Shown: one piece after another, positions 1 to 62,840 of the stretch
Numbering within the stretch: position 1 is the stretch's first letter
Layout: every line of letters begins with the position of its first letter
Origin: an uncultured Thiodictyon sp.
GTDB lineage: Bacteria > Pseudomonadota > Gammaproteobacteria > Chromatiales > Chromatiaceae
Reading direction: 5' to 3'
Assembly (NCBI GenBank): GCA_903837595.1
Contig: CAILVI010000533.1
Location: 1-62,840, forward strand
Length of the DNA: 62,840 nt
The notes under the pieces: generated by a model
What the model was told of the DNA's origin: nothing
What the model saw: only the letters and a program-made list of their open reading frames with translations
Databases searched by the model: none
Translations under genes and position numbers: made by a program

Positions 1-105
1 AATACGAGTCGCTCTCACTTGGCAGACGCGTTTGGTATTAATTGCAGATACGCGCGTCGTCCGGGACGGCTCGACCAAGGATTTCCCGGCCGTCACGAAT
101 AGACG

Positions 106-1488
106 GTGCTGGAAAATGCGAGTTTCCTGTCAGGCACTAACTCGCTTGACATCATCTGGACCATGGGGCTCGGCGGCAACTTGACCTACCTCAGCCCTTC
201 GGTGGAGCGGTTCCTGGGTTACCCGCCGGAGGAGTTCATGCGGTTGTCCTTCGAGGAAATGTTTACCCCGGCCTCCTATCCCATTGTCGCGGAGGGACTC
301 ACCCGTGCGCAGGCCAGCGTGCAAGCCGGACTCCCAATCGATTTCACCGCCGTGGAGCTCGAACACCGACGCAAGGATGGCTCCCTCATCTGGATCGAAA
401 TGACCGCGACCGGCATGTACGACCAGCAGGGCACCTTCCTGGAGATTCTCGGCATTACGCGTGACATCAGTGCACGCAAGCAAAATGAACACGAGTTGGA
501 GCAGGCCCGTGTCGCTACCGCCGCGGCAAACCAGGCGTTGCAGGCCGCCAATGAGGAACTCCAGACGCTCGCGTCGACGGATGCCCTCACCGGGGTGTGG
601 AACCGCCGCCATTTCGAGCAAGCGGCGAACGCCGCGATTGCCCAGGCACGGCGTTACGGGGAGCCGCTATCGTTGATCTTGTTTGACATCGACCACTTCA
701 AGGCGATCAATGATCGGTACGGCCACCAGACGGGGGACTTGGTCCTGATCGAGGTCACCCGGCGGGTTGGTCGGAGCCTGAGGGCCGCGGATGTCCTGGC
801 GCGCTGGGGTGGTGAGGAGTTTATGGTGCTGATGCCGCACTGCGGCGAGCGGGAGGCCGCCGAGCTGGCGGAAAAGCTGCGCGGCTTGCTCGCCAGTGCC
901 GCCTTTCCGGGAGCTGGCAGGGTAACCTCCAGCTTCGGGGTGGCCGAATGGGCATGCGCAGAGACAGTGGATGCCTGGACCAAACGGGTGGACGATGCCC
1001 TTTACCAAGCGAAGGAAGGGGGACGTAACCGCGTGGTGGCTGGTGCGGCCAAGGAGCCCGCTCAGTCCACCGTCAGCCTGAATCTGATCTGGCGGGAAAT
1101 CTACGCCTGTGGTGAGCCAGCGATTGATGACGAGCATCGTGAACTGTTCCAACTGGCCAATAGGCTCCTGCGAGTCGCCATCGCAGAACCTTCCCCAGAA
1201 TCCCTGAGCGGAGCCTGGGGCATACTGCTGGCCCACACGGTGGAGCACTTCGCCCATGAAGAGGAGATCCTGCGGAACCGGGGCTACCCGGAACTGGAGC
1301 GCCATACCGGGTTACACCGAAACCTGGTTGCGCGCGCCCTGGAGCTCCGGGGGCAGGTCGAGCAAGGGGGCTGCGACTTCGGTTTGCTGGTGGACTTCCT
1401 GGTCCGGGAAGTGGTCGCTCGGCATCTGCTGGAGGAGGACCGCGCCTTTTTTCCCCTGTTCGCTGGCAAGCACGACGGGGCTGATTGA
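106..1488 (+). CDS. PAS-GGDEF-hemerythrin diguanylate cyclase
   Basis: Probable diguanylate cyclase that makes c-di-GMP from two GTP. Order: PAS (about residues 12-122), short coiled coil (123-155), GGDEF (156-318) with the active-site loop GGEEF at 235-239 and an RAAD inhibitory I-site at 226-229, then a C-terminal bacteriohemerythrin domain (about 335-455) with the expected iron ligands (DDEH, HFAHEE, HTGLH, HLLEED). The hemerythrin part suggests that O2 or redox state tunes c-di-GMP output; that is inference. GTG start; an in-frame TAG lies two codons upstream, so no longer form exists in this sequence. It lacks membrane segments, so it should be cytoplasmic. It converges with bioD. Confidence 0.9.
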   Translation: MLENASFLSGTNSLDIIWTMGLGGNLTYLSPSVERFLGYPPEEFMRLSFEEMFTPASYPIVAEGLTRAQASVQAGLPIDFTAVELEHRRKDGSLIWIEMTATGMYDQQGTFLEILGITRDISARKQNEHELEQARVATAAANQALQAANEELQTLASTDALTGVWNRRHFEQAANAAIAQARRYGEPLSLILFDIDHFKAINDRYGHQTGDLVLIEVTRRVGRSLRAADVLARWGGEEFMVLMPHCGEREAAELAEKLRGLLASAAFPGAGRVTSSFGVAEWACAETVDAWTKRVDDALYQAKEGGRNRVVAGAAKEPAQSTVSLNLIWREIYACGEPAIDDEHRELFQLANRLLRVAIAEPSPESLSGAWGILLAHTVEHFAHEEEILRNRGYPELERHTGLHRNLVARALELRGQVEQGGCDFGLLVDFLVREVVARHLLEEDRAFFPLFAGKHDGAD

Positions 1489-1540
1489 TCTGTCCTGGAG
1501 TGGCCGCCCGCCGCGGTGTCATGGGCCCCTGCGCGCGCTG

Positions 1541-3080
<1,540 letters not shown>

Positions 3081-3084
<4 letters not shown>

Positions 3085-4001
3085 GCCACCGGAGCGGGGC
3101 CACCCCGTCCTGAATCCGCCGGCGGCATGTCGATTCTACCGATCACCCAAGAACGGGCTGCTTCGTGTTCATTCGTGTCCGGCGCGGGCGGCTGATCCAG
3201 CCCGGCCAGGAATGAGCGGACGGCGGCCGCGGTCTCCTGCGGGTGGGACACGAAGGGTGCGTGGGCGGCGCCGGCGATGACCTGGGTCTGCGCCCGCGCC
3301 ATCAGGCACTCGACCCGTTCGCCGACGGCCGGTGGGACCAGGGTGTCGTGGCTGCCAAAGAGCCAGAGTGCGGGGCAGCGGATGTCCGGCAGGGGGCCGC
3401 GCAGGTCCTCATCGCGCAGCAGCTCCAGCCCCAGGGTCAGCGCTGCGGGGTTGGGTTCGGGCCGCAGGGCGAGTTCCCGGCGCAGGGTGCGCAGCACCTC
3501 CCGGGCACGATCGTCGCCACGGACCTGGAGCGCCAGGAAGCGGGCCAGCGTCCCGGCCGGGTCCGCCAACAGACCGTCGTGAAACTCATCCAGGGTCGCC
3601 TCGGGCATGGCCGGGGTCCAGTCCTCGGCGCGAACGAAACGCGGGGTGGCGGTCATCAGGATCAGCCCGCGCACCCGTTTGGGCGCGCGCAGGGCCGCGG
3701 CCAGCGCGACCAAGCCACCCAGGGACCAGCCGAGCCAAACCGCCCGTGGCGGCGCGGCGGCCAGGCAGGCATCCGCCCAGCGCCACAGGGCGCCCGGACC
3801 TGGACCCAGGGTGGGCGGGAAGGGGCTTTCGCCATGACCGGGCAGCTCGATGCGGTGCTGGGTGAACCCCGGCGCCAGGTCCGCGGGCAGTCCGTCCCAG
3901 ACGGCGGAGTTCATGCCCCAGCCGTGGAGCAGGACCAGGTCAGCGCCGCTGTCCTCATCGAGACCGAGCAGGTCGGCCAGGGTATTGTGGGGTTCGTTCA
4001 T
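3081..4001 (-). CDS. bioH: pimeloyl-ACP methyl ester esterase BioH
   Basis: Alpha/beta hydrolase that removes the methyl group from pimeloyl-ACP methyl ester, ending the BioC/BioH route. Start chosen at ATG 4001, which forms an ATGA overlap with the bioF stop; the reading frame stays open 100 codons upstream inside bioF, but that part is not BioH-like. Motifs: LLHGWGMN oxyanion region, GWSLGG nucleophile elbow, GSHDTLVP for the acid and a late histidine in [12 protein letters not shown]. The 306 residues include an extra tail of about 30 residues after the usual C terminus that overlaps bioC. Confidence 0.93.
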
Positions 4002-5266
4002 TGGTCTTGGACTCGGGGTAGGGTGGCCAGGGCGGAGAGCAGCAGCTCCACGTCCGCTTGCGTGTGGGCGGCGCTCAGGGTAATGCGCAGCCGGGCGGTT
4101 CCCGCTGGGACTGTGGGCGGGCGGATGGCGGTGACCAGGATGCCGGCTGACTCCAATGTGCGGCTCCAGGCGAGTGCATGCTCGCTGCTGCCGGCCGTCA
4201 GCGGTTGGATGGGGGTCGGTGAGTCCGCGAGCGGCAGGCCGAGTTGCGCGGCACCGGCACGAAAGCGCCCGATGAGGGTCTTGAGGTGTTCCCGCCGCCA
4301 CTCCTCCCGGCGCGCCAGTGCGAGGCTCACCCGGGTGGCCTCGGCCAGGGCCGGCGGGGTGGCGGTGGTGTAGATATAGGGGCGGGCGCGCTGGATGAGG
4401 GTCTCGATTAGTGCATCAGAGCCCGCGACGAAGGCGCCGAAGGTGCCGAATGCCTTGCCCAGGGTGCCCATCAGGATCAGCCCGTCGGCCGGCGCCCCCA
4501 GTAAACCAAAGTGGTCCAGGCTGCCGCGGCCCTCCCGGCCCAGGACACCCAGGCCATGGGCGTCGTCCACCAGGAGCCAGGCGCCGGTCTGCCGCGCGAT
4601 CAGTGCCAGGGCGGGTAGGGGGGCCAGGTCGCCGTCCATGCTGAAGACACCGTCGGTGGCGATCAGGCACGGGGCATTGGGGTGGGGTGCCCCGTCATTC
4701 TGCGCTGCATCGCGGGTCGGTGGGTTACCGTCCATGGCCTGGGTCCCGGCGTCCCGGCCGGGATGACGACGGTCGGCATCCAGCAGATGGGCAAGCTCGG
4801 CGGCATCGGCGTGGGGATAGCGGCGCAGGGTGGCGCGCGAGAGTACGGCGGCGTCGAGCAGCGAGGCATGGTTCAGGCGGTCTTCAAACACCGTGTCGCC
4901 GCGCCCGGCGAGCGCCGAGATGACCCCCAGGTTGGCCATATAGCCGGTGGAGAACAGGAGCGCGCGCGGCTGCCCGGTAAACTCCGCCAGTTCTTCCTCC
5001 AGCGCCTGGTGGGCGGCACTGTGGCCGTTCACCAGATGGGCGGAGCCGCTGCCCACACCCCAGCGGGCCGCCCCCTGTTGCAGGGCGGTGATCACCTGTG
5101 GGTGGTTGGCGAGGCCCAGATAGTCATTGCTGCCGAAGTTGAGCATGGGCCGGCCGTCGGTGCGGCCCTGGGGCTGCTGCGGGCCGTCCTGGACACGGCG
5201 GCGCCGATACAGACCGGCGGCGCGGCGGCGCTCCAGTTCCGCGCTCAGGTCGTTCGGAGTCATCAA
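3998..5266 (-). CDS. bioF: 8-amino-7-oxononanoate synthase BioF
   Basis: PLP enzyme condensing pimeloyl-ACP with L-alanine to give 8-amino-7-oxononanoate. The alpha-oxoamine-synthase signatures are present: [12 protein letters not shown] near residue 42, STGYMANLG near 106, [10 protein letters not shown], and the PLP lysine in [12 protein letters not shown]. At 422 residues it is about 35 longer than the usual protein. The excess is one block at about residues 165-198 (Pro, Arg, Asp and Asn rich), placed just before the conserved [11 protein letters not shown] strand; it is encoded by a palindromic repeat (4691-4769). Coupled by short overlaps to bioB and bioH. Confidence 0.95.
4691..4769. 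repeat. palindromic repeat inserted in frame within bioF
   Basis: The segment starts with CCCGTCATTC and ends with a hairpin of the TGGGTCCCGGC...GCCGGGATGACG kind, the standard look of a widespread small intergenic palindromic repeat of proteobacteria. It matches exactly the stretch coding for the extra residues of BioF. The reading frame is kept open through the element, so the enzyme would carry it as a surface loop. Confidence 0.7.
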
Positions 5267-6291
5267 GGTGCCGGTTGATCGCCCGCGGTCTGGGTCCGAT
5301 GGCAGGCCCCCGGGGCCTCACGTTCCGGCTCGAACGCCTCGAAGGCGAGCCCCAGGCGGTCGAACAGTGCCCGGTCGCGCTCTGCCCCGGCGTTGGGGGT
5401 GGTGAGCAGTTGCTCGCCGTAGAAGACCGAATTGGCCCCCGCGAAATAGCACAGTGCCTGGAGTTCGTCGCTCATCTGTTCGCGCCCGGCGGAGAGTCGG
5501 ACATAGGAGTGCGGCATCAGACAACGGGCCGTGGCCACGGTGCGGACGAACTCCAGCGGGTCCAGTGACGCCGTGCCGAAGAGCGGTGTGCCCTCCACCT
5601 GCACCAGCAGGTTGATGGGGACTGACTCGGGGTGGGCCGGCAGGTTGGCGAGTTGGCACAGCAGTGAGGCGCGGTCACGGCGCGACTCGCCCATCCCCAG
5701 GATGCCCCCGCTGCAGGTCTTGAGCCCGGCCGCGCGCACATGCTCCAGGGTCGCCAGCCGATCCTGATAGGTGCGGGTGCTGATGACCTGGCCGTAGAAC
5801 TCGGGTGAGGTGTCGAGATTGTGGTTGTAATAGTCGAGCCCGGCCGCCTTGAGCCGCAGGGCCTGGGCCGCGGTCAGCATCCCCAGGGTCACGCAGGTCT
5901 CCAGCCCCAGAGCGTGGACCGCCGCGACCATCGCGATCACCTGCTCCAGGTTCTTGTCGGTCGGGTTGCGCCAGGCCGCGCCCATGCAGAAGCGGGTGGC
6001 GCCCTGGGCCTTGGCGGCGGTGGCGGCGTCGACGACGGTCGCCAGCGGCAGCAGCGGTTCCGGTGCCAGTTCCGTCTCATGTCGTGCGCTTTGGGAGCAG
6101 TAGCCGCAATCCTCCGGGCAGGCCCCGGTCTTGATGCTCAAGAGGGTGCTGACCTGAACCCGGTTGGCTGCGAAGTGTGCGCGGTGGGTCGTCTGCGCCT
6201 GGAGCAGCAGGTCGTTGAACGGCAGGTCCAGCAGGGCCACGACGGCGTCGATCGTCCAGTCGTGGCGGGGCAGGGCAGGGGTCTCGGGCAT
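5263..6291 (-). CDS. bioB: biotin synthase BioB
   Basis: Radical-SAM enzyme inserting sulfur into dethiobiotin, the last step of biotin synthesis. The SAM-cluster cysteines appear as [11 protein letters not shown] near residue 58; [22 protein letters not shown] and the later RLSAGRE segment (supplying the [2Fe-2S] arginine ligand) are typical. 342 residues, normal length, with a variable C-terminal tail. First gene of bioBFHCD, with a near-consensus promoter just upstream (6377-6404). Its stop overlaps the bioF start. Confidence 0.97.
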
Positions 6292-6376
6292 GGGTCGGTC
6301 CTGGTGCGGGAGTCACCGGGCTTGGCTCCCGACGTCACCCATGGCGGGGCGGTCGCCCCCGTGTGAATAGCCGCGC

Positions 6377-6404
6377 ATGCTAGCGCCCTGCGGGCCATTG
6401 TCAA
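6377..6404 (-). promoter_or_regulatory. sigma70-type promoter of the bioBFHCD operon
   Basis: Read on the minus strand: -35 TTGACA (6404-6399), 16-nt spacer, -10 TAGCAT (6382-6377), about 85 nt before the bioB ATG. The -35 is a perfect consensus and no other comparable site is visible in the gap. Function is inferred. Confidence 0.6.
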
Positions 6405-6430
6405 CCGCCGGGCATGGCCCAAGTTGACGG
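6398..6430. promoter_or_regulatory. possible BirA (biotin repressor) operator
   Basis: Interrupted inverted repeat TTGTCAACC, 15 nt, AGTTGACGG. It matches the known BirA operator pattern (TTGTAAACC, 14-16 nt, GGTTTACAA) in the core of both arms and in spacing, though several outer bases differ. One arm lies across the -35 box of the bioB promoter, where bound BirA would block transcription. Confidence 0.4.
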
Positions 6431-6500
6431 CCGGACTTTCGTCGGGGCCCCGGGGCTGGTAGTCTCGGGGCTGAATCCATCTGATTTGAGCCCCTGCACA

Positions 6501-6965
6501 GTGATCAGCGCCCATGCCAGCATCCTGATCGAGCGACCCGTCGAGCCGGTGTTCGCCTTCGTCGTCCTGGATTTCTTTGCCAACTACCGGCGTTGGTCGC
6601 CGGAGATCGAACACCTGGAGGTACTCGACCCCGGACCCATCCGACTGGGCAGCGCGGCGCGCCAGGTGCGCGTGGATCATGGCCGGCGTACGGACACTAC
6701 CTTTCACGTCATCGCCCTGGAGCCGCTGCAGCACCTGGCGTTCGAGGAGCTCGGCAAGCAGCGGTATCGCATCCGCTACGCGTTCGAGCCGGTTGGCGGG
6801 ACCGCTGACCGGGCGCTGCAGGCCGCGCCGCATACCCTGCTGAACTTTGCCTGCGAGTTGAAGCCCCTGGGGCTGCTGCTGCGCCCCTTCGAGCCGCTGA
6901 TCCGCGCTGCCATACAGGAGGGCGCCGAGCAGGCAGTGCGGCGCATCAAGGGGTTGGTGGAGTAG
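6501..6965 (+). CDS. SRPBCC (START-like) domain protein
   Basis: Small helix-grip-fold protein of the polyketide cyclase/dehydrase-like SRPBCC superfamily. Visible are the N-terminal strand-helix ASILIERPVEPVFAFVVL, the FFANYRRWSPEIEHLEVL segment, and a C-terminal amphipathic helix. Start taken at GTG 6501 (154 residues): an upstream in-frame ATG at 6414 would add 29 non-family residues and run through the putative bio operator. The ligand cannot be told from sequence. Divergent from bioB. Confidence 0.7.
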   Translation: MISAHASILIERPVEPVFAFVVLDFFANYRRWSPEIEHLEVLDPGPIRLGSAARQVRVDHGRRTDTTFHVIALEPLQHLAFEELGKQRYRIRYAFEPVGGTADRALQAAPHTLLNFACELKPLGLLLRPFEPLIRAAIQEGAEQAVRRIKGLVE

Positions 6966-7034
6966 CATCGCCAGTCAGGTCGCCCATTGGGCGGGGTGGC
7001 GGCGGTCATCGCGGATCATGGCGTTGCCCGCCCG

Positions 7035-7472
7035 CTACTGGCCCCTGAGCGTCTCCCGTGCCCGGTCGACGAACGCACGCCCCTGTTTCTGCATCGCCCG
7101 CTTCACCACCTGCGCCAGTTCCGCGCCGGTGAGGGTACGCCCGTTGAGGACCATCTTCGACGGGGAGGTGGAATATGCCTCGATCGGGTTGGCCAGCGTC
7201 AGCGCCGTATCCTCGACCGCGTCGTATTTGTAATAGCAGGCCGCCTGCTGGTCGCCGCTGGCGCCCGCAAAGTGCACCGTGACCACCGCGCCCTCGCGGC
7301 CCTGGGTCTGGGTCTGGCTGCCCTGCCAGGACGGCTCCATGCCGAGCTCCACTGTGACCATGTCTTTGCACAGGGTGAGGCGCACGTCTTCGCGGGGGTT
7401 GGAGCAACCAAAGGCAGCAACTGCGGCGATCAGCATGGCGGAGACTCGGGAGAGACGGGGTAGTTCAAGCAT
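7035..7472 (-). CDS. putative lipoprotein of unknown function
   Basis: 145 residues with a lipoprotein-type signal: a basic N region, the hydrophobic stretch AMLIAAVAAFG and a cysteine at about residue 23 (AAFGC, an imperfect lipobox). The mature part has two further cysteines (LTLCKDM, ACYYKYD) that could form a disulfide, and an amphipathic C terminus. I do not recognise the family. Probably anchored in the cell envelope. Stands alone between an SRPBCC gene and a convergent or co-oriented signalling gene. Confidence 0.6.
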   Translation of the reverse strand: MLELPRLSRVSAMLIAAVAAFGCSNPREDVRLTLCKDMVTVELGMEPSWQGSQTQTQGREGAVVTVHFAGASGDQQAACYYKYDAVEDTALTLANPIEAYSTSPSKMVLNGRTLTGAELAQVVKRAMQKQGRAFVDRARETLRGQ

Positions 7473-7511
7473 GGTGGTGACCTTTCAGATGATTGCCGCG
7501 GTGCGTTGCGC

Positions 7512-9326
7512 TCACTGCTCTAGCCCTGCCCAGTGGGCCAGGAGCTCCCCCAGCGGTGCGGCGTCCATGGGCGGACACAGCAGATAACCCTGGGCGAACC
7601 GACAGCCGACCGCCTCCAGGACCTGGGACTGGACCTCGCGCTCCACCCCCATGGCCAGCACCTCCAGCCCCAGGTCTCGACCCAAACCAATGAGGGCGCG
7701 GATGATCGCCTCCTCACGGGGGCCGCGGCCGATCTCGCGGATAAAGGAGCCATGGACCTTGAGGCGATCGATGGGGAGGCGATTGATCCGGCCCAGCGCG
7801 CTGGAACCGGTGCCGAAATCGTCCACCGTCAGGCGCACGCCCAGCGCGCGCAGGTCGCTCAGGGCCGTGATCACGCGCGGGTTGTGACCCATGATGACCG
7901 ACTCGGTGACCTCGAGATCCAGGTCCCCGGGGGCCAACCCGGTCTCCTCCAGGACGTGGCGTACCGTCGGCAACAGGGTGGCCCGCTCCAGCTGCTGCCC
8001 GGAGACATTGACGGCGATCCGCGGGATGCGCAGCCCGCCCGCGTGCCAGGCGGCCAACTGGCGGCACGCCGTGCACAGGATCCAGTCGCCCAGGTCGCTG
8101 ATCAGCCCGAGTCGTTCGGCGACCGCGATGACGCGCGCGGGTGCGATGACGCCCAGCTCCGGATGGGTCCAGCGCACCAGGGCCTCGACCCCGCAGACGC
8201 CGCCGTCGGTGAGATCGATCTGGGGCTGATAGTGCACCGCCAGTTCGCCGCGGGCCAGGGCACCGCGTAACGCGGTCTCCAACAGGTGCTGTTCCTGGGT
8301 GGCCGCGGTCATCTCCGGGGCGTGGAATTGGTAGTGACCGCGCCCTCGCTGTTTGGCCCGGTACATGGCCAGATCGGCGCTCTGTAGCAGGGTTTCCGCG
8401 TCGGTCCCGTCGGCGGGGTAGAGGGCAATGCCGATACTGGCCGAGAGATGGATCACGTTGCCGTCGATGGCGAGCGGTGTGGTCAGCTCTTGCAGGCAGG
8501 ACTGCGCCGCGGTTGCCGCTCCCGCGGCGTCCGTCTCGCCATCCAGGAGGACCAGGAACTCGTCCCCGCCGTGTCTGGCCAGGGTATCGGCGGCGCGCAG
8601 GCGCTCGGCCAGGCGCGCGCCCGCCGCCGTCAGCACGCGGTCACCCAGGGCATGGCCCAGGGTATCGTTGACCTCCTTGAACCCGTCCAGGTCGATGAAC
8701 AGCAGGGCGAGGCGTCCGCCCTCGCGGTGCGTGCGGCGGATGGCATGGGCGAGGCGGTCTTCCAGCAGGACGCGGTTGGGCAGTCCAGTCAGAACGTCGT
8801 GGTGAGCGAGGAAGTCCAGGCGCTGCTGTGCCTGCCTGCGGTCGGTGATGTCCTGGAGCGTGCCATAGAGGGTGGCCGGTCGGCCCGCCGTGTCGCATTC
8901 CACATGGCCCAGGGCCTGGACCTGGCAGGTCGTCCCGTCGGGGCGCAGGATGCGCAGTTCGTGCGCGTAGGGGGTCGCGTCGGTCAGGGCGCGGGCGATA
9001 TCCGCCGCGTAAACCGGCCGATCGTCGGGGTGGATCAGGTCGGGATCGGCCTCCGGCGCCGGGGGCGCCTGGCTGGGGTCCAGTCCGAGGATGGCATAGA
9101 CCTGGGGCGACCAATGGAGTCTGCCGCTGCCGATCTCCAAGCGCCAGTCACCGAGGCGCGCGAGGCGCTGTGCCTCGAGCAGTCGGGCATTGGCCTGGAG
9201 CAGGGCCTGGTCGGCCTCCGAAAACGTTGGCGCGGCGGCCGCGCCATCTCGCAATCTGTCCGCGTCGGCGGTAGGGGGCGGGCGATCCTGATGATCCGGG
9301 GGCATAGAGGGGGCTTGCGGTGACAT
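7512..9326 (-). CDS. PAS-GGDEF-EAL protein with degenerate EAL site
   Basis: Composite c-di-GMP protein, 604 residues from ATG 9326 (the frame is open upstream but that part lacks family character). PAS/PAC about residues 50-165, GGDEF 175-335 with intact HGGDEF, EAL 350-595. In the EAL domain, the first Glu (VEALVRW), the Asn (AVNVSG), TESVIM, VDDFGTG and the Lys (DRLKVHGS) are kept, but the usual AEGVE loop reads AMGVE: the general-base Glu is Met559 (codon 7650-7652), and LKIDRSF has become LKVHGSF. Cyclase activity is therefore more likely than phosphodiesterase activity, or EAL may serve as a c-di-GMP sensor. No transmembrane segment. Confidence 0.88.
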   Translation of the reverse strand: MSPQAPSMPPDHQDRPPPTADADRLRDGAAAAPTFSEADQALLQANARLLEAQRLARLGDWRLEIGSGRLHWSPQVYAILGLDPSQAPPAPEADPDLIHPDDRPVYAADIARALTDATPYAHELRILRPDGTTCQVQALGHVECDTAGRPATLYGTLQDITDRRQAQQRLDFLAHHDVLTGLPNRVLLEDRLAHAIRRTHREGGRLALLFIDLDGFKEVNDTLGHALGDRVLTAAGARLAERLRAADTLARHGGDEFLVLLDGETDAAGAATAAQSCLQELTTPLAIDGNVIHLSASIGIALYPADGTDAETLLQSADLAMYRAKQRGRGHYQFHAPEMTAATQEQHLLETALRGALARGELAVHYQPQIDLTDGGVCGVEALVRWTHPELGVIAPARVIAVAERLGLISDLGDWILCTACRQLAAWHAGGLRIPRIAVNVSGQQLERATLLPTVRHVLEETGLAPGDLDLEVTESVIMGHNPRVITALSDLRALGVRLTVDDFGTGSSALGRINRLPIDRLKVHGSFIREIGRGPREEAIIRALIGLGRDLGLEVLAMGVEREVQSQVLEAVGCRFAQGYLLCPPMDAAPLGELLAHWAGLEQ

Positions 9327-9837
9327 GTTGATGATCAGCGGGTGCCGGCCTGAAGCTGACTCGCACCGGCCAACTCCCGGTCGGCAGGGGTTAGGGAAAG
9401 TCCTGAACATCCTCTGTATGATGGGTCCGTCGTGCGATCCCTTCCCGGGGGCGCCACACCCACGTGTGGCGTGACGCCCGCCGCAGTCGCGGCGTGACAG
9501 ATAACGGTCGTTTTTGCGGGGGGACGGATCCCCCCCAGTGACCAGATAGCCTTCCAGCTTAACCCGAGTGTCGGCCCACAACCAGAGTTTTCAGCCGGTG
9601 GACGCAGCAAAGAGCGCGGTCTTGCGGCGGCAATTTTGTAAATCGCCTCTTAAAGAACCGTGCGCGAACCCTAGGCACTGCCCTACAATCCGCTTTTCGG
9701 CAGGGCGCTTTGGTGGCGCGTGAAGGTTCGCCGTGTCCGGTGTAGGCCCGCCCAGCCCGCGGCGGCCCGTGCGCGCCCCGACCCTTAACCACCCTAATTC
9801 CCTTTGCGCAATCCTGAATAGCAGGTGATTCTCTACC
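9327..9837. other. intergenic region upstream of opgG
   Basis: About 510 bp between divergent genes. It holds a palindromic repeat at 9449-9500. Reading frames crossing it are Arg/Gly-rich and resemble no protein. It must contain the opgG promoter, but I cannot pick one with confidence. Confidence 0.5.
9449..9500 (-). repeat. diverged copy of the 48-nt double-hairpin repeat
   Basis: GGCGCCACACCCACGTGTGG followed by CGTGACGCCCGCC and GCGGCGTGACAG. It aligns, with several changes, to the reverse orientation of the family seen at 24481, 35619, 46947 and 59544. Confidence 0.45.
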
Positions 9838-11424
9838 ATGATCCCGAGACGTTTCGGACTCCTCCCCCTCTGCGCGGCCATCTCGCTGACCGTTGCCGCG
9901 CTCGCGCCCGACGCCTGGAAAGTGGCCGAGGCCGGACCCTCTGCCCGCGGCGCGGAGCAGGGTGTGCCCGGTCACTTCACCTTTGCCTCCGTGGTGCGCC
10001 GCGCCGGCGAACTGGCGGCCTCGCCCTATCAGCCGGATCAGGCCGCGCTGCCGGCGTTTTTTGCCGGTCTGGACTATGACCAGTACCGCGATATCCGTTT
10101 TCGCCGCGATCAGGCCATCTGGCGGGCTGACTCACTGCCGTTCAATGTCGAGCTCTTCCCGCGCGGGTTCCTGCACAAGGACCGGGTCATGATCAACCTG
10201 ATCGAGGGCGGGAAGGCCGTGCCAGTGCCCTTTAAGAGCAGCCTCTATAACTATGGCAAGAACGATGTCCCGGCAGACCTGGCGGATACTCCGGAGGACC
10301 TGGGATTCGCCGGGCTGCGGTTGCTCTACCCGCTCAATCGCGACGATGTCTTCGATGAGTTGGCGGTCTTTCTGGGCGCGAGTTATTTTCGCGCGGTGCC
10401 CCAGGGTCTGAACTATGGGATCAGCGCGCGCGGCTTGGCCATCGATACTGGCCTGAAAAGCAAGGAGGAGTTCCCGATCTTCCGGGAGTTCTGGCTGGAG
10501 AAGCCGGACCGGGATGCCACCTCCATCACCATCTACGCCTTGTTGGACAGTCCCAGCGTGGCCGGCGCCTATCGGTTTCTGATCACCCCGGGGCTGGAGA
10601 CGGTCATTGATGTGAAGGCGCAACTGTTCTTCCGGGAGCGGGTCAAGAAGCTCGGCCTGGCCCCCCTGACCAGCATGTTCTTTCATGCCGAGGACACGGA
10701 TCGCTTTATGGACGATTTCCGTCCGGAGGTCCATGACTCCGACGGGTTGCTCATCGAGACCGGCACCGGCGAGCGCATCTGGCGTCCCTTGGTCAATCCG
10801 AAGGGATTGCGCATCAGTGACTTCCATGCCGACAGCCCGCGCGCCTTCGGGGTGCTGCAACGCGACCGCGACTTCACCAGCTATCAGGACTTGGAGGCCC
10901 AGTACCAGAAGCGGCCGAGTGCGCTGGTGGAGCCGCTCGGCGACTGGGGCAAGGGCGTGGTTGAGGTGGTGGAGATCCCGAGCGACTCTGAGCGTTATGA
11001 CAACATCGCCGCCTTCTGGGTGCCGGAGCGTGCACCGGCGGTCGGCAAGCCGTTCGAGTATAACTATCGCCTGCGCCTGGCGGCCGATCCGGAGGCGAAA
11101 TTGACCGGCGGGCGGACCCTGTCGACGCGTATCGGCGGCGCCGGCACGGCCGCGCTGGACTCCAGCAAGCGCAAGTTTGTGGTCGATTTTGGGGGTCCGA
11201 ACCTGGCCGGTCTGCCCACCGATACGCCGGTGGAGGCCGCGGTCACCGCATCCTCCGGGACCTTGTCCAAGGCCGTCGTTCAGCCCAATCCGGAGACCAA
11301 GGGTTGGCGCCTCTTTTTTGAACTGACCCCCGAGGGGACTGGCCCGGTGGACCTGCGCGCCTATTTGCGCAACGGTAACGATGTGTTGAGTGAGACCTGG
11401 AGCTTCCAATGGATTCGCGAGTGA
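9838..11424 (+). CDS. opgG: periplasmic glucan biosynthesis protein OpgG
   Basis: Periplasmic protein needed to make the branched osmoregulated periplasmic glucans whose backbone is built by OpgH. The signal peptide covers about residues 1-30. The family body begins FTFASVVRRAGELA and includes YDQYRDIRFR, LFPRGFL and SSLYNYGKN; 528 residues, standard length. Its stop codon overlaps the next start in TGATG, so opgG and the split opgH are likely translationally coupled. Confidence 0.95.
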   Translation: MIPRRFGLLPLCAAISLTVAALAPDAWKVAEAGPSARGAEQGVPGHFTFASVVRRAGELAASPYQPDQAALPAFFAGLDYDQYRDIRFRRDQAIWRADSLPFNVELFPRGFLHKDRVMINLIEGGKAVPVPFKSSLYNYGKNDVPADLADTPEDLGFAGLRLLYPLNRDDVFDELAVFLGASYFRAVPQGLNYGISARGLAIDTGLKSKEEFPIFREFWLEKPDRDATSITIYALLDSPSVAGAYRFLITPGLETVIDVKAQLFFRERVKKLGLAPLTSMFFHAEDTDRFMDDFRPEVHDSDGLLIETGTGERIWRPLVNPKGLRISDFHADSPRAFGVLQRDRDFTSYQDLEAQYQKRPSALVEPLGDWGKGVVEVVEIPSDSERYDNIAAFWVPERAPAVGKPFEYNYRLRLAADPEAKLTGGRTLSTRIGGAGTAALDSSKRKFVVDFGGPNLAGLPTDTPVEAAVTASSGTLSKAVVQPNPETKGWRLFFELTPEGTGPVDLRAYLRNGNDVLSETWSFQWIRE

Positions 11425-11951
11425 TGGGGGCGGCGTCCGCGACCGGCGGCGAGCTGTGGGAGGGCGTGGCCGGGCGGGTGACCGACTATCTGCGCGCCCT
11501 CGGGGTCGAGGACCCGCTGCACCTGGAGCGGTTGGCCGCGCGCATTCGCCAGCGCCTGGAGACGCGCGCCGCCACCACGACGCTGGAAGACCCGGTGGAG
11601 GCCGCCATTGAGGAGACCTATGCCCTGCTTGATGCCTGGCTGTGCGCGGAGTTGGGGATCGAGGGGGATCGCGACGCCCTGTTCACGGCCCGCGCGGCCG
11701 TCTTGAGCGGTGCGGTGCCGCATTGGGCGGCGCGTTTTGCCGGGGTCTCCGGGGAGTCGCGCGCCGCGGCGATCCAGGCCGCCGGCGTCCGGGCGATTCC
11801 CGACTACGCACCCTTGCCCATGGTGCCGAACACGATCGATCTGTTCTGGCGCCGCGTGGGTCATGCCATCGCTGCGGCCCTGCGGCACCTGCTCGGCTTG
11901 TTGCCGGCCGATGCCCCGCCCGCCCATCCGCACCGGGGACACCCGCAATGA
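11424..11951 (+). CDS. stand-alone N-terminal module of OpgH
   Basis: 175 residues from ATG 11424 (TGATG overlap with opgG; an alternative ATG at 11409 lies within opgG). Its last third, with IPDYAPLPMVPNTIDLFWRR, lines up with the cytoplasmic segment just before the first membrane helix of Escherichia coli OpgH (SSMFPDPWRTNPVGRFWDR). No transmembrane helix. Its stop overlaps the ATG of the catalytic opgH gene (ATGA at 11948-11951). I infer that it is the OpgH N-terminal cytoplasmic region encoded as a separate polypeptide. The first 110 residues are not recognisable. Confidence 0.7.
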   Translation: MGAASATGGELWEGVAGRVTDYLRALGVEDPLHLERLAARIRQRLETRAATTTLEDPVEAAIEETYALLDAWLCAELGIEGDRDALFTARAAVLSGAVPHWAARFAGVSGESRAAAIQAAGVRAIPDYAPLPMVPNTIDLFWRRVGHAIAAALRHLLGLLPADAPPAHPHRGHPQ

Positions 11952-14053
11952 GCAGTGAAGCCCTGACGGGAGTGCGCGGGCATCAGTTACGCCGCATCCT
12001 CTTTTTCTCGCTCGTGCTGCTCACCACGCTCGGTGCGCTGAGCCTGTTGAGCGTGGCCTTCCAGGATGGGGGGACCCAGCCGCTCGAGCTCGTCATGCTC
12101 ATCCTGTATGCGATCCTGACCCTCTGGATCAGTGCCTCCTTCTGGACCGCCACCATCGGGTTCGCCATCCTCCTGACCGGGCGTGACCGCTATGCCATCG
12201 CCACCGCGGATACGCGCGGCGCGGCCAAGGACGCACCCAGCGGTCCGTTCAAGACCGCGCTTGTGATGCCGGTCTACAACGAGGACCCGGTGCGGGTCTT
12301 CGCCGGGCTGCGGGCCGTCTGGCAGTCACTGGTGGAAACCGGCCAGCACGAGGGTTTTGAGGTCTTCGTGGTGAGCGACACCCGTGATCCGGACATCTGG
12401 GTGCAGGAAGAACTGCTGTGGCGCCGTTGGGCGCTGGAACTCGGTGCGCCGGCACGGATTTTCTACCGCAACCGGGTGGAGAACACCAGCCGCAAGAGTG
12501 GCAATATCGAGGATTTCTGCCGCCACTGGGGCGGGCGCTACCGCTACATGATCGTGCTTGATGCCGACAGCATCATGTCCGGGGAAACGCTGGTGGAGAT
12601 GGTCGCGCGAATGGAGCGCAACCCTGGCGTGGCCCTGATCCAGGTGCCCCCGGTACCGGTGAACCGCGCCTCGTTCTTCGCGCGGATGATCCAATTCGCC
12701 GGCAGCCTCTACGGGCGGATGTTCACGGCGGGGCTGTCTTATTGGCAACTCGGTACCAGCAATTTCTGGGGCCATAATGCCATCATCCGGATCAAGCCCT
12801 TCACGGCGCATTGCGGACTACCCAAACTGCCGGGCCGTGAGCCATTTGGCGGCGACATCCTGAGTCATGACTTCGTGGAGGCGGCCCTGTTGCGCCGTGC
12901 CGGTTGGGGCGTCTGGCTGGCCTATGACTTGGGTGGCAGCTATGAAGAGATCCCGCCCACCCTGATCGACTATGCCAAGCGTGACCGCCGTTGGTGTCAG
13001 GGCAACCTCCAGCACTCGCGCCTGGTCTTGGCGCGGGGGTTCAAGCCCATCAATCGGCTTCATTTTGCCATGGGCGTGATGTCCTATATGGCGTCCCCCC
13101 TATGGCTGATCTTTCTGGTGGTCACCGGTATTGCCGCCTATTTCCAGAGTCTGGCGCACCCCGTCTATTTCTTCGGCGACAACTTTCTGCCGGTCTGGCC
13201 CGAGACCTTTACGGTGGAGATGACCACCGTCTTGTGGGTCACGCTCGCCATGCTCTTCCTGCCCAAGCTCCTGGCCCTGGTCCTGCTGGCCGCCAAGCGC
13301 AACCTGCGTCCGCAATTCGGCGGCCTGTTGCGTGCGTCCTTCAGTGTCCTGCTGGAGAGCCTGTTCTCGGTGCTGCTGGCCCCGGTGCTGATGCTGTTCC
13401 AAAGCAAATTCGTGGCCGCCATCCTGTTGCGCCAGAACGTCGGTTGGCCGGCCCAGCAACGCGGTGACCACCAGACCGGATTCGCGGAGGCGTTCGGCAC
13501 CCATCTCACACACACCCTGATCGCCGTGGTGGTCGGGTTTCTCAGCTATCGCTACGTGCCGGCGTTCTTCTGGTGGTTCACGCCCGTGCTCGCGGGTCTG
13601 GCACTTGCGATCCCGGTGTCGATGCTCACCAGTCGGGTATGGCTCGGTCAGTTCGCCCGCCGCGCTGGCATCTTCCTGACCCCGGAGGAGACGACGCAGC
13701 CACGGGTGCTGCAATTGCTGGAGGAGAACCTGGCGGCCGCCGAAGCGCCGGTCTGCCATTCGGCCACCGGGGGCGATCTGTGGTATCAGGCGGTGGTCGA
13801 TCCCTGTGCCTATTCCTTGCACACCTCGCTCTTGCCGGATGAGATGCCCAACCGTCGCCGCCGTCACTACCTGGAGGGCCTGATCTTTCAGCTCCAGGAC
13901 GACGGTGTGCATACGCTTAAGGCGTCCGAAAAGCGTGCACTGGTGTCCCATCGCGATGGGCTCTATGATCTGCACACGCTGCTTTGGGCGGGGCTGCGCT
14001 CGCCCGGTAGCGGTCGGACGCCGCCGGCTCCAGTGCCGAGTGAGGGGGGCTGA
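11948..14053 (+). CDS. opgH: glucan glucosyltransferase OpgH, catalytic and membrane part
   Basis: Inner-membrane GT2 glucosyltransferase polymerising glucose from UDP-glucose for periplasmic glucans. 701 residues from ATG 11948, against about 850 for E. coli OpgH; the missing N terminus corresponds to the preceding gene. Two helices (about 15-40 and 45-75), then the GT2 domain with VMPVYNEDPVRVFAGL, VLDADSIMSG (DxD), HDFVEAAL and the RRWCQGNL (Q/RxxRW-type) motif, followed by about six C-terminal helices. An in-frame-looking extension back to 11642 is in the wrong frame for the N-terminal module and is not used. Confidence 0.94.
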   Translation: MSSEALTGVRGHQLRRILFFSLVLLTTLGALSLLSVAFQDGGTQPLELVMLILYAILTLWISASFWTATIGFAILLTGRDRYAIATADTRGAAKDAPSGPFKTALVMPVYNEDPVRVFAGLRAVWQSLVETGQHEGFEVFVVSDTRDPDIWVQEELLWRRWALELGAPARIFYRNRVENTSRKSGNIEDFCRHWGGRYRYMIVLDADSIMSGETLVEMVARMERNPGVALIQVPPVPVNRASFFARMIQFAGSLYGRMFTAGLSYWQLGTSNFWGHNAIIRIKPFTAHCGLPKLPGREPFGGDILSHDFVEAALLRRAGWGVWLAYDLGGSYEEIPPTLIDYAKRDRRWCQGNLQHSRLVLARGFKPINRLHFAMGVMSYMASPLWLIFLVVTGIAAYFQSLAHPVYFFGDNFLPVWPETFTVEMTTVLWVTLAMLFLPKLLALVLLAAKRNLRPQFGGLLRASFSVLLESLFSVLLAPVLMLFQSKFVAAILLRQNVGWPAQQRGDHQTGFAEAFGTHLTHTLIAVVVGFLSYRYVPAFFWWFTPVLAGLALAIPVSMLTSRVWLGQFARRAGIFLTPEETTQPRVLQLLEENLAAAEAPVCHSATGGDLWYQAVVDPCAYSLHTSLLPDEMPNRRRRHYLEGLIFQLQDDGVHTLKASEKRALVSHRDGLYDLHTLLWAGLRSPGSGRTPPAPVPSEGG

Positions 14054-14172
14054 AGTGGGGGCGGCGGCCGGCCTCGGCGATCATAGTTGGCGCCGGGTGC
14101 CCTATTGTATGCGGCGGCCCAGACCCCATCTTGAGGGGCCATCTCTCACTCACTTAGCGACAGGCGAACGCA

Positions 14173-14787
14173 ATGGAAGTTCTGGAAACCCACGAAAAGA
14201 TTCACGAGGCCGGTCATGGTCACGGCCATCATGCGGAACATGGCGGTCCGACCGCCAGCACCAAACACATTGCCGTGCTCATCAGCTTGCTGGCGGCCTT
14301 GCTGGCCATCACCGAAACGGCCGGCAAGAGTGCCCAGAATAGCTCGGTGATCGCCAACATCGAAGCGGCCAATCTGTGGAGCTTCTTTCAGGCCAAGTCG
14401 ATTCGGATGACCGTCATGCAGGCGCAGGCCGATGGGCTGGCACTCAGTCCGTTCCCGGCCGGCTCGGAGCAGGCCCAAGCGGTCGATAAGCAAATCCAGA
14501 AATGGAAGGCCACCGCGGCCCGTTATGACTCGGAGCCCGAGACCGGTGAAGGTCGCAAGGAACTGTCGCAAAAGGCTAAAATCGCGGAGCAAAAACGCGA
14601 TAAGGCGCTGGCTGCCTACCATATGTTTGAGTATGGTGCCGCTGCGCTGCAATTGGCCATCGTTTTATCATCCGCGGCAGTCGTGACCGGGGCCATGCTC
14701 CTGGCCTGGATGTCCGGCGGCCTGGGTCTCATCGGCGCCGGCTTCGGTTTGCTGGGGTGGTTTGGTCCGACCTTGCTGCATCTATAG
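14173..14787 (+). CDS. DUF4337-type membrane protein
   Basis: 204 residues. N-terminal His-rich stretch (HEAGHGHGHHAEHGG, residues 12-26), one helix at about 31-50 (IAVLISLLAALLAITETAG), a soluble Lys/Gln-rich coiled-coil central part, and two C-terminal helices at about 155-200 with a Gly-rich turn. This layout fits the DUF4337 family of uncharacterised inner-membrane proteins; the His run could bind metal. Function unknown. Monocistronic by its spacing. Confidence 0.7.
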   Translation: MEVLETHEKIHEAGHGHGHHAEHGGPTASTKHIAVLISLLAALLAITETAGKSAQNSSVIANIEAANLWSFFQAKSIRMTVMQAQADGLALSPFPAGSEQAQAVDKQIQKWKATAARYDSEPETGEGRKELSQKAKIAEQKRDKALAAYHMFEYGAAALQLAIVLSSAAVVTGAMLLAWMSGGLGLIGAGFGLLGWFGPTLLHL

Positions 14788-14864
14788 CAGGTGCCCGCTG
14801 ACTGCCGAATGGTACCGGTGCGTGGTAGAGCGTAACTGCGTTTTACCCTAAATCCGGCAATTGC

Positions 14865-14984
14865 TCACACAGAGACACAAAGGAAAACAGATCATTGGAT
14901 GCGTTGGGCCGATCGCCGCGCGGGTGATCTCGTCGATCAATAGATCGCGCTGAAAATCTTTGTGATCTTTGTGTCTCCGTGTGA
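14865..14984. repeat. interrupted inverted repeat
   Basis: TCACACAGAGACACAAAG (14865-14882) is matched at 17 of 18 positions by the reverse complement at 14967-14984 (CTTTGTGTCTCCGTGTGA), with 84 nt between. Such CACAGAGACACAAAG arms are common as dispersed elements in proteobacterial spacers. The surrounding gap 14788-15106 holds no other feature I can support. Confidence 0.65.
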
Positions 14985-15106
14985 ACTGCTCCTTTTAGCT
15001 TTACCGCATGCGTAGGTCACCCTTCAGGGCGACCTGCATCGGCTCGCGAGCCGCGTGCCGATCGTGTGATGATGAGGTGCACATGGCGAGTCGGCGAGTC
15101 GGCGGG

Positions 15107-15313
15107 TTAGCGGCCCGAGCGGACTCCCCCATCGCCCTTGTACGGAGGTTCGTTGCGACGCCAGATCCGTTCCCCGGACGCCTCCTGACGGTGTCGTGCA
15201 TCGTCCGTTAACCGTCGCAGGTCCCCGTCAAAGGATTCGACGATTTTCTCGCGAATGCGGTGCAGGTCAGAAATGATCGTGTCCGCCGACGATTCATTCA
15301 ATGTCTTCTTCAT
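15107..15313 (-). CDS. small partner protein of a PIN-domain gene (antitoxin-like)
   Basis: 68 residues from ATG 15313, which overlaps the end of the PIN gene. The segment SDLHRIREKIVESFDGDL followed by ARHRQEASG resembles the short proteins usually encoded directly after this PIN subfamily. Charged, soluble, without a DNA-binding motif I can recognise. Probably the antitoxin or a cofactor of the neighbouring PIN protein; the pair looks decayed. Confidence 0.55.
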   Translation of the reverse strand: MKKTLNESSADTIISDLHRIREKIVESFDGDLRRLTDDARHRQEASGERIWRRNEPPYKGDGGVRSGR

Positions 15314-15674
15314 CGTCCAGCATCTCCTCCGGAGTACAAACGGTTGGCAGCGGGTAGCCCAAGTCTTGGAGTACATCGCGGACTCGGGGCAAGAGCCGGG
15401 CATTGGCAATGTGCGAGCAGTTCCAGGTCAGGAAGTAGTCAAGGCCATGAAACGCAGAGGCGCAAATGTGCAGGGCATCCAGTCGGGCGTTCGGTGGCAG
15501 CACCGCGCTGGAAAGCAATCGACTCGCGAGTTCGGGTATTTCGGCGGGAAGGTCTAAGAGTGGGATGCCATGCAGGTTAGCCAGCCGAGCGGCGGCGAGT
15601 TCTGCATTGCCTTGGGCGGCCTCATCGAGGACATACTGTGAAGTGATGAGTTGATAGTTGCCGCGGTTCGACAC
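15294..15674 (-). pseudogene. N-terminally truncated PIN-domain toxin
   Basis: 126 residues from a GTG. The part NYQLITSQYVLDEAAQGN, the RLDALHICASAFHGLDY segment with its metal-binding Asp, LLTWN-like FLTWNCSHIANA and the end TVCTPEEML match the C-terminal two thirds of a PIN-domain (VapC-like RNase) subfamily. The family's first 40-45 residues, which hold the first catalytic Asp, are missing; upstream sequence in all frames lacks them. A nuclease without this Asp should be inactive, hence the pseudogene call. Confidence 0.6.
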
Positions 15675-16076
15675 TGCCTCGCTTGTTCTTGAGTGTCCCT
15701 GAGCCCTTCTTGGCGTTTATGCGCGTCGGTGTTCCAGGTTATGGAAGCTTTCGGGCTTGGCGCAACGCTGTATGTGTGGGCGACCAAGTGCAAGAGTGTG
15801 GCGGTGAGTGCCATGGACATCGGGCGCCTACGACTTATCAGGACGAGGGCCAGGAAACGCCGGGTGCCTGGATTCCTGGGTGCCGGGCTGAATCTTATCA
15901 GGTTCTTGTCATCGCCGGTGGGTGCGGCGCATCTTCCGCGGAAGCCGCCCTGACGGCCTGGCTTCCGGTGTTCGGCGGTCGGTCCGGGTATCTTTGCGTG
16001 CCCGTGATCGTAATCCCGGCCATCGGTGCATGGGGCGCGGAGCGCCTGACACAGGTCTGGCACTGCTGGAACGGTG
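15675..16076. other. 402-bp gap with no recognisable gene
   Basis: Frames crossing it (including long ones on both strands) encode no family I recognise. It separates the decayed PIN pair from the truncated ATPase operon and contains a dispersed repeat at 16033-16080. I found no remnant of an ATPase B or D subunit here. Confidence 0.5.

Positions 16077-16080
<4 letters not shown>
16033..16080 (-). repeat. 48-nt double-hairpin repeat at the end of atpA
   Basis: Plus-strand GGGCGCGGAGCGCC, TGACACAGG and ending GGTGTCAC align with the copy at 46947-46994. The stop codon of atpA lies within the outer arm. The inner palindrome is degenerate. Confidence 0.65.
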
Positions 16081-17891
<1,811 letters not shown>

Positions 17892-17896
17892 TTAGG

Positions 17897-18541
17897 TCAT
17901 CCGCCGAACAGGCTGGCGGTGTCGAGTCCGCCGGGCAGCAGGTGTTCCAGGATCACCTGTTGGATGCGTGCGCGCAGACGCTCCAGGCGGCCCTCGAAGG
18001 TCTGGTCGACGCGGATGCGTCCGTCCGTGCTCACCAGCAGACAGCCGCCAAGGGTCTCGATGGGGGACTCGGCCAGCGTCGCGGTCTGTCCCTTGGGCAG
18101 ACTTTCGAGCACGCTGTCCCAGCGGGCGAACAGACGTTGGTGGTCGCGGGTGTTGGTGGCGACCTCAAGTGTGTCGCGCTCGATCTGACCGGCGGCCTGC
18201 GCAATGATGGCCAGGAGCCAGTGGATGTAGACCGGCTCGTCCTGCATGAAGGTCCGCATTCGCTCGGTGAGGCGCTGTTCTACGTCCTGCACCAGGTTCC
18301 AGCGCAAGAGGTCGAGCTGGCTCTGCATCTTCAGTTCACTGGCCTGGACGCGCTGGCGGAAGTTGCGCTCGGCCTGGGTGCGGGCGCTGGCCTCTTCGCG
18401 CGCCTCGCGCAGGCGCAGCCGTTCCGCGGCCTCCCGCAGGATGCCGTCGCGCCCGCGGTTGGCGCGTTCGCGCAATTCATCGGCCAAGCGTTCCGCCCGG
18501 CTCAGGATGGCCGCTTCGAGTTCCTGTACCTGGTTCATCAT
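17897..18541 (-). CDS. atpE: A/V-type ATPase subunit E (peripheral stalk)
   Basis: 214 residues. A long charged helix (about 1-95: QELEAAILSRAERLADELRERANRG onward) is followed by a mixed C-terminal domain with GGCLLVSTDGRIRVDQTFEGRLERLR, the usual E-subunit ending. It would form the stator stalk linking the A/B head to subunit I. Start overlaps the end of the F gene; 5 bp before atpA. Confidence 0.85.
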   Translation of the reverse strand: MMNQVQELEAAILSRAERLADELRERANRGRDGILREAAERLRLREAREEASARTQAERNFRQRVQASELKMQSQLDLLRWNLVQDVEQRLTERMRTFMQDEPVYIHWLLAIIAQAAGQIERDTLEVATNTRDHQRLFARWDSVLESLPKGQTATLAESPIETLGGCLLVSTDGRIRVDQTFEGRLERLRARIQQVILEHLLPGGLDTASLFGG

Positions 18542-18912
18542 GTTGCACCTGCGCCATGGTCGGACGCACCGGGTGGCAGCGTGCCGGCGCCGAACAGTGC
18601 AGTGAGACGGTCCGCCACCTCGCTGGCCAGGACCGTGGGGGAGTTCAGCGGCGGGACCGAGACCACCACGATGCGCCCGCCCTCGCGGCGCACCTGCCGT
18701 AGGTTGGGGCAGTCCGCGCGCATGATCCGGTCGTCTACGATCACGAAGGCCTTCTCGCGGTTGCGCGAGAGGTCCCGGAACACCAGGTCCGCCGCCTCGG
18801 GGGTCGGGTCGGGGATGCTCTCGAAGCCGATCAGCCGGAAGCCGTCCGCCAGGCTTGCATCGCCTAAGAACAGCATCCGGGTCGGGTGGGCCGCTTCGTG
18901 TTCAGTGGTCAT
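18538..18912 (-). CDS. atpF: A/V-type ATPase subunit F
   Basis: 124 residues. MLFLGDASLADGFRLIGFE near the start and FVIVDDRIMRADCPNLRQV in the middle match the Rossmann-like subunit F of the central stalk. The C terminus is Pro/Gly-rich and variable. Placed between K and E, ATG overlapping neither K but sharing TGATG-type coupling with E. Confidence 0.8.
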   Translation of the reverse strand: MTTEHEAAHPTRMLFLGDASLADGFRLIGFESIPDPTPEAADLVFRDLSRNREKAFVIVDDRIMRADCPNLRQVRREGGRIVVVSVPPLNSPTVLASEVADRLTALFGAGTLPPGASDHGAGAT

Positions 18913-18925
18913 GGCGGGGTCGGCG

Positions 18926-19378
18926 TCAGATCTTGTTGAGCAAGAGGATCGAGATGACCAGTCCGTAGATGGCGATCCCCTCGGCCAGGCCCAGATAGAT
19001 CAGTGTGCGGCCCAGCGTCTCCGGTTTCTCTGTAATGGCGGCGAGCGACGCCGCACCGATGGGGCCGACGGCGATGCCGGCCCCGATGGTGGAGAGTCCC
19101 GTGGGGATGCCGGCGCCGATGATGGCGAGCCCCCGGCCGGTGGAGATCTCCGCCAGGCCCCCGGCCGCCGCTACCGTTTCGGGCGCGGCCAGCGCGTCAC
19201 TGATGCCGAGCAGCAACAGCCCGAGTTGGGCGATCACAAAGGCGACGAGTTGGGTCCCCAGGGCGGGCCGGTACCAGGGGCGCAGCCGCTTGCTCAAGCC
19301 CGGGCGCAGCTCCACCAGGATGCCGCAGAGGATCAGGCCGAGAATGGCGATGGACATGAGTGCGACGAGCAGGTACAT
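18926..19378 (-). CDS. atpK: A/V-type ATPase proteolipid subunit K
   Basis: 150 residues with four hydrophobic helices: about 1-22, 45-65 (LVAFVIAQLGLLLLG), 85-110 (LAIIGAGIPTGLSTIGAGIAVGP) and 125-148. A helical carboxylate for ion binding is expected; AITEKPETLGRTLIYLGLAEGIAIYG contains the conserved Glu (GLAEGIAI). No clear Na+-site signature beyond the Glu. Forms the rotor ring of the membrane Vo sector. Confidence 0.9.
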   Translation of the reverse strand: MYLLVALMSIAILGLILCGILVELRPGLSKRLRPWYRPALGTQLVAFVIAQLGLLLLGISDALAAPETVAAAGGLAEISTGRGLAIIGAGIPTGLSTIGAGIAVGPIGAASLAAITEKPETLGRTLIYLGLAEGIAIYGLVISILLLNKI

Positions 19379-19411
19379 CGGGTATTCCTCGTTTCAGTCT
19401 GGATTCAAAGT

Positions 19412-21292
19412 TCAAGGCGCCACGGGTCCCCGCCGCAGTCTCAGGGGGGTAAATTCATGCCCTTCCCCGGCGAAATAGCGTGAAAACCCTTCGTAATACT
19501 GTAGCCGCATCACCTGGATCATCACGATACCGCCCTCCAGCACCAGTACGAACACATTTCCCAGGATGACAGTGATCAGATGACCGAAGTCACCCATCAT
19601 CCCGGCCAGCGTGAAGACCGCGATGGACAGGGCCACATGATTGATACTGAAGGCGGCCACACGCAGGAATGAGAGTGTATTGGAGACATAGCCGATGACG
19701 GTCTCCAGGGTCTCGATGAAAACCACCAGGATCTTTTCACCCAGGGGGGCCGCCAGGTGCTGCCAGGAGAACCAGGCGAGTGCCGCGAGCGCTCCGACCA
19801 CCAGTAGCAGCGGCGCGGTGCCGAACGCCGTGCCGCGTGCCAGGTTCAGTCCGCCCCACACCAGCGCCAGATAGAACAGCAGATTCACCATGCCATGATG
19901 CCCGAAGACCGCTCCCCACCGGTTGCCGATGGCAAGTCGGTTGTAGATGGCGAGCAGACAGGCGATGGTGAGAAAGATCACGCCATAGCCCAGGGCGAGT
20001 TCGAGCATCAGGATCGGGTCATGTATGGGGCTCATCCACAGGGCCGGCAGGGCGTGGTCATAGCCGAAAACACTGCCGTAAACGAGGCCGAAGGCGACCG
20101 ACGAGAGTCCCGCCAGAAGCCCGAACCGCCACAGATCCCCCAGTCGGGTGCGAAAGGCCCAGGCGAGCCCGGCGATCACGGCCCCCTGGCCGACATCCCC
20201 GAACATGGCCCCGAACATGGCCAGATAGGTGACGGCGAACCAGGGCGTGGGGTCCACCTCGCCGTATTCAGGGATGCCGTATTGCTTGACCAAGAGGGCG
20301 AAGGGTGTGAGCAGCCAATTCTTGACCGGCACGGTCGGCACCAGCGCGCGCTCCGCGGGCAGCGGGTCGCGTGCCTGAAGCTCAAAGGGCCGGGTGAGGG
20401 TGCCGGTCAGTCGCTCGCTCAGTGCGGGTAGCGCGTGTGCCGGTACCCAGCCAGCCAGGTGTGCCAGGTGGCCGGAACTGCGGATCGACGGGTCTAGGGT
20501 GACCAGGGGCTCCGCCAGCAGCAGGGTGCGACGCGCCTCCAGTAGCCGTCCGCGCAACGGATCGAACCACTGGGTGAGACGCTCGTGCAGGGACTCACGG
20601 TCGGTGCGCACCTGGGCCTGTCTGGTCTCCAGGGTTTGACTGAGTTGCTCGGGCTGCTCGTCTAGTTCGGCCGGGATGGCCAGTGGCTGGAAGCCGGCGG
20701 CGGCTAGCACCGCGGTCAGTTGCGTTTCCCGCTCGCCGGTCGGGCCGACGATGACCACATGCGACTGCTCCCCACGCTGCATATAGACATGGAGCAGGTG
20801 GGCGGCCAGACCCACCGCACCCTCGAGCCGGAGCAGGTTCTCGCGCGGGACGATGCCGACATAGAAGTCGAGGAACCGGGTCTTGTTGCGCAGCATTTTC
20901 AGATCGATGTCGAGATGCTGGAAGTTGACCAGGGCGGCTGCCTGCTCGCGGATCAGGCGCTCCTGGTCGTCCAGGCGTCGCAGTTGTTCCTCGTAGCTGG
21001 ACGCCTCTTGCCAGGCCTCACCCAGCCAGCCGTTGAGGTCGGTGAGCTCCTGGTGCGGCACGACCCTTACTTGCGCGAGCGCCGGGTACTCCTCAAGTGG
21101 GATCAGTTTGGCGATCTTGTCCAGGCGTGCATGGGCCTGATGATAGGTCTCGCAATAATCGCGGGCCGGCAGGCCGACGAGCGCCGCCGCCGCCGGGGTC
21201 CGCGGGTCGGGGTGAAAGTTCTCGGTCTGTGCCAGGGCCAGCGACGCCTGGGGCAGGTCCTCGGTTAGGACCAGCAGGCGTACATGCTTCAT
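19412..21292 (-). CDS. atpI: A/V-type ATPase subunit I (stator, a-like)
   Basis: 626 residues from ATG 21292 (an upstream in-frame ATG adds six residues). The N-terminal cytoplasmic half carries two long coiled-coil arms; the C-terminal half has seven or eight helices with FGAMFGDVGQGAVIAG (residues about 360-375) and SFLRVAAFSINHVALS, the family motifs next to the proton half-channel. First gene of the operon. Confidence 0.93.
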   Translation of the reverse strand: MKHVRLLVLTEDLPQASLALAQTENFHPDPRTPAAAALVGLPARDYCETYHQAHARLDKIAKLIPLEEYPALAQVRVVPHQELTDLNGWLGEAWQEASSYEEQLRRLDDQERLIREQAAALVNFQHLDIDLKMLRNKTRFLDFYVGIVPRENLLRLEGAVGLAAHLLHVYMQRGEQSHVVIVGPTGERETQLTAVLAAAGFQPLAIPAELDEQPEQLSQTLETRQAQVRTDRESLHERLTQWFDPLRGRLLEARRTLLLAEPLVTLDPSIRSSGHLAHLAGWVPAHALPALSERLTGTLTRPFELQARDPLPAERALVPTVPVKNWLLTPFALLVKQYGIPEYGEVDPTPWFAVTYLAMFGAMFGDVGQGAVIAGLAWAFRTRLGDLWRFGLLAGLSSVAFGLVYGSVFGYDHALPALWMSPIHDPILMLELALGYGVIFLTIACLLAIYNRLAIGNRWGAVFGHHGMVNLLFYLALVWGGLNLARGTAFGTAPLLLVVGALAALAWFSWQHLAAPLGEKILVVFIETLETVIGYVSNTLSFLRVAAFSINHVALSIAVFTLAGMMGDFGHLITVILGNVFVLVLEGGIVMIQVMRLQYYEGFSRYFAGEGHEFTPLRLRRGPVAP

Positions 21293-21433
21293 GAGGCGTG
21301 GCCGCAGCATCGGCTTTACTCTCGGGTGCCCAGGAAATACAGGAGTGGCTAATATACGCGGATCTTGGCAGCCGGTCGCCAGTCATCGCACCCCCAGATG
21401 GCTGGGCGTCGATTGCTGTCCAGTGGGGTCGAT

Positions 21434-22633
21434 TCACACCGGTCCCACAAACCGCAGGCGCAGAATCCGGTCGATTTCGGCATCGCTCAACTCCACCGGG
21501 TTAGTCTGCATGCTGGAGCCGCGCGCGTTCGCCACGATCCGGGCAAAATCCGCCTCCGCGACGCCCAGGTTAGAGAGGTATGGCAAGTTCATGTGTATGG
21601 TCCATGCCTGCAAGGTGTGCAGCAACGCGTCGCGGGCGGCCTGGGCGCCAGCGTGCGGATCGCCACCGAGCAGGCGGCCGACGCTGGCGTATTTCGCGAG
21701 TGTCGGATGGTCCGGTGTACGCGCCTGCATGGCCTCGATATTGACCCGGGTGGCCGCTGCCACCAGGGTGCCGCATACCACCCCGTGCGCGATGGGGAAG
21801 AACGACCCCAGAGGCTGGGCCAGTCCATGCACCGAGCCGAGCCCCGTTTGGGCGAGACAGATGCCGGAGAGCAGGGCGGCCAGGGCCATTTTTTCACGCC
21901 CGGTGGCGGCGCCGTCCCCGCCGTCATACCAGGATGACAGGCCATCTCGTACCGCTTTGAGCCCGGTCAGCGCCAGGGCGTCGGTGAGCGGATTGGCGCG
22001 GGACGAGCAATAGGCCTCCAGCAACTGGGTGCAGGCGTCCATCCCGTTGGCGGCAATCTGGCCCGGCGGGCAACTCGCGAGCAGGTCCGGATCGATGATG
22101 GCGTATTGCGCCATCAGCGCCTCGTCGCGGAATGACTTCTTGAAGCCGTCGGCGCCGTGACGGGTGAGCACGGCGTTTTTCGTCGCTTCCGAACCCGTGC
22201 CTGCCGTGGTCGGGACGGCAATGTAGGGTGCGGCGGGGCCGCTAAAAGGAAGCTCCGGACCGACGCCTTCCAGGTAGTCCATCACAGTATTGCCGGATCT
22301 CAGCAGGCCTGCGATGGCCTTGGCCGCGTCCAGCACGCTACCGCCGCCGATGCCGATCACCAGGTCGTATTCATGTCGGCGGTGATCCTGAACGATGGTG
22401 TCGATGTCGTCCGGCGAGGGTTCGCCCGCGATGCGCACGGTCGTGTGCGTGAATTGGGCCTCATCAAGTGCCTGGCGCAATGCTTCCCACTGTGGGCTGG
22501 CCGTGAATGAGCGGCTGCCGGTCACGATCAGCAACTGCTTTCCGTAGCGCGCGGCGATACCGGGCAGTTGGCCGATCCGGCCGGCACCGAACTCGATGCG
22601 CGGCAGCCGGGCGATTGAGAAGGGTGGAATCAT
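21434..22633 (-). CDS. iron-containing alcohol dehydrogenase
   Basis: Group III NAD(P)-dependent alcohol dehydrogenase, 399 residues. The dinucleotide motif GIGGGSVLDAAKAIA is at about 93-107; TTAGTGSE follows, and the metal ligands sit in NGMDACTQLLEAY, HGLAQPLG and FPIAHGVVCG. Substrate unknown. It ends an operon-like run with an ABM monooxygenase (1 bp away) and a methyltransferase, so a quinone or aldehyde substrate is possible but unproven. Confidence 0.92.
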   Translation of the reverse strand: MIPPFSIARLPRIEFGAGRIGQLPGIAARYGKQLLIVTGSRSFTASPQWEALRQALDEAQFTHTTVRIAGEPSPDDIDTIVQDHRRHEYDLVIGIGGGSVLDAAKAIAGLLRSGNTVMDYLEGVGPELPFSGPAAPYIAVPTTAGTGSEATKNAVLTRHGADGFKKSFRDEALMAQYAIIDPDLLASCPPGQIAANGMDACTQLLEAYCSSRANPLTDALALTGLKAVRDGLSSWYDGGDGAATGREKMALAALLSGICLAQTGLGSVHGLAQPLGSFFPIAHGVVCGTLVAAATRVNIEAMQARTPDHPTLAKYASVGRLLGGDPHAGAQAARDALLHTLQAWTIHMNLPYLSNLGVAEADFARIVANARGSSMQTNPVELSDAEIDRILRLRFVGPV

Positions 22634-22634
22634 T

Positions 22635-22931
22635 TCAGTCTCTGGGGAACAGCCCGGTCATGGGTACGCCCTGGCGCGGCTGCGCCATCATGTCGGCGAC
22701 GGTATCGCGCCACGCGGCATAATGTTCCGTCTGTTTGTGCGCGGCGGCCGCCTGTGCCGTGGCGTAAGCCTCATAGATGATAAAATGGCTGGGATCAGTC
22801 GGGTCCTGAAGTACATCGAAGCGCCGGTTGCCCGGCTCCTGCACCGACGCCTCATGATTGGCGCGGCTGGCGGCGATGAAGGCATCGATTTGGTCGGCTC
22901 TAACATGGACATGGACGAGCGTGACGTGCAT
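22635..22931 (-). CDS. antibiotic biosynthesis monooxygenase (ABM) domain protein
   Basis: 98 residues, a single ABM/YgiN-like ferredoxin-fold domain: VTLVHVHVRADQIDAFIAAS, NRRFDVLQDPTDPSHFIIYE and the YAAWRDTVADMMAQPR tail. Relatives act as cofactor-free quinol monooxygenases or as isomerases of the LsrG type. Lies 4 bp after the methyltransferase and 1 bp before the Fe-ADH, so the three are co-transcribed. Confidence 0.88.
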   Translation of the reverse strand: MHVTLVHVHVRADQIDAFIAASRANHEASVQEPGNRRFDVLQDPTDPSHFIIYEAYATAQAAAAHKQTEHYAAWRDTVADMMAQPRQGVPMTGLFPRD

Positions 22932-22935
22932 GGGG

Positions 22936-23805
22936 TTATCCGGGAAAAAGACCGTAAAGCAGACGGATGGGCGCGAGTATCCGACCCTTTGGCGCCGGAG
23001 TCAAGCGGATCACAATCAGTTCATCCCGACTCGGGAGCGTTGCCGGATAGGTCAGTCGCGGGTAGTGTGAGTCCAGAAACTCGCTAATGAATGCGTCGAG
23101 TTCGTCCGTGGCGCAAGGGGACTCTGACAAGGGGTTGATCAGACACATCCGCAACAGTGCAATCAGCGCTGCACGGCTCGGGACCCGGTCGAGCGGGGTG
23201 TCGATGGAAGCGATGACGACCGCGGTTCCTTGGCCTGCCAGGTCCCGGTAAAATCGCGAGGTGTGGCAAAACGCATGTAAATCCTGATTCGTCGCAACCT
23301 CCGCCTGGCGGCCCGTGGCCACTTGGAACGCGATACCAATCAGCGCCATCGGGGCGGATGGCTGATTGAGTACAATGACCAGTTGGCCGCCCGGTTTCAG
23401 CAGGGTCAACGCCATCCGGACCTTGTCGCGAATATCATCGAGCCCGTCAAAATGATAAAGCATATGGGACATCGTGATCAGATCAAATCCCTGTGGATAA
23501 TCGCGATGCAGGCGCTCCAGTGCGCTGGCTCCCCACGGGCATGGATACACATGAGGAAACGCTTGTTGCAATACCTCGACGCACCGCCGGTTGGGTTCCA
23601 GCAAGACCAGCGTATCGGCATAGGGTTGCATCAGGCTTGGCAAATGGCCCTGCCCGGCACCGATATCCAAGACCGCAAAGCCACGGCGGCGGGTCGTGGG
23701 CAGTATCCCCTTCGCCTGCATCTGCCGGACGGTCTCGCTATTCTGGCGGGAATAGTGATGAAACAGGGTGAGTGCCTGCTCGAAAACTTCGTAATCTAAC
23801 AACAT
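22936..23805 (-). CDS. class I SAM-dependent methyltransferase
   Basis: 289 residues from ATG 23805; GGAGGA lies 12 nt upstream and directly abuts another ATG at 23817, too near to serve it. SAM motif I is VLDIGAGQGHLPSL, motif II VLLEPNRRCVE, motif IV FDLITMSHMLYHFDG. The substrate is unknown; the upstream open frame back to 24003 does not resemble the family. Heads the operon with ABM and Fe-ADH genes. Confidence 0.85.
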   Translation of the reverse strand: MLLDYEVFEQALTLFHHYSRQNSETVRQMQAKGILPTTRRRGFAVLDIGAGQGHLPSLMQPYADTLVLLEPNRRCVEVLQQAFPHVYPCPWGASALERLHRDYPQGFDLITMSHMLYHFDGLDDIRDKVRMALTLLKPGGQLVIVLNQPSAPMALIGIAFQVATGRQAEVATNQDLHAFCHTSRFYRDLAGQGTAVVIASIDTPLDRVPSRAALIALLRMCLINPLSESPCATDELDAFISEFLDSHYPRLTYPATLPSRDELIVIRLTPAPKGRILAPIRLLYGLFPG

Positions 23806-24233
23806 AGGAAATCTCATTCCTCCGTGCGGTCCGACCGTCCCGGACGTCCCGAGCCGCGAACAGTGGCGTCTGAGGCTAATACATGACCCACAACCCGTCA
23901 AGTCGCCAGGAAGAAAAAGGACCTTGTTGGAATCCCTGGATGCAACGAGATAGACCCGCATCCTATCAGGTGTCGGCGTGGCCGCGACGATGATCAAGGT
24001 CACACGCTCGCGCCCCGCAGCACGACCCGTCTCGACCAGCGAGGTCGAGACCTGCCGGGCGGGACGGGGCGGTCATCCATGCCTGGTGCGGCTAGGTCGC
24101 GATCTTGGTCGTTGACGGCGCTGCTGCCGGTGATCGCCAACAAGCGGCCACGGATGCCTGCGAATCCGCTACACTTTGCTGGACATGACGAGCCAAACGC
24201 CCACGATTTTGGGGTAATCAGAGGATCAGATCC

Positions 24234-24422
24234 ATGGGCGAATGTGAACAGATCGAGATCGCGCGCTATCACCGGGAGATTGTCGAGGATCTGCGGCACA
24301 TGCTGAAGAAATATGTACGCATCATGGAGCGGGACGTGCCCGAGGTCGATGAACAGGCGGCACGCGCGCTGGTGATGCAGGCCCTCAAGGACTCATTAGT
24401 CGAGGTCGAGACGCACCCGTAA
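24234..24422 (+). CDS. small conserved-looking protein of unknown function
   Basis: 62 residues, all helical by appearance: IEIARYHREIVEDLRHMLKKYVRIMERDVPEVDEQAARALVMQALKDSLVEVE, with strong heptad character. AGAGGATCAGATCC precedes the ATG. Start and composition look like a real gene, but I recognise no family. Possibly a regulatory partner of the following PPK2; this is only position. Confidence 0.5.
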   Translation: MGECEQIEIARYHREIVEDLRHMLKKYVRIMERDVPEVDEQAARALVMQALKDSLVEVETHP

Positions 24423-24480
24423 TAGCGGTGGTCATACGCGGCAGGTCCAGCAAGGCGGGCACGCGCATCCCCCGCCCTCG

Positions 24481-24532
24481 CGTGACACCGCCGGCGGCGG
24501 TGTCACGCCTGTGTCAGGCGCTGTGCGCCCCG
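24481..24532 (+). repeat. 48-nt double-hairpin repeat
   Basis: CGTGACACCGCC, GGCGGTGTCACG, then CCTGTGTCAGGCGC and TGTGCGCC. The first palindrome is perfect apart from the loop. Upstream of ppk2. Confidence 0.8.
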
Positions 24533-24603
24533 GGCGCGATGATCAAGGCCCGCGACCGGACACCGTTAGGGTTGCGCCAACCGATTGAAGGGAGACCGCT
24601 GAC

Positions 24604-25467
24604 GTGAATTATGCCAAACGACTGATCGTTGAGCCCGGCGCTAAGGTGCGGCTCAAGCAATTCGATCCCGCCTATCACGGCAAGGGGGCGGCGGAGCAGG
24701 ACCCGGAGCAGGCATTGCAGTCCGTTAAGGTCAGGATCGGCGAACTCCAGCGCAAGATGTATGGCGACAACCAGCACTCACTCCTGATCGTGCTCCAGGG
24801 CCTGGACGCCGCGGGCAAGGATGGGGTGTGCTGGCACGTCATCGGCGGCATGGACCCCCAGGGCTGCAAGGTGCAGGGATTCAAGGCGCCGACGGCCGCG
24901 GAGGCGGCACACGATTTCCTCTGGCGCATTCACCCGCACGCCCCGGCCAAGGGTGAGGTGGCGGTGTTCAACCGCTCGCACTATGAGGACGTGCTGGTCA
25001 GCCGCGTCCATAAGCTGGTCCCGCGCAAGGTCTGGCAGCGGCGCTACGACCTGATCAATGAATGGGAGCACCTGCTCCACGCCGAAAACGGCACGACCAT
25101 CCTGAAGTTCTGCTTGGTGATCTCCAAGGAGGAGCAACTCAAGCGCTTCGCCCAGCGGCTGGACGATCCCCATCGGCAGTGGAAGATCAGCGACTCCGAC
25201 TACCGGGAGCGCGAATGCTTCGACGATTACCTGGAAGCCTTCGACGACGCCCTGGAGCGCACCTCCACCTCCCACGCCCCCTGGTTCATCATTCCGTGCG
25301 ACCACAAATGGTTCCGGAATCTGGCCGTCGCCAACATTGTGGCCGATGCCATGCAGGGGCTGGACCTGCAATATCCCAAACCCGCGTTGGACCTGGAGGA
25401 GATCCGGCGTGCCTATCATGCGGCGGAGGAAGCCGACAAGGGCAGCGGCAAGCGCAAGCGGGGTTGA
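24604..25467 (+). CDS. ppk2: polyphosphate kinase 2 family protein
   Basis: Soluble PPK2 kinase moving phosphate between polyphosphate and nucleotides. 287 residues from GTG 24604. Walker A GLDAAGKDG at 66-74, Walker B VFNRSHYEDVL, and the lid segment containing Arg residues in RVHKLVPRKVWQRRYD. The usual GKDGTIKHV is GKDGVCWHV here. Single-domain PPK2 proteins may favour either ADP or AMP; the subclass cannot be fixed by eye. Four bases before a permease gene. Confidence 0.92.
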   Translation: MNYAKRLIVEPGAKVRLKQFDPAYHGKGAAEQDPEQALQSVKVRIGELQRKMYGDNQHSLLIVLQGLDAAGKDGVCWHVIGGMDPQGCKVQGFKAPTAAEAAHDFLWRIHPHAPAKGEVAVFNRSHYEDVLVSRVHKLVPRKVWQRRYDLINEWEHLLHAENGTTILKFCLVISKEEQLKRFAQRLDDPHRQWKISDSDYRERECFDDYLEAFDDALERTSTSHAPWFIIPCDHKWFRNLAVANIVADAMQGLDLQYPKPALDLEEIRRAYHAAEEADKGSGKRKRG

Positions 25468-25470
25468 CCC

Positions 25471-26694
25471 ATGTCGATCGTCCTGCTCGTCTTCTTCGTC
25501 GTCTACCTGGGGATGATGTTGGGCCATCTGCCCTGGCTCAAGGTGGACCGCGCGTCGATCGCCCTGGGCGGTGCCATCGCGCTCCTGGCCACCGCCGAGC
25601 TGACCCAGACCCAGGCGCTCGCGAGCATCGACTTCAGCACCATCGGTATGCTATTCGGGCTCATGCTGATCTCCATCCAGTTCCAGATGTCCGGGCTTTA
25701 TGGGGTGCTGTCGAGCGCGGTGGGTCGGGTCCAGGCCTCACCCGTTATCCTATTGGCCCTGCTCACCGGCCTGGTCGGCATCCTATCCGCCTTTCTCACC
25801 AACGATGTGGTGGCCGTGGCCATGACCCCGGTGGTGCTCTCAATCAGCCTGCGCCGCGGCCTGAATCCGGTGCCCTTTCTGTTGGCTATTGCCTTCGCCG
25901 CCAATGCCGGATCGGTGGCGACCATCATCGGCAGTCCCCAGAACATGCTGATCGGCGAGACCCTCCAGCTCTCTTTTGCAGGCTTCATGGGCTACGCGGC
26001 CGTGCCGGCCGCCCTGTCGCTGATCGTCGTGTGGCTGGCCCTGGGCTTCTATTACCGTGGACGCTGGTGGCTCGCCCGGCCGGGCAGTGCCGCCGTCGGC
26101 GAGGAGTCAGTTGAGCTCACGCTGGATCGCCTGGAGACTGTCAAGGGGCTATTGGTCCTGGGGCTGATCCTCTATGCCTTCATTTTCACGCAGTGGAGTC
26201 GCGGCCTGGTCGCGGCGAGCGCCGGCGCCTTCATGCTCTTTAATGCCCGCTTCTTGTCCCGGGATATGCTGGACCGCGTGGACTGGGGTCTGTTGATCCT
26301 CTTCGTCGGGCTTTTCATCGTCAACGGCGCCATCCAGGATACCGGGATGCCGCAGCACTTGGTGGGAGACCTCAAAGCGGCTGGGTTCGATCTCCAGGAC
26401 AGTGGGGTACTGTACGTGGTCAGCGCCGTTCTGAGCGACCTGACCTCGAACGTGCCGACCGTGATGCTGCTCCTGCCCTATGCCGCGGATCATCAGGCTG
26501 GGCCCTTAATGGCCTTGGCCAGCGGGCTCTCCAGCAATCTGATCATCATCGGCAGTCTGGCCAACATCATCGTGGTCGACGCGGCCAATCGGGCCGGGCT
26601 CAGTATCTCATTCGGAGAGTTTGCCAAGGTCGGGGTGCCCGTGGCCTTGATCAGCTTGCTGATCGCCTGGGGCTGGGTGAGGTATGTGATGTAG
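25471..26694 (+). CDS. SLC13/ArsB-type anion permease
   Basis: 407 residues with about ten to eleven transmembrane helices. Two pseudo-repeats are marked by LTNDVVAVAMTPVVLSI and the later LSDLTSNVPTVMLLLP, and by GSVATIIGSPQNMLIG and SGLSSNLIIIGSLANIIV, typical of the ion-transporter superfamily with citrate/anion and arsenite members. Substrate unknown. Co-transcribed with ppk2, so phosphate-related anions deserve consideration; that is inference. Confidence 0.85.
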   Translation: MSIVLLVFFVVYLGMMLGHLPWLKVDRASIALGGAIALLATAELTQTQALASIDFSTIGMLFGLMLISIQFQMSGLYGVLSSAVGRVQASPVILLALLTGLVGILSAFLTNDVVAVAMTPVVLSISLRRGLNPVPFLLAIAFAANAGSVATIIGSPQNMLIGETLQLSFAGFMGYAAVPAALSLIVVWLALGFYYRGRWWLARPGSAAVGEESVELTLDRLETVKGLLVLGLILYAFIFTQWSRGLVAASAGAFMLFNARFLSRDMLDRVDWGLLILFVGLFIVNGAIQDTGMPQHLVGDLKAAGFDLQDSGVLYVVSAVLSDLTSNVPTVMLLLPYAADHQAGPLMALASGLSSNLIIIGSLANIIVVDAANRAGLSISFGEFAKVGVPVALISLLIAWGWVRYVM

Positions 26695-26763
26695 GTCCGT
26701 AGCCAATTGTTGGAGAGGTTGATTCCTTGATCAGTCTGTTGGCCAATCCGCGGCGACTTCGTC

Positions 26764-26809
26764 GCGGCCAGGGGGCCGCTCCTACCGCGCAGGAGCGGGC
26801 CCTGGCCGC
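26764..26809. terminator. bidirectional hairpin between convergent genes
   Basis: GCGGCCAGGGGGCCGCTCCT is followed, after a short loop, by AGGAGCGGGCCCTGGCCGC, giving a stem of nearly 20 bp. It sits between the 3' ends of the permease and hdeD genes. No long T run, so it may be a REP-like element acting as a terminator. Confidence 0.55.
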
Positions 26810-26844
26810 GATGGCTCCGGCCGACTTGGCATGCCGGCGCAGCC

Positions 26845-27441
26845 TTATGCGGAAATCCGACCCTCGCGCCCCGCCCGGCGGACGGCCAGCGCGATGATGA
26901 GATAGGACCAGCCGTTGAAGACGAGCTCGATGGCGACGAACAGACCGATGACCCACAGGCCCGATATCGGCCATTGGGCCAGGATCATGGCGCCCAAGGC
27001 GATGGACACCAGGCCAGAGAGGAGCGGCCACAACCAGCCGGCCGTCGAACGCAGTTGGAACGCCATGATGCTACGCAGCAGTCCCACCGCGATCAGGAGC
27101 CCGGCCAGCACCAGGGTTAGGATGGCGGAGGCGCGCACCGGGTCGATCATGATGTCGACACCGGCCACCACGTACAGCAGTGCAATGAGGACATGCCAGA
27201 ACACGGACTTCCAACCGGTACAGGTGAAGGCATGGATGAGCTGGAAGATACCGGCCGCAAGAATCAATACGCCGAAGAACAGGACGCTCACCAGGGTTAA
27301 GGCGAAGGTCATATAGAACCCGAGCGTGCCCAACGCGATCGAGCTCAGACCCAAGACCAGCAGCCAGCCCCAGTTCTTTTGTAAGTCAGGCGAAAAGGTG
27401 CCCTGGGTGGTCGCGAGCCGCGTCTCGTGGTTTGCAGACAT
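26845..27441 (-). CDS. hdeD: HdeD family membrane protein
   Basis: 198 residues with six transmembrane helices arranged as three hairpins (about 24-45, 50-70, 80-100, 108-130, 137-155, 163-185). The WGWLLVLGLSSIALGTLGF and LAAGIFQLIHAF segments are typical of HdeD, an inner-membrane protein linked to acid resistance in enterobacteria. Stress role here is by homology only. Confidence 0.88.
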   Translation of the reverse strand: MSANHETRLATTQGTFSPDLQKNWGWLLVLGLSSIALGTLGFYMTFALTLVSVLFFGVLILAAGIFQLIHAFTCTGWKSVFWHVLIALLYVVAGVDIMIDPVRASAILTLVLAGLLIAVGLLRSIMAFQLRSTAGWLWPLLSGLVSIALGAMILAQWPISGLWVIGLFVAIELVFNGWSYLIIALAVRRAGREGRISA

Positions 27442-27868
27442 GGTGCATTCCTCAGCTAGGTTGAATCGTTGATGTAGTGTGAATTATCCTTTTTTTTCAG
27501 AAGGAAGCTAGCTTTTTTCGTGCCTTCAGCGTCATTGCTGCCATCGGCGCAGGTGGCGCGGGACGCCAGACGCCAGGATGCGGGTTGAGTCGGTGCCTGG
27601 CCGCTGAGGGTGCCGCCAACTTTGTAGATCTCGACTTTGTGCGGCGCCCGGCATACTATGCCCGGCCGACCTCCCAACCCCCGACCTTCGTCCGTCGCCG
27701 TTGTGGACCATGGAGGGTCGACCATGGGGAGCGCCGCGGGCGTCCGGCCCGTGTCACAACCCTTATAGGTGCCTCTTGGGCGTTGAGACGACGATCGACC
27801 CGCGGGTCGGTCGCCGGCCCGTCGCCCGGACAAGAATGCCCGTTCGCCATTGATTTCGGATCACACCC
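27442..27868. other. 427-bp spacer between hdeD and cphA
   Basis: Divergent promoters for hdeD and cphA must lie here. A T8 run at 27490-27497 is visible; frames crossing the region encode nothing I recognise. Confidence 0.4.
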
Positions 27869-30160
27869 GTGGATATCCGCAGAGTGCGTGCGTTGCTCGG
27901 CCCCAACCCTTGGGCCGATTTTCCCGTGGTCGAGGTCTGGTTCGATCTCTCCGACCATCCACCCGGCGAATGGCTGATGTCAGCTGGCCGGCTGCGGGCG
28001 CGTTTGGCCGCCTGCCTGCCGGGTATGGAACTGCCGCGCCGACCCCCGGCGGACCCGGACCACGCCTGGCATGGGCGGCGGCACGCGCGCTGGCTCGCCC
28101 AAGTGCTGCTTGGGATCATGCTGGAGCTGTCCGCGCGGATCGCCGGGCGGCCGACGTTCAGCCGGGTGCGCCGGACCTCCGAGCCGGGTGTGTACCGGCT
28201 CGCCTTCCGACTGGTCGAGGGCGTCCCGCCGGGCGCCTGCGCCGAGACCGCCCTGGCGATCGTGCGCGCCCTGCTGGCCGAGACTGACTGCGCATTGCCG
28301 GCTTATCTCGACGGCTTGCGCGCAGCGGCCCGGGAGGCCGGGCCGACGCCGACCTGCGCCGCGCTGCTGGCGGCGGCACGCGCCCGTGATATCCCGGTCC
28401 GGCGACTCCCCGGCGAGGTGCTGCTGCTCGGCTACGGCGCCCAGCAGCGACGCCTGTTGGGTACTGGTGTTGCCCTTGCTGCACCGGTTGCTGAGCGGGC
28501 GGCGGCGGAGCGCGAACTGCTCAGCGACCTGTTGGCCTGCGTGGGCCTCAACTGTGCGCCGCAGCCGGTGACCGGCGCCCACTATCGGATCCTGGTCGCC
28601 GGGCGACGGGTCCTGGCGGCACTCTGGTGGCAGCCGGGCCCCGGCGGCAACGGTGCCGGCCCGGTGGTGACAGACGTGAGCGGCCTGATCTGCGGGGCGG
28701 TGCGCGCCCGCGCGCTGGATGCCGCCCAGGTCTTGGGGCTGGAGGCCGCGGAGGTGCGCGTGGTGACGGCGGACATCGCCCGCTCACTGGAGTCGCAGGG
28801 GGGACTGATCAGCGAGGTCATCGCGGCCCCGCCGCTCGACCTTTATCTGACGACGGCGGGCGCTGGCCCCATCGCCGACGCCTTCCTCGACACCCTCTAC
28901 CGGCCCGGGGAGACCGGTCGTATCCCGATCGCGGCCGTCTCTGGGACCAACGGCAAGACCACGGTGACGCGCTTGATTGCCCACGGGCTCGCAGTCTCCG
29001 GGCGCTTTGTCGGCATGACCTGCACCGACGGCATCTATCTGGCCGACCGGCGGATCGACCGGGACGATTGCGCCGGGCCCCAGAGCGCGCGGATGGTGCT
29101 GCTCAATCCGCAGGTGGAGGACGCCGTGCTGGAGACCGCTCGCGGTGGCATCCTGCGCGAGGGCCTGGGCTTCGATGCCTGTGACGTGGCGGTCGTCACC
29201 AATATCGGCGAGGGTGATCACCTGGGGCTGGGGTGGGTCGACACCGTGGCGGGTTTGGCCGAGGTCAAACAGGCGGTGGTGCGCGGGGTCGCCCCCCGGG
29301 GCACCGCTGTGCTCAATGCCGCAGACCCACTGGTGGCCGGGATGGCCCGTTACTGCAAGGGCAAGGTGCTGTTTTTCGGTCGCGACGGCAACCATCCGGT
29401 GATCCTGCGGCAGCGCCGCGAGGGCGGGCGGGTGGCCTTCGTGCGGGGGCAGGACCTGATCCTGGCCGAGGGTGAGACCGAGTCGGTCCTGCTGTCGCTG
29501 AAGCAGATTCCCCTGACCGGCGGTGGACGGATCGGTTTTCAGGTCGAGAACTGCCTGGCCGGCGCCGGTGCGCTATGGGCACTGGGCCTTCCGCTGGCGA
29601 CCCTGGGCGCCGCGTTGGAGACCTTCGGCGCCGACCTGGACAAGAGCCCGGGGCGGTTCAACGTGCTTTCCATCAACGGCGCCACCGTGGTCTTCGACTA
29701 TGGCCACAATCCGTCGGCCCTGCTGGCGATGATCGAGGCCCTGGCGGCCTTCCCACACGGGCGGCGCTTGGCGGTCTATTCGGCGGCGGGGGATCGGCGC
29801 GACGCCGACCTGATCCGCCAAGGTGAGATCCTGGGCCACGCCTTCGATCGCGTGATCCTCTACGAGGACCACTATACCCGCGGGCGCCAGCCGGGTGAGA
29901 TCATGTCACTGTTCGCGCAGGGGCTGACCCGCGGCGACCGGGTCCAGGAGGTCCAGACGATCCAAGGCTGGCAGCACGCGGTGGAGGCGGCCCTGTGGCT
30001 GGCCCAGGTGGGCGACCTGATCCTGATCCAGGCCGACGTGATCGACGAGACCGTCGACTATGTCCGTGCCCGCTTGGCGGAGAGTGAGGCATACCAGGGG
30101 CTGCCGCTGGACCTCCCGGTGATCGCGGTGCTCCCCGAGCCGGCGGCGCCGCTGGCTTAA
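27869..30160 (+). CDS. cphA: cyanophycin synthetase paralogue with intact Mur-ligase half and collapsed ATP-grasp
   Basis: 763 residues from GTG. Cyanophycin synthetases join Asp (ATP-grasp G domain) and Arg (Mur-ligase M domain). Here the N domain starts RRVRALLGPNPWADFPVVEV, and the M domain is complete: P-loop GTNGKTT at 359-365, ARGGILREGLGFDACD, NIGEGDHLG, and FDYGHNPSA in the C-terminal subdomain. The ATP-grasp is broken: about 60 residues around the ATP-binding Lys are missing after APQPV, the DGQSCVRQL region is gone, and the metal motif EVNAGPG reads EVIAAPP. Expected to ligate Arg only. A second paralogue with the opposite loss follows. Confidence 0.88.
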   Translation: MDIRRVRALLGPNPWADFPVVEVWFDLSDHPPGEWLMSAGRLRARLAACLPGMELPRRPPADPDHAWHGRRHARWLAQVLLGIMLELSARIAGRPTFSRVRRTSEPGVYRLAFRLVEGVPPGACAETALAIVRALLAETDCALPAYLDGLRAAAREAGPTPTCAALLAAARARDIPVRRLPGEVLLLGYGAQQRRLLGTGVALAAPVAERAAAERELLSDLLACVGLNCAPQPVTGAHYRILVAGRRVLAALWWQPGPGGNGAGPVVTDVSGLICGAVRARALDAAQVLGLEAAEVRVVTADIARSLESQGGLISEVIAAPPLDLYLTTAGAGPIADAFLDTLYRPGETGRIPIAAVSGTNGKTTVTRLIAHGLAVSGRFVGMTCTDGIYLADRRIDRDDCAGPQSARMVLLNPQVEDAVLETARGGILREGLGFDACDVAVVTNIGEGDHLGLGWVDTVAGLAEVKQAVVRGVAPRGTAVLNAADPLVAGMARYCKGKVLFFGRDGNHPVILRQRREGGRVAFVRGQDLILAEGETESVLLSLKQIPLTGGGRIGFQVENCLAGAGALWALGLPLATLGAALETFGADLDKSPGRFNVLSINGATVVFDYGHNPSALLAMIEALAAFPHGRRLAVYSAAGDRRDADLIRQGEILGHAFDRVILYEDHYTRGRQPGEIMSLFAQGLTRGDRVQEVQTIQGWQHAVEAALWLAQVGDLILIQADVIDETVDYVRARLAESEAYQGLPLDLPVIAVLPEPAAPLA

Positions 30161-30168
30161 GGGGGGAT

Positions 30169-30243
30169 GGTCCGCGCAGCGGACCCTACGCGGCGGCTTC
30201 CCGTGCGTAGGGTCCGCTGCGCGGACCAAACGGCCTTTTTTTC
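30169..30243 (+). terminator. perfect 23-bp inverted repeat with T run
   Basis: Left arm 30169-30191 begins GGTCCGCGCAGCGGACC; right arm 30205-30227 is its exact complement; seven T residues follow at 30236-30242. Fits a strong Rho-independent terminator or attenuator between the two cyanophycin genes. The arm sequence also occurs at 58579-58597, so it derives from a mobile palindrome. Confidence 0.7.
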
Positions 30244-30325
30244 TTAGGCGGTGCTTGCGACCCGGCGGGGAGCGGGCGCCCATCTTCATGCCCAGCCGAG
30301 CTGTGCGCCGGCGCAGGGGGTCAAA

Positions 30326-32470
30326 TTGCTTCATATCCGCCGCCTGCGGGTCCTGCGTGGACCCAATATCTGGGCGCATTTTCCGGTGATCGAGCTGTTA
30401 TTGGACCTGGGGGAGATCAAAGACCGCTCCTCCGAGGAGATCCCCGGCTTCAATGACCGGCTCAAGTCCTGGTTGCCGTCACTGGTCGAGCACGAGTGCA
30501 GCCCGGGTGTGCGCGGTGGCTTCTTCCAGCGGCTGGACCGCGGCACCTACCTGGCCCATATCCTGGAGCACGTCACCTTGGAGCTCCAGACGCTGGCCGG
30601 CACCCCGGTGGGGTATGGGCGTGCCCGGGAGACCGAGGAGGACGGGGTTTACCGGGTCGCCATCGAATACGAGGAGGAGGCCCTGGGCTGTGCCGCGGTG
30701 GAGACGGCCCGTTCGCTCCTGCTCGCCGCCATCCATGACCGGCCGTGCGAGGTGGCGGCCGAGTTGACACGCCTGCGCGACCTGTGCCACGAGGTGCGCC
30801 TGGGTCCCAGCACCCATGCCATCGCGGTGGCGGGCAAGGCGCGGGGTATCCCGGTGCGGCGTTTGGGTAGCGAAAACCTGTTGCAACTGGGGTGGGGCCG
30901 GCGGCAGCGGCGGGTCTGGACCGCCGAGACCGACCGTACCAGCGCCATCGCCGAGTCGATCGCCCAGGACAAGGACTTGACGCGCATGCTGCTGGCCGCC
31001 GCGGGGGTGCCGGTGCCGGTGGGGCGGCCGGTCACGAGCGCGGAGGAGGCCTGGCGGTTTGCCCAGGAATTGGGCGCGCCGGTGGTCGTCAAGCCACGCT
31101 ACGGCAACCATGGTCGTGGTGTGACCACCCATCTGGATACGCCGGGGCAGGTCGAGCAGGCCTTTGCCGCCGCCTGCAAGGAGGGGCCGGACGTCCTGTG
31201 TGAGCGCTTCATCACGGGGTCCGACTATCGCCTGCTGGTGGTCGGCGAGCGGTTGGTGGCGGCCGCCCGGCGTGAGCCGGCCCAGGTCATTGGGGATGGC
31301 CAGTCCTGCGTCCGCCAGCTGGTGGCCGAGGTCAACCGGGACCCGCGCCGCAGCGCCGGCCATTCTACGGTGCTGAGCCTGATCGAACTGGACCAGACCG
31401 CACTGGCGATCCTCACCGATCAAGGGCTGACGACCGAGTCGGTGCCAGCGGTTGGCCAGCGGGTGCCGTTGCGCCACAACGCCAATCTCAGCACCGGCGG
31501 GACCGCCGCCGACGTGACCGACCTGGTACACCCGGACGTTGCCGCGCGCGCCGTGGAGGCGGCCCAGGTGGTCGGTCTCGACATCGCCGGGGTCGACGTC
31601 CTGGCGCAGGATATCGGTCGGCCCTTGGAGGAGCAGGGCGGCGCCATCGTGGAGGTCAACGCCGGGCCGGGGTTGCGAATGCACCTGGAGCCCTCGGCCG
31701 GTTCGCCGCGCCCGGTCGGTGAGGCGATCGTCGACTTGTTGTTCCCCGCCGGCGAAGACGGGCGCATCCCGGTGGTGGCGGTGACCGGGGTCGGCGGCGC
31801 GACGGGCGTGGCCCGGCTCATCGCCCGGTTGATGCGTGCCCGCGGCGACCTGGTGGGCCTGGCCGACGCCGACGGTTTGCACACCGGCGAGCGCGCGCTA
31901 AGCTCCCATGACAGTACCGGTCCCGAGGGCGCCCGGGCGCTGCTGCTGCACCCGCGGATGGCGGCCGTGGTGCTGGAGGTGGCGGGGGAGGGCATCCGTA
32001 GCGAAGGGCTGGGTTTCGACCGCTGCCTGGTCGGCGTGGTGACCCAGGTGGGGGTCGTGGCCGAGCCGGTTGCACCGGGCGGTGAGTCGGTGGATGAACT
32101 GGTGCGGGTCAAGCGTTGTGTGGTCGAGGCGGTGACGCCTGACGGGGCTGCCGTGCTCAATGCCGAAGACCCGCTGGTGGCGGAGATGGCGCCGCGTTGC
32201 CGGGGTGCCGTCGTCTGGTTTGCGCGCGACCCCGGGCACCCGATCGTCACGGCCGCGCTGGCCGAGGGCGGGCGGGCGGTGGTGGAGCACGATGGTTGCA
32301 TCTGCCTGGCCACCGGCGAGACGCGGGAGGCGCTGCTGCCACTCTCGCGAGTGGCAATGACCGCCGGGGACCCGTCCGCTGTCCATGGGCAGGTGCAGGG
32401 TCATCTGGCCGCCGTCGCAGCGGCCTGGGCGCTGGGGTTGCCCCCACGACCTGATCTGTACCGTGCTTGA
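30326..32470 (+). CDS. cphA: cyanophycin synthetase paralogue with intact ATP-grasp and dead, truncated Mur half
   Basis: 714 residues from TTG 30326 (AGGGGG five nt upstream; the family starts close to HIRRLRVLRGPNIW), while the frame is open from 30251. The ATP-grasp is whole: PVVVKPRYGNHGRGV (Lys256), CERFITGSDYRLLVVG, DGQSCVRQLVAEVNRD and the metal motif EVNAGPGLRMH (443-453). The Mur part has lost its P-loop (GVGGATG at 488-494 in place of GTNGKTT) and its NIGEGDHLG motif, and the protein stops after the central domain, lacking the last subdomain with the YGHNP motif. Expected to add Asp only. Confidence 0.87.
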   Translation: MLHIRRLRVLRGPNIWAHFPVIELLLDLGEIKDRSSEEIPGFNDRLKSWLPSLVEHECSPGVRGGFFQRLDRGTYLAHILEHVTLELQTLAGTPVGYGRARETEEDGVYRVAIEYEEEALGCAAVETARSLLLAAIHDRPCEVAAELTRLRDLCHEVRLGPSTHAIAVAGKARGIPVRRLGSENLLQLGWGRRQRRVWTAETDRTSAIAESIAQDKDLTRMLLAAAGVPVPVGRPVTSAEEAWRFAQELGAPVVVKPRYGNHGRGVTTHLDTPGQVEQAFAAACKEGPDVLCERFITGSDYRLLVVGERLVAAARREPAQVIGDGQSCVRQLVAEVNRDPRRSAGHSTVLSLIELDQTALAILTDQGLTTESVPAVGQRVPLRHNANLSTGGTAADVTDLVHPDVAARAVEAAQVVGLDIAGVDVLAQDIGRPLEEQGGAIVEVNAGPGLRMHLEPSAGSPRPVGEAIVDLLFPAGEDGRIPVVAVTGVGGATGVARLIARLMRARGDLVGLADADGLHTGERALSSHDSTGPEGARALLLHPRMAAVVLEVAGEGIRSEGLGFDRCLVGVVTQVGVVAEPVAPGGESVDELVRVKRCVVEAVTPDGAAVLNAEDPLVAEMAPRCRGAVVWFARDPGHPIVTAALAEGGRAVVEHDGCICLATGETREALLPLSRVAMTAGDPSAVHGQVQGHLAAVAAAWALGLPPRPDLYRA

Positions 32471-32482
32471 GGCCTGCCCGCT

Positions 32483-33370
32483 ATGACGATGACCAATGAC
32501 AAGGCCCGCCTGTTGCGGCTCGCCACCTATGCCTCGGTGGCGACCGCCACCCTGTTGATCCTGGTCAAGCTGGGTGCCTGGCTGGTGACCGGGTCGGTCA
32601 GCGTGTTGGCGAGCCTGGTGGACTCGCTGATGGACGTGGGGGCCTCGCTCGTGAACCTGCTGGCGGTGCGCTGGTCACTCCAGCCCGCGGATGAAGACCA
32701 TCGGTTTGGGCACGGCAAGGCCGAGTCCCTGGCCGGGTTGGCGCAGGCCGCCTTCATTGCCGGCTCCGCGGTGTTTCTGGCCCTGGAGGCGGTGGATCGC
32801 CTGATCCATCCGCAGCCGTTGGCCCAACTCGGGGTCGGGGTCGGGGTCATGCTCTTCGCCATCGGCGCGACCCTGATCCTGCTGGCCTTCCAGCGGCGCG
32901 TCATCCGCGAGACCGACTCCACCGCGATCCGCGCCGATGCGCTGCACTATGCCACCGACCTGGCCACCAACTCGGCGACCCTCATCGCGCTGGCGGGTGC
33001 CTTTTTCGGTTTTCCGGGGTTGGACCCGATCTTTGCGCTGGGCATCGCCGTCTTTATCCTCTACAGCGCCGTGCAGATCGCCCGCGAGGCGGTGGACCTG
33101 CTGATGGATCGCGAATTGAGTCCCGAGGATCGGGAGAAGATCCAGACGGTGGCGGCCGCGGTGGCGGGGGTGCTGGGGGTCCATGGGGTGCGCACGCGCC
33201 GCTCCGGGCACACCCCGGTGATGCAAATGCACCTGGAACTGGACGACAACCTGCCCCTCCTTGAAGCCCACGCCATCTGCGATCGGGTGGAGGCCGCCCT
33301 GCGCTCCGAGTTCCCTGGGGCGGACATCACCATCCACCAGGACCCGCGCAGCCTGGGGCCTGAGGGTTAG
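32483..33370 (+). CDS. fieF: cation diffusion facilitator, FieF type
   Basis: 295 residues, six helices and a C-terminal cytoplasmic domain (from about 210). The metal-site motifs DSLMDVGASLVN in helix 2 and DALHYATDLATN in helix 5 match FieF-type exporters of Fe2+, Zn2+ or Cd2+ driven by protons; HRFGHGKAE is the typical loop. Lies 12 bp after the second cphA, so possibly co-transcribed. Confidence 0.9.
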   Translation: MTMTNDKARLLRLATYASVATATLLILVKLGAWLVTGSVSVLASLVDSLMDVGASLVNLLAVRWSLQPADEDHRFGHGKAESLAGLAQAAFIAGSAVFLALEAVDRLIHPQPLAQLGVGVGVMLFAIGATLILLAFQRRVIRETDSTAIRADALHYATDLATNSATLIALAGAFFGFPGLDPIFALGIAVFILYSAVQIAREAVDLLMDRELSPEDREKIQTVAAAVAGVLGVHGVRTRRSGHTPVMQMHLELDDNLPLLEAHAICDRVEAALRSEFPGADITIHQDPRSLGPEG

Positions 33371-33386
33371 CCGTTTCAATCCTCCT

Positions 33387-33433
33387 GGTGACATCGCTGC
33401 GCGGTGTCACGCCTGTATCAGGCGCGCGGCGCT
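33387..33433 (+). repeat. 48-nt double-hairpin repeat
   Basis: GGTGACATCGC, GCGGTGTCACG, then CCTGTATCAGGCGC and GCGGCGC. It follows the fieF stop and may end that transcript. Confidence 0.75.
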
Positions 33434-33553
33434 TTGAATCTCGCTTGCTTGAGTTGCGCCATGTACCTCAGTAATCTGGACACTTGGACTTACCGAGGAG
33501 GATGCCGTGCGGAAACTTGACCTGCACCAAGGACGAGCTCGGGCGCCGGCGCC

Positions 33554-33811
33554 GTGAGCTCGGACCCAAATGCCGACGACGCACCGCCGCCGGAGCGGCC
33601 TATCCCGACCCTGTCCCATCAGGACGAACTGCTGCGTGACTGTCTCATTGATGACCTGGTCGCCCAGAGTACTCGCCTGGACGAACTGGCACGGCAGTTG
33701 ATCACAGTGGAACTGGCAGTGCCCGGGCTGTATGTGACCGTGTTGCGGTTGGTGGCCGGCGAGAAGGCAAGGATCGTTGCCGACCACCAGACCCGAATTC
33801 CAATGCTGTAA
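33554..33811 (+). pseudogene. truncated small membrane-associated protein of a conflict-type cassette
   Basis: 85 residues from GTG. Acidic N terminus, then LLRDCLIDDLVAQSTRLDELARQLITVELAVPGLYVTVLRLVAGEK, which resembles the start of a hydrophobic protein often encoded next to zinc-ribbon and CHAT/TPR genes. The end (DHQTRIPML) is simply the next gene's start read in another frame, so the original C-terminal membrane part appears to be deleted. Confidence 0.4.
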
Positions 33812-34031
33812 GTGCGAGCGCTGCTTCGGCCAGGTGATCGACCTGGAAGGCGAGCCCGTGATCATCGTCGAGTGCCCCTATTGCGGCGCCCAGTGCAAGA
33901 TGGACCTGGCGCCTTACCGGCAGCGGGTCGTTGTCGTGCACCGTGGTGCCGGCTCCGAAAGCGGCGCCGAGCGCTGGGAGCTTCCGGGCATTGTGCCGAC
34001 CTATCCCCAGGACGACTCGACGCAGCGCTGA
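33777..34031 (+). CDS. zinc-ribbon protein
   Basis: 84 residues from TTG. CCKCERCFG (CxxC) and VECPYCGAQC (CxxC) form a zinc ribbon of about 35 residues, followed by a charged, Pro-containing tail. Lies between the truncated membrane-type gene and the CHAT/TPR pseudogene, a grouping I associate with STAND/CHAT conflict cassettes. Function unknown; possibly a protein-protein adaptor. Confidence 0.6.
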   Translation: MPTTRPEFQCCKCERCFGQVIDLEGEPVIIVECPYCGAQCKMDLAPYRQRVVVVHRGAGSESGAERWELPGIVPTYPQDDSTQR

Positions 34032-34034
34032 CCC

Positions 34035-35510
34035 ATGCCGACTCAGGTTGCCAGGGATGCGTTCGTCATCCGCCCGCCGGCGAATCTGCGACAAACCCAT
34101 CCGGAGCTGAAGCCCCTCGCCTCCGACCTGGCCCTGAGTTACGTCCACCGTGAGCTGGTCGACGATGAGCGCCTGCGCCGGATCGGCGAGTCACTGTGGC
34201 GGGCCGCCGGCGACCCCGACGCGTTGGACCGGTCGCTCAATGACGCACTGCACGCCGCCGGTCTGGCCGTGCTGCCCATCGTCATCGAGACGGCCGACCC
34301 GCTTCGTGGAGCAGTTGGCCGCCGCTGGCGCCGAACTTCAGACCGACATGGCACTGGACCTGGTCATCGCCCACCGCACGGACGCCGAGCGCGCCCTGCT
34401 ACGCCGGCTGTCGGCCTACCGCACCCCGGTCCCGATCGAGGGCATCGTCAAGCTCGGGCTTGACCTGCCCGAGCCGCGTCGGCTCTTGGACGGACTGCTG
34501 GCGGTCTCGCTCATCGAGCAGCGGGAGGCGCCGGACTTGCTGGCCCGGGAATACCAGTGCCCGGCGACGGTCGCCGATTGGCTTGCGCGGCAGCCCGGCG
34601 GCGGGTTGGAGGCGAACTGGCTTGGGGTGGCGGCGGACTTTCAGCTTTATCTGTTCCGCACTGCCCGGCAGACCTTCGATCAGGCGGTCGCGGTCCATGA
34701 GGCGCTGCGGGCCGCCGGCCGTCGGGATGAGGCGGACCGGTGGGTGCTTGATCGGGTCGTCGGGCCGATGAACCGGGCCGGGCTCTATGCGGCATGCTCA
34801 AGGATTGGCTGCCGTCGGTCTGCGAGTCGGTCGAGCCCAAGACCCGGGCCAAGGCGCTGGGTCAGACTGGCAATCAATATCTCGATCTCGGCGACTACCA
34901 GATCGCGTTCGGCTATCTGCAAGACGCGTTCGCCATCCGGCAGGAGATCGGTGATTGCGCGGGCGAGGGCGTGACGCTCAACAGCCTCTCGCAGATCCAT
35001 CTGGTCCGCGGCGAGCTGAACCGGGCGCTCGACCTTCTCCAATGCGCGCTTGCCATCCAGCAGGAGATCGGCGACCGCGCGGGCGAGGCCACAACGCTCA
35101 ACAGTATCTCGCAGATCCATGATTTCCGGGGCGACCTTGAGCAGGCGCTTGAGTACCTCAAACGGTCGCTTCCGATCCGCACTGGTGAGGGTGTTACGCT
35201 CTGCAACATCGCGACTATCCATCAGGACCGGGGTGACTCGGACCAGGCATTCGACTTGCTAAGACGCTCACTCGCCATCTATCAAGAGATCGGCTACGCC
35301 GCCGGTCAGTGTATGACCCGGACCAACATCGGCCTCGTGCAATGGGAAAAGGGCGAACCGCAGGAGGCGCTCAAGACCTGGACCTTGGCCTACCGGCAGG
35401 CCCGGTCCCACGGTCTGGCCGAAGCACTGCAAGCGCTTGAAAGGCTGGCGCCCCAGATCGGCTTGTCGGACGGACTCGCCGGCTGGGAGTCCGTGGCGCG
35501 CCGTACTCCT
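34035..35510 (+). pseudogene. decayed CHAT/STAND-like TPR protein
   Basis: Three pieces of one gene. Piece 1 (34035 to about 34305) reads RRIGESLWRAAGDPDALDRSLNDA...VLPIVIETADP, like the start of a CHAT-type protein. Piece 2, +1 frame (34305 to about 34788), begins FVEQLAAAGAEL and holds a winged-helix-like region (RLSAYRTPVPIEGIVKLGLD) as in STAND ATPases. Piece 3, back in the first frame from 34790, has four or five tetratricopeptide repeats (LNSLSQIHLVRGELNRALDL and similar). Most of the CHAT and NTPase regions are absent, two frameshifts occur, and the 3' end runs into repeats. Confidence 0.65.
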
Positions 35511-35815
35511 ATGTCACGCCCTTTCAGGGCTGAGCGGGTGATGCGGGCTGTCCCAGGGCGTTGCCCTGGGCTGGTATGTCACGCCCCTTCGGGGCTTTAC
35601 GCATCCCTCAAACTTTCTGGTGACACCGCTTTGCGGTGTCACCCATGTGTCAGGCGCTCCGCGCCGGGAGTTCCCGCCCCGGTGCCGGAGCCCCTGGCGC
35701 CACGGCGCTGCCAAACGCTCGGGGCGCGAAGCGCCCAACACACGCGTGACACCGCTCGAGCGGCGTCACGAGAGGCTGCGGTGTCACGAGAGGCGACCGA
35801 GGGGCGTCGGCGCTG
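35505..35815. repeat. cluster of palindromic repeats
   Basis: Contains CCCAGGGCG-TT-GCCCTGGG (35551 onward) and TCACGCCCCTTCGGGGCT hairpins, then a 48-nt repeat at 35619-35668 (GGTGACACCGC, GCGGTGTCACC, TGTGTCAGGCGC) and one inverted copy at 35721-35772 ending CGTGACACCGCTCGAGCGGC, plus a half-copy GCGGTGTCACGAGAG at 35778-35792. No gene. Confidence 0.75.
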
Positions 35816-35823
35816 AGCCGTGC

Positions 35824-36489
35824 TCAGAGGCCGATCCGCCCATCCTCAATGCGCACCACGCGGTCCGCCAGTTCGCCGACCCGCGGGTCATGGGTCACGA
35901 CCACCACCGCCCGACCCTGTTCGTGGGCCAAGTCGGCCAGCAGCTTGACCACGGTGCGGCCGGTGACTGAGTCCAGGGCGGCCGTAGGTTCGTCGGCCAG
36001 CAGGATGGGCGGGTCGCCGGCCAGTGCGCGGGCGATGGCGACGCGCTGCTTTTCACCGCCGGACAGTTGGCGGGGGTAGTTGCGTAGCCGCCCGCGCAGG
36101 CCGACGCGATCCAGGAGTTCGGCCGCCTCGCCCAGGTCCCGGCCCTTGAGTTCCAGCGCAACCTGGATGTTCTCCGCCGCGGTGAGCGCCGGAAACAGGT
36201 TGTAGCTCTGGAAGATGAACCCCATTCGCCGCAGGCGCAGCTGCGCCAGTTCATGGTTGGACAACCCGGCGAGCGGCTGCCCTTCCACCCACACCGCGCC
36301 CGCGGTGGGATGCAGCAGGCAGCCCAAGAGCATCAGCAGCGTGGTCTTGCCGCTGCCCGACGGCCCCATCAGCGCCAGGATCTCCCCGGCGCTGGCCTGG
36401 AAGTCCACGGCGTCAAGGGCGCGCACGGCGGTGTCGCCGGTGCCGTAGACCATGGACAGACCGCGGGTCTCCAAGGCCGGCGCGCTCAT
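35824..36489 (-). CDS. ABC transporter ATP-binding protein (MacB/DevA type)
   Basis: 221 residues from ATG 36489, which overlaps the permease stop (ATGA). Walker A GPSGSGKTT, Q-loop FIFQSYNLFP, signature LSGGEKQRVAIARAL, Walker B ILLADEPTAALDS and H-loop VVTHDPR are all intact. Energises the exporter formed by the two upstream proteins. Last gene of a four-gene run. Confidence 0.93.
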   Translation of the reverse strand: MSAPALETRGLSMVYGTGDTAVRALDAVDFQASAGEILALMGPSGSGKTTLLMLLGCLLHPTAGAVWVEGQPLAGLSNHELAQLRLRRMGFIFQSYNLFPALTAAENIQVALELKGRDLGEAAELLDRVGLRGRLRNYPRQLSGGEKQRVAIARALAGDPPILLADEPTAALDSVTGRTVVKLLADLAHEQGRAVVVVTHDPRVGELADRVVRIEDGRIGL

Positions 36490-37646
36490 CGCTGAAAGAC
36501 CATCGCCGGGTCGATGCTCATGGCCTTGCGAATGGAGGCAACCGAGGCCAGGATGCACATCACGAGCGTGATGACATAGAGCACGACGGTCCACCGCGGC
36601 GGGACCAGGATGGCGGCGGCGCTGAACTCGCTGCCCTTGGCGATCATGAGTGAGACGGCGATGCCGGGCAGCCCACCCAGCGTGGCGCTGATCACCGCCT
36701 GACTGAGGATCACCTTGTAGATGAAGGCGCGCGGTGCGCCCATGGCGCGCAGGGTACCGAATTCCGGCAGGTGATCGACGGTGGTGGCATAGAGCACTTG
36801 GGCGACGATCACCACGCCCACGAGTAGCCCGAGCACGGCCGACATCAGTACCGAGGCCCCGGCTCCGGTGGTGAACATCCAGTAGTCGCGGGTGCGGGCG
36901 GCAAAGTCCGCGCTCAGATAGACGTCGGTCCGCGGCAGGATGCGGGCCAGTGCATCGCGCACTTGCGTCGGGTCCGCGTCGGGGCGCAGCCGCCCGATGA
37001 CATAATTGGTCTTGTCATCGGCGAACCCGCTCAGGTGTTGGGCGCTGCGGTAGGAGGCGAAGACCCAGGGGGACGTCGTGAAGGAGCGGATGCCCTGGGT
37101 GACCCCGACCAGCAGGGCGCGCCGATTGTTGATCTCAACCTGGGTGCCGACCCTGCCGACGCCGAGTTTGTCCATGTAGACCCGGTCGGTCATTACCGCA
37201 TCCGGGCGCCGCAAGTCCTCGAGCCGGCCCTCGACGATATGCCAGGGGCCGGCGAGACCAGTGTTGAGGTCCGAGCCGAGTAAGATGATGCTCTCGTTGC
37301 CCCCGTCGGGCTTCTTCCACAACATGAACTGGACCAGCAGTGCCTCGGCCTGGGCGACCCCCGGAACGGAGCGCGCGAGGTAGAGCTCGCGCTCGCTGAT
37401 GGGCAGGGTGACCTCGAAGTTCTGGGAACCCTTGCCGACAATCCAGAAGTCCGCCCTCGTGTGGTTGATGATGGTGGTGGTGCTGTCTGAGAAGCCCAGG
37501 AAGAGCCCCATCTGCATGGCGATCAATACCACCGCGAAGATGATCCCCACCAGGGTGACGACAAAGCGCGAGCGGTCATGGGCGAGGTTGCGCCAGGCGA
37601 GCAGCCCGGCCATCCCGGCGCCCCAATGCGAGCGGCCGCCCGTCAT
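36486..37646 (-). CDS. FtsX-like ABC permease, DevC type
   Basis: 386 residues. One helix at about 25-50, a large periplasmic domain (50-260), then three helices, the FtsX/MacB layout; WRNLAHDRSRFVVTLVGIIFAVVLI and EFGTLRAMGAPRAFIYKVI are typical of DevC. Overlaps the membrane-fusion gene by ATGA. With its partners probably exports a lipid, peptide or small hydrophobic compound; substrate unknown. Confidence 0.9.
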   Translation of the reverse strand: MTGGRSHWGAGMAGLLAWRNLAHDRSRFVVTLVGIIFAVVLIAMQMGLFLGFSDSTTTIINHTRADFWIVGKGSQNFEVTLPISERELYLARSVPGVAQAEALLVQFMLWKKPDGGNESIILLGSDLNTGLAGPWHIVEGRLEDLRRPDAVMTDRVYMDKLGVGRVGTQVEINNRRALLVGVTQGIRSFTTSPWVFASYRSAQHLSGFADDKTNYVIGRLRPDADPTQVRDALARILPRTDVYLSADFAARTRDYWMFTTGAGASVLMSAVLGLLVGVVIVAQVLYATTVDHLPEFGTLRAMGAPRAFIYKVILSQAVISATLGGLPGIAVSLMIAKGSEFSAAAILVPPRWTVVLYVITLVMCILASVASIRKAMSIDPAMVFQR

Positions 37647-38662
37647 GGTGAGGGGATCGCGATCGTGGTGTTCACCCGCAAACCAACCGGGATATCGACG
37701 CCCGGCGCCAAGTCGATCAGGACCTCCAAAACGCGGTTGTCCTTGCGTTCGGCCGGATCGTCCGAGGTGATCTGTTTGCGTCCCATCAGGTTGCCGATGC
37801 GTCCCACTTTCCCTGGAATGCGGCGCTCCCCATAGGCGTCGGCCTGGATAGTGGCGTCCTGGCCGAGGCGCAGCAGCGCGATATCGGCCTCGTCCACCTC
37901 GGCGCGGACCCGCAGGTGCGCGATGTCGCCCACGGCCATGATTGGGGTGTCGCCCATCTCGGTGACCTGCTCACCGGCGCGCCGGAAGCGGCGCAGGACC
38001 ACCCCGTCGATGGGGCTGCGGATGAATGACTTTTCATAGATTGCCCGCGCCAAGGCGAGTTGCGCCTGTGCCTGCGCCAGTTCGGCCTCTGCCTTGGCCT
38101 GCTCGTCCGCTCGCGCCGGGCTGTCCACCACGGCCAGGTGGGCGCGCAGCCGCGCGAGTTGGGCGTGGGCCACCTCCAGCGCGCTGCGGGCGTTGTCCAG
38201 GTCCTGGCCGCTGCCCAGGTGTTTCTCGGCCAGCCCCTGTTGACGGGCGAGTTCGCGCTCGGTGCGGGCCAGGACCGCTTGGGCCTCGGTGACCGCGGCG
38301 GCCGTCTCCTCCCGTTCCGACGGACGCGCCCCGTTGATCACCCGGTCCAGGGAGGCCCGCGCGATCCCCACCGCGGCCTCCGCCGCCTGGACCCGTGCCA
38401 AGTGATCTGCGTTCTCCAGGGTCGCGACGACCTGGCCCTTCTTGACCGGTTGACCTTCATCCAACATCACGTCCGCGAGCCGGCCGGTCATGGCCGCAGC
38501 GATGCGGATTTCCTCCGAGATGGGCTCCACACGCCCGAGGGCGGCAATCTGGGTGCGCGGCGCCGGGCTGGGCAACTCACTTGGGGGCACGGTCGGGGTC
38601 GCCGCGTGGGTTGGGACGGTGCCGAGCAGCACAGTAAGCACGAGCAGGTGAAGCGTCCTCAC
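37643..38662 (-). CDS. HlyD/DevB-type membrane-fusion protein
   Basis: 339 residues with a signal peptide (1-20). Biotinyl-lipoyl half (GRLADVMLDEGQPVKKGQVVATLEN), long coiled-coil hairpin (about 85-195), then SFIRSPIDGVVLRRFRRAGEQV closing the lipoyl domain and a beta-barrel. Bridges the inner-membrane pump to an outer-membrane channel not encoded here. Its start overlaps the stop of the upstream nuclease-like gene. Confidence 0.9.
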   Translation of the reverse strand: MRTLHLLVLTVLLGTVPTHAATPTVPPSELPSPAPRTQIAALGRVEPISEEIRIAAAMTGRLADVMLDEGQPVKKGQVVATLENADHLARVQAAEAAVGIARASLDRVINGARPSEREETAAAVTEAQAVLARTERELARQQGLAEKHLGSGQDLDNARSALEVAHAQLARLRAHLAVVDSPARADEQAKAEAELAQAQAQLALARAIYEKSFIRSPIDGVVLRRFRRAGEQVTEMGDTPIMAVGDIAHLRVRAEVDEADIALLRLGQDATIQADAYGERRIPGKVGRIGNLMGRKQITSDDPAERKDNRVLEVLIDLAPGVDIPVGLRVNTTIAIPSP

Positions 38663-40206
38663 TGAGTTTCCACCTCGAGTCCCACCAAGGCGCGTTGCTC
38701 CCGACTGAATTCGATCCCGATCAGATGCATCGGCTGACCCGCCGCTCGGTATTTGTCGGCATAACCCCGGTCCTTGATCTGCTGCAAGGCCCTCCCCGCG
38801 GGTTCTAATTCCACCACTTTGAACTCAAATAGCCAGATCCGGTCATTGAACTTGAGCGTGAGATCGATGCGGCCCAGACTGGTCGCATCCTCCGCCGTCA
38901 GGTCGAGCCCCAGGGCGGCCAAATGGCTGTAGAAGACGCTGGCGTAGTAGCCCTCGTAGTGGGCGATCGGATTGCCGGTGTACCACTGATACGGAATGCC
39001 CGCGAAGAGGCTGTCGAGATGGGCGCGCAGCGCTGCGAAGTCACCCGCCACCAGTACGTCATAGAGTCGGCTGGCCAGCTCACTGGCGCGCCCCGGCTGC
39101 CCGATCAGGGACTTGGCCAGGCTGTCATTCAGCGCCATCTCCACCTCCAGGTTGGGATAACCCAGGGTATATTCGAGCCGCGCACCGATCCGCCGGGAGC
39201 CGGTGAAGGTGAGATAACCGGTCTGCCACAGCAGGGCCTCAGTGCCCAGGTGGTCCACATCGAAGGCCGACAGCAGCGCCTCGTCGGCGCGCAGCCGGGC
39301 GAGTGTCGGGGTGAAAAAGCCGCGCTCGGTGAGCAGGTCTACCAGGAAGGTCGGGGTGCCGGTCTCGAACCACCAGGTGCGGAATTCGCGCTCCTGAAAG
39401 AGCAGCAGCAGGTCGAATGGATTGTAGACCGCCTCACCGGTCCAGTTGTAGCCATTGTACCAGCGGCGGATCATGTCCCGGTCCAGTCCGGCGAGCTCGG
39501 GTGCGAATACCGTGTCCACATCCTGCTCAGTATAGCCGCACAGGGCGGAATAGTCCGCGGATACCGTAATATCACGCAGGTTGTTGAGCCCGGAAAAGAT
39601 GCTGACCTTGCTGAATTTGCTCACCCCGGTCAGAAAGACGAAGCGGATGTGCGCGTCCTGGTCCTTGATGACCGAATAGAGGTTGCGTAGTCCATCGCGC
39701 ATGGCGCGGGCGGCGTCGGGGTCGGTGAGGTTGTCGAGGATCGGCTTATCGTATTCGTCCACCAGCACCACTACCCGTTGGCCGGTAGCGGCATGGGCCA
39801 GCTCGATCAGATCGCCGAAACAGCCGGCGATATCATCGGTGTCGCGGCAGGTGATGCCGAGCGCGCGCTGATTGCGGTGAAGCAGGTCGATGATGCGTCG
39901 CGTGAGCTCGCCCCGTTCATGTAAAACCCCGCCGCCGAAGCTCAGGCGAATCACTGGGTAGCGGATGGTCCAGTCCCATTCGGGGTGAATTACCAGTCCC
40001 AGAAACAGTGATTCGTTGCCGGCGAAGAGTTCCCCAAGGGTGTCGAGCAGCAGCGACTTGCCAAAGCGGCGCGGGCGCGACAGGAAATAGTGGCTACCCT
40101 CGTCGATCAATTGCCGGATGAAGCCGGTCTTGTCCACGTAGTAGTGGTCGTCCCCGCGGATCTTGGCGAAGGTCTGAATCCCGATAGGCAGTTTGCGGCG
40201 GTGCAT
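38659..40206 (-). CDS. AAA-ATPase-like / PD-(D/E)XK (DUF1703-type) protein
   Basis: 515 residues. The N-terminal AAA-ATPase-like domain has YYVDKTGFIRQLID, SRPRRFGKSLLLDTL (P-loop variant, residues about 43-57) and VVLVDEYDKPILDN (Walker B); the C-terminal part has the nuclease core with the LTLKFNDRIWLFEFKV strand (D...EFK). This expanded family is of unknown function and often mobile. It overlaps the exporter's first gene by ATGA, an odd partnership. Confidence 0.88.
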   Translation of the reverse strand: MHRRKLPIGIQTFAKIRGDDHYYVDKTGFIRQLIDEGSHYFLSRPRRFGKSLLLDTLGELFAGNESLFLGLVIHPEWDWTIRYPVIRLSFGGGVLHERGELTRRIIDLLHRNQRALGITCRDTDDIAGCFGDLIELAHAATGQRVVVLVDEYDKPILDNLTDPDAARAMRDGLRNLYSVIKDQDAHIRFVFLTGVSKFSKVSIFSGLNNLRDITVSADYSALCGYTEQDVDTVFAPELAGLDRDMIRRWYNGYNWTGEAVYNPFDLLLLFQEREFRTWWFETGTPTFLVDLLTERGFFTPTLARLRADEALLSAFDVDHLGTEALLWQTGYLTFTGSRRIGARLEYTLGYPNLEVEMALNDSLAKSLIGQPGRASELASRLYDVLVAGDFAALRAHLDSLFAGIPYQWYTGNPIAHYEGYYASVFYSHLAALGLDLTAEDATSLGRIDLTLKFNDRIWLFEFKVVELEPAGRALQQIKDRGYADKYRAAGQPMHLIGIEFSREQRALVGLEVETQ

Positions 40207-40209
40207 GGT

Positions 40210-40749
40210 CTACCACCTCATGAACGGAGGCGCACTGAACGGATGCGCGGAAAACCACTCTCTCGCGCCTTTCATCAGAAATTTGTGAAAGCCATGGTTG
40301 GGTAGCGCCGCCTTCACCTGCCTGATGTACGCGCGTGGGATGCCGCAGGTGAATACGCCAAGGGAAAAATCCACCAAGTCGCCTTTCCGGAACAGCTCGA
40401 CTAACGGGTAGCGATGGTCTTTAACTGAGCGGACCTTATGGTGCAGTTCAATCATCAGGCCAATTTCCTCGGACCAAGATTGCAGCCCGTGACTGGAAAG
40501 ATATTGGTTTGCCTGGGCGATCGAGGGTGGGATGTAATCGACCGTATGGTCCGACCAAAGCCCAATGTCATGGAAACAGGCCGCAATCGCCAGTTTCGTC
40601 TGCTCTTCTTCGGTGCAAGGGCGTAGCGCCAGGCAAAAGTTGAACATCCGGTAAACGTGTCCGCGGTAACCCGCATAGTCCTCGCCAATCCGGTCCTGCC
40701 ATGCCAACAGGATTGGCTCAATCAGGTCGTGCGTCGTCAAAATATTCAT
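40210..40749 (-). CDS. HD domain protein
   Basis: 179 residues from ATG 40749. HVYRMFNFCL, ACFHDIGLWSD (the HD pair) and LMIELHHKVR supply the metal ligands of an HD-type phosphohydrolase; HTVDYIPPSIAQANQYL is typical of small uncharacterised HD proteins. Substrate unknown, perhaps a nucleotide. 5 bp after the GNAT gene and likely co-transcribed with it. Confidence 0.8.
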   Translation of the reverse strand: MNILTTHDLIEPILLAWQDRIGEDYAGYRGHVYRMFNFCLALRPCTEEEQTKLAIAACFHDIGLWSDHTVDYIPPSIAQANQYLSSHGLQSWSEEIGLMIELHHKVRSVKDHRYPLVELFRKGDLVDFSLGVFTCGIPRAYIRQVKAALPNHGFHKFLMKGAREWFSAHPFSAPPFMRW

Positions 40750-40753
40750 GATG

Positions 40754-41155
40754 TTAACTATCCTTGAGCATCCAGCCGCGCGGGTTGGGTTCAAAACCGA
40801 GCTTGGGGTAATAGTCCTGTGCCTTCGGTGCGGCCAAGAGCACGATCATGCACTCACCCCCCAGTCGTTGTCTGGTTTCCTGGATGAGTTGTTTGCCGAT
40901 ACCCCGTTGCTGATAGTCGCGATCGACAGCGAGGTCCGCGAGGTAAGCAACATAGGTAAAGTCAGTGAGCGTGCGTGCGATACCCACCAGGCGCTCGCCA
41001 TCCCAGGCCGTCATCGTGAGACTGGCGTTCTTGATCATGCCCGCAAAAATGTCTGGCCGGTCAAGGGGCCGTCGCTCCCCGAGCGTCGAGCGCCGATAGA
41101 GTTCGATGGCGGCCTCAACCGTGAGCTTGGCGTCATCCAGGTATGTGATATTCAT
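40754..41155 (-). CDS. GNAT family N-acetyltransferase
   Basis: 133 residues. Acetyl-CoA motif A YLADLAVDRDYQQRGIGKQLIQ at about 69-90 (Q/RxxGxG/A as QQRGIG), and motif B ending in YPKLGFEPNPRGWML. Single domain; acceptor substrate unknown. Confidence 0.9.
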   Translation of the reverse strand: MNITYLDDAKLTVEAAIELYRRSTLGERRPLDRPDIFAGMIKNASLTMTAWDGERLVGIARTLTDFTYVAYLADLAVDRDYQQRGIGKQLIQETRQRLGGECMIVLLAAPKAQDYYPKLGFEPNPRGWMLKDS

Positions 41156-41191
41156 GCACGGACCCTCTTGTCTTTCCCCTCGTCCTCTTGA

Positions 41192-41641
41192 TTACCTCAG
41201 CAGTCTGCGGTCAAGCTCTGCGCCCGCGGCCCGGTCACGTGCCATCGCGGCGAGTTCATGGCTCACCGGTTGCTTGCCCAGCGGAGCGAAGGACACCTGC
41301 GCCAGTTTGAAATGCGCGAGCCCGAAGGGGATGCCGATGATGGTGATGCACAGCGAGATTCCCAAGAGCGCATGGGCAATGGCCAGCCACAGCCCTGCCA
41401 AAATGATCCACAGGAAATTGGCGATCCCGGTGCCGATGATGCGCGGCTCACCGACGAGCCGGCCGTCGATGAGCTCTCTGCCGAACGGAAATGCCGCGAA
41501 TCCGGCGATCCTGAATGCCGCCAGGGCAAAGGGTATGCCGATGATAGTGACGGCCATGACCAATCCGAACAAGACCCAAAAGAGCCAGGCGACGATGCCT
41601 CCACCCAACACAAACCACAACAGGTTGCCAATGAAAGCCAT
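41192..41641 (-). CDS. yccF: YccF (DUF307) inner-membrane protein
   Basis: 149 residues from ATG 41641. Two similar halves, each with the motif ITIIGIPFALAAFRIA / ITIIGIPFGLAHFKLA, and about four helices. YccF-family protein of unknown function. The open frame upstream of 41641 is not family sequence. Confidence 0.85.
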   Translation of the reverse strand: MAFIGNLLWFVLGGGIVAWLFWVLFGLVMAVTIIGIPFALAAFRIAGFAAFPFGRELIDGRLVGEPRIIGTGIANFLWIILAGLWLAIAHALLGISLCITIIGIPFGLAHFKLAQVSFAPLGKQPVSHELAAMARDRAAGAELDRRLLR

Positions 41642-41691
41642 CAGTACGTTTCCCCTTTCAGTCAGTTGATAACCGCGGGCTTGCCGTTCGC

Positions 41692-42579
41692 TCAGCGCCG
41701 CTGCTGGTCCGCGCCCCACGCCATCTTTGCATCCATCAGCCAATAGACAATCCCCAGCGCCAGGACCACCGCCGCGGTGGCCAGGACATACATGGGCTCG
41801 ATCTTATGGAAGTCGAAGACAATGACCTTCCGCGCGATGGCCATCAGTGCGGTGGCGATCACGAGTTTGACATGCACCACGTCATCACGCAGATAGAGGG
41901 TGATGTTCATGAAGATCTCGATGGCTATCAGTACCGCCAGAAAGGCACCGAAGGCAACGACAATATCACGCGTCTGGAAGTCCTCGAACGAGGGCCGGAA
42001 GACCTGGGTGTAGAGGACCATCGCCACGTCGACGACACCCCATAGGATGGTGACGACCATCAATACCGCCAACACCCGTACCGCACCCCGAATGATGCGA
42101 TGCAGGACATTGATCATCCGGTCTTCCTCGTCGACCCCGAGCTCACTCTGACCGATGCTCTTGAGCCGTTCCTTGCGGAAGTGATGCATCAGGCTTTGCA
42201 CGATGGTGTTGTGCGCAAGTAGGCGTTCCGGAGTGAAATCCTTCTCGGTGAAATCCCGTAAGCCCTCGATGTCCTGGAGTTCCCGGTCGGAGAGGCGCTT
42301 GAAACCCATGCTCCAGTCCGAGTATTGACGCCGCTCGATGGGATGCCGGTGCAGGATATGGAAATCGGTGTGGCGCGGGTCGTGACGGATCCGGTCGAGC
42401 AGGCCGTCGATGACCTTTTCCTCGCCCTCCAACACCTGCAAGAAGGTCCCGTTACCGTAGAGCAGCATGCCGGTGACGCCGATGCCGGCGTTACTCTCCC
42501 GGCAAACCTCCAACAAGCCCAACAGCTCTTTGGTCGAAAAGGGCTCGATGGCCGAACTGATGTACAAAACTTGAATCAT
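41692..42579 (-). CDS. BLUF blue-light sensor fused to a PsiE-like membrane domain
   Basis: 295 residues. BLUF (1-95) keeps the flavin-site residues: Tyr6 (VLYISS), Asn30 (SNAGIGVTG), Gln48 (FLQVLEG), and Trp89/Met91 (DWSMGF). A linker of about 60 residues, partly coiled, leads to a four-helix membrane region (about 163-187, 205-228, 236-256, 264-284) with FMNITLYLRDDVVHVKLVIATALMAIARKVIVFD, typical of PsiE. Inferred role: light control of a membrane process. The fusion is unusual. Confidence 0.88.
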   Translation of the reverse strand: MIQVLYISSAIEPFSTKELLGLLEVCRESNAGIGVTGMLLYGNGTFLQVLEGEEKVIDGLLDRIRHDPRHTDFHILHRHPIERRQYSDWSMGFKRLSDRELQDIEGLRDFTEKDFTPERLLAHNTIVQSLMHHFRKERLKSIGQSELGVDEEDRMINVLHRIIRGAVRVLAVLMVVTILWGVVDVAMVLYTQVFRPSFEDFQTRDIVVAFGAFLAVLIAIEIFMNITLYLRDDVVHVKLVIATALMAIARKVIVFDFHKIEPMYVLATAAVVLALGIVYWLMDAKMAWGADQQRR

Positions 42580-42655
42580 AATAGCTCTGTGAAGGTGCGG
42601 CGAAAATGGTCCGACCTCGAATCAGGCATGCCGTTCCCGGACTTCGATATGCCGT

Positions 42656-43117
42656 TTAGCCCAGTATGCCGTCGCTGACGCGATGCTTGGCCGCAATGAA
42701 GGTCTGGTGCGGCACATGAAGCAGGTTCGCCACCTTGCGCACCAGATACTCCTCGTGCTTACACAGCACCAGATTGGTGTAGGCGACCCGCCACAATTGT
42801 TCGACCAAGGCCGCCCGTTGTGCTTGGTCGAAATGGGCGTTGATGAGCGAGGTGAACTGGTGGTAATCGGTCGCCTGCTCCCGTTCTTCGTCGGCGCAGG
42901 CGATCAGCTCGTGCGCCTGTTCGGGCGAGAGCCCGAAGGATTCGCGTACGGTATCGAAGATCGCCACTTGTTCCTCAGGCGTGATGGCCGCGTCCATGTG
43001 CGCCATCTCCAGGAGTAGCGCAGCGGCGGCGCAGCGTGCGGCCTGGGCCGGGTCCCTGGTCGCGGCAGAGTCCGCGACCAGGTATTGATCGAAAAAGGTG
43101 CGGATACGGTTTAGCAT
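42656..43117 (-). CDS. TerB-like protein
   Basis: 153 residues from ATG 43117. All-helical; the segment ALLLEMAHMDAAITPEEQVAIFDTVRESFGLSPEQA carries the acidic metal-binding pattern (MA.MD...T.EE) of TerB-type tellurite-resistance proteins, followed by RVAYTNLVLCKHEEYLVRKVANLLHV. Cytosolic; function in this family is poorly defined. Confidence 0.82.
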   Translation of the reverse strand: MLNRIRTFFDQYLVADSAATRDPAQAARCAAAALLLEMAHMDAAITPEEQVAIFDTVRESFGLSPEQAHELIACADEEREQATDYHQFTSLINAHFDQAQRAALVEQLWRVAYTNLVLCKHEEYLVRKVANLLHVPHQTFIAAKHRVSDGILG

Positions 43118-43139
43118 AGGACCTCTGATGCGTCGATTC

Positions 43140-43381
43140 TTACGCGGCTCGCCTTTCGGAATGGAAGGCCAGCATGCTTTCAATACTCAAATGATAGTCT
43201 ATATCGGGCTACTCGATGCCGGTGCCATGACAGATGAAGGTTAAGTTCTTAAGTTCACGCAGGGCCGCCGGCGCGAGATCAGCATACCATTCCATCGGGG
43301 TTGAGATCATTCTGCCATCCTCCAACTCGACGTGCAGGAAGCGATCATCGAAATGGACAGCCTTACCTTTGATCGAACCAT
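43140..43381 (-). pseudogene. DUF2442 gene with nonsense codon and start lesion
   Basis: IKGKAVHFDDRFLHVELEDGR and LKNLTFICHGTGIE are typical of DUF2442 proteins, which continue GIEWPDIDYHLSIESML. Here the Trp codon is TAG (43211-43209), and the same frame continues PDIDYHLSIESMLAFHSERRAA to a TAA at 43142. At the 5' side a likely ATG (43381) is one base out of frame. Read with the upstream repeat as a start, the frame would be spurious. Confidence 0.7.
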
Positions 43382-43410
43382 TCGCCTCGAATGTATCCCT
43401 TTTCGCTCTG

Positions 43411-43518
43411 GCTCCCACGCTACAGCGTGGGAGCAAGGCGCGACGCTCCAGCCTCGCGTGGCGCCACGGGCCGCTGGAGCGGCCCGACGGCATTCCCACG
43501 CTGGAGCGTGGGAACGAG
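43411..43518 (+). repeat. GCTCCCACGC palindromic repeat, copy 1
   Basis: Begins with the palindrome GCTCCCACGCTACAGCGTGG and continues through GTGGCGCCACGGGCCGCTGG to GTGGGAACGAGAG. Same orientation as copy 2 at 45383-45465 but 27 nt longer, the extra block being flanked by CTGGAGC. Confidence 0.85.
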
Positions 43519-43559
43519 AGAAAGAGAAAAGCGTTCTGACCCCTTCTTCCCTTTTCTCG

Positions 43560-44381
43560 TTATGGGTCTTCGTTGCGGTCTAGCAACGGCACCATTAGTT
43601 GACGATAGCGTTCGGTCGGTAAAGAAGCATCGACCTTCCTGAGGCCAACCTGCTTTATCCACCTGACCAGCTTCTGTGTACTAATTTTGCCCGTCTCAGC
43701 GGCCGCCTCCTCCGCAATGTCCTTGAGAGTATTCACCGCGGGATCGCTTTCGCCTGCGTTATAGCCAACATCAGAAATAAACAGCAGGCGAGCCATAATT
43801 AATGACCATTGAGCTATATCCTGTTGCCTGTGCGAACTAGATGTTGTTGAATACCGGATGTCACTTGCTGCTATCTGTGGTACCTCAGCGAGACGCCTCT
43901 TTATCCACCACAGGATATTCAGTCCGCTTGTCCATGTCCCGCCACGCTGGATACATCGATGCGTGTAAGACCTGCCCAAATTAAGTAATGCGAATTCGAG
44001 ACGCATGCTTGGGCATCGTTTTAATGCTGACAGCGTTGAGATTTTTGTATCGTCAACTCCGTAATCAACAACAGCTTCTCCGGCAGTATCGGTCCTAAGT
44101 ATTCTTTGATCCTCTGAAATAAATGCTGCATTAGCGATTTCGCCAGTTGCCATTTCAAGAACTGCGTTTGTACTTGGGTATTCGCGAAGGTGTGAAACTT
44201 GAAATTGTTCACTGGTTGGTAAAGGAAGATCCTTACGGAAATGCCTGCCGCATGTAGTAGCACTGGAATCTCTAAGAACCACTCTGTGTTCAACGCAGTA
44301 CCCGAAGGCCAAGCCTATAGATCCATTCTGTAGGCCGTTGAACCAGCAGTTTTCACATGATGCTAAGCGATGCATTTTCAT
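43560..44381 (-). CDS. unknown protein with N-terminal zinc-finger-like cysteines
   Basis: 273 residues. Cysteines at 9, 12, 29 and 44 (SCENCWF, GYCVEH, TTCGRHF) could bind zinc; the rest is helical with no recognised motif. Its ATG overlaps the stop of the preceding 147-residue gene (ATGA), so the two are made together. Codon use and base composition are more AT-rich than the chromosome around it, a sign of horizontal transfer. Could be a partner or neutraliser of the ART-like protein; unproven. Confidence 0.5.
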   Translation of the reverse strand: MKMHRLASCENCWFNGLQNGSIGLAFGYCVEHRVVLRDSSATTCGRHFRKDLPLPTSEQFQVSHLREYPSTNAVLEMATGEIANAAFISEDQRILRTDTAGEAVVDYGVDDTKISTLSALKRCPSMRLEFALLNLGRSYTHRCIQRGGTWTSGLNILWWIKRRLAEVPQIAASDIRYSTTSSSHRQQDIAQWSLIMARLLFISDVGYNAGESDPAVNTLKDIAEEAAAETGKISTQKLVRWIKQVGLRKVDASLPTERYRQLMVPLLDRNEDP

Positions 44382-44821
44382 GTGGTTATGCCAAAAATAG
44401 TCTTTGTTGCCTGGTCGACTGCCGGCTGGTCCGGGAGATCAGCAAAATCTGCTAGATGTTCCTGGTGTTCTTCGACGTACTGGTTGGCTCGCATAACTTC
44501 AAAAGCGCTGGACCATTCCGCCTTTCCATTGCCCTTCCCCTTCAGGAGAGCGAGCAATTCCTTCCTGCTCCGATGGCTGACACCATTTGGTTTCCAGGTC
44601 GAAACCGACGTTTGATATACTTTCCCGTTCTTTCCGGAAAAGATTGCCGCGATGTCATTTGACTCTGTACACGACAAATAGGGGGTTTCTCGGCCATGCC
44701 CCTCAAGGTAAAGAATATGGCGAACGAGCGAGGGATTTGCGCCATGCGTGGGTGGTGCCACTCCATTTACGCGATCTCCACGATAAAGAGGATCTTTACT
44801 AAGCTTCCATTTCTTTGCCAC
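44378..44821 (-). CDS. putative ADP-ribosyltransferase-fold protein
   Basis: 147 residues. LYRGDR (Tyr13-Arg14), YLSCTES (Ser50) with DIAAIF just after, GKVYQTSV and QYVEEHQEHL (Glu107/108/111) occur in the order and spacing of the R-S-E motifs of bacterial ADP-ribosyltransferases. No signal peptide. It precedes the Cys-containing gene with an ATGA overlap in an AT-richer island of conflict-type genes. A toxin-like or defence role is plausible but rests on motif reading alone. Confidence 0.5.
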   Translation of the reverse strand: MAKKWKLSKDPLYRGDRVNGVAPPTHGANPSLVRHILYLEGHGRETPYLSCTESNDIAAIFSGKNGKVYQTSVSTWKPNGVSHRSRKELLALLKGKGNGKAEWSSAFEVMRANQYVEEHQEHLADFADLPDQPAVDQATKTIFGITT

Positions 44822-45003
44822 TGCTAACCCTCCAATAAGGCCAAATCACATCTGCCGGCCTTGGTTATCATCCCGGCTACCGCGCTAGCCGCGAGGTCGT
44901 TGGTCCGCGTAGCGGGCCCTATGAGCTGCCTGGTCCGCAACGATTTTTCGCTCGCTTCGGCGCATTGCAACCGATTGTTTATGCGATGCTTGCGGCTTAA
45001 GTC

Positions 45004-45097
45004 AGTGCCATTCGAGCCTGGCCCTTTTGCGCTATTTGGTCCAAGGTCACTGATTCGGCGCTCATTTTAGAGAATCCTCTGTATCCCGAATGGCACT
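45004..45097. repeat. 11-bp interrupted inverted repeat
   Basis: AGTGCCATTCG (45004-45014) and CGAATGGCACT (45087-45097) are exact reverse complements; the right arm overlaps the stop of the YgiT-type gene. Could mark the edge of an inserted segment or a loose terminator. The rest of the gap 44822-45095 holds no gene I can support. Confidence 0.5.
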
Positions 45098-45332
45098 AGG
45101 CGGCCTCTTGGTCAAAACGAACGACTTCGACGTCGAGCAGTTTCTCAACAAGGTGTTGCCGTGACAGAAGTTCATCGATTGCGTCAAGCGTCTTGGCATG
45201 AAAATATCTTTCGCCACAGTCGGTGCATACTTCTGCTTGCACGTTCTCTACGATGTACAGCTTGCCGTTTAACCAATGCTGGCGCTTTACGGCTTTCAGC
45301 TTGGTCAGCCCATGACAACGCTCGCACTGCAT
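45096..45332 (-). CDS. YgiT/MqsA-type zinc-finger protein (orphan antitoxin)
   Basis: 78 residues from ATG 45332 (GAGG nine nt upstream). CERCHG and CTDCGERYF give the two CxxC pairs of the YgiT-type finger; the tail LSRQHLVEKLLDVEVVRFDQEAA is typical of those paired with DUF4258-type toxins. No toxin gene precedes or follows, and no C-terminal HTH is present. Confidence 0.8.
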   Translation of the reverse strand: MQCERCHGLTKLKAVKRQHWLNGKLYIVENVQAEVCTDCGERYFHAKTLDAIDELLSRQHLVEKLLDVEVVRFDQEAA

Positions 45333-45382
45333 GGCATTTACCTCATAAGGCATAAACGGTTATGATGATGAGACGCGCTCTG

Positions 45383-45465
45383 GCTCCCACGCTCCAGCGT
45401 GGGAGCAAGGCCCGACGCTCCAGCGTCGCGTGGCGCCACGGGCCGCTGGAGCGTGGGAACGAGAA
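45383..45465 (+). repeat. GCTCCCACGC palindromic repeat, copy 2
   Basis: Palindrome GCTCCCACGCTCCAGCGTGG, then GACGCTCCAGCGTC, then GTGGCGCCAC and GTGGGAACGAGAA. Nearly identical to copy 1, without its 27-nt extra block. Confidence 0.85.
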
Positions 45466-45526
45466 AAAAAGAAATTGAGCTTGGCCGCTTTTCCCCGTAA
45501 ATTCACCCTACCGGTGAAATTCCATC

Positions 45527-46534
45527 CTAAGAAATGAACTTATGGAGTAGATCGAAACATCTTTGTGCTATGTCAGCAGGTGTACCATTGGTGTTGGCAA
45601 GCGCCAGGAATGGAGGCTTTTGAAGGGTGTTTCCGAATGTGCTTGCGAAACGGGCTCGAATAATGCTGTGAACATCTTTGGCTGCTCCGGAAGTGGCTGC
45701 CATTGGTAGTACTACCTTGTTTTCAAGCAAAGCCAGGACGCCTGCGTACTGAGTATTCTTGCTGCCTCCACAGAGAACGACGATATCTGAATCCGTGATC
45801 AATTCGGGAATCCCTTCTTCTCGTTTCGCGTAGGCTGATTCAAGTTGAGTGCCGAAATTATGATGCGCTGAACGCCCTCGGCCGTAGTAGCATGTGAGAA
45901 AATCGTGTGGGTTTTTGGATTGCTGTGAAATGGATTCAGTTACGCCACGAGCAAAATGTTCGTCTACCCCAAGTGCCGTGCCGGACATTGCGAGGTACCG
46001 ATGTGCGCCGATCAGTTTTCCGAACTCGTAAGCAGCGTCAAATGCAATTGCATTGTATTGTGGATCGCGACCGCCAGTAACCATTATTGTAGGATTGGGT
46101 GTCTTAAGCTTTGGTGCAGTCGAACTCCCGGTCAGAGTTGCTGTCAGTTGTCCAAGGGCGTGGCGGTATTCGGCGACATTTCCGTGCTTGCGGAAATCGA
46201 CATATAGTTTGTCGGCAAGGAGCGGCGGAGCCGAATCCCATACGTCGTCAATGAGAAGCGGAATTACGGACGCCGACTTCTTGTTCACTGCGGCTGTGAC
46301 AGATGTGTTTGTTTCCCAAGTGGCCCACTCGGATGCGAGAAAACTATTCGATATGGCCAACATAACGAATTCGTTGTTAGCTAATCCGTCATTTATCCGG
46401 CCGACAATCGACTGTCCGGGTCTGATTTGCTCTTCATCGAGCCAAACTTGAATGCAATTCTCTCGTAGGTCGGCAGTCAATCGTCTGGCGAACGGTTTGT
46501 CGACGCTCGAATGGCTTAGGAAAGCGCTCGTCAT
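45527..46534 (-). CDS. TIR-SLOG domain protein
   Basis: 335 residues from the ATG at about 46534. TIR domain 1-125: MTSAFLSHSSVDKPFARRL start, WLDEEQIRPGQSI, and Glu74 in SEWATWE, the probable NADase Glu. SLOG/LOG Rossmann domain 149-335: IMVTGGRDP, AMSGTALGVDEHFARGV, IVVLCGGSKNT. TIR-SLOG proteins are predicted nucleotide-signalled immune effectors: SLOG senses a nucleotide, TIR degrades NAD+. AT-richer than flanks. No cognate signal synthase lies beside it. Confidence 0.82.
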   Translation of the reverse strand: MTSAFLSHSSVDKPFARRLTADLRENCIQVWLDEEQIRPGQSIVGRINDGLANNEFVMLAISNSFLASEWATWETNTSVTAAVNKKSASVIPLLIDDVWDSAPPLLADKLYVDFRKHGNVAEYRHALGQLTATLTGSSTAPKLKTPNPTIMVTGGRDPQYNAIAFDAAYEFGKLIGAHRYLAMSGTALGVDEHFARGVTESISQQSKNPHDFLTCYYGRGRSAHHNFGTQLESAYAKREEGIPELITDSDIVVLCGGSKNTQYAGVLALLENKVVLPMAATSGAAKDVHSIIRARFASTFGNTLQKPPFLALANTNGTPADIAQRCFDLLHKFIS

Positions 46535-47040
46535 TGTGTGCCCTTCAATTGTTATAGGTAGACACCGATGTCGGCTGCCCGATGTGTAGCCAGCGAGCAA
46601 ACGCCTAGCCCGGCGCAGTTGCTACCGAACTTAGAACATTTCCAACGACCCGTCAAGCTACAACGAAAAACGCAGTTCTCTTGGGACTCGTTTCGTGAAA
46701 TCGGCTGGCAAATTAGGTTTGCAGCTCCGGCGATTCGCGGCTGGCCGAGGCGCCCGCCAGCGGTCTATGCGCACTGGGCAGAGTTGGGCGGTGATACTCC
46801 GAAGGCGTTGGGCAGGGCGAGCGTCCAAGTCGGCATTGGGGCCGGGATGTAGGGTACGTTGAGGAACGAACCGCACCGTGGGCGGCTTGGTCATAGATCC
46901 GAGGGTCGAAGGTAAGGAGCGGGAAATCTGCTGGACCAAGTGTGTTCGGCGCACAGCGCCAGGATACAGGCGTGACACCGCGCAGCGGTGTCACGAGAAG
47001 AATCTCGCAGCGGTGTCACGAGAAGGTGTTTCACAAAAGC
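46535..47040. other. spacer with no recognisable gene
   Basis: About 500 bp between the TIR gene and the acnB terminator. It contains one 48-nt repeat (46947-46994). Frames on both strands give no family. Confidence 0.5.
46947..46994 (-). repeat. 48-nt double-hairpin repeat, inverted orientation
   Basis: GGCGCACAGCGCC, AGGATACAGG, CGTGACACCGCGC and GCGGTGTCACGAG; a second half-palindrome GCAGCGGTGTCACGAG follows at 47008-47023. Confidence 0.8.
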
Positions 47041-47093
47041 AAAACGGCCGGCCGGGGGAGCGCCCAGCGGGCGCTCCCCCGGCGGGCCGTTTT
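47041..47093 (-). terminator. Rho-independent terminator of acnB
   Basis: Left arm AAAACGGCC then GGGGGAGCGCCC; right arm GGGCGCTCCCCC then GGGCCGTTTT; three-base loop. About 25 bp of stem, A/T runs at both sides, directly after the acnB stop. Confidence 0.85.
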
Positions 47094-47096
47094 GCT

Positions 47097-49685
47097 TTAC
47101 GCCACGCCCTTCGCCGTCTCCGCATACTCCTCGATCTGATCAAAGTTCAGATACCGATACACGCTCGCCTTGTCCGAATCGATGATGCCCATCTCGGCCT
47201 GATACTCGGCGAGCGTCGGAATCCGCCCCAGCTTGGACGCAATCGCCGCCAGTTCGGCGGAGGCGAGATACACGTTGGTGTTCTTGCCCAGACGGTTGGG
47301 GAAGTTGCGGGTGCTGGTGGAGACCACGGTGGCGCCTTCGCGCACCTGCGCCTGGTTGCCCATGCACAGGCTGCAGCCGGGCATCTCGGTGCGCGCACCG
47401 GCCACGCCGAAGGTGAAGTAGTGGCCTTCCTTCACCAACTGGGTTTGGTCCATCTTGGTCGGCGGCGTCACCCACAGCTTGGTGGGCAGGTCGCGCTTGC
47501 CATCGAGCAGCTTGGCGGCGGCGCGGAAGTGGCCGATGTTGGTCATGCAGGAGCCGATGAAGACCTCGTCGATCTTGGTTCCGGCAACGGCGGACAGGGG
47601 CCTGGCGTCATCCGGGTCGTTCGGGCAGCAGAGGATGGGCTCCTTCAACTCATTGAGATCGATCTCGATGACGGCCGCGTACTCGGCGTCCTTGTCGGCG
47701 ACGAGCAGGCTGGGGTTGGCCAGCCAGGCCTCCACCGCCTTGATGCGGCGCTCCAGGGTGCGCTTGTCCTGGTAGCCGTCGGCGATCATGTTCTTCATCA
47801 GCACGATGTTGCTGGTGAGGTACTCCTTGATTGGCTCAGGGTTCAGCTTGATGGTGCAGCCGGCGGCCGAGCGCTCCGCGCTGGCGTCGGAGAGCTCAAA
47901 GGCCTGTTCGACCTTCAGATCCGGCAGGCCCTCGATCTCCAGGATGCGCCCGGAGAAGGCGTTGACCTTGCCGGCCTTGGCGACCGTCAAGAGCCCCGCC
48001 TTGATGGCATACATCGGGATGGCGTGGACCAGGTCACGCAGCGTGACGCCCGGCTGCATCTTGCCCTTGAAGCGGACCAGGACGGACTCGGGCATGTCCA
48101 GCGGCATGACGCCGGTGGCCGCACCGAAGGCGACCAGGCCGGAGCCGGCCGGGAAGCTGATGCCGATCGGGAAGCGGGTGTGGCTGTCGCCGCCGGTGCC
48201 GACGGTGTCGGGCAGCAGCAGGCGGTTGAGCCAGGAGTGGATGACGCCGTCGCCGGGGCGCAGGGCCACGCCGCCGCGGTTGCTCATGAAGGCCGGCAAC
48301 TCGCGGTGGGTCTTCACGTCGACCGGCTTGGGGTAGGCAGCGGTGTGGCAGAAGGACTGCATCACCAGATCGGCGCTGAAGCCCAGGCAGGCCAGGTCCT
48401 TCAGCTCGTCGCGGGTCATCGGGCCGGTCGTGTCCTGGCTGCCGACGGTGGTCATCTTGGGTTCGCAGTAGGTGCCGGGGCGCACGCCCTTGCCCTCGGG
48501 CAGGCCGCAGGCGCGCCCGACCATCTTCTGCGCCAGGGTGAAGCCCTTGCCGGTGTCCGCCGGGATGGCGGGCAGACGGAAGGTGGTGGCGGCGGGCAGC
48601 CCCAGGAACTCGCGCGCCCGGGCGGTCAGGCCGCGGCCGATGATCAGGTTGATGCGCCCGCCGGCCCGCACCTCGTCCAGGATCACGTCGCTCTTGAGTG
48701 CAAACTCGGCGACGGTGACGCCGTTCTTCACGACCTGGCCGTCGTAGGGGAGGATTTGGACGACATCGCCCATCTCCAACGCGGACACGTCCAGCTCGAT
48801 CGGCAGTGAGCCCGAGTCCTCCTGGGTGTTGAAGAAGATCGGTGCGATCTTGCCGCCCAGGGTCACGCCGCCGAAGCGCTTGTTCGGGACAAAGGGGATG
48901 TCCTGGCCGGTCGCCCAGACTACGCTGTTGGTCGCGCTCTTACGGCTGGAGCCGGTGCCGACCACGTCGCCGACATAGGCGACCAGGTTGCCCAGGGCCT
49001 TCAGGTCTTCGATGAACTTGATGGGGCCGCGCTTGCCGTCTTCCTCCGGCTTGAAGGCCGCGTCGGCACGGGTGTTCTTCAGCATCGCCAGATAGTGCAG
49101 CGGGATGTCCGGGCGGCTCCAGGCGTCCGGTGCGGGCGACAGGTCATCGGTGTTGGTTTCGCCGGGCACCTTGAAGACGGTGACGGTGATCGACTTCGGC
49201 ACTTCCGGACGGCTGGTGAACCACTCGGCATCGGCCCAGCTCTGGATGACTTCCTTGGCCTTGGCGTTGCCGGCCTTGGCCTTGTCCGCCACGTCGTTGA
49301 AGAAGTCGAACATCAGGAGCGTCTTCTTCAGACCCTCGGCGGCGACGGCGGCCACCTCGGCGTCGTCCAGCAGCTCGATCAGCGGGTGTACGTTGTAGCC
49401 GCCCACCATGGTGCCCAGGAGCTCGGTGGCCTTGGTCTTGTCGATCAGGTCGACCTTCACGTCGCCGTGCGCCACCGCGGCCAGAAAGCTGGCCTTGACC
49501 TTGGCCGCGTCGTCCACGCCCGGGGGCACCCGGTGGGTCAGGAGATCCATCAGGAAGGCGCCATCGCTGCCCGAAGGGTCCTTGATCAGTTCGATCAGAT
49601 CGGCGGTCTGCGAGGCGCTCAGCGGCAGCGGCGGGATGCCGAGCGCGGTGCGCTCGGCCGCGTGTTGGAGATAGGCTTGCAACAT
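47097..49685 (-). CDS. acnB: aconitate hydratase B
   Basis: TCA and glyoxylate cycle enzyme isomerising citrate and isocitrate. 862 residues from ATG 49685. Starts [21 protein letters not shown], with the HEAT-like N-terminal domain of AcnB; cluster cysteines appear in [11 protein letters not shown] and [24 protein letters not shown] and [11 protein letters not shown] are active-site loops. Monocistronic, ending in a strong hairpin. Confidence 0.97.
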
Positions 49686-49937
49686 CTCGGGGGCTCCTGT
49701 GGAACAATGTGCGGAAGGGCGGTGGGTGCTGAGGACCGCGTTGGCAGGTCTGCAGGCCAATCGGCCATTTTATGCCTTATGGAAGATCGACGCCCAATTC
49801 TCAACCTTTCGGAATCAGCAGGCAGTTTAGGGCCAGTGTTGGGGTCTGCGCCAAGGCCCTGGAGATATCTAGTCGTTACAAACGGGGTCTGATAAGTTTA
49901 CAATCGAACCTTCTAAGTGACGTGAAGGAGGGTTTCG

Positions 49938-50987
49938 GTGGACATCGCCAAGACGAAAAAAAAATCCCAGGCCATTCGCCGCCACCTGATCGACGCCGTG
50001 CGGTCCGGGCGGGCGGATATCGTCGCTGAAGCGTGCGAGCAGTTCGGAATCACCCGCCAAGCCGTCCACCGACACTTCACCCACCTGACCCGGGAGGGCT
50101 TCCTGGAGGCTCTTGGCACGACTCGCGGTCGCACCTATCGGCTCGGTCCTAAACGGCAACAATCCGGTGTCTACGCCCTGGGGGCCATCGCGGAGGACCG
50201 CGTGTACGCCAGCGACTTCGCCTATATCGTTGACGGGTTGGCGAAGAACGTCCAGGGCATCTGGCATTACGGTTTTACTGAGATGCTGAACAATGCCATC
50301 GACCATTCTAGTGGGAACCAAGTTGCGATCACGGCACTTCGTGACGACGAATGGCTGATGCTGGATATTCGGGATGATGGTGAGGGCATCTTCAGGCGCA
50401 TCGCCCGCTTGATGGACCTCGGCGACCCGCGGGAAGCGATCCTGGAGTTGAGTAAAGGCAAGCTCACGACTGATCCCGCGAACCACACGGGTGAGGGGAT
50501 CTTTTTTACGTCCAGGGCCTTCGATTTCTTCCAGATCGCCTCCGGCGACTTGGCGTTTAGTCACGACGATAAGTACGAAAAAGATCTTCTTGTTCATCTC
50601 AAAGATGAGGCCGGTGGAACCACGGTGAACATGCTCCTTTCGCCAACGACTGAACGCACCCTAGACTCGGTATTCAACGAATACACCGATGCCGAAACAC
50701 TCGACTTCTCAAAGACCATCGTCCCCGTCCGTTTAGCGCTCTACGAGGGGGTTCAACTCGTCTCTCGCTCTCAGGCGAAGCGCATCATGAATCGCATTGA
50801 GCGTTTCACAAGCGTTATACTGGATTTCGAGGGGGTTGACACGGTCGGACGCTCATTCGTGGATGAGATATTCCGCGTGTTCGCACGTAACCACCCTGCG
50901 ATCACCATCACCCCATTCAACATGAGTCCTGAAGTACAACAGGAAGTGGCGCGCGTCGCCGGCCCGGGGGCCGGGGTGCCGATGTGA
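49938..50987 (+). CDS. HTH / HATPase / DUF4325 regulator
   Basis: 349 residues from GTG, with an excellent AAGGAGG seven nt upstream. N-terminal winged helix (20-75: EACEQFGITRQAVHRHFTHLTREGFL), GHKL ATPase (95-215: N-box FTEMLNNAIDHS, G-box DIRDDGEGI, lid GEGIFFTSR), and C-terminal STAS-like DUF4325 (260-345: VSRSQAKRIMNRIERF, LDFEGVDTVGRSFVDEIFR). Looks like a one-protein fusion of anti-sigma kinase and antagonist modules with a DNA-binding part. Function unknown. Confidence 0.85.
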   Translation: MDIAKTKKKSQAIRRHLIDAVRSGRADIVAEACEQFGITRQAVHRHFTHLTREGFLEALGTTRGRTYRLGPKRQQSGVYALGAIAEDRVYASDFAYIVDGLAKNVQGIWHYGFTEMLNNAIDHSSGNQVAITALRDDEWLMLDIRDDGEGIFRRIARLMDLGDPREAILELSKGKLTTDPANHTGEGIFFTSRAFDFFQIASGDLAFSHDDKYEKDLLVHLKDEAGGTTVNMLLSPTTERTLDSVFNEYTDAETLDFSKTIVPVRLALYEGVQLVSRSQAKRIMNRIERFTSVILDFEGVDTVGRSFVDEIFRVFARNHPAITITPFNMSPEVQQEVARVAGPGAGVPM

Positions 50988-51021
50988 ATCCGCTACCCGC
51001 CATCGCAACGGCTAAACGAAC

Positions 51022-52695
51022 TTGACCATACTCAACCGGCCCACCCAATCGGTGAATGATGCGGCCACCGCGACGGTTACCGCGGATGAAGCGCTGCCGT
51101 CCCGCTCGCCTGGCATTACCAGCCGCGTGATGGCCTTGGGCATGGCCGTTATTCTGCTCAACTCGCTCGCTCTGTTTTTAATACTCAGCAATTATCTGCG
51201 TAAAGACCTCACCACGCTGACTGCCACCCAACTGGTGACAATCGCCAATTATGTTGCCAGGGGCGTCGACCAGGACATCGTGGATCGCCGGGATATGCTG
51301 GAGCATGTGGCCAAACAATTCCAGTTGCCGCTGCTTCACGAGCCGGCACGGTTGCAGGCCTGGCTGGGCGAACGCCACGAGGTCAATCCATTGTTCTCCA
51401 GAGGCTTGCTGGTCGTTGATCGGGCCGGGGTCGTGCTGGCGGACTACCCGTCGGTGCCGGAGCGCGTCGGTATGTCGTTCGCCGATCGCGACTATTTCCA
51501 ACAGGCCATACAAGGCGGCTTCGCCATCGGCCGACCCGTCTTCGGGCGCGCCTCCAGAGTCGCGGTCCTGCCGATGGGCACACCGTTGCGCGACGGCGCC
51601 GGCGCCGTCCAGGCCATTTTGGTTGGGGTGTCCGCGCTGCAATCCGCGAATTTTATCAAAGATTTTTATAGCACCCGCGTCGGTGCCAGCGGTGGGCTGG
51701 TGCTGGTATCCCCGCGTGATCGCTTGTTCATCGGCTCCTCGACTGATCTGGCCATCACGCTCCAGCCGACGCCGCCCGCCGGCGTGCATCAGCAGCACGA
51801 TCGGGCGATGCAGGGGTTTCGTGGCGTGGGTATCGATATCAACTCGCTGGGTGTCGAAGAATTGGCCGCCATCGCCTCGGTGCCCAGCAGCGGCTGGTTT
51901 GTCGTGGCCCGCATAATGACCAGCGAGTTGTTTGCACCGATCGCCCGTTTGCGCAATTTCATCTTGATCGCCACCGCCATCCTGGTCCCCATTTTCCTGC
52001 TTATCATGGGCCTTGGTCTGCGCTACCAATTGCGCCCGCTGCGCCACGCCGCCCAACATGCCGAACGTATGACGCGGGGCGAAATTCCACTCGCACCGCT
52101 GCCCTTGATACGCCGGGATGAAGTCGGTCATCTGACGGCGGCATTCAATGGTGTATTGGCCCGGCTGTTGGCCAGCCGGGCGGAGTTGGAGCACAGTGCA
52201 AACCACGATGGACTGACGGGTTTGCCAAACCGCCAGCTCCTGGCAGACCGGATGCAGCAAGCGCTGGGGCGCGCACGACGCGGCGAACAGCAAGTCGCGC
52301 TCCTGTTTCTCGATTTGGACGGATTCAAGACCATCAACGACCGCTGGGGGCACATTGCTGGGGACGCGGCCCTCTGTGAGGTGGCCGCTCGCTTGGGCTC
52401 CGTGCTGCGTTGCGAAGACACCTTGGCGCGGGTGGGCGGGGATGAGTTTGTCATCCTGTTGACCGACCTGGGAGAGCGCGCCGACAGCTTGGTGGAGGCG
52501 GTGGCCAAGAAATGCCTCGGCGTTTTTGAGTCCCCGTTTTTCATCTCTGGGCAATGGTGCCGGTTGGGAACCTCGATCGGTATTGCAATCGGTCGTGGCG
52601 AATGTGCGGTGGAGGAATTGTTGTGTGTCGCCGACGCGGCGATGTATCGCGCCAAGGAGGCGGGGCGAGGGTGCTTTTTCTGGGCCGGAGAATAG
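51022..52695 (+). CDS. dCache-HAMP-GGDEF diguanylate cyclase
   Basis: 557 residues. Helix at about 35-58, periplasmic dCache domain (60-300) with the typical RDYFQQAI and GRPVFGR, second helix 307-332, HAMP 333-385, GGDEF 390-555 with VGGDEF. I-site: RCEDTL, RxxD-like RCED five residues ahead. TTG start at 51022; GTG at 51052 is an alternative. Senses a small ligand outside and makes c-di-GMP inside. Confidence 0.92.
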   Translation: MTILNRPTQSVNDAATATVTADEALPSRSPGITSRVMALGMAVILLNSLALFLILSNYLRKDLTTLTATQLVTIANYVARGVDQDIVDRRDMLEHVAKQFQLPLLHEPARLQAWLGERHEVNPLFSRGLLVVDRAGVVLADYPSVPERVGMSFADRDYFQQAIQGGFAIGRPVFGRASRVAVLPMGTPLRDGAGAVQAILVGVSALQSANFIKDFYSTRVGASGGLVLVSPRDRLFIGSSTDLAITLQPTPPAGVHQQHDRAMQGFRGVGIDINSLGVEELAAIASVPSSGWFVVARIMTSELFAPIARLRNFILIATAILVPIFLLIMGLGLRYQLRPLRHAAQHAERMTRGEIPLAPLPLIRRDEVGHLTAAFNGVLARLLASRAELEHSANHDGLTGLPNRQLLADRMQQALGRARRGEQQVALLFLDLDGFKTINDRWGHIAGDAALCEVAARLGSVLRCEDTLARVGGDEFVILLTDLGERADSLVEAVAKKCLGVFESPFFISGQWCRLGTSIGIAIGRGECAVEELLCVADAAMYRAKEAGRGCFFWAGE

Positions 52696-52700
52696 CGTAA

Positions 52701-53090
52701 GTGGCAGATAATTGGATGCACTCGGGCTGCGTCCTCGCGGCTGCGCTGCTGCTGGGTGCCACGGTCGCCGCCGGCGCCTCCGCGGGTGCCCCTGCTGTCA
52801 TCGCCTTCGACCTGAACCGTCTGGATGCCGCTGGGCTCCAAGGGCCGCCGGACGGGCGGCGCGCCCTCGACTACGAGTTCTGCATCCCACGGGGTCAGGG
52901 GCCGCGGGAGCAGGTAGCGGCGATCGACCCCAGCGCCCGCTTTCAACCGGGCAGTCGCGGGCGGATCGGCTGCGGGTCCGACCAGGTTCTGGTGCTGGGC
53001 AACACCCATCAGCCCGATCATCGGCAGATCCTGCAGCGTCTCGCCGGTCTGCCCTATGTGGTGCGGATTGCGGAGGCGCTCTTCGAGTGA
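52701..53090 (+). CDS. small exported protein of unknown function
   Basis: 129 residues from GTG, or 124 from ATG 52716, which gives a cleaner signal peptide (SGCVLAAALLLGATVAAGASA). The mature part has two Cys (EFCIPRG, GCGSDQVL) and includes QILQRLAGLPYVVRIAEALFE at the end. Five bp after the diguanylate cyclase. The pattern looks like a conserved but undescribed periplasmic protein. Confidence 0.6.
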   Translation: MADNWMHSGCVLAAALLLGATVAAGASAGAPAVIAFDLNRLDAAGLQGPPDGRRALDYEFCIPRGQGPREQVAAIDPSARFQPGSRGRIGCGSDQVLVLGNTHQPDHRQILQRLAGLPYVVRIAEALFE

Positions 53091-53192
53091 GTGTCCGTAG
53101 TGTGGACGAAGACGCGCGGAACACGGACGAGAATCGCGGGTAAAATGGGCGCGTAAACTGCGCGTCTTCGCGCGACAACGGCACTTTCCAGG

Positions 53193-54158
53193 ATGACCAC
53201 TCCCGAGTCCACCCCCCGCCCGGCTTCCACCCCCCCTCAGCCGCTCCTCTGGCACCCCCGGTACTGGCCGAGTTGGTTCGTCGTGGGCATCGCCTATGCC
53301 TTGGGTCGGCTCCCGTTTCCGTTGCTGTGGGCCTTGGGCCAGGGGCTTGGGCGGCTCGGTTACCGCCTGGCGCCGGACCGGTGTGAGGTCGCCCGCCGCA
53401 ACCTGAGCGCCTGTCTACCCGACACCCCACCGGCCCAGCGCGAGCGCATCCTGCGCGCCCACTTCGGCTGGCTGGGGGTCGCCTCGCTGACTCAGAGCGT
53501 GGTCTGGGGGGCCTCGCGGGCGCGCCTCAAGCGTCTGGTGCGCATCCGTAATCGTGAATTCATCGACAGCTGCATCGCCGCCGGCCGGCCGGTGATCGTC
53601 CTGGTGCCGCACTTTGTCGGGCTGGAATTGGGCGGCGCGGCCTTCACCGGGCTCGTCCACGCCGGGGTCTATATGTACCAGAAGATCCGCGACCCGGTGG
53701 TGGATCGGCAGGTGATGCGGGCGCGCCGCCAGTATGGGAGCGTCTCCATCGAGCGCAGCGACGACCTGCGCGGTCTGATCCGCGAGGTGCGTCGGGGCAC
53801 GCCCTTCTTTTACCTGCCCGATCAGGACGGCGGGCGCCGTGGTATCTTCGTCCCCTTCTGCGGTGTGCCGGCCTCCACCGTCCCGATGCTCGGGCGCTTC
53901 GCCGCCATGGCCGGGGCCGTGGTGATCCCGACCTTCGCCCGCTATCTGCCCTGGGGTCGCGGTCTGGAGCTCACCTTCGCCCCGCCGCTGGAGCCCTTTC
54001 CCACCGGGGACCAGGCGGCCGATGCGGCCCTGATGAACCGGGTGATCGAGACGCGCATCCGCATCATGCCGGAGCAATATTTTTGGGTGCATCGCCGCTT
54101 CAAGACCCGTCCCCCGGGCGAGCCGCCCTTCTACCCGCCAAAACGGCGCCGTCGGTAA
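53193..54158 (+). CDS. lysophospholipid acyltransferase, LpxL/HtrB family
   Basis: 321 residues. Signal-anchor helix near 25-50; HFVGLE (HX4E catalytic pair, about 134-139), YQKIRDPVVD, FFYLPDQDGG and VIPTFARYL are LpxL-type motifs. Adds a secondary acyl chain to lipid A or a related acceptor at the inner membrane. Length normal. Which acyl position is unknown. Confidence 0.92.
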   Translation: MTTPESTPRPASTPPQPLLWHPRYWPSWFVVGIAYALGRLPFPLLWALGQGLGRLGYRLAPDRCEVARRNLSACLPDTPPAQRERILRAHFGWLGVASLTQSVVWGASRARLKRLVRIRNREFIDSCIAAGRPVIVLVPHFVGLELGGAAFTGLVHAGVYMYQKIRDPVVDRQVMRARRQYGSVSIERSDDLRGLIREVRRGTPFFYLPDQDGGRRGIFVPFCGVPASTVPMLGRFAAMAGAVVIPTFARYLPWGRGLELTFAPPLEPFPTGDQAADAALMNRVIETRIRIMPEQYFWVHRRFKTRPPGEPPFYPPKRRRR

Positions 54159-54243
54159 GGTGGGCTCCGGCGCCGTCGATCGGCCTGGATGGTCGGGGCA
54201 CCGGGGCCTCGAAGGGATTGGCTGCTCGGCTACGTCTCCGAAA

Positions 54244-56262
54244 ATGCGTCTGACTATTTTGCTGTTGTCGCTGTGTTGCGCGGTGAGCGCCTGGGGTGCC
54301 CAGGCGTTGCAGCCGGTGCGGCTGCAGCTCAAGTGGACCCATCAGTTTCAATTCGCCGGATACTATGCCGCGCAAGCGCAGGGTTTTTATCGCGAGGCGG
54401 GCCTCGCGGTCAGCTTTCTGGAGGCGCGCCCCGGGCAGGACCCGGTGGCGGCGGTGCTCAATGGCCAGGCCGAGTTTGGCGTCGGTACCTCCGACCTGCT
54501 GCTGTACCGCGCCCGCGGCCTGCCGGTCGTCGTCTTGGGCGTGATCTTTCAGCACTCGCCGCTGGCGTTGCTGGCACTGGATGCCTCGGGCATCCGCAAT
54601 ATCCACCAGGTGGTCGGCCGACGCCTGATGATCGAGGACAATTCGGCCGAGTTGTTTGCCTATCTGGAGCGCGAAGGTATCCCCCGCGGCAGTCTTAACC
54701 TCGTGGCCCACAGCTTCGGGACCGCTGAGTTGTCCGCCGGGACGGTCGACGCCCAGTCGGTCTATATCACCGACGAGCCCTTCGTGTTCGCGCAGGCCGG
54801 GGTCAACTATTCGCTCTTCACCCCGCGCTCCGGCGGGATCGACTTCTACGGCGACAACCTGTTCACCACGCAGTCCTATTTGCGCGCCAACCCGGGGCTG
54901 GTGGCGGCCTTCCGCGAGGCGAGTCTGCGTGGGTGGGTCTATGCCATGGCGCATCCGCAGGAGGTCGCCGACCTGATCATTACGCGCTAGTCCCAGCGCA
55001 AGACCCGCGAGCAGTTGCTCTACGAATACGACCAGATGCGCCCGCTGCTGCGCAATGAGCTGATCGCCGTCGGCTATATGTATTCCGGACGCTGGCGTCA
55101 TATCGCGGACGTCTATGCCGAGCAGGGAATGCTGCCGGCCGATTTTCCACTCACCGACTTCCTTTATGACCCCGAACGCCTGCACATCCCCCCCTGGGTC
55201 TATTGGTGGGGCGGCGGGTTTCTACTCTTGATGCTGGTGACCGGGGCGGTCGCGGTCTATATCCTGCGGATCAACCGTCGGCTATCGCTCGAAATGGACC
55301 GCCGCCGCCAGACCGAGTGGTCATTCAAGGCGAGTCAGCAGCACTATCAACTCATCTATGAGACCGCCCCCCTGGCACTCATCCTGTTTGATCGTGATCA
55401 TCGTATCATCGACTGGAATCGTGCCGCGGAACGCATTTTCGGCTGGCCGCGGATCGAAATGCTGGGGGTGGGGCTGGAGCGCTTTGTGCCGATGACCGAC
55501 CTGGACTATGTCGTCAAGGTGATGGAACAGGCGTGGGCGGGTGGTATCGTGGCCGGTGTCAACCGGAACCTGACCCGCGACGGCCGCACCATTCTGTGTC
55601 GCTGGAGCAACGTCGCCCAGCGTGATGGTCATGGCGATCCCATCGCCGTGTTGTCACTGGCGGAGGACATTACCGAGGTCGAGCGGACACGCGAGGACCT
55701 GGAGGCGGCGAACCAGGCCCTGCGCACCCAGATCAGGCAGATCGAGAGTCTGCAGGAGGACCTGCGCGAGCAGGCCAGGCGTGACCCGCTGACCGGTCTC
55801 TATAACCGTCGCTATCTCGAGCTGGTCCTGGAGCGTGAATTGGCGCAGGGGCGCGACCAACCCTTGAGCCTGATCATGATCGATATCGACCGGTTCAAAG
55901 AGGTCAACGACACCCTGGGACACCAGGCTGGTGATCAGGTCTTGACGGCCTTGGCGCAGATCCTGACCGCCACAACTCGGGCCAACGACATTGCTTGCCG
56001 CTTTGGCGGGGAGGAGTTCACGGTCGTCCTGCCCGGTGCGGATTTGCAGTCCGGTTGTGCGCACGCCGAATCCTGGCGCAAGGCCTTCGCCGAATTACTC
56101 ATTCAGACCGACGCGGGGGAGGTGCGCAGTACTCTCTCGGCGGGGGTCGCCGCGTGGCCTGTTCATGCCGCTGAGCGCGGGGGGCTGCTCGGGGCGGCCG
56201 ATCGGGCGCTCTATGTCGCCAAGGAGGCGGGGCGCAACCGGACGGTGGTCGCCGGTGGCTGA
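54244..56262 (+). pseudogene. NMT1/THI5-like-PAS-GGDEF cyclase, interrupted by an amber codon
   Basis: One open frame of 673 codons broken only by TAG at 54988-54990. Part 1 (54244-54990): signal peptide, then NMT1-like substrate-binding domain (RLQLKWTHQFQFAGYYAA). After TAG it continues SQRKTREQLLYEYDQMRPLLR, the normal end of that domain (relatives have Tyr at the stop, by recall), then a helix (PPWVYWWGGGFLLLMLVTG), PAS, coiled coil and GGDEF with FGGEEF. As it stands, a 248-residue periplasmic fragment would be made; a restart at 55015 would drop the signal sequence. Confidence 0.82.
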
Positions 56263-56281
56263 GCGCCGATCGGCCAGCGGC

Positions 56282-58417
56282 CTAATGTGCAAGAGCGCCC
56301 AGCCGCACGACGGTCAATGAATAGGCCGGGATGGTGACCGGCAGCGCGGGTGCGGTGCGGGCCACCGGTCCCTGATTGACGACCGGGCCGCCCTGCTCGC
56401 CCGCCGGATGCCATTGATATTGGCCGCGAGAGAATTGAGTCAGGGCCACTGCCCCGGGTGCCGGGGTGGGGCCCTTTGGTGCCAGGAAATCGACTGCCAG
56501 GTCATAGGCGTTCGTTGGGTCCTTGTTGAGGACCAGGAGGCTCCAGGTGTCGTCGGGTAGTCGCAGGGCAAAGGCGCTGACGCGCGGCAGGCCAAAGACC
56601 GTGCCGCCAGCGATGGCGACCGGCAGGAGTTGGTGGGGCGCGTCGGGCGGGCCGACCCAGTCCTGATTGATCAGTCGCGCTCCATGATAGGTCGCGGTGG
56701 TGGAGCGGATGCTCATTTGCTCGTCTGCCAAGAACAAAGCATTGTTCCCCCATGAGTTACAATTGAGCTCATCCATGATCTCCGCGGGCTCCAGCCCGTA
56801 CAGATAGACCCGCGCGGCGCCCTCCTGCAAGGCGAGACCCACCGTCTCTGCATTCAACAAGGCGCCTTCGATGTCGACCTCGGCCCGGCAGCCGAAGGCG
56901 GAGTAGCCATATTCGGTGATCATCCAGGGCAGTGTCCGGGGCAGCCCATCGGCGCGCAGGCCCTCAAGGACCGAGCCGAGAATGCGCGGGTGCATGGCCA
57001 ATTGCAGCGACGCCTCGCCGCAGCAGTCGTCGAAGGGATACCACTCAAAGGTGAAAAAATTGAAGTCGCCCTCGCGTCCGCGCGAGCGCAGATAATCCAT
57101 AAAACGGGTCATCCAGGGGCGCTTCTCATCATTGATCGGCCAGGAGCGATAGCCGTCGATGGCGGTCTGAAAGCCGGGTCCGCCAAGCTGTAGCTTCGGA
57201 TCGATCTGGTGCAGGACGGTGGCGACCTGTAGGTAGAGTGCGCCATAGTCCTCCGGGGTGGCGTATTGCCCGTCCGGCTCCTCGCCCATTTCTATCTGCA
57301 GGACCGGATGCCCCTGGCGCTTGAGATAGGCGATCATCGCCCCCGCATTCTCGGGGGTGTCATAAAGCAGCGGCACCGGGATGAGCGGCGCACCGGTGTC
57401 GGACAGTCCGCTGCCATAGAAGGCGTCGAGCCCCGGTTGTTCCGTATCGGGGTCACGGTCCTTCGCAGTGTGCCAGGGATCGGTCGATGAGACGAACATC
57501 GCGGTCTGCCGACGCGCGTCCTTGGCGTGGGTGATCCGGTCCTGGAATACGCCTTTCTCGTCGATGGTACCAATGCCAAGTTCCCGGATGGCGTAGCCGA
57601 TGGAGTCGCGGATATCGGAGGTCGCCGGCGCCGCGTCGGCGGCGTGCTGCAACAGCAGCAGACGGACGAAACGCGCCTTGACCGGCTCGGCGGCCAGTCG
57701 GCGGGTCTCGGTGCCGCCCTGGCCGTCCGCGATCTCCCCTTGTGGAAAGGCGGCCCAGGCGTTGCAGATGCGATTCTCGACGTAATCGGCGTGGAGATTG
57801 GTACAGTATTCCATCCGCCAGGCGCGGGCGTGCGGTTGGCCCCATTGGATACGCACCGCATCGATCGGCAGCGGCTCTTTCAGGTCGACCACCACCCATT
57901 GTGGGTGGCGCGCGTTGTCCTCGTGGGTAAAGTGCTGGTCGAGATAGGGATTGGACTTCCAGAAGCTCGCCGCGTCGCCATCGTCCAGGCGTGAATAGCC
58001 GTCATTGTTGGCCTGGTCACCGCTGGTGCCGCGCCGCGGTAAGCGATAGCCGTAGGAAATGTCGATGGGCCGCCCCGGCGTGGTATCGGATAGCCAATAG
58101 CCCGACTTGCCATCGGCGCCGCTGAAATGCCCGGCCGGGTTCCAGTGCCAGGACTCCACCGCGAGTTCGGTGCGCAACCGATAACTGAAGGGTCCGAAAC
58201 CGACGTCCTTCATCCGGGCCAGATTGGCACCGCGCAGCAGTCGACGGGTGACGCCTGCCTCGTGGCCGTCGATGCCGGCGCCGAAGGTGTCCGCGGGGAC
58301 AAAGGTCGCGAGCGGCTTGGCGTTCGGGTCGAGCGTGATCGTCACGGTCTCGTTCGCGGTGGCCGTTGGCACCCAGGCGGTGAGCGCGATCAACAGAAGT
58401 CGGTGGGGATGGTTCAT
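56282..58417 (-). CDS. secreted glycoside-hydrolase-like protein with discoidin insert
   Basis: 711 residues from ATG 58417, with signal peptide (1-20). The first third contains an F5/8 type C-like region (about 90-290: YSRLDDGDAASFWKSNPYL, WVVVDLKEPLPIDAVRIQWG). A TIM-barrel part follows, with IEMGEEPDG (acid/base Glu candidate) and MITEYGYSAFG (nucleophile Glu candidate) in clan GH-A order, then a C-terminal beta domain. Carbohydrate target unknown. Cysteines CCGE and FGCRAE may be paired. Confidence 0.75.
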   Translation of the reverse strand: MNHPHRLLLIALTAWVPTATANETVTITLDPNAKPLATFVPADTFGAGIDGHEAGVTRRLLRGANLARMKDVGFGPFSYRLRTELAVESWHWNPAGHFSGADGKSGYWLSDTTPGRPIDISYGYRLPRRGTSGDQANNDGYSRLDDGDAASFWKSNPYLDQHFTHEDNARHPQWVVVDLKEPLPIDAVRIQWGQPHARAWRMEYCTNLHADYVENRICNAWAAFPQGEIADGQGGTETRRLAAEPVKARFVRLLLLQHAADAAPATSDIRDSIGYAIRELGIGTIDEKGVFQDRITHAKDARRQTAMFVSSTDPWHTAKDRDPDTEQPGLDAFYGSGLSDTGAPLIPVPLLYDTPENAGAMIAYLKRQGHPVLQIEMGEEPDGQYATPEDYGALYLQVATVLHQIDPKLQLGGPGFQTAIDGYRSWPINDEKRPWMTRFMDYLRSRGREGDFNFFTFEWYPFDDCCGEASLQLAMHPRILGSVLEGLRADGLPRTLPWMITEYGYSAFGCRAEVDIEGALLNAETVGLALQEGAARVYLYGLEPAEIMDELNCNSWGNNALFLADEQMSIRSTTATYHGARLINQDWVGPPDAPHQLLPVAIAGGTVFGLPRVSAFALRLPDDTWSLLVLNKDPTNAYDLAVDFLAPKGPTPAPGAVALTQFSRGQYQWHPAGEQGGPVVNQGPVARTAPALPVTIPAYSLTVVRLGALAH

Positions 58418-58713
58418 CGGATCGTTACGGTTCGCGTGCTGTGCGGGCTCAGGTCGAATGTTCAGGGTCGCGGCGCCGTGAGCCACAGGCTGGTCGCAGC
58501 GATACCCAGGGTGCAGAGTGTAACCGGGACGCCTACCTGCCGTGCCGCCCAGTCGTCGTCATGGCGCCCAAGCCACTAGGGTCCGCTGCGCGGACCCGCG
58601 ACCGTCCAGTCTGTTGCGTAAGAGACAACAGAGATTTCCATAATATGGAGCTGTCTTTTGCTCGATCTCGGACCCAGATTGGTACCCAGACCAACCAGCC
58701 ACAGACCCCATCA

Positions 58714-59505
58714 ATGAAACCGCTCCACCCAGTCCTCTTTGTTTCCCATGGCGCGCCCGACCTCCTGCTCGACCCAGGCACCACCGGGCAACTCTGGTCC
58801 GAGCTTGGGGCCTCGCTCCCGCGCCCGAGTGCCATCCTCGCGGTCTCCGCGCACTGGGACTGCGCCGTCCCGACGGTGAGCCTGGCGACGGCGCCCGAGA
58901 CCATTCACGACTTCGGCGGCTTTCCGCGCGCCCTGTACTCGCTGCGTTATGACGCACCGGGTGCTCCGGCGCTCGCGCAACGCGTGGAGGGACTATTCAC
59001 GGCGGCGGGAATCCCGGTGTCCGCCGCCTCGACCCGCGGCCTCGACCACGGCGCCTGGGCGCCGCTGCGCCTACTCTACCCGGCGGCGGACATCCCGGTC
59101 ACCCAACTGGCGATCCAGCCCCAGGCCGGTCCGGGCTGGCATCTGCGCTTGGGTGAGGCGTTGCAGCCTTTGCGGGAGGAGGGCGTGCTGATCCTCGCCT
59201 CCGGTGCGGTGACCCACAACTTCGGCTGGCTGACGGTCGGTGCGACGCAACCGTATCCCGCCGCGGAGGCCTTCGCCGATTGGCTCGCCGAGCAACTTGC
59301 CGGCCCCGGGCATGAAGACCTGCTCGACTACCGCCGCACTGCGCCTCACGGCGGTGCCGCTCACCCGACGGAGGAGCACCTGCTGCCGCTGTTCGTGGCC
59401 CTGGGCGCGGGCGGGCAGGGCGCACCGCAACGCTTCGCCCCCGGATTCACCTATGGCGGGCTCGCGATGGATGTCTATCTCTGGCCGGGTAGCGGCGCTG
59501 CATAG
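58714..59505 (+). CDS. ygiD: extradiol dioxygenase, DODA/LigB family
   Basis: 263 residues from ATG 58714. Metal-site histidines occur in FVSHGAPD, VSAHWD, TRGLDHGAWAPLRLLYP and SGAVTHNFGW. Relatives open catechol rings, such as L-DOPA 4,5-cleavage, using Fe or Zn. The frame extends upstream to 58441 but the added residues cross a repeat (58579-58597). Confidence 0.93.
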   Translation: MKPLHPVLFVSHGAPDLLLDPGTTGQLWSELGASLPRPSAILAVSAHWDCAVPTVSLATAPETIHDFGGFPRALYSLRYDAPGAPALAQRVEGLFTAAGIPVSAASTRGLDHGAWAPLRLLYPAADIPVTQLAIQPQAGPGWHLRLGEALQPLREEGVLILASGAVTHNFGWLTVGATQPYPAAEAFADWLAEQLAGPGHEDLLDYRRTAPHGGAAHPTEEHLLPLFVALGAGGQGAPQRFAPGFTYGGLAMDVYLWPGSGAA

Positions 59506-59543
59506 CGCCAGGCTGCGGGCTTGACCTCGGGCGCGCAACCTCT

Positions 59544-59592
59544 CGTGACACCGCTCCAGCGGTGTGACGCATGTGTTGGGCGCTCTGCGCCC
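59544..59592 (+). repeat. 48-nt double-hairpin repeat
   Basis: CGTGACACCGCTCC, AGCGGTGTGACGC, then ATGTGTTGGGCGC and TCTGCGCCC. It lies in a 450-bp gap (59506-59955) that otherwise holds only an integrase fragment. Confidence 0.75.
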
Positions 59593-59739
59593 TGGCGCCG
59601 TCGGCTGAAGTGACGATCAAAGCCCCCCTCATTGGCCGCGTTGACCGGACCCAGATCAACGAAAAGGGGTTGCAGGGCATCGGCAATGTGGCGAAACTGG
59701 CACTGAGATAGTGGCCGAACTGGGCGATACCTCCCGGAG

Positions 59740-59871
59740 TTAGCCGCTAACCCGCTCAGCCGCGAGGCGCGAAAAGGATTCGGTGTGCAGTCCCTTCAGG
59801 AACTCCTCGACCCGGCGGGTGTACCACGGACGCGTACTCTCGGGCAGGCTGCGGTGCGCGAGCAGGTTCAT
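59740..59871 (-). pseudogene. integrase N-terminal fragment
   Basis: 43 codons: MNLLAHRSLPESTRPWYTRR followed by VEEFLKGLHTESFSRLAAERVSG and a stop. This looks like the start of the SAM-like core-binding domain of a tyrosine recombinase of the integron-integrase kind (RPWYxxRVExFLK). No catalytic domain is left. Marks a former integration event. Confidence 0.45.
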
Positions 59872-59955
59872 GACCCACTATTTCGTAACCTTGTTCGTCT
59901 CATCAAGGGCTTAAGGAAAGGCGTGATGATTCATCTACCATTAAGAGCTTGAGCT

Positions 59956-60300
59956 ATGAAAAACACCCTATTTGCGTTCCTCCTTGTCCTCCCCGTCCAT
60001 GCCTATGCCTTTGACTATTTGAAGTTTGCGGTCGAGGATACCCTTAAGTGTGCTCATCCCACCGTCAAGGAGGGTAAAGCCGAAATTGCCGTCAGTCCCA
60101 GCAAGCAAGGAGACAAGGAAACAGCCCGGGTGAAGATTTTCTACAAAGGTATGCTCAAGGCTAATTCAATGTTAGTGGAATATGCCATCATGACGACGTC
60201 CTCTGGCAATCTGATTCAGGCTAAGGTTTTGGAGGATACCAGCAGTATCCCAGCCAAGAAATGTAATTATTTCAGTGGTTGGCAAGAGTTAAAAGAGTAG
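59956..60300 (+). CDS. small exported protein of unknown function
   Basis: 114 residues. Signal peptide 1-18 (KNTLFAFLLVLPVHAYA). The mature part has Cys at about 33 and 104 (TLKCAHPTV, KKCNYFSGW), likely a disulfide. More AT-rich than its neighbours. No family recognised. An isolated gene. Confidence 0.65.
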   Translation: MKNTLFAFLLVLPVHAYAFDYLKFAVEDTLKCAHPTVKEGKAEIAVSPSKQGDKETARVKIFYKGMLKANSMLVEYAIMTTSSGNLIQAKVLEDTSSIPAKKCNYFSGWQELKE

Positions 60301-60379
60301 AGTGGGCAGGCAAAGAGACGTCTAGCCATTCTACAAAGATTGCGGTCGACAGTACCCGGAAAGAGGTCTTTCTCGCGCT

Positions 60380-61525
60380 ATGCGCTTAAGCAACTGTCAT
60401 AACTTCCACGATTTCCGGGAACTGGCCAGGCGCCGGCTGCCGGGTCCGATCTTCGACTACATCGACGGCGGTGCGGACGATGAGGTGACCTATCGCCGGA
60501 ACACGGCGAGCTTTGAGCGCTGCGACCTGGTGCCCGACGTCCTGCGTGGGGTGGCGAACGTCGATCTGTCCGTGACCGTCATGGGGCAGCGGCTTGCGGT
60601 GCCCTTCTATTGCTCGCCGACGGCCCTGCAGCGCCTGTTCCACCATCAAGGGGAACGCGCAGTCGCGGCTGCCGCATCACAGTACGGGACCATGTTCGGC
60701 GTATCGTCGCTCGGCACCGTCAGCCTGGAGGAGTTGCGTAAGGCCTACTCGACGCCGCAGATGTATCAGTTCTATTTTCATAAGGACCGCGGGCTCAATC
60801 GCGCCATGATGAGCCGCGCGCGCGAGGCGGGTGTCGAGGTCATGATGCTGACCGTCGACAGCATCACCGGCGGTAACCGCGAGCGGGACCTGCGTACCGG
60901 CTTTGCGATTCCGTTTAAGCTGACGCTCGGCGGCATGCTGCAATTTGCGCTCAAGCCCATGTGGGGCCTGAATTATGTAACCCACGAACGGTTCAGTCTG
61001 CCGCAATTGGACCAGCACGTCCACATGGACGGTGGCACGATGTCGATCGGACGCTATTTCACTGAGATGCTGGACCCCGCCATGAATTGGGATGATGTGG
61101 CGGAAATGGTCCAGGAATGGAACGGGCAGTTCTGTCTGAAGGGTGTCATGTCGGTGGGAGATGCGAAGCGCGCGGCGGAGATCGGCTGCACCGGCATTGT
61201 GTTATCCAATCACGGTGGTCGACAGCTGGATGGCTCGCGCTGCGCGTTCGATCAGTTGGCGGAAGTCGTCGATGCCGTGGGGGAGCGCGTGGACGTGATG
61301 ATGGATGGCGGGTGCCAGCGCGGCACGCATGTCCTGAAGGCACTTTCGCTCGGCGCGAAGGCGGTGGGCCTCGGGCGCTTCTATCTATTCCCGCTGGCAG
61401 CGGCGGGCCAAGCGGGTGTCGAACGGGCGCTGGGCCTGCTGCGCGCGGAGATCGAGCGCGGGATGAAGCTGATGGGGCGTGCGTCGATCAGCCAGCTCTC
61501 GCGCGACAATCTGCGGTTCAGGTAA
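60380..61525 (+). CDS. lldD: FMN-dependent L-alpha-hydroxyacid dehydrogenase (LldD type)
   Basis: 381 residues. TIM barrel with FDYIDGGADDE near the start, YQFYFHKDR (substrate-binding Tyr), TVDSITGGNRERD, and SNHGGRQLDG (catalytic His plus Arg). Oxidises L-lactate or a similar 2-hydroxyacid, passing electrons to the quinone pool if truly LldD. No permease or regulator nearby. Two bases before the esterase gene's ATG. Confidence 0.92.
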   Translation: MRLSNCHNFHDFRELARRRLPGPIFDYIDGGADDEVTYRRNTASFERCDLVPDVLRGVANVDLSVTVMGQRLAVPFYCSPTALQRLFHHQGERAVAAAASQYGTMFGVSSLGTVSLEELRKAYSTPQMYQFYFHKDRGLNRAMMSRAREAGVEVMMLTVDSITGGNRERDLRTGFAIPFKLTLGGMLQFALKPMWGLNYVTHERFSLPQLDQHVHMDGGTMSIGRYFTEMLDPAMNWDDVAEMVQEWNGQFCLKGVMSVGDAKRAAEIGCTGIVLSNHGGRQLDGSRCAFDQLAEVVDAVGERVDVMMDGGCQRGTHVLKALSLGAKAVGLGRFYLFPLAAAGQAGVERALGLLRAEIERGMKLMGRASISQLSRDNLRFR

Positions 61526-61526
61526 T

Positions 61527-62603
61527 ATGAGAGCGCCCATCCTGGCCGGTGCTGCGATGGCGCTGCTGGGTTGCGGCCTGGTCTCACTACCGACTGGTGT
61601 CTGTGCGCAAGATGGCGCGGCCTGCGGGACCTGGCGGGAGCGCCTCAAGCAGCGTTGGATGAATGCGCGGCAGGAACGCTCGGTGTCCGCTGCCCCTGCA
61701 CTTACCGGTTCAAGGATCGACCAACCGGGTGACTATCGCTTCGCCATCGTGCACGACGGACTGACGCGCTGGTATCTTGTGCATGTTCCGCGGATCTACC
61801 GTGCGACAGTCCCAGCGCCGATGGTCCTGGCGTTTCATGGCGGTGGGGGCGACATGAATCATATGGCAAAGGACCAGTACTACGGTTTGATCTCAAAATC
61901 CGAGGCAACCGGCTACATCATGGTCTTTCCGAATGGATTCAGCAGGCTTGGTTCCGGCAAGTTCGCTACCTGGAATGCCGGGAGCTGCTGTGCCGGTGCG
62001 CGCGACCGCAATGTCGATGACGTCGGTTTCGTCAGGGCGATGATCGGCAACCTGACCGCTCAGCTCAACATCGACCGCAACCGGATCTATGCAACGGGGA
62101 TGACGAACGGCGGCATGATGGCCTATCGCCTGGCATGCGAGATGGCCGACACATTCCAGGCGATCGCCGCGGTGGCTGGAACGGACAACACGATGCACTG
62201 TGCGCCGAAGGTGCCGGTCTCGATTCTGCATATCCATGCCAGAAATGACGACCATGTGTTTTACGGCGGCGGCGCCGGCAAGATGGTCTGGGATAGGTCC
62301 AACGTGTCGGATTTCATTTCGGTCCCGGCGACTATTGCGAAGTGGGTTGAGTAAAATGGCTGCGCTGCAACACCGCAGCGCGTGCCTGAAAGGCCGGGTG
62401 CCTATTGTGACAGGTATTCGTCATGCCGGGGTCAGGTGGCGGTGCAACTCTGCGTCACCGCGACCGGTGGGCACTCATGGCCGGGTGGGACCAGGCCGCG
62501 CGGTGACGAGCCCCCTTCGGGAGCGATTGCGGCCAACGATGTGATGTGGGCATTCTTTGACGCGACCTGGGCCGCGCGCACTCAAGCGAACGGCCGGCAA
62601 TGA
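61527..62603 (+). pseudogene. PHB-depolymerase/feruloyl-esterase-like gene with nonsense codon
   Basis: 358 sense codons in one frame, broken by TAA at 62352-62354. Signal peptide 1-28. MVLAFHGGGGDMNHM is the oxyanion loop and NRIYATGMTNGGMMAYRLAC the nucleophile elbow, where the usual GMSNGG serine is Thr. After the stop the frame resumes NGCAATPQRV, CDRYSSCRG and TGGHSWPGG, the last holding the catalytic His. The made product would lack that His and the nucleophile Ser, so it should be inactive. Confidence 0.8.
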
Positions 62604-62616
62604 TTCGGAGACCGAA

Positions 62617-62840
62617 ATGAAACAGCCACACCTGCAGTTTGACTTCAGCTTCGCGAGATCGGCGGGGGCGCATCCACGCGACGATGCCGATCCGTTTCGC
62701 ATTCTGGTATTCGGCCGGTTTGGCGGCGCCGCCCCCCTTCCCTTGGTGCAGCGTAAGCCGATCCGTGTCGACATCGACAACGTTGAGCAGGTCTTCGCGC
62801 GGCTCGCGCCCCGACTCGAACTGGTGCTCGACGGCAACCC
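62617..62840 (+). CDS. type VI secretion sheath-like protein, N-terminal part
   Basis: 74 residues to the window edge. FDFSFARS, DPFRILVFGRFGG and PIRVDIDNVEQVFARLAPRLEL resemble the start of TssB-related contractile-sheath proteins (RILVLGDFSG, followed by xxRPLRVDxDN). CGGAG seven nt ahead of the ATG. Cut by the window, so the exact family (TssB alone or a TssB-TssC-like fusion) is open. Confidence 0.55.
   Translation, partial: MKQPHLQFDFSFARSAGAHPRDDADPFRILVFGRFGGAAPLPLVQRKPIRVDIDNVEQVFARLAPRLELVLDGN

Follow-up and report, generated by a model that had tools for sequence, protein, structure and literature searches.

In most known producers of cyanophycin, a polymer for nitrogen storage, a single protein carries out the whole synthesis. 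CphA1, represented by the structures of TeCphA1 (7wac-7waf) and SuCphA1 (7lg5), is built of N, G (ATP-grasp) and M (Mur ligase) domains and performs both reactions on one chain. In CphA1 the Gcore forms a dimer interface, and the Mcore touches the N domain and three Gcores (PMC9427784). Engineered CphA1 heterodimers with active sites on different protomers are active (PMC9262961); according to the text of that paper it is the N site that was separated, the figure legend gives G-M+N+/G+M-N-, and since the two differ on the mutants, in-trans complementation of G and M is not settled by them. These heterodimers support the sharing of sites between protomers, short of proof for the separation of G and M. 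The cyanobacterial CphA2 (8fxh/8fxi, 7ta5) has lost the P-loop of M and the Mlid module (PMC9427784), and the Cx19HxxEH motif of the N domain is absent from it (PMC9262961).

Adjoining cphA homologues have been described outside the cyanobacteria. For neighbouring cphA copies Fueser and Steinbuechel 2007 is cited in PMC10687191, which also reports tandem, evenly expressed copies in Accumulibacter and tandem copies in Tetrasphaera; in Sideroxydans cphA1 and cphA2 are adjacent (PMC5178258). The products of THSYN_26990 and THSYN_26995 of T. syntrophicum Cad16 have been named two 'subunits' of cyanophycin synthetase in PMC5944118, the available part of which does not analyze their domains, catalytic residues or mutual dependence. 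These genes are probably the counterpart, in a close relative, of the pair analyzed here.

That pair, S1 and S2, lies in the window (the whole stretch of DNA analyzed, 62,840 nucleotides, from an uncultured Thiodictyon sp., a purple sulfur bacterium). A sequence-only reading had taken it for a split, obligate two-protein synthetase and the best candidate in the window for an undescribed system. The word "undescribed" was too strong, given the Cad16 'subunits' and the tandem cphA genes already known. Tandem cphA genes and the Mur-dead CphA2 are known; in the open-licence literature searched, PMC10206079 and PMC8560796 included, no description of a pair with complementary catalytic loss was found, and subscription papers could well hold a hetero-oligomeric CphA.

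Distribution of catalytic sites between S1 and S2

TeCphA1 was the reference to which S1, S2 and the homologue set were aligned (its numbering is marked Te), with residue roles taken from the available parts of PMC9262961 and PMC9427784. S1 and S2 are two adjoining ORFs on the same strand, with the following features.

27869..30160, + strand: S1, cyanophycin synthetase paralogue of Mur-only type, 763 aa from a GTG (profile, Pfam, alignment to TeCphA1)
27875..28339, + strand: S1 N domain, R/Q/L/G in place of the zinc-peptidase motif (Te C59/H79/E82/H83)
28340..28921, + strand: S1 remnant Gcore, Glid and Gomega blocks absent at nt 28555/28556 and 28642/28643
28922..29611, + strand: S1 Mcore (Te 488-716), P-loop GTNGKTT at 28943-28963
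29633..30073, + strand: S1 Mlid, equivalents of R731 and H748 retained
30169..30227, no strand: intergenic REP-like palindrome forming a strong hairpin, with a T run after it
30251..32470, + strand: S2, cyanophycin synthetase paralogue with N and ATP-grasp parts and a dead, truncated Mur part, 739 aa counted from GTG
30335..30796, + strand: S2 N domain, zinc motif intact, HxxEH at 30557-30571
30797..31765, + strand: S2 ATP-grasp (G) domain, complete, P-loop G at 31097-31117, Gomega at 31277-31501
31766..32467, + strand: S2 Mcore, catalytic residues lost, GVGGATG at 31787-31807, no Mlid

Both ORFs are present at the positions given in the sequence-only reading, and their assignment there to the cyanophycin synthetases is borne out by profile, Pfam and structure matches. 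Both proteins match TIGR02068, PRK14016 and CphA1 structures, with homology over the N, G and M domains, and their nearest solved structures are CphA1s. The CphA profile (TIGR02068) aligns with S2 over profile positions 2-701 of 862 (814.8 bits), and with S1 over 389-859 (463.9 bits) and weakly over 2-263 (71.9 bits). A curated cut-off is passed only by S2 against PRK14016 (964.9 bits), S2 falling under that of TIGR02068 and S1 under both. In S1, Pfam recognizes the Mur middle and C domains, the N domain remaining below cut-off; in S2 it recognizes the CphA N domain and a RimK-type ATP-grasp, with the Mur middle domain below cut-off. The start codon of S2 is probably the TTG at 30326, giving 714 aa, since AGGGGG is located 5 nt upstream, six relatives (L011-L015, L017) have ATG at this position and L010 has a stop codon just before it.

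S1 has kept its Mur ligase, as had been read from GTNGKTT and YGHNP: all ten checked M-site positions are retained (N497, K499, T500, T522, E558, D585, H586, F692, R731, H748). Its ATP-grasp has collapsed, again as read from the EVIAAPP motif, and R309 alone is kept of ten checked G-site positions, K261 and H267 being deleted and the other seven replaced. The loss, earlier put at about 60 residues, totals 129 in two clean blocks that fall in two modules: Te 235-298 (64 aa) within Glid (235-305) and Te 328-392 (65 aa) within Gomega (325-399). The zinc site of S1, lost through replacement of C59, H79, E82 and H83 by R, Q, L and G, had been overlooked. In S2 this motif is kept, and the ATP-grasp is whole, as claimed, with a complete G domain and nine of ten checked positions; at E215 it has S, as does the planctomycete full CphA L018. 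Its M site has GVGGATG for the P-loop together with T522A, D585A and H586E, and the chain stops at Te 716, just short of Mlid (724-876), confirming the absence of the last Mur subdomain. The Gcore in S1 and the Mcore in S2 are the remnants of the dead halves.

Each half of the pair shows the N-G-M fold of CphA1, and jointly they hold its G- and M-site residues at 19 of 20 checked positions, E215 being the exception. Whereas CphA1 has both reactions on one chain, here they are split over two, S1 without G and S2 without M. The complementarity of Mur and ATP-grasp losses asserted before thus holds in the alignment to TeCphA1.

S2 shares with CphA2 the absence of the M-domain P-loop and of Mlid, but differs from it in retaining the N zinc motif (CHEH) and the CphA1 Asp-binding residues, and is far closer to CphA1 (570.9 bits with 7wac vs 206.7 with 8fxh). 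In 12 of 12 genomes it also has a Mur-only partner gene next to it, and no such partner is mentioned for CphA2 in the available parts of the papers. The intact N motif and the sequence distance exclude S2 as a plain CphA2, which is retained below as a mechanistic rival.

Inheritance, constraint and genomic context of the pair

The closest relatives are found in Chromatiaceae (record titles Thiodictyon, Thiocystis, Lamprocystis, Chromatium and Chromatiaceae bacterium). Nine named Chromatiaceae loci (L009-L017) have both genes whole, and in all of them the order, strand and division of sites are as in the window, with S1 dead in G and N and intact in M, and S2 intact in G and dead in M; in L016 (G047) the zinc motif of S2 is lost too, so that the N motif is absent from both partners. 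Because the pattern recurs across orthologues, chance and sequencing or assembly error are ruled out as the source of the losses. A search of 210 genomes of the order with S1 (E <= 1e-40) gave matches in 20, comprising 12 intact orthologues (61-100% identity), one broken (G079) and seven genomes with distant homologues only. An S2-type match adjoins S1 in each of the 12, which are the genomes of the nine L009-L017 loci, the window's own genome, G107 and G132. The pair is patchy, with no match in three listed genomes of genus g57, and this counts against a two-subunit synthetase. Both genes are in pieces in 'Candidatus Thiodictyon intracellulare' (L064) and in G079 (3 Mb), in accord with the cphA loss reported in PMC8195481.

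The CphA profile was run against nine of these genomes (the window's own, G107, G132, G035, G127, G142, G057, G047 and G079), the other four of the 12 pair genomes being searched with S1 only. A complete CphA elsewhere in the genome had been named beforehand as one half of a condition speaking against a split enzyme; in the nine the profile found no gene that combines G with a complete M part. S2 of G142 is above the family cut-off (886 bits), but its match ends at profile position 715. A third homologue in G047, altered in G and dead in M, is counted against a two-subunit enzyme.

For constraint, the window pair was set against six of the nine named ones (L009, L010, L011, L013, L014, L017), omega (dN/dS) being plain Nei-Gojobori estimates given without a significance test and with some dS above 1. 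The Mur part of S1 and the N and ATP-grasp parts of S2 are the better conserved ones in 6 of 6 comparisons. For S1 the values are 79-95% identity and omega 0.08-0.19 in Mcore and 81-98% and 0.04-0.23 in Mlid, against 54-88% and 0.12-0.46 in the N domain and 49-79% and 0.22-0.47 in the first part of Gcore (second part 62-93%, 0.11-0.34). For S2 they are 79-90% and 0.12-0.21 in the N domain, 81-95% and 0.10-0.17 in the first part of Gcore and 69-88% and 0.15-0.23 in Glid plus Gomega, against 54-83% and 0.25-0.41 in the dead Mcore. All omega values lie below 1, and therefore the dead halves are under some constraint, as expected of a scaffold. The leftovers of Glid and Gomega in S1 (34-36 codons) are conserved too (67-97%, omega 0.03-0.28); this is not specifically predicted by a scaffold role and is counted against it.

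In the trees of S1 and S2 (11 pairs) eight of nine clades are common to both. None of three trees (combined, N+Gcore, Mcore) places S1 and S2 as sister clades, and a recent local duplication of one gene into both is unsupported. In the combined tree S1 of the planctomycete locus L040 groups with the Chromatiaceae S1 clade (support 0.988) and its S2 with the Chromatiaceae S2 clade (0.993). Two placements speak against a two-subunit enzyme: the Mcore tree disagrees in grouping L040 S1 with planctomycete full CphAs, and in the combined and N+Gcore trees S2 of G047 is not part of the S2 clade.

The 106-nt stretch 30155-30260 containing the intergenic palindrome folds at -72.9 kcal/mol (z -7.8). 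Counted at one mismatch or fewer, the genome has 26 copies of its 17-base core per strand, compared with one for the reversed control, and single arms are also present at 44902 (3 mismatches) and 58576 (1 mismatch). The hairpin may separate transcription of S1 and S2 in the window; it makes their co-transcription there uncertain and is likewise counted against two subunits of one enzyme. The gap between S1 and S2 is short in L010, L013 and L040. A cation-efflux (CDF) transporter gene at 32483-33370 starts 12 bases past the S2 stop codon and may be co-transcribed; in five of 15 loci compared a CDF homologue follows S2 directly (L009, L010, L012, L140) or lies beside the broken pair (L064).

Proposed function and rival readings

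We consider it likely that S1 and S2 descend from full-length CphA1-type proteins and that they are the two obligate subunits of one cyanophycin synthetase. The split, obligate synthetase of the sequence-only reading is the account best supported, by co-inheritance and reciprocal constraint. The sites and modules present, the adjacency of the genes, their co-inheritance and reciprocal constraint, and the lack of a single-gene full CphA in nine genomes are observed; we infer activity of the kept sites, cyanophycin as the product, a complex of the subunits and the inability of either to work alone. S2, through its N and G domains, would add Asp at the chain C-terminus, and its N-domain zinc site could cut chains into primers; S1 would add Arg. 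Most likely the two would take turns on a single chain, inside one mixed oligomer or between several. The dead parts, Gcore of S1 and Mcore of S2, may have been retained as a scaffold, which would probably let S1 and S2 form mixed oligomers resembling the CphA1 tetramer.

An unlikely variant, which dispenses with alternation on one chain, is that S1 makes free beta-Asp-Arg and S2 polymerises the dipeptides as CphA2 does; it draws on the presence in S2 of both Mur losses described for CphA2, those of the M-domain P-loop and Mlid, in the available text of PMC9427784. The polymer itself could be a related but different one, with a non-Arg side chain or another backbone and a role other than nitrogen storage. 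In the window's own genome (G000) and its eight relatives there was no match to cyanophycinase (TIGR02069, PF03575) or to the plant-type isoaspartyl peptidase/IaaA (PF01112), in a search for breakdown enzymes that covered these three families. This makes the fate of the polymer, and to a degree its identity, less certain, and counts against the two-subunit cyanophycin synthetase. However, the pair matches CphA1 at all but one of the checked site residues, and most beta-proteobacterial genomes with CphA1 are without a recognised cyanophycinase, 2.8% having one according to the available part of PMC10206079; we regard a different polymer as quite improbable.

It is very improbable that S1 is a non-catalytic scaffold or regulator and that S2 alone polymerises salvaged dipeptides. 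The retained Gcore of S1 could serve only for assembly, but the M domain is among its most conserved parts with all ten site residues intact, and the nine genomes yielded neither another full CphA nor a cyanophycinase to supply dipeptides. That both genes are decaying, functionless remnants is scarcely credible: catalytic parts are lost in each and both genes are broken in the endosymbiont, yet the frames are open in 12 of 12 other genomes and no compared domain has an omega above 0.47, the lowest values being those of the catalytic halves.

If S1 and S2 are two subunits of one synthetase, they separate, in nature, the functions of a three-site polymerase studied in the available literature as one chain with engineered mutants, and allow one to ask directly whether the growing chain must pass between sites of different protomers. 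In polymer production Asp addition, Arg addition and primer cutting could then be dosed separately. Duplication, loss of modules and mutual dependence would also have a clean example in the pair, with several stages visible across phyla.

Tandem cphA genes in other phyla

Site classes were assigned in 77 loci, the window and 76 of 80 homologue loci; L032, L052, L064 and L076 were dropped for having no family frame of at least 600 aa. Thirty of the 77 hold two genes. The same adjoining pair is present in a Planctomycetota MAG (L040/G146), 44% and 58% identical to window S1 and S2; a full CphA was not found in G146, which has a third, G-altered homologue. In a Myxococcales MAG (L059/G147) the first gene has altered G and dead M, the second is Gomega-less and M-intact, and a full CphA lies elsewhere in the genome. 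L043, L048 and L060 (Acidobacteria) and L074 (Planctomycetia) have a G-dead/M-intact gene near one with intact G and M. Two acidobacterial clusters, L146 (G148) and L147 (G149), contain three homologues, one G-dead/M-intact, one full-length and one short and G-altered, the last with a 577-616 aa frame without the zinc motif, P-loop M or Mlid.

Twelve further tandem pairs (L058, L062, L065-L068, L071-L073, L075, L077, L078; myxobacterial and proteobacterial titles and one planctomycete) resemble the published ones in comprising two adjoining homologues, and their sites are also in part split. The first gene is N-active with the zinc motif intact and has an altered G (R323 replaced by G and S396 missing in the Asp-binding site); it may use another substrate. 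Three further G-altered homologues are closer to CphA1 as well, so that a CphA2-like character of this alteration is conjectural. The second gene keeps G and M, its zinc motif being lost or its N domain missing from the frame read, and so may suffice alone, while neither window gene does.

With altered G counted as G, at least one partner keeps each of G and M in 30 of 30 tandem loci, and each of N, G and M in 29. Among 20,000 shuffles coverage of N, G and M averaged 19.8 loci (maximum 28), and coverage of G and M alone averaged 25.1, with 30 reached in 0.2%; the test is given little weight because it ignores kinship and counts altered G as present, and because the S1 query favours intact M. 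By their sequences, tandem cphA genes of Proteobacteria, Myxococcota, Acidobacteriota and Planctomycetota repeatedly have their sites divided over the partners. Among the genomes searched only the Chromatiaceae/L040 type has neither gene with both synthetic sites predicted and no full gene found. Whether an obligate hetero-oligomer, its catalytic modules lost at module boundaries and supplied by the partner with the scaffold kept, is the end state of a wider trend to site sharing between tandem cphA genes is in our view evenly balanced.

Distant homologues of half-synthetase type, Gomega-deleted or M-dead, occur in the same GTDB family (L137 in G054, L135/L136 in G015, L138 in G110, L139 in G084); being distant and without a complementary partner in the stretch fetched, these lone genes were rejected as members of the same system. 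Plasmid-borne 'Mur ligase family' proteins in L143, L144 and L145 (624-735 aa frames) have intact M motifs and a reduced ATP-grasp, Glid occupancy being 0.44, 0.01 and 0.07, respectively. In the stretches examined, the G-reduced Mur protein of Roseateles sp. XES5 adjoins cyanophycinase and cphA, that of Legionella adelaidensis adjoins cyanophycinase and isoaspartyl peptidase with no cphA, and that of Deinococcus deserti has neither beside it. Annotation conceals such proteins, similar G-reduced ones being recorded as 'Mur ligase family protein'.
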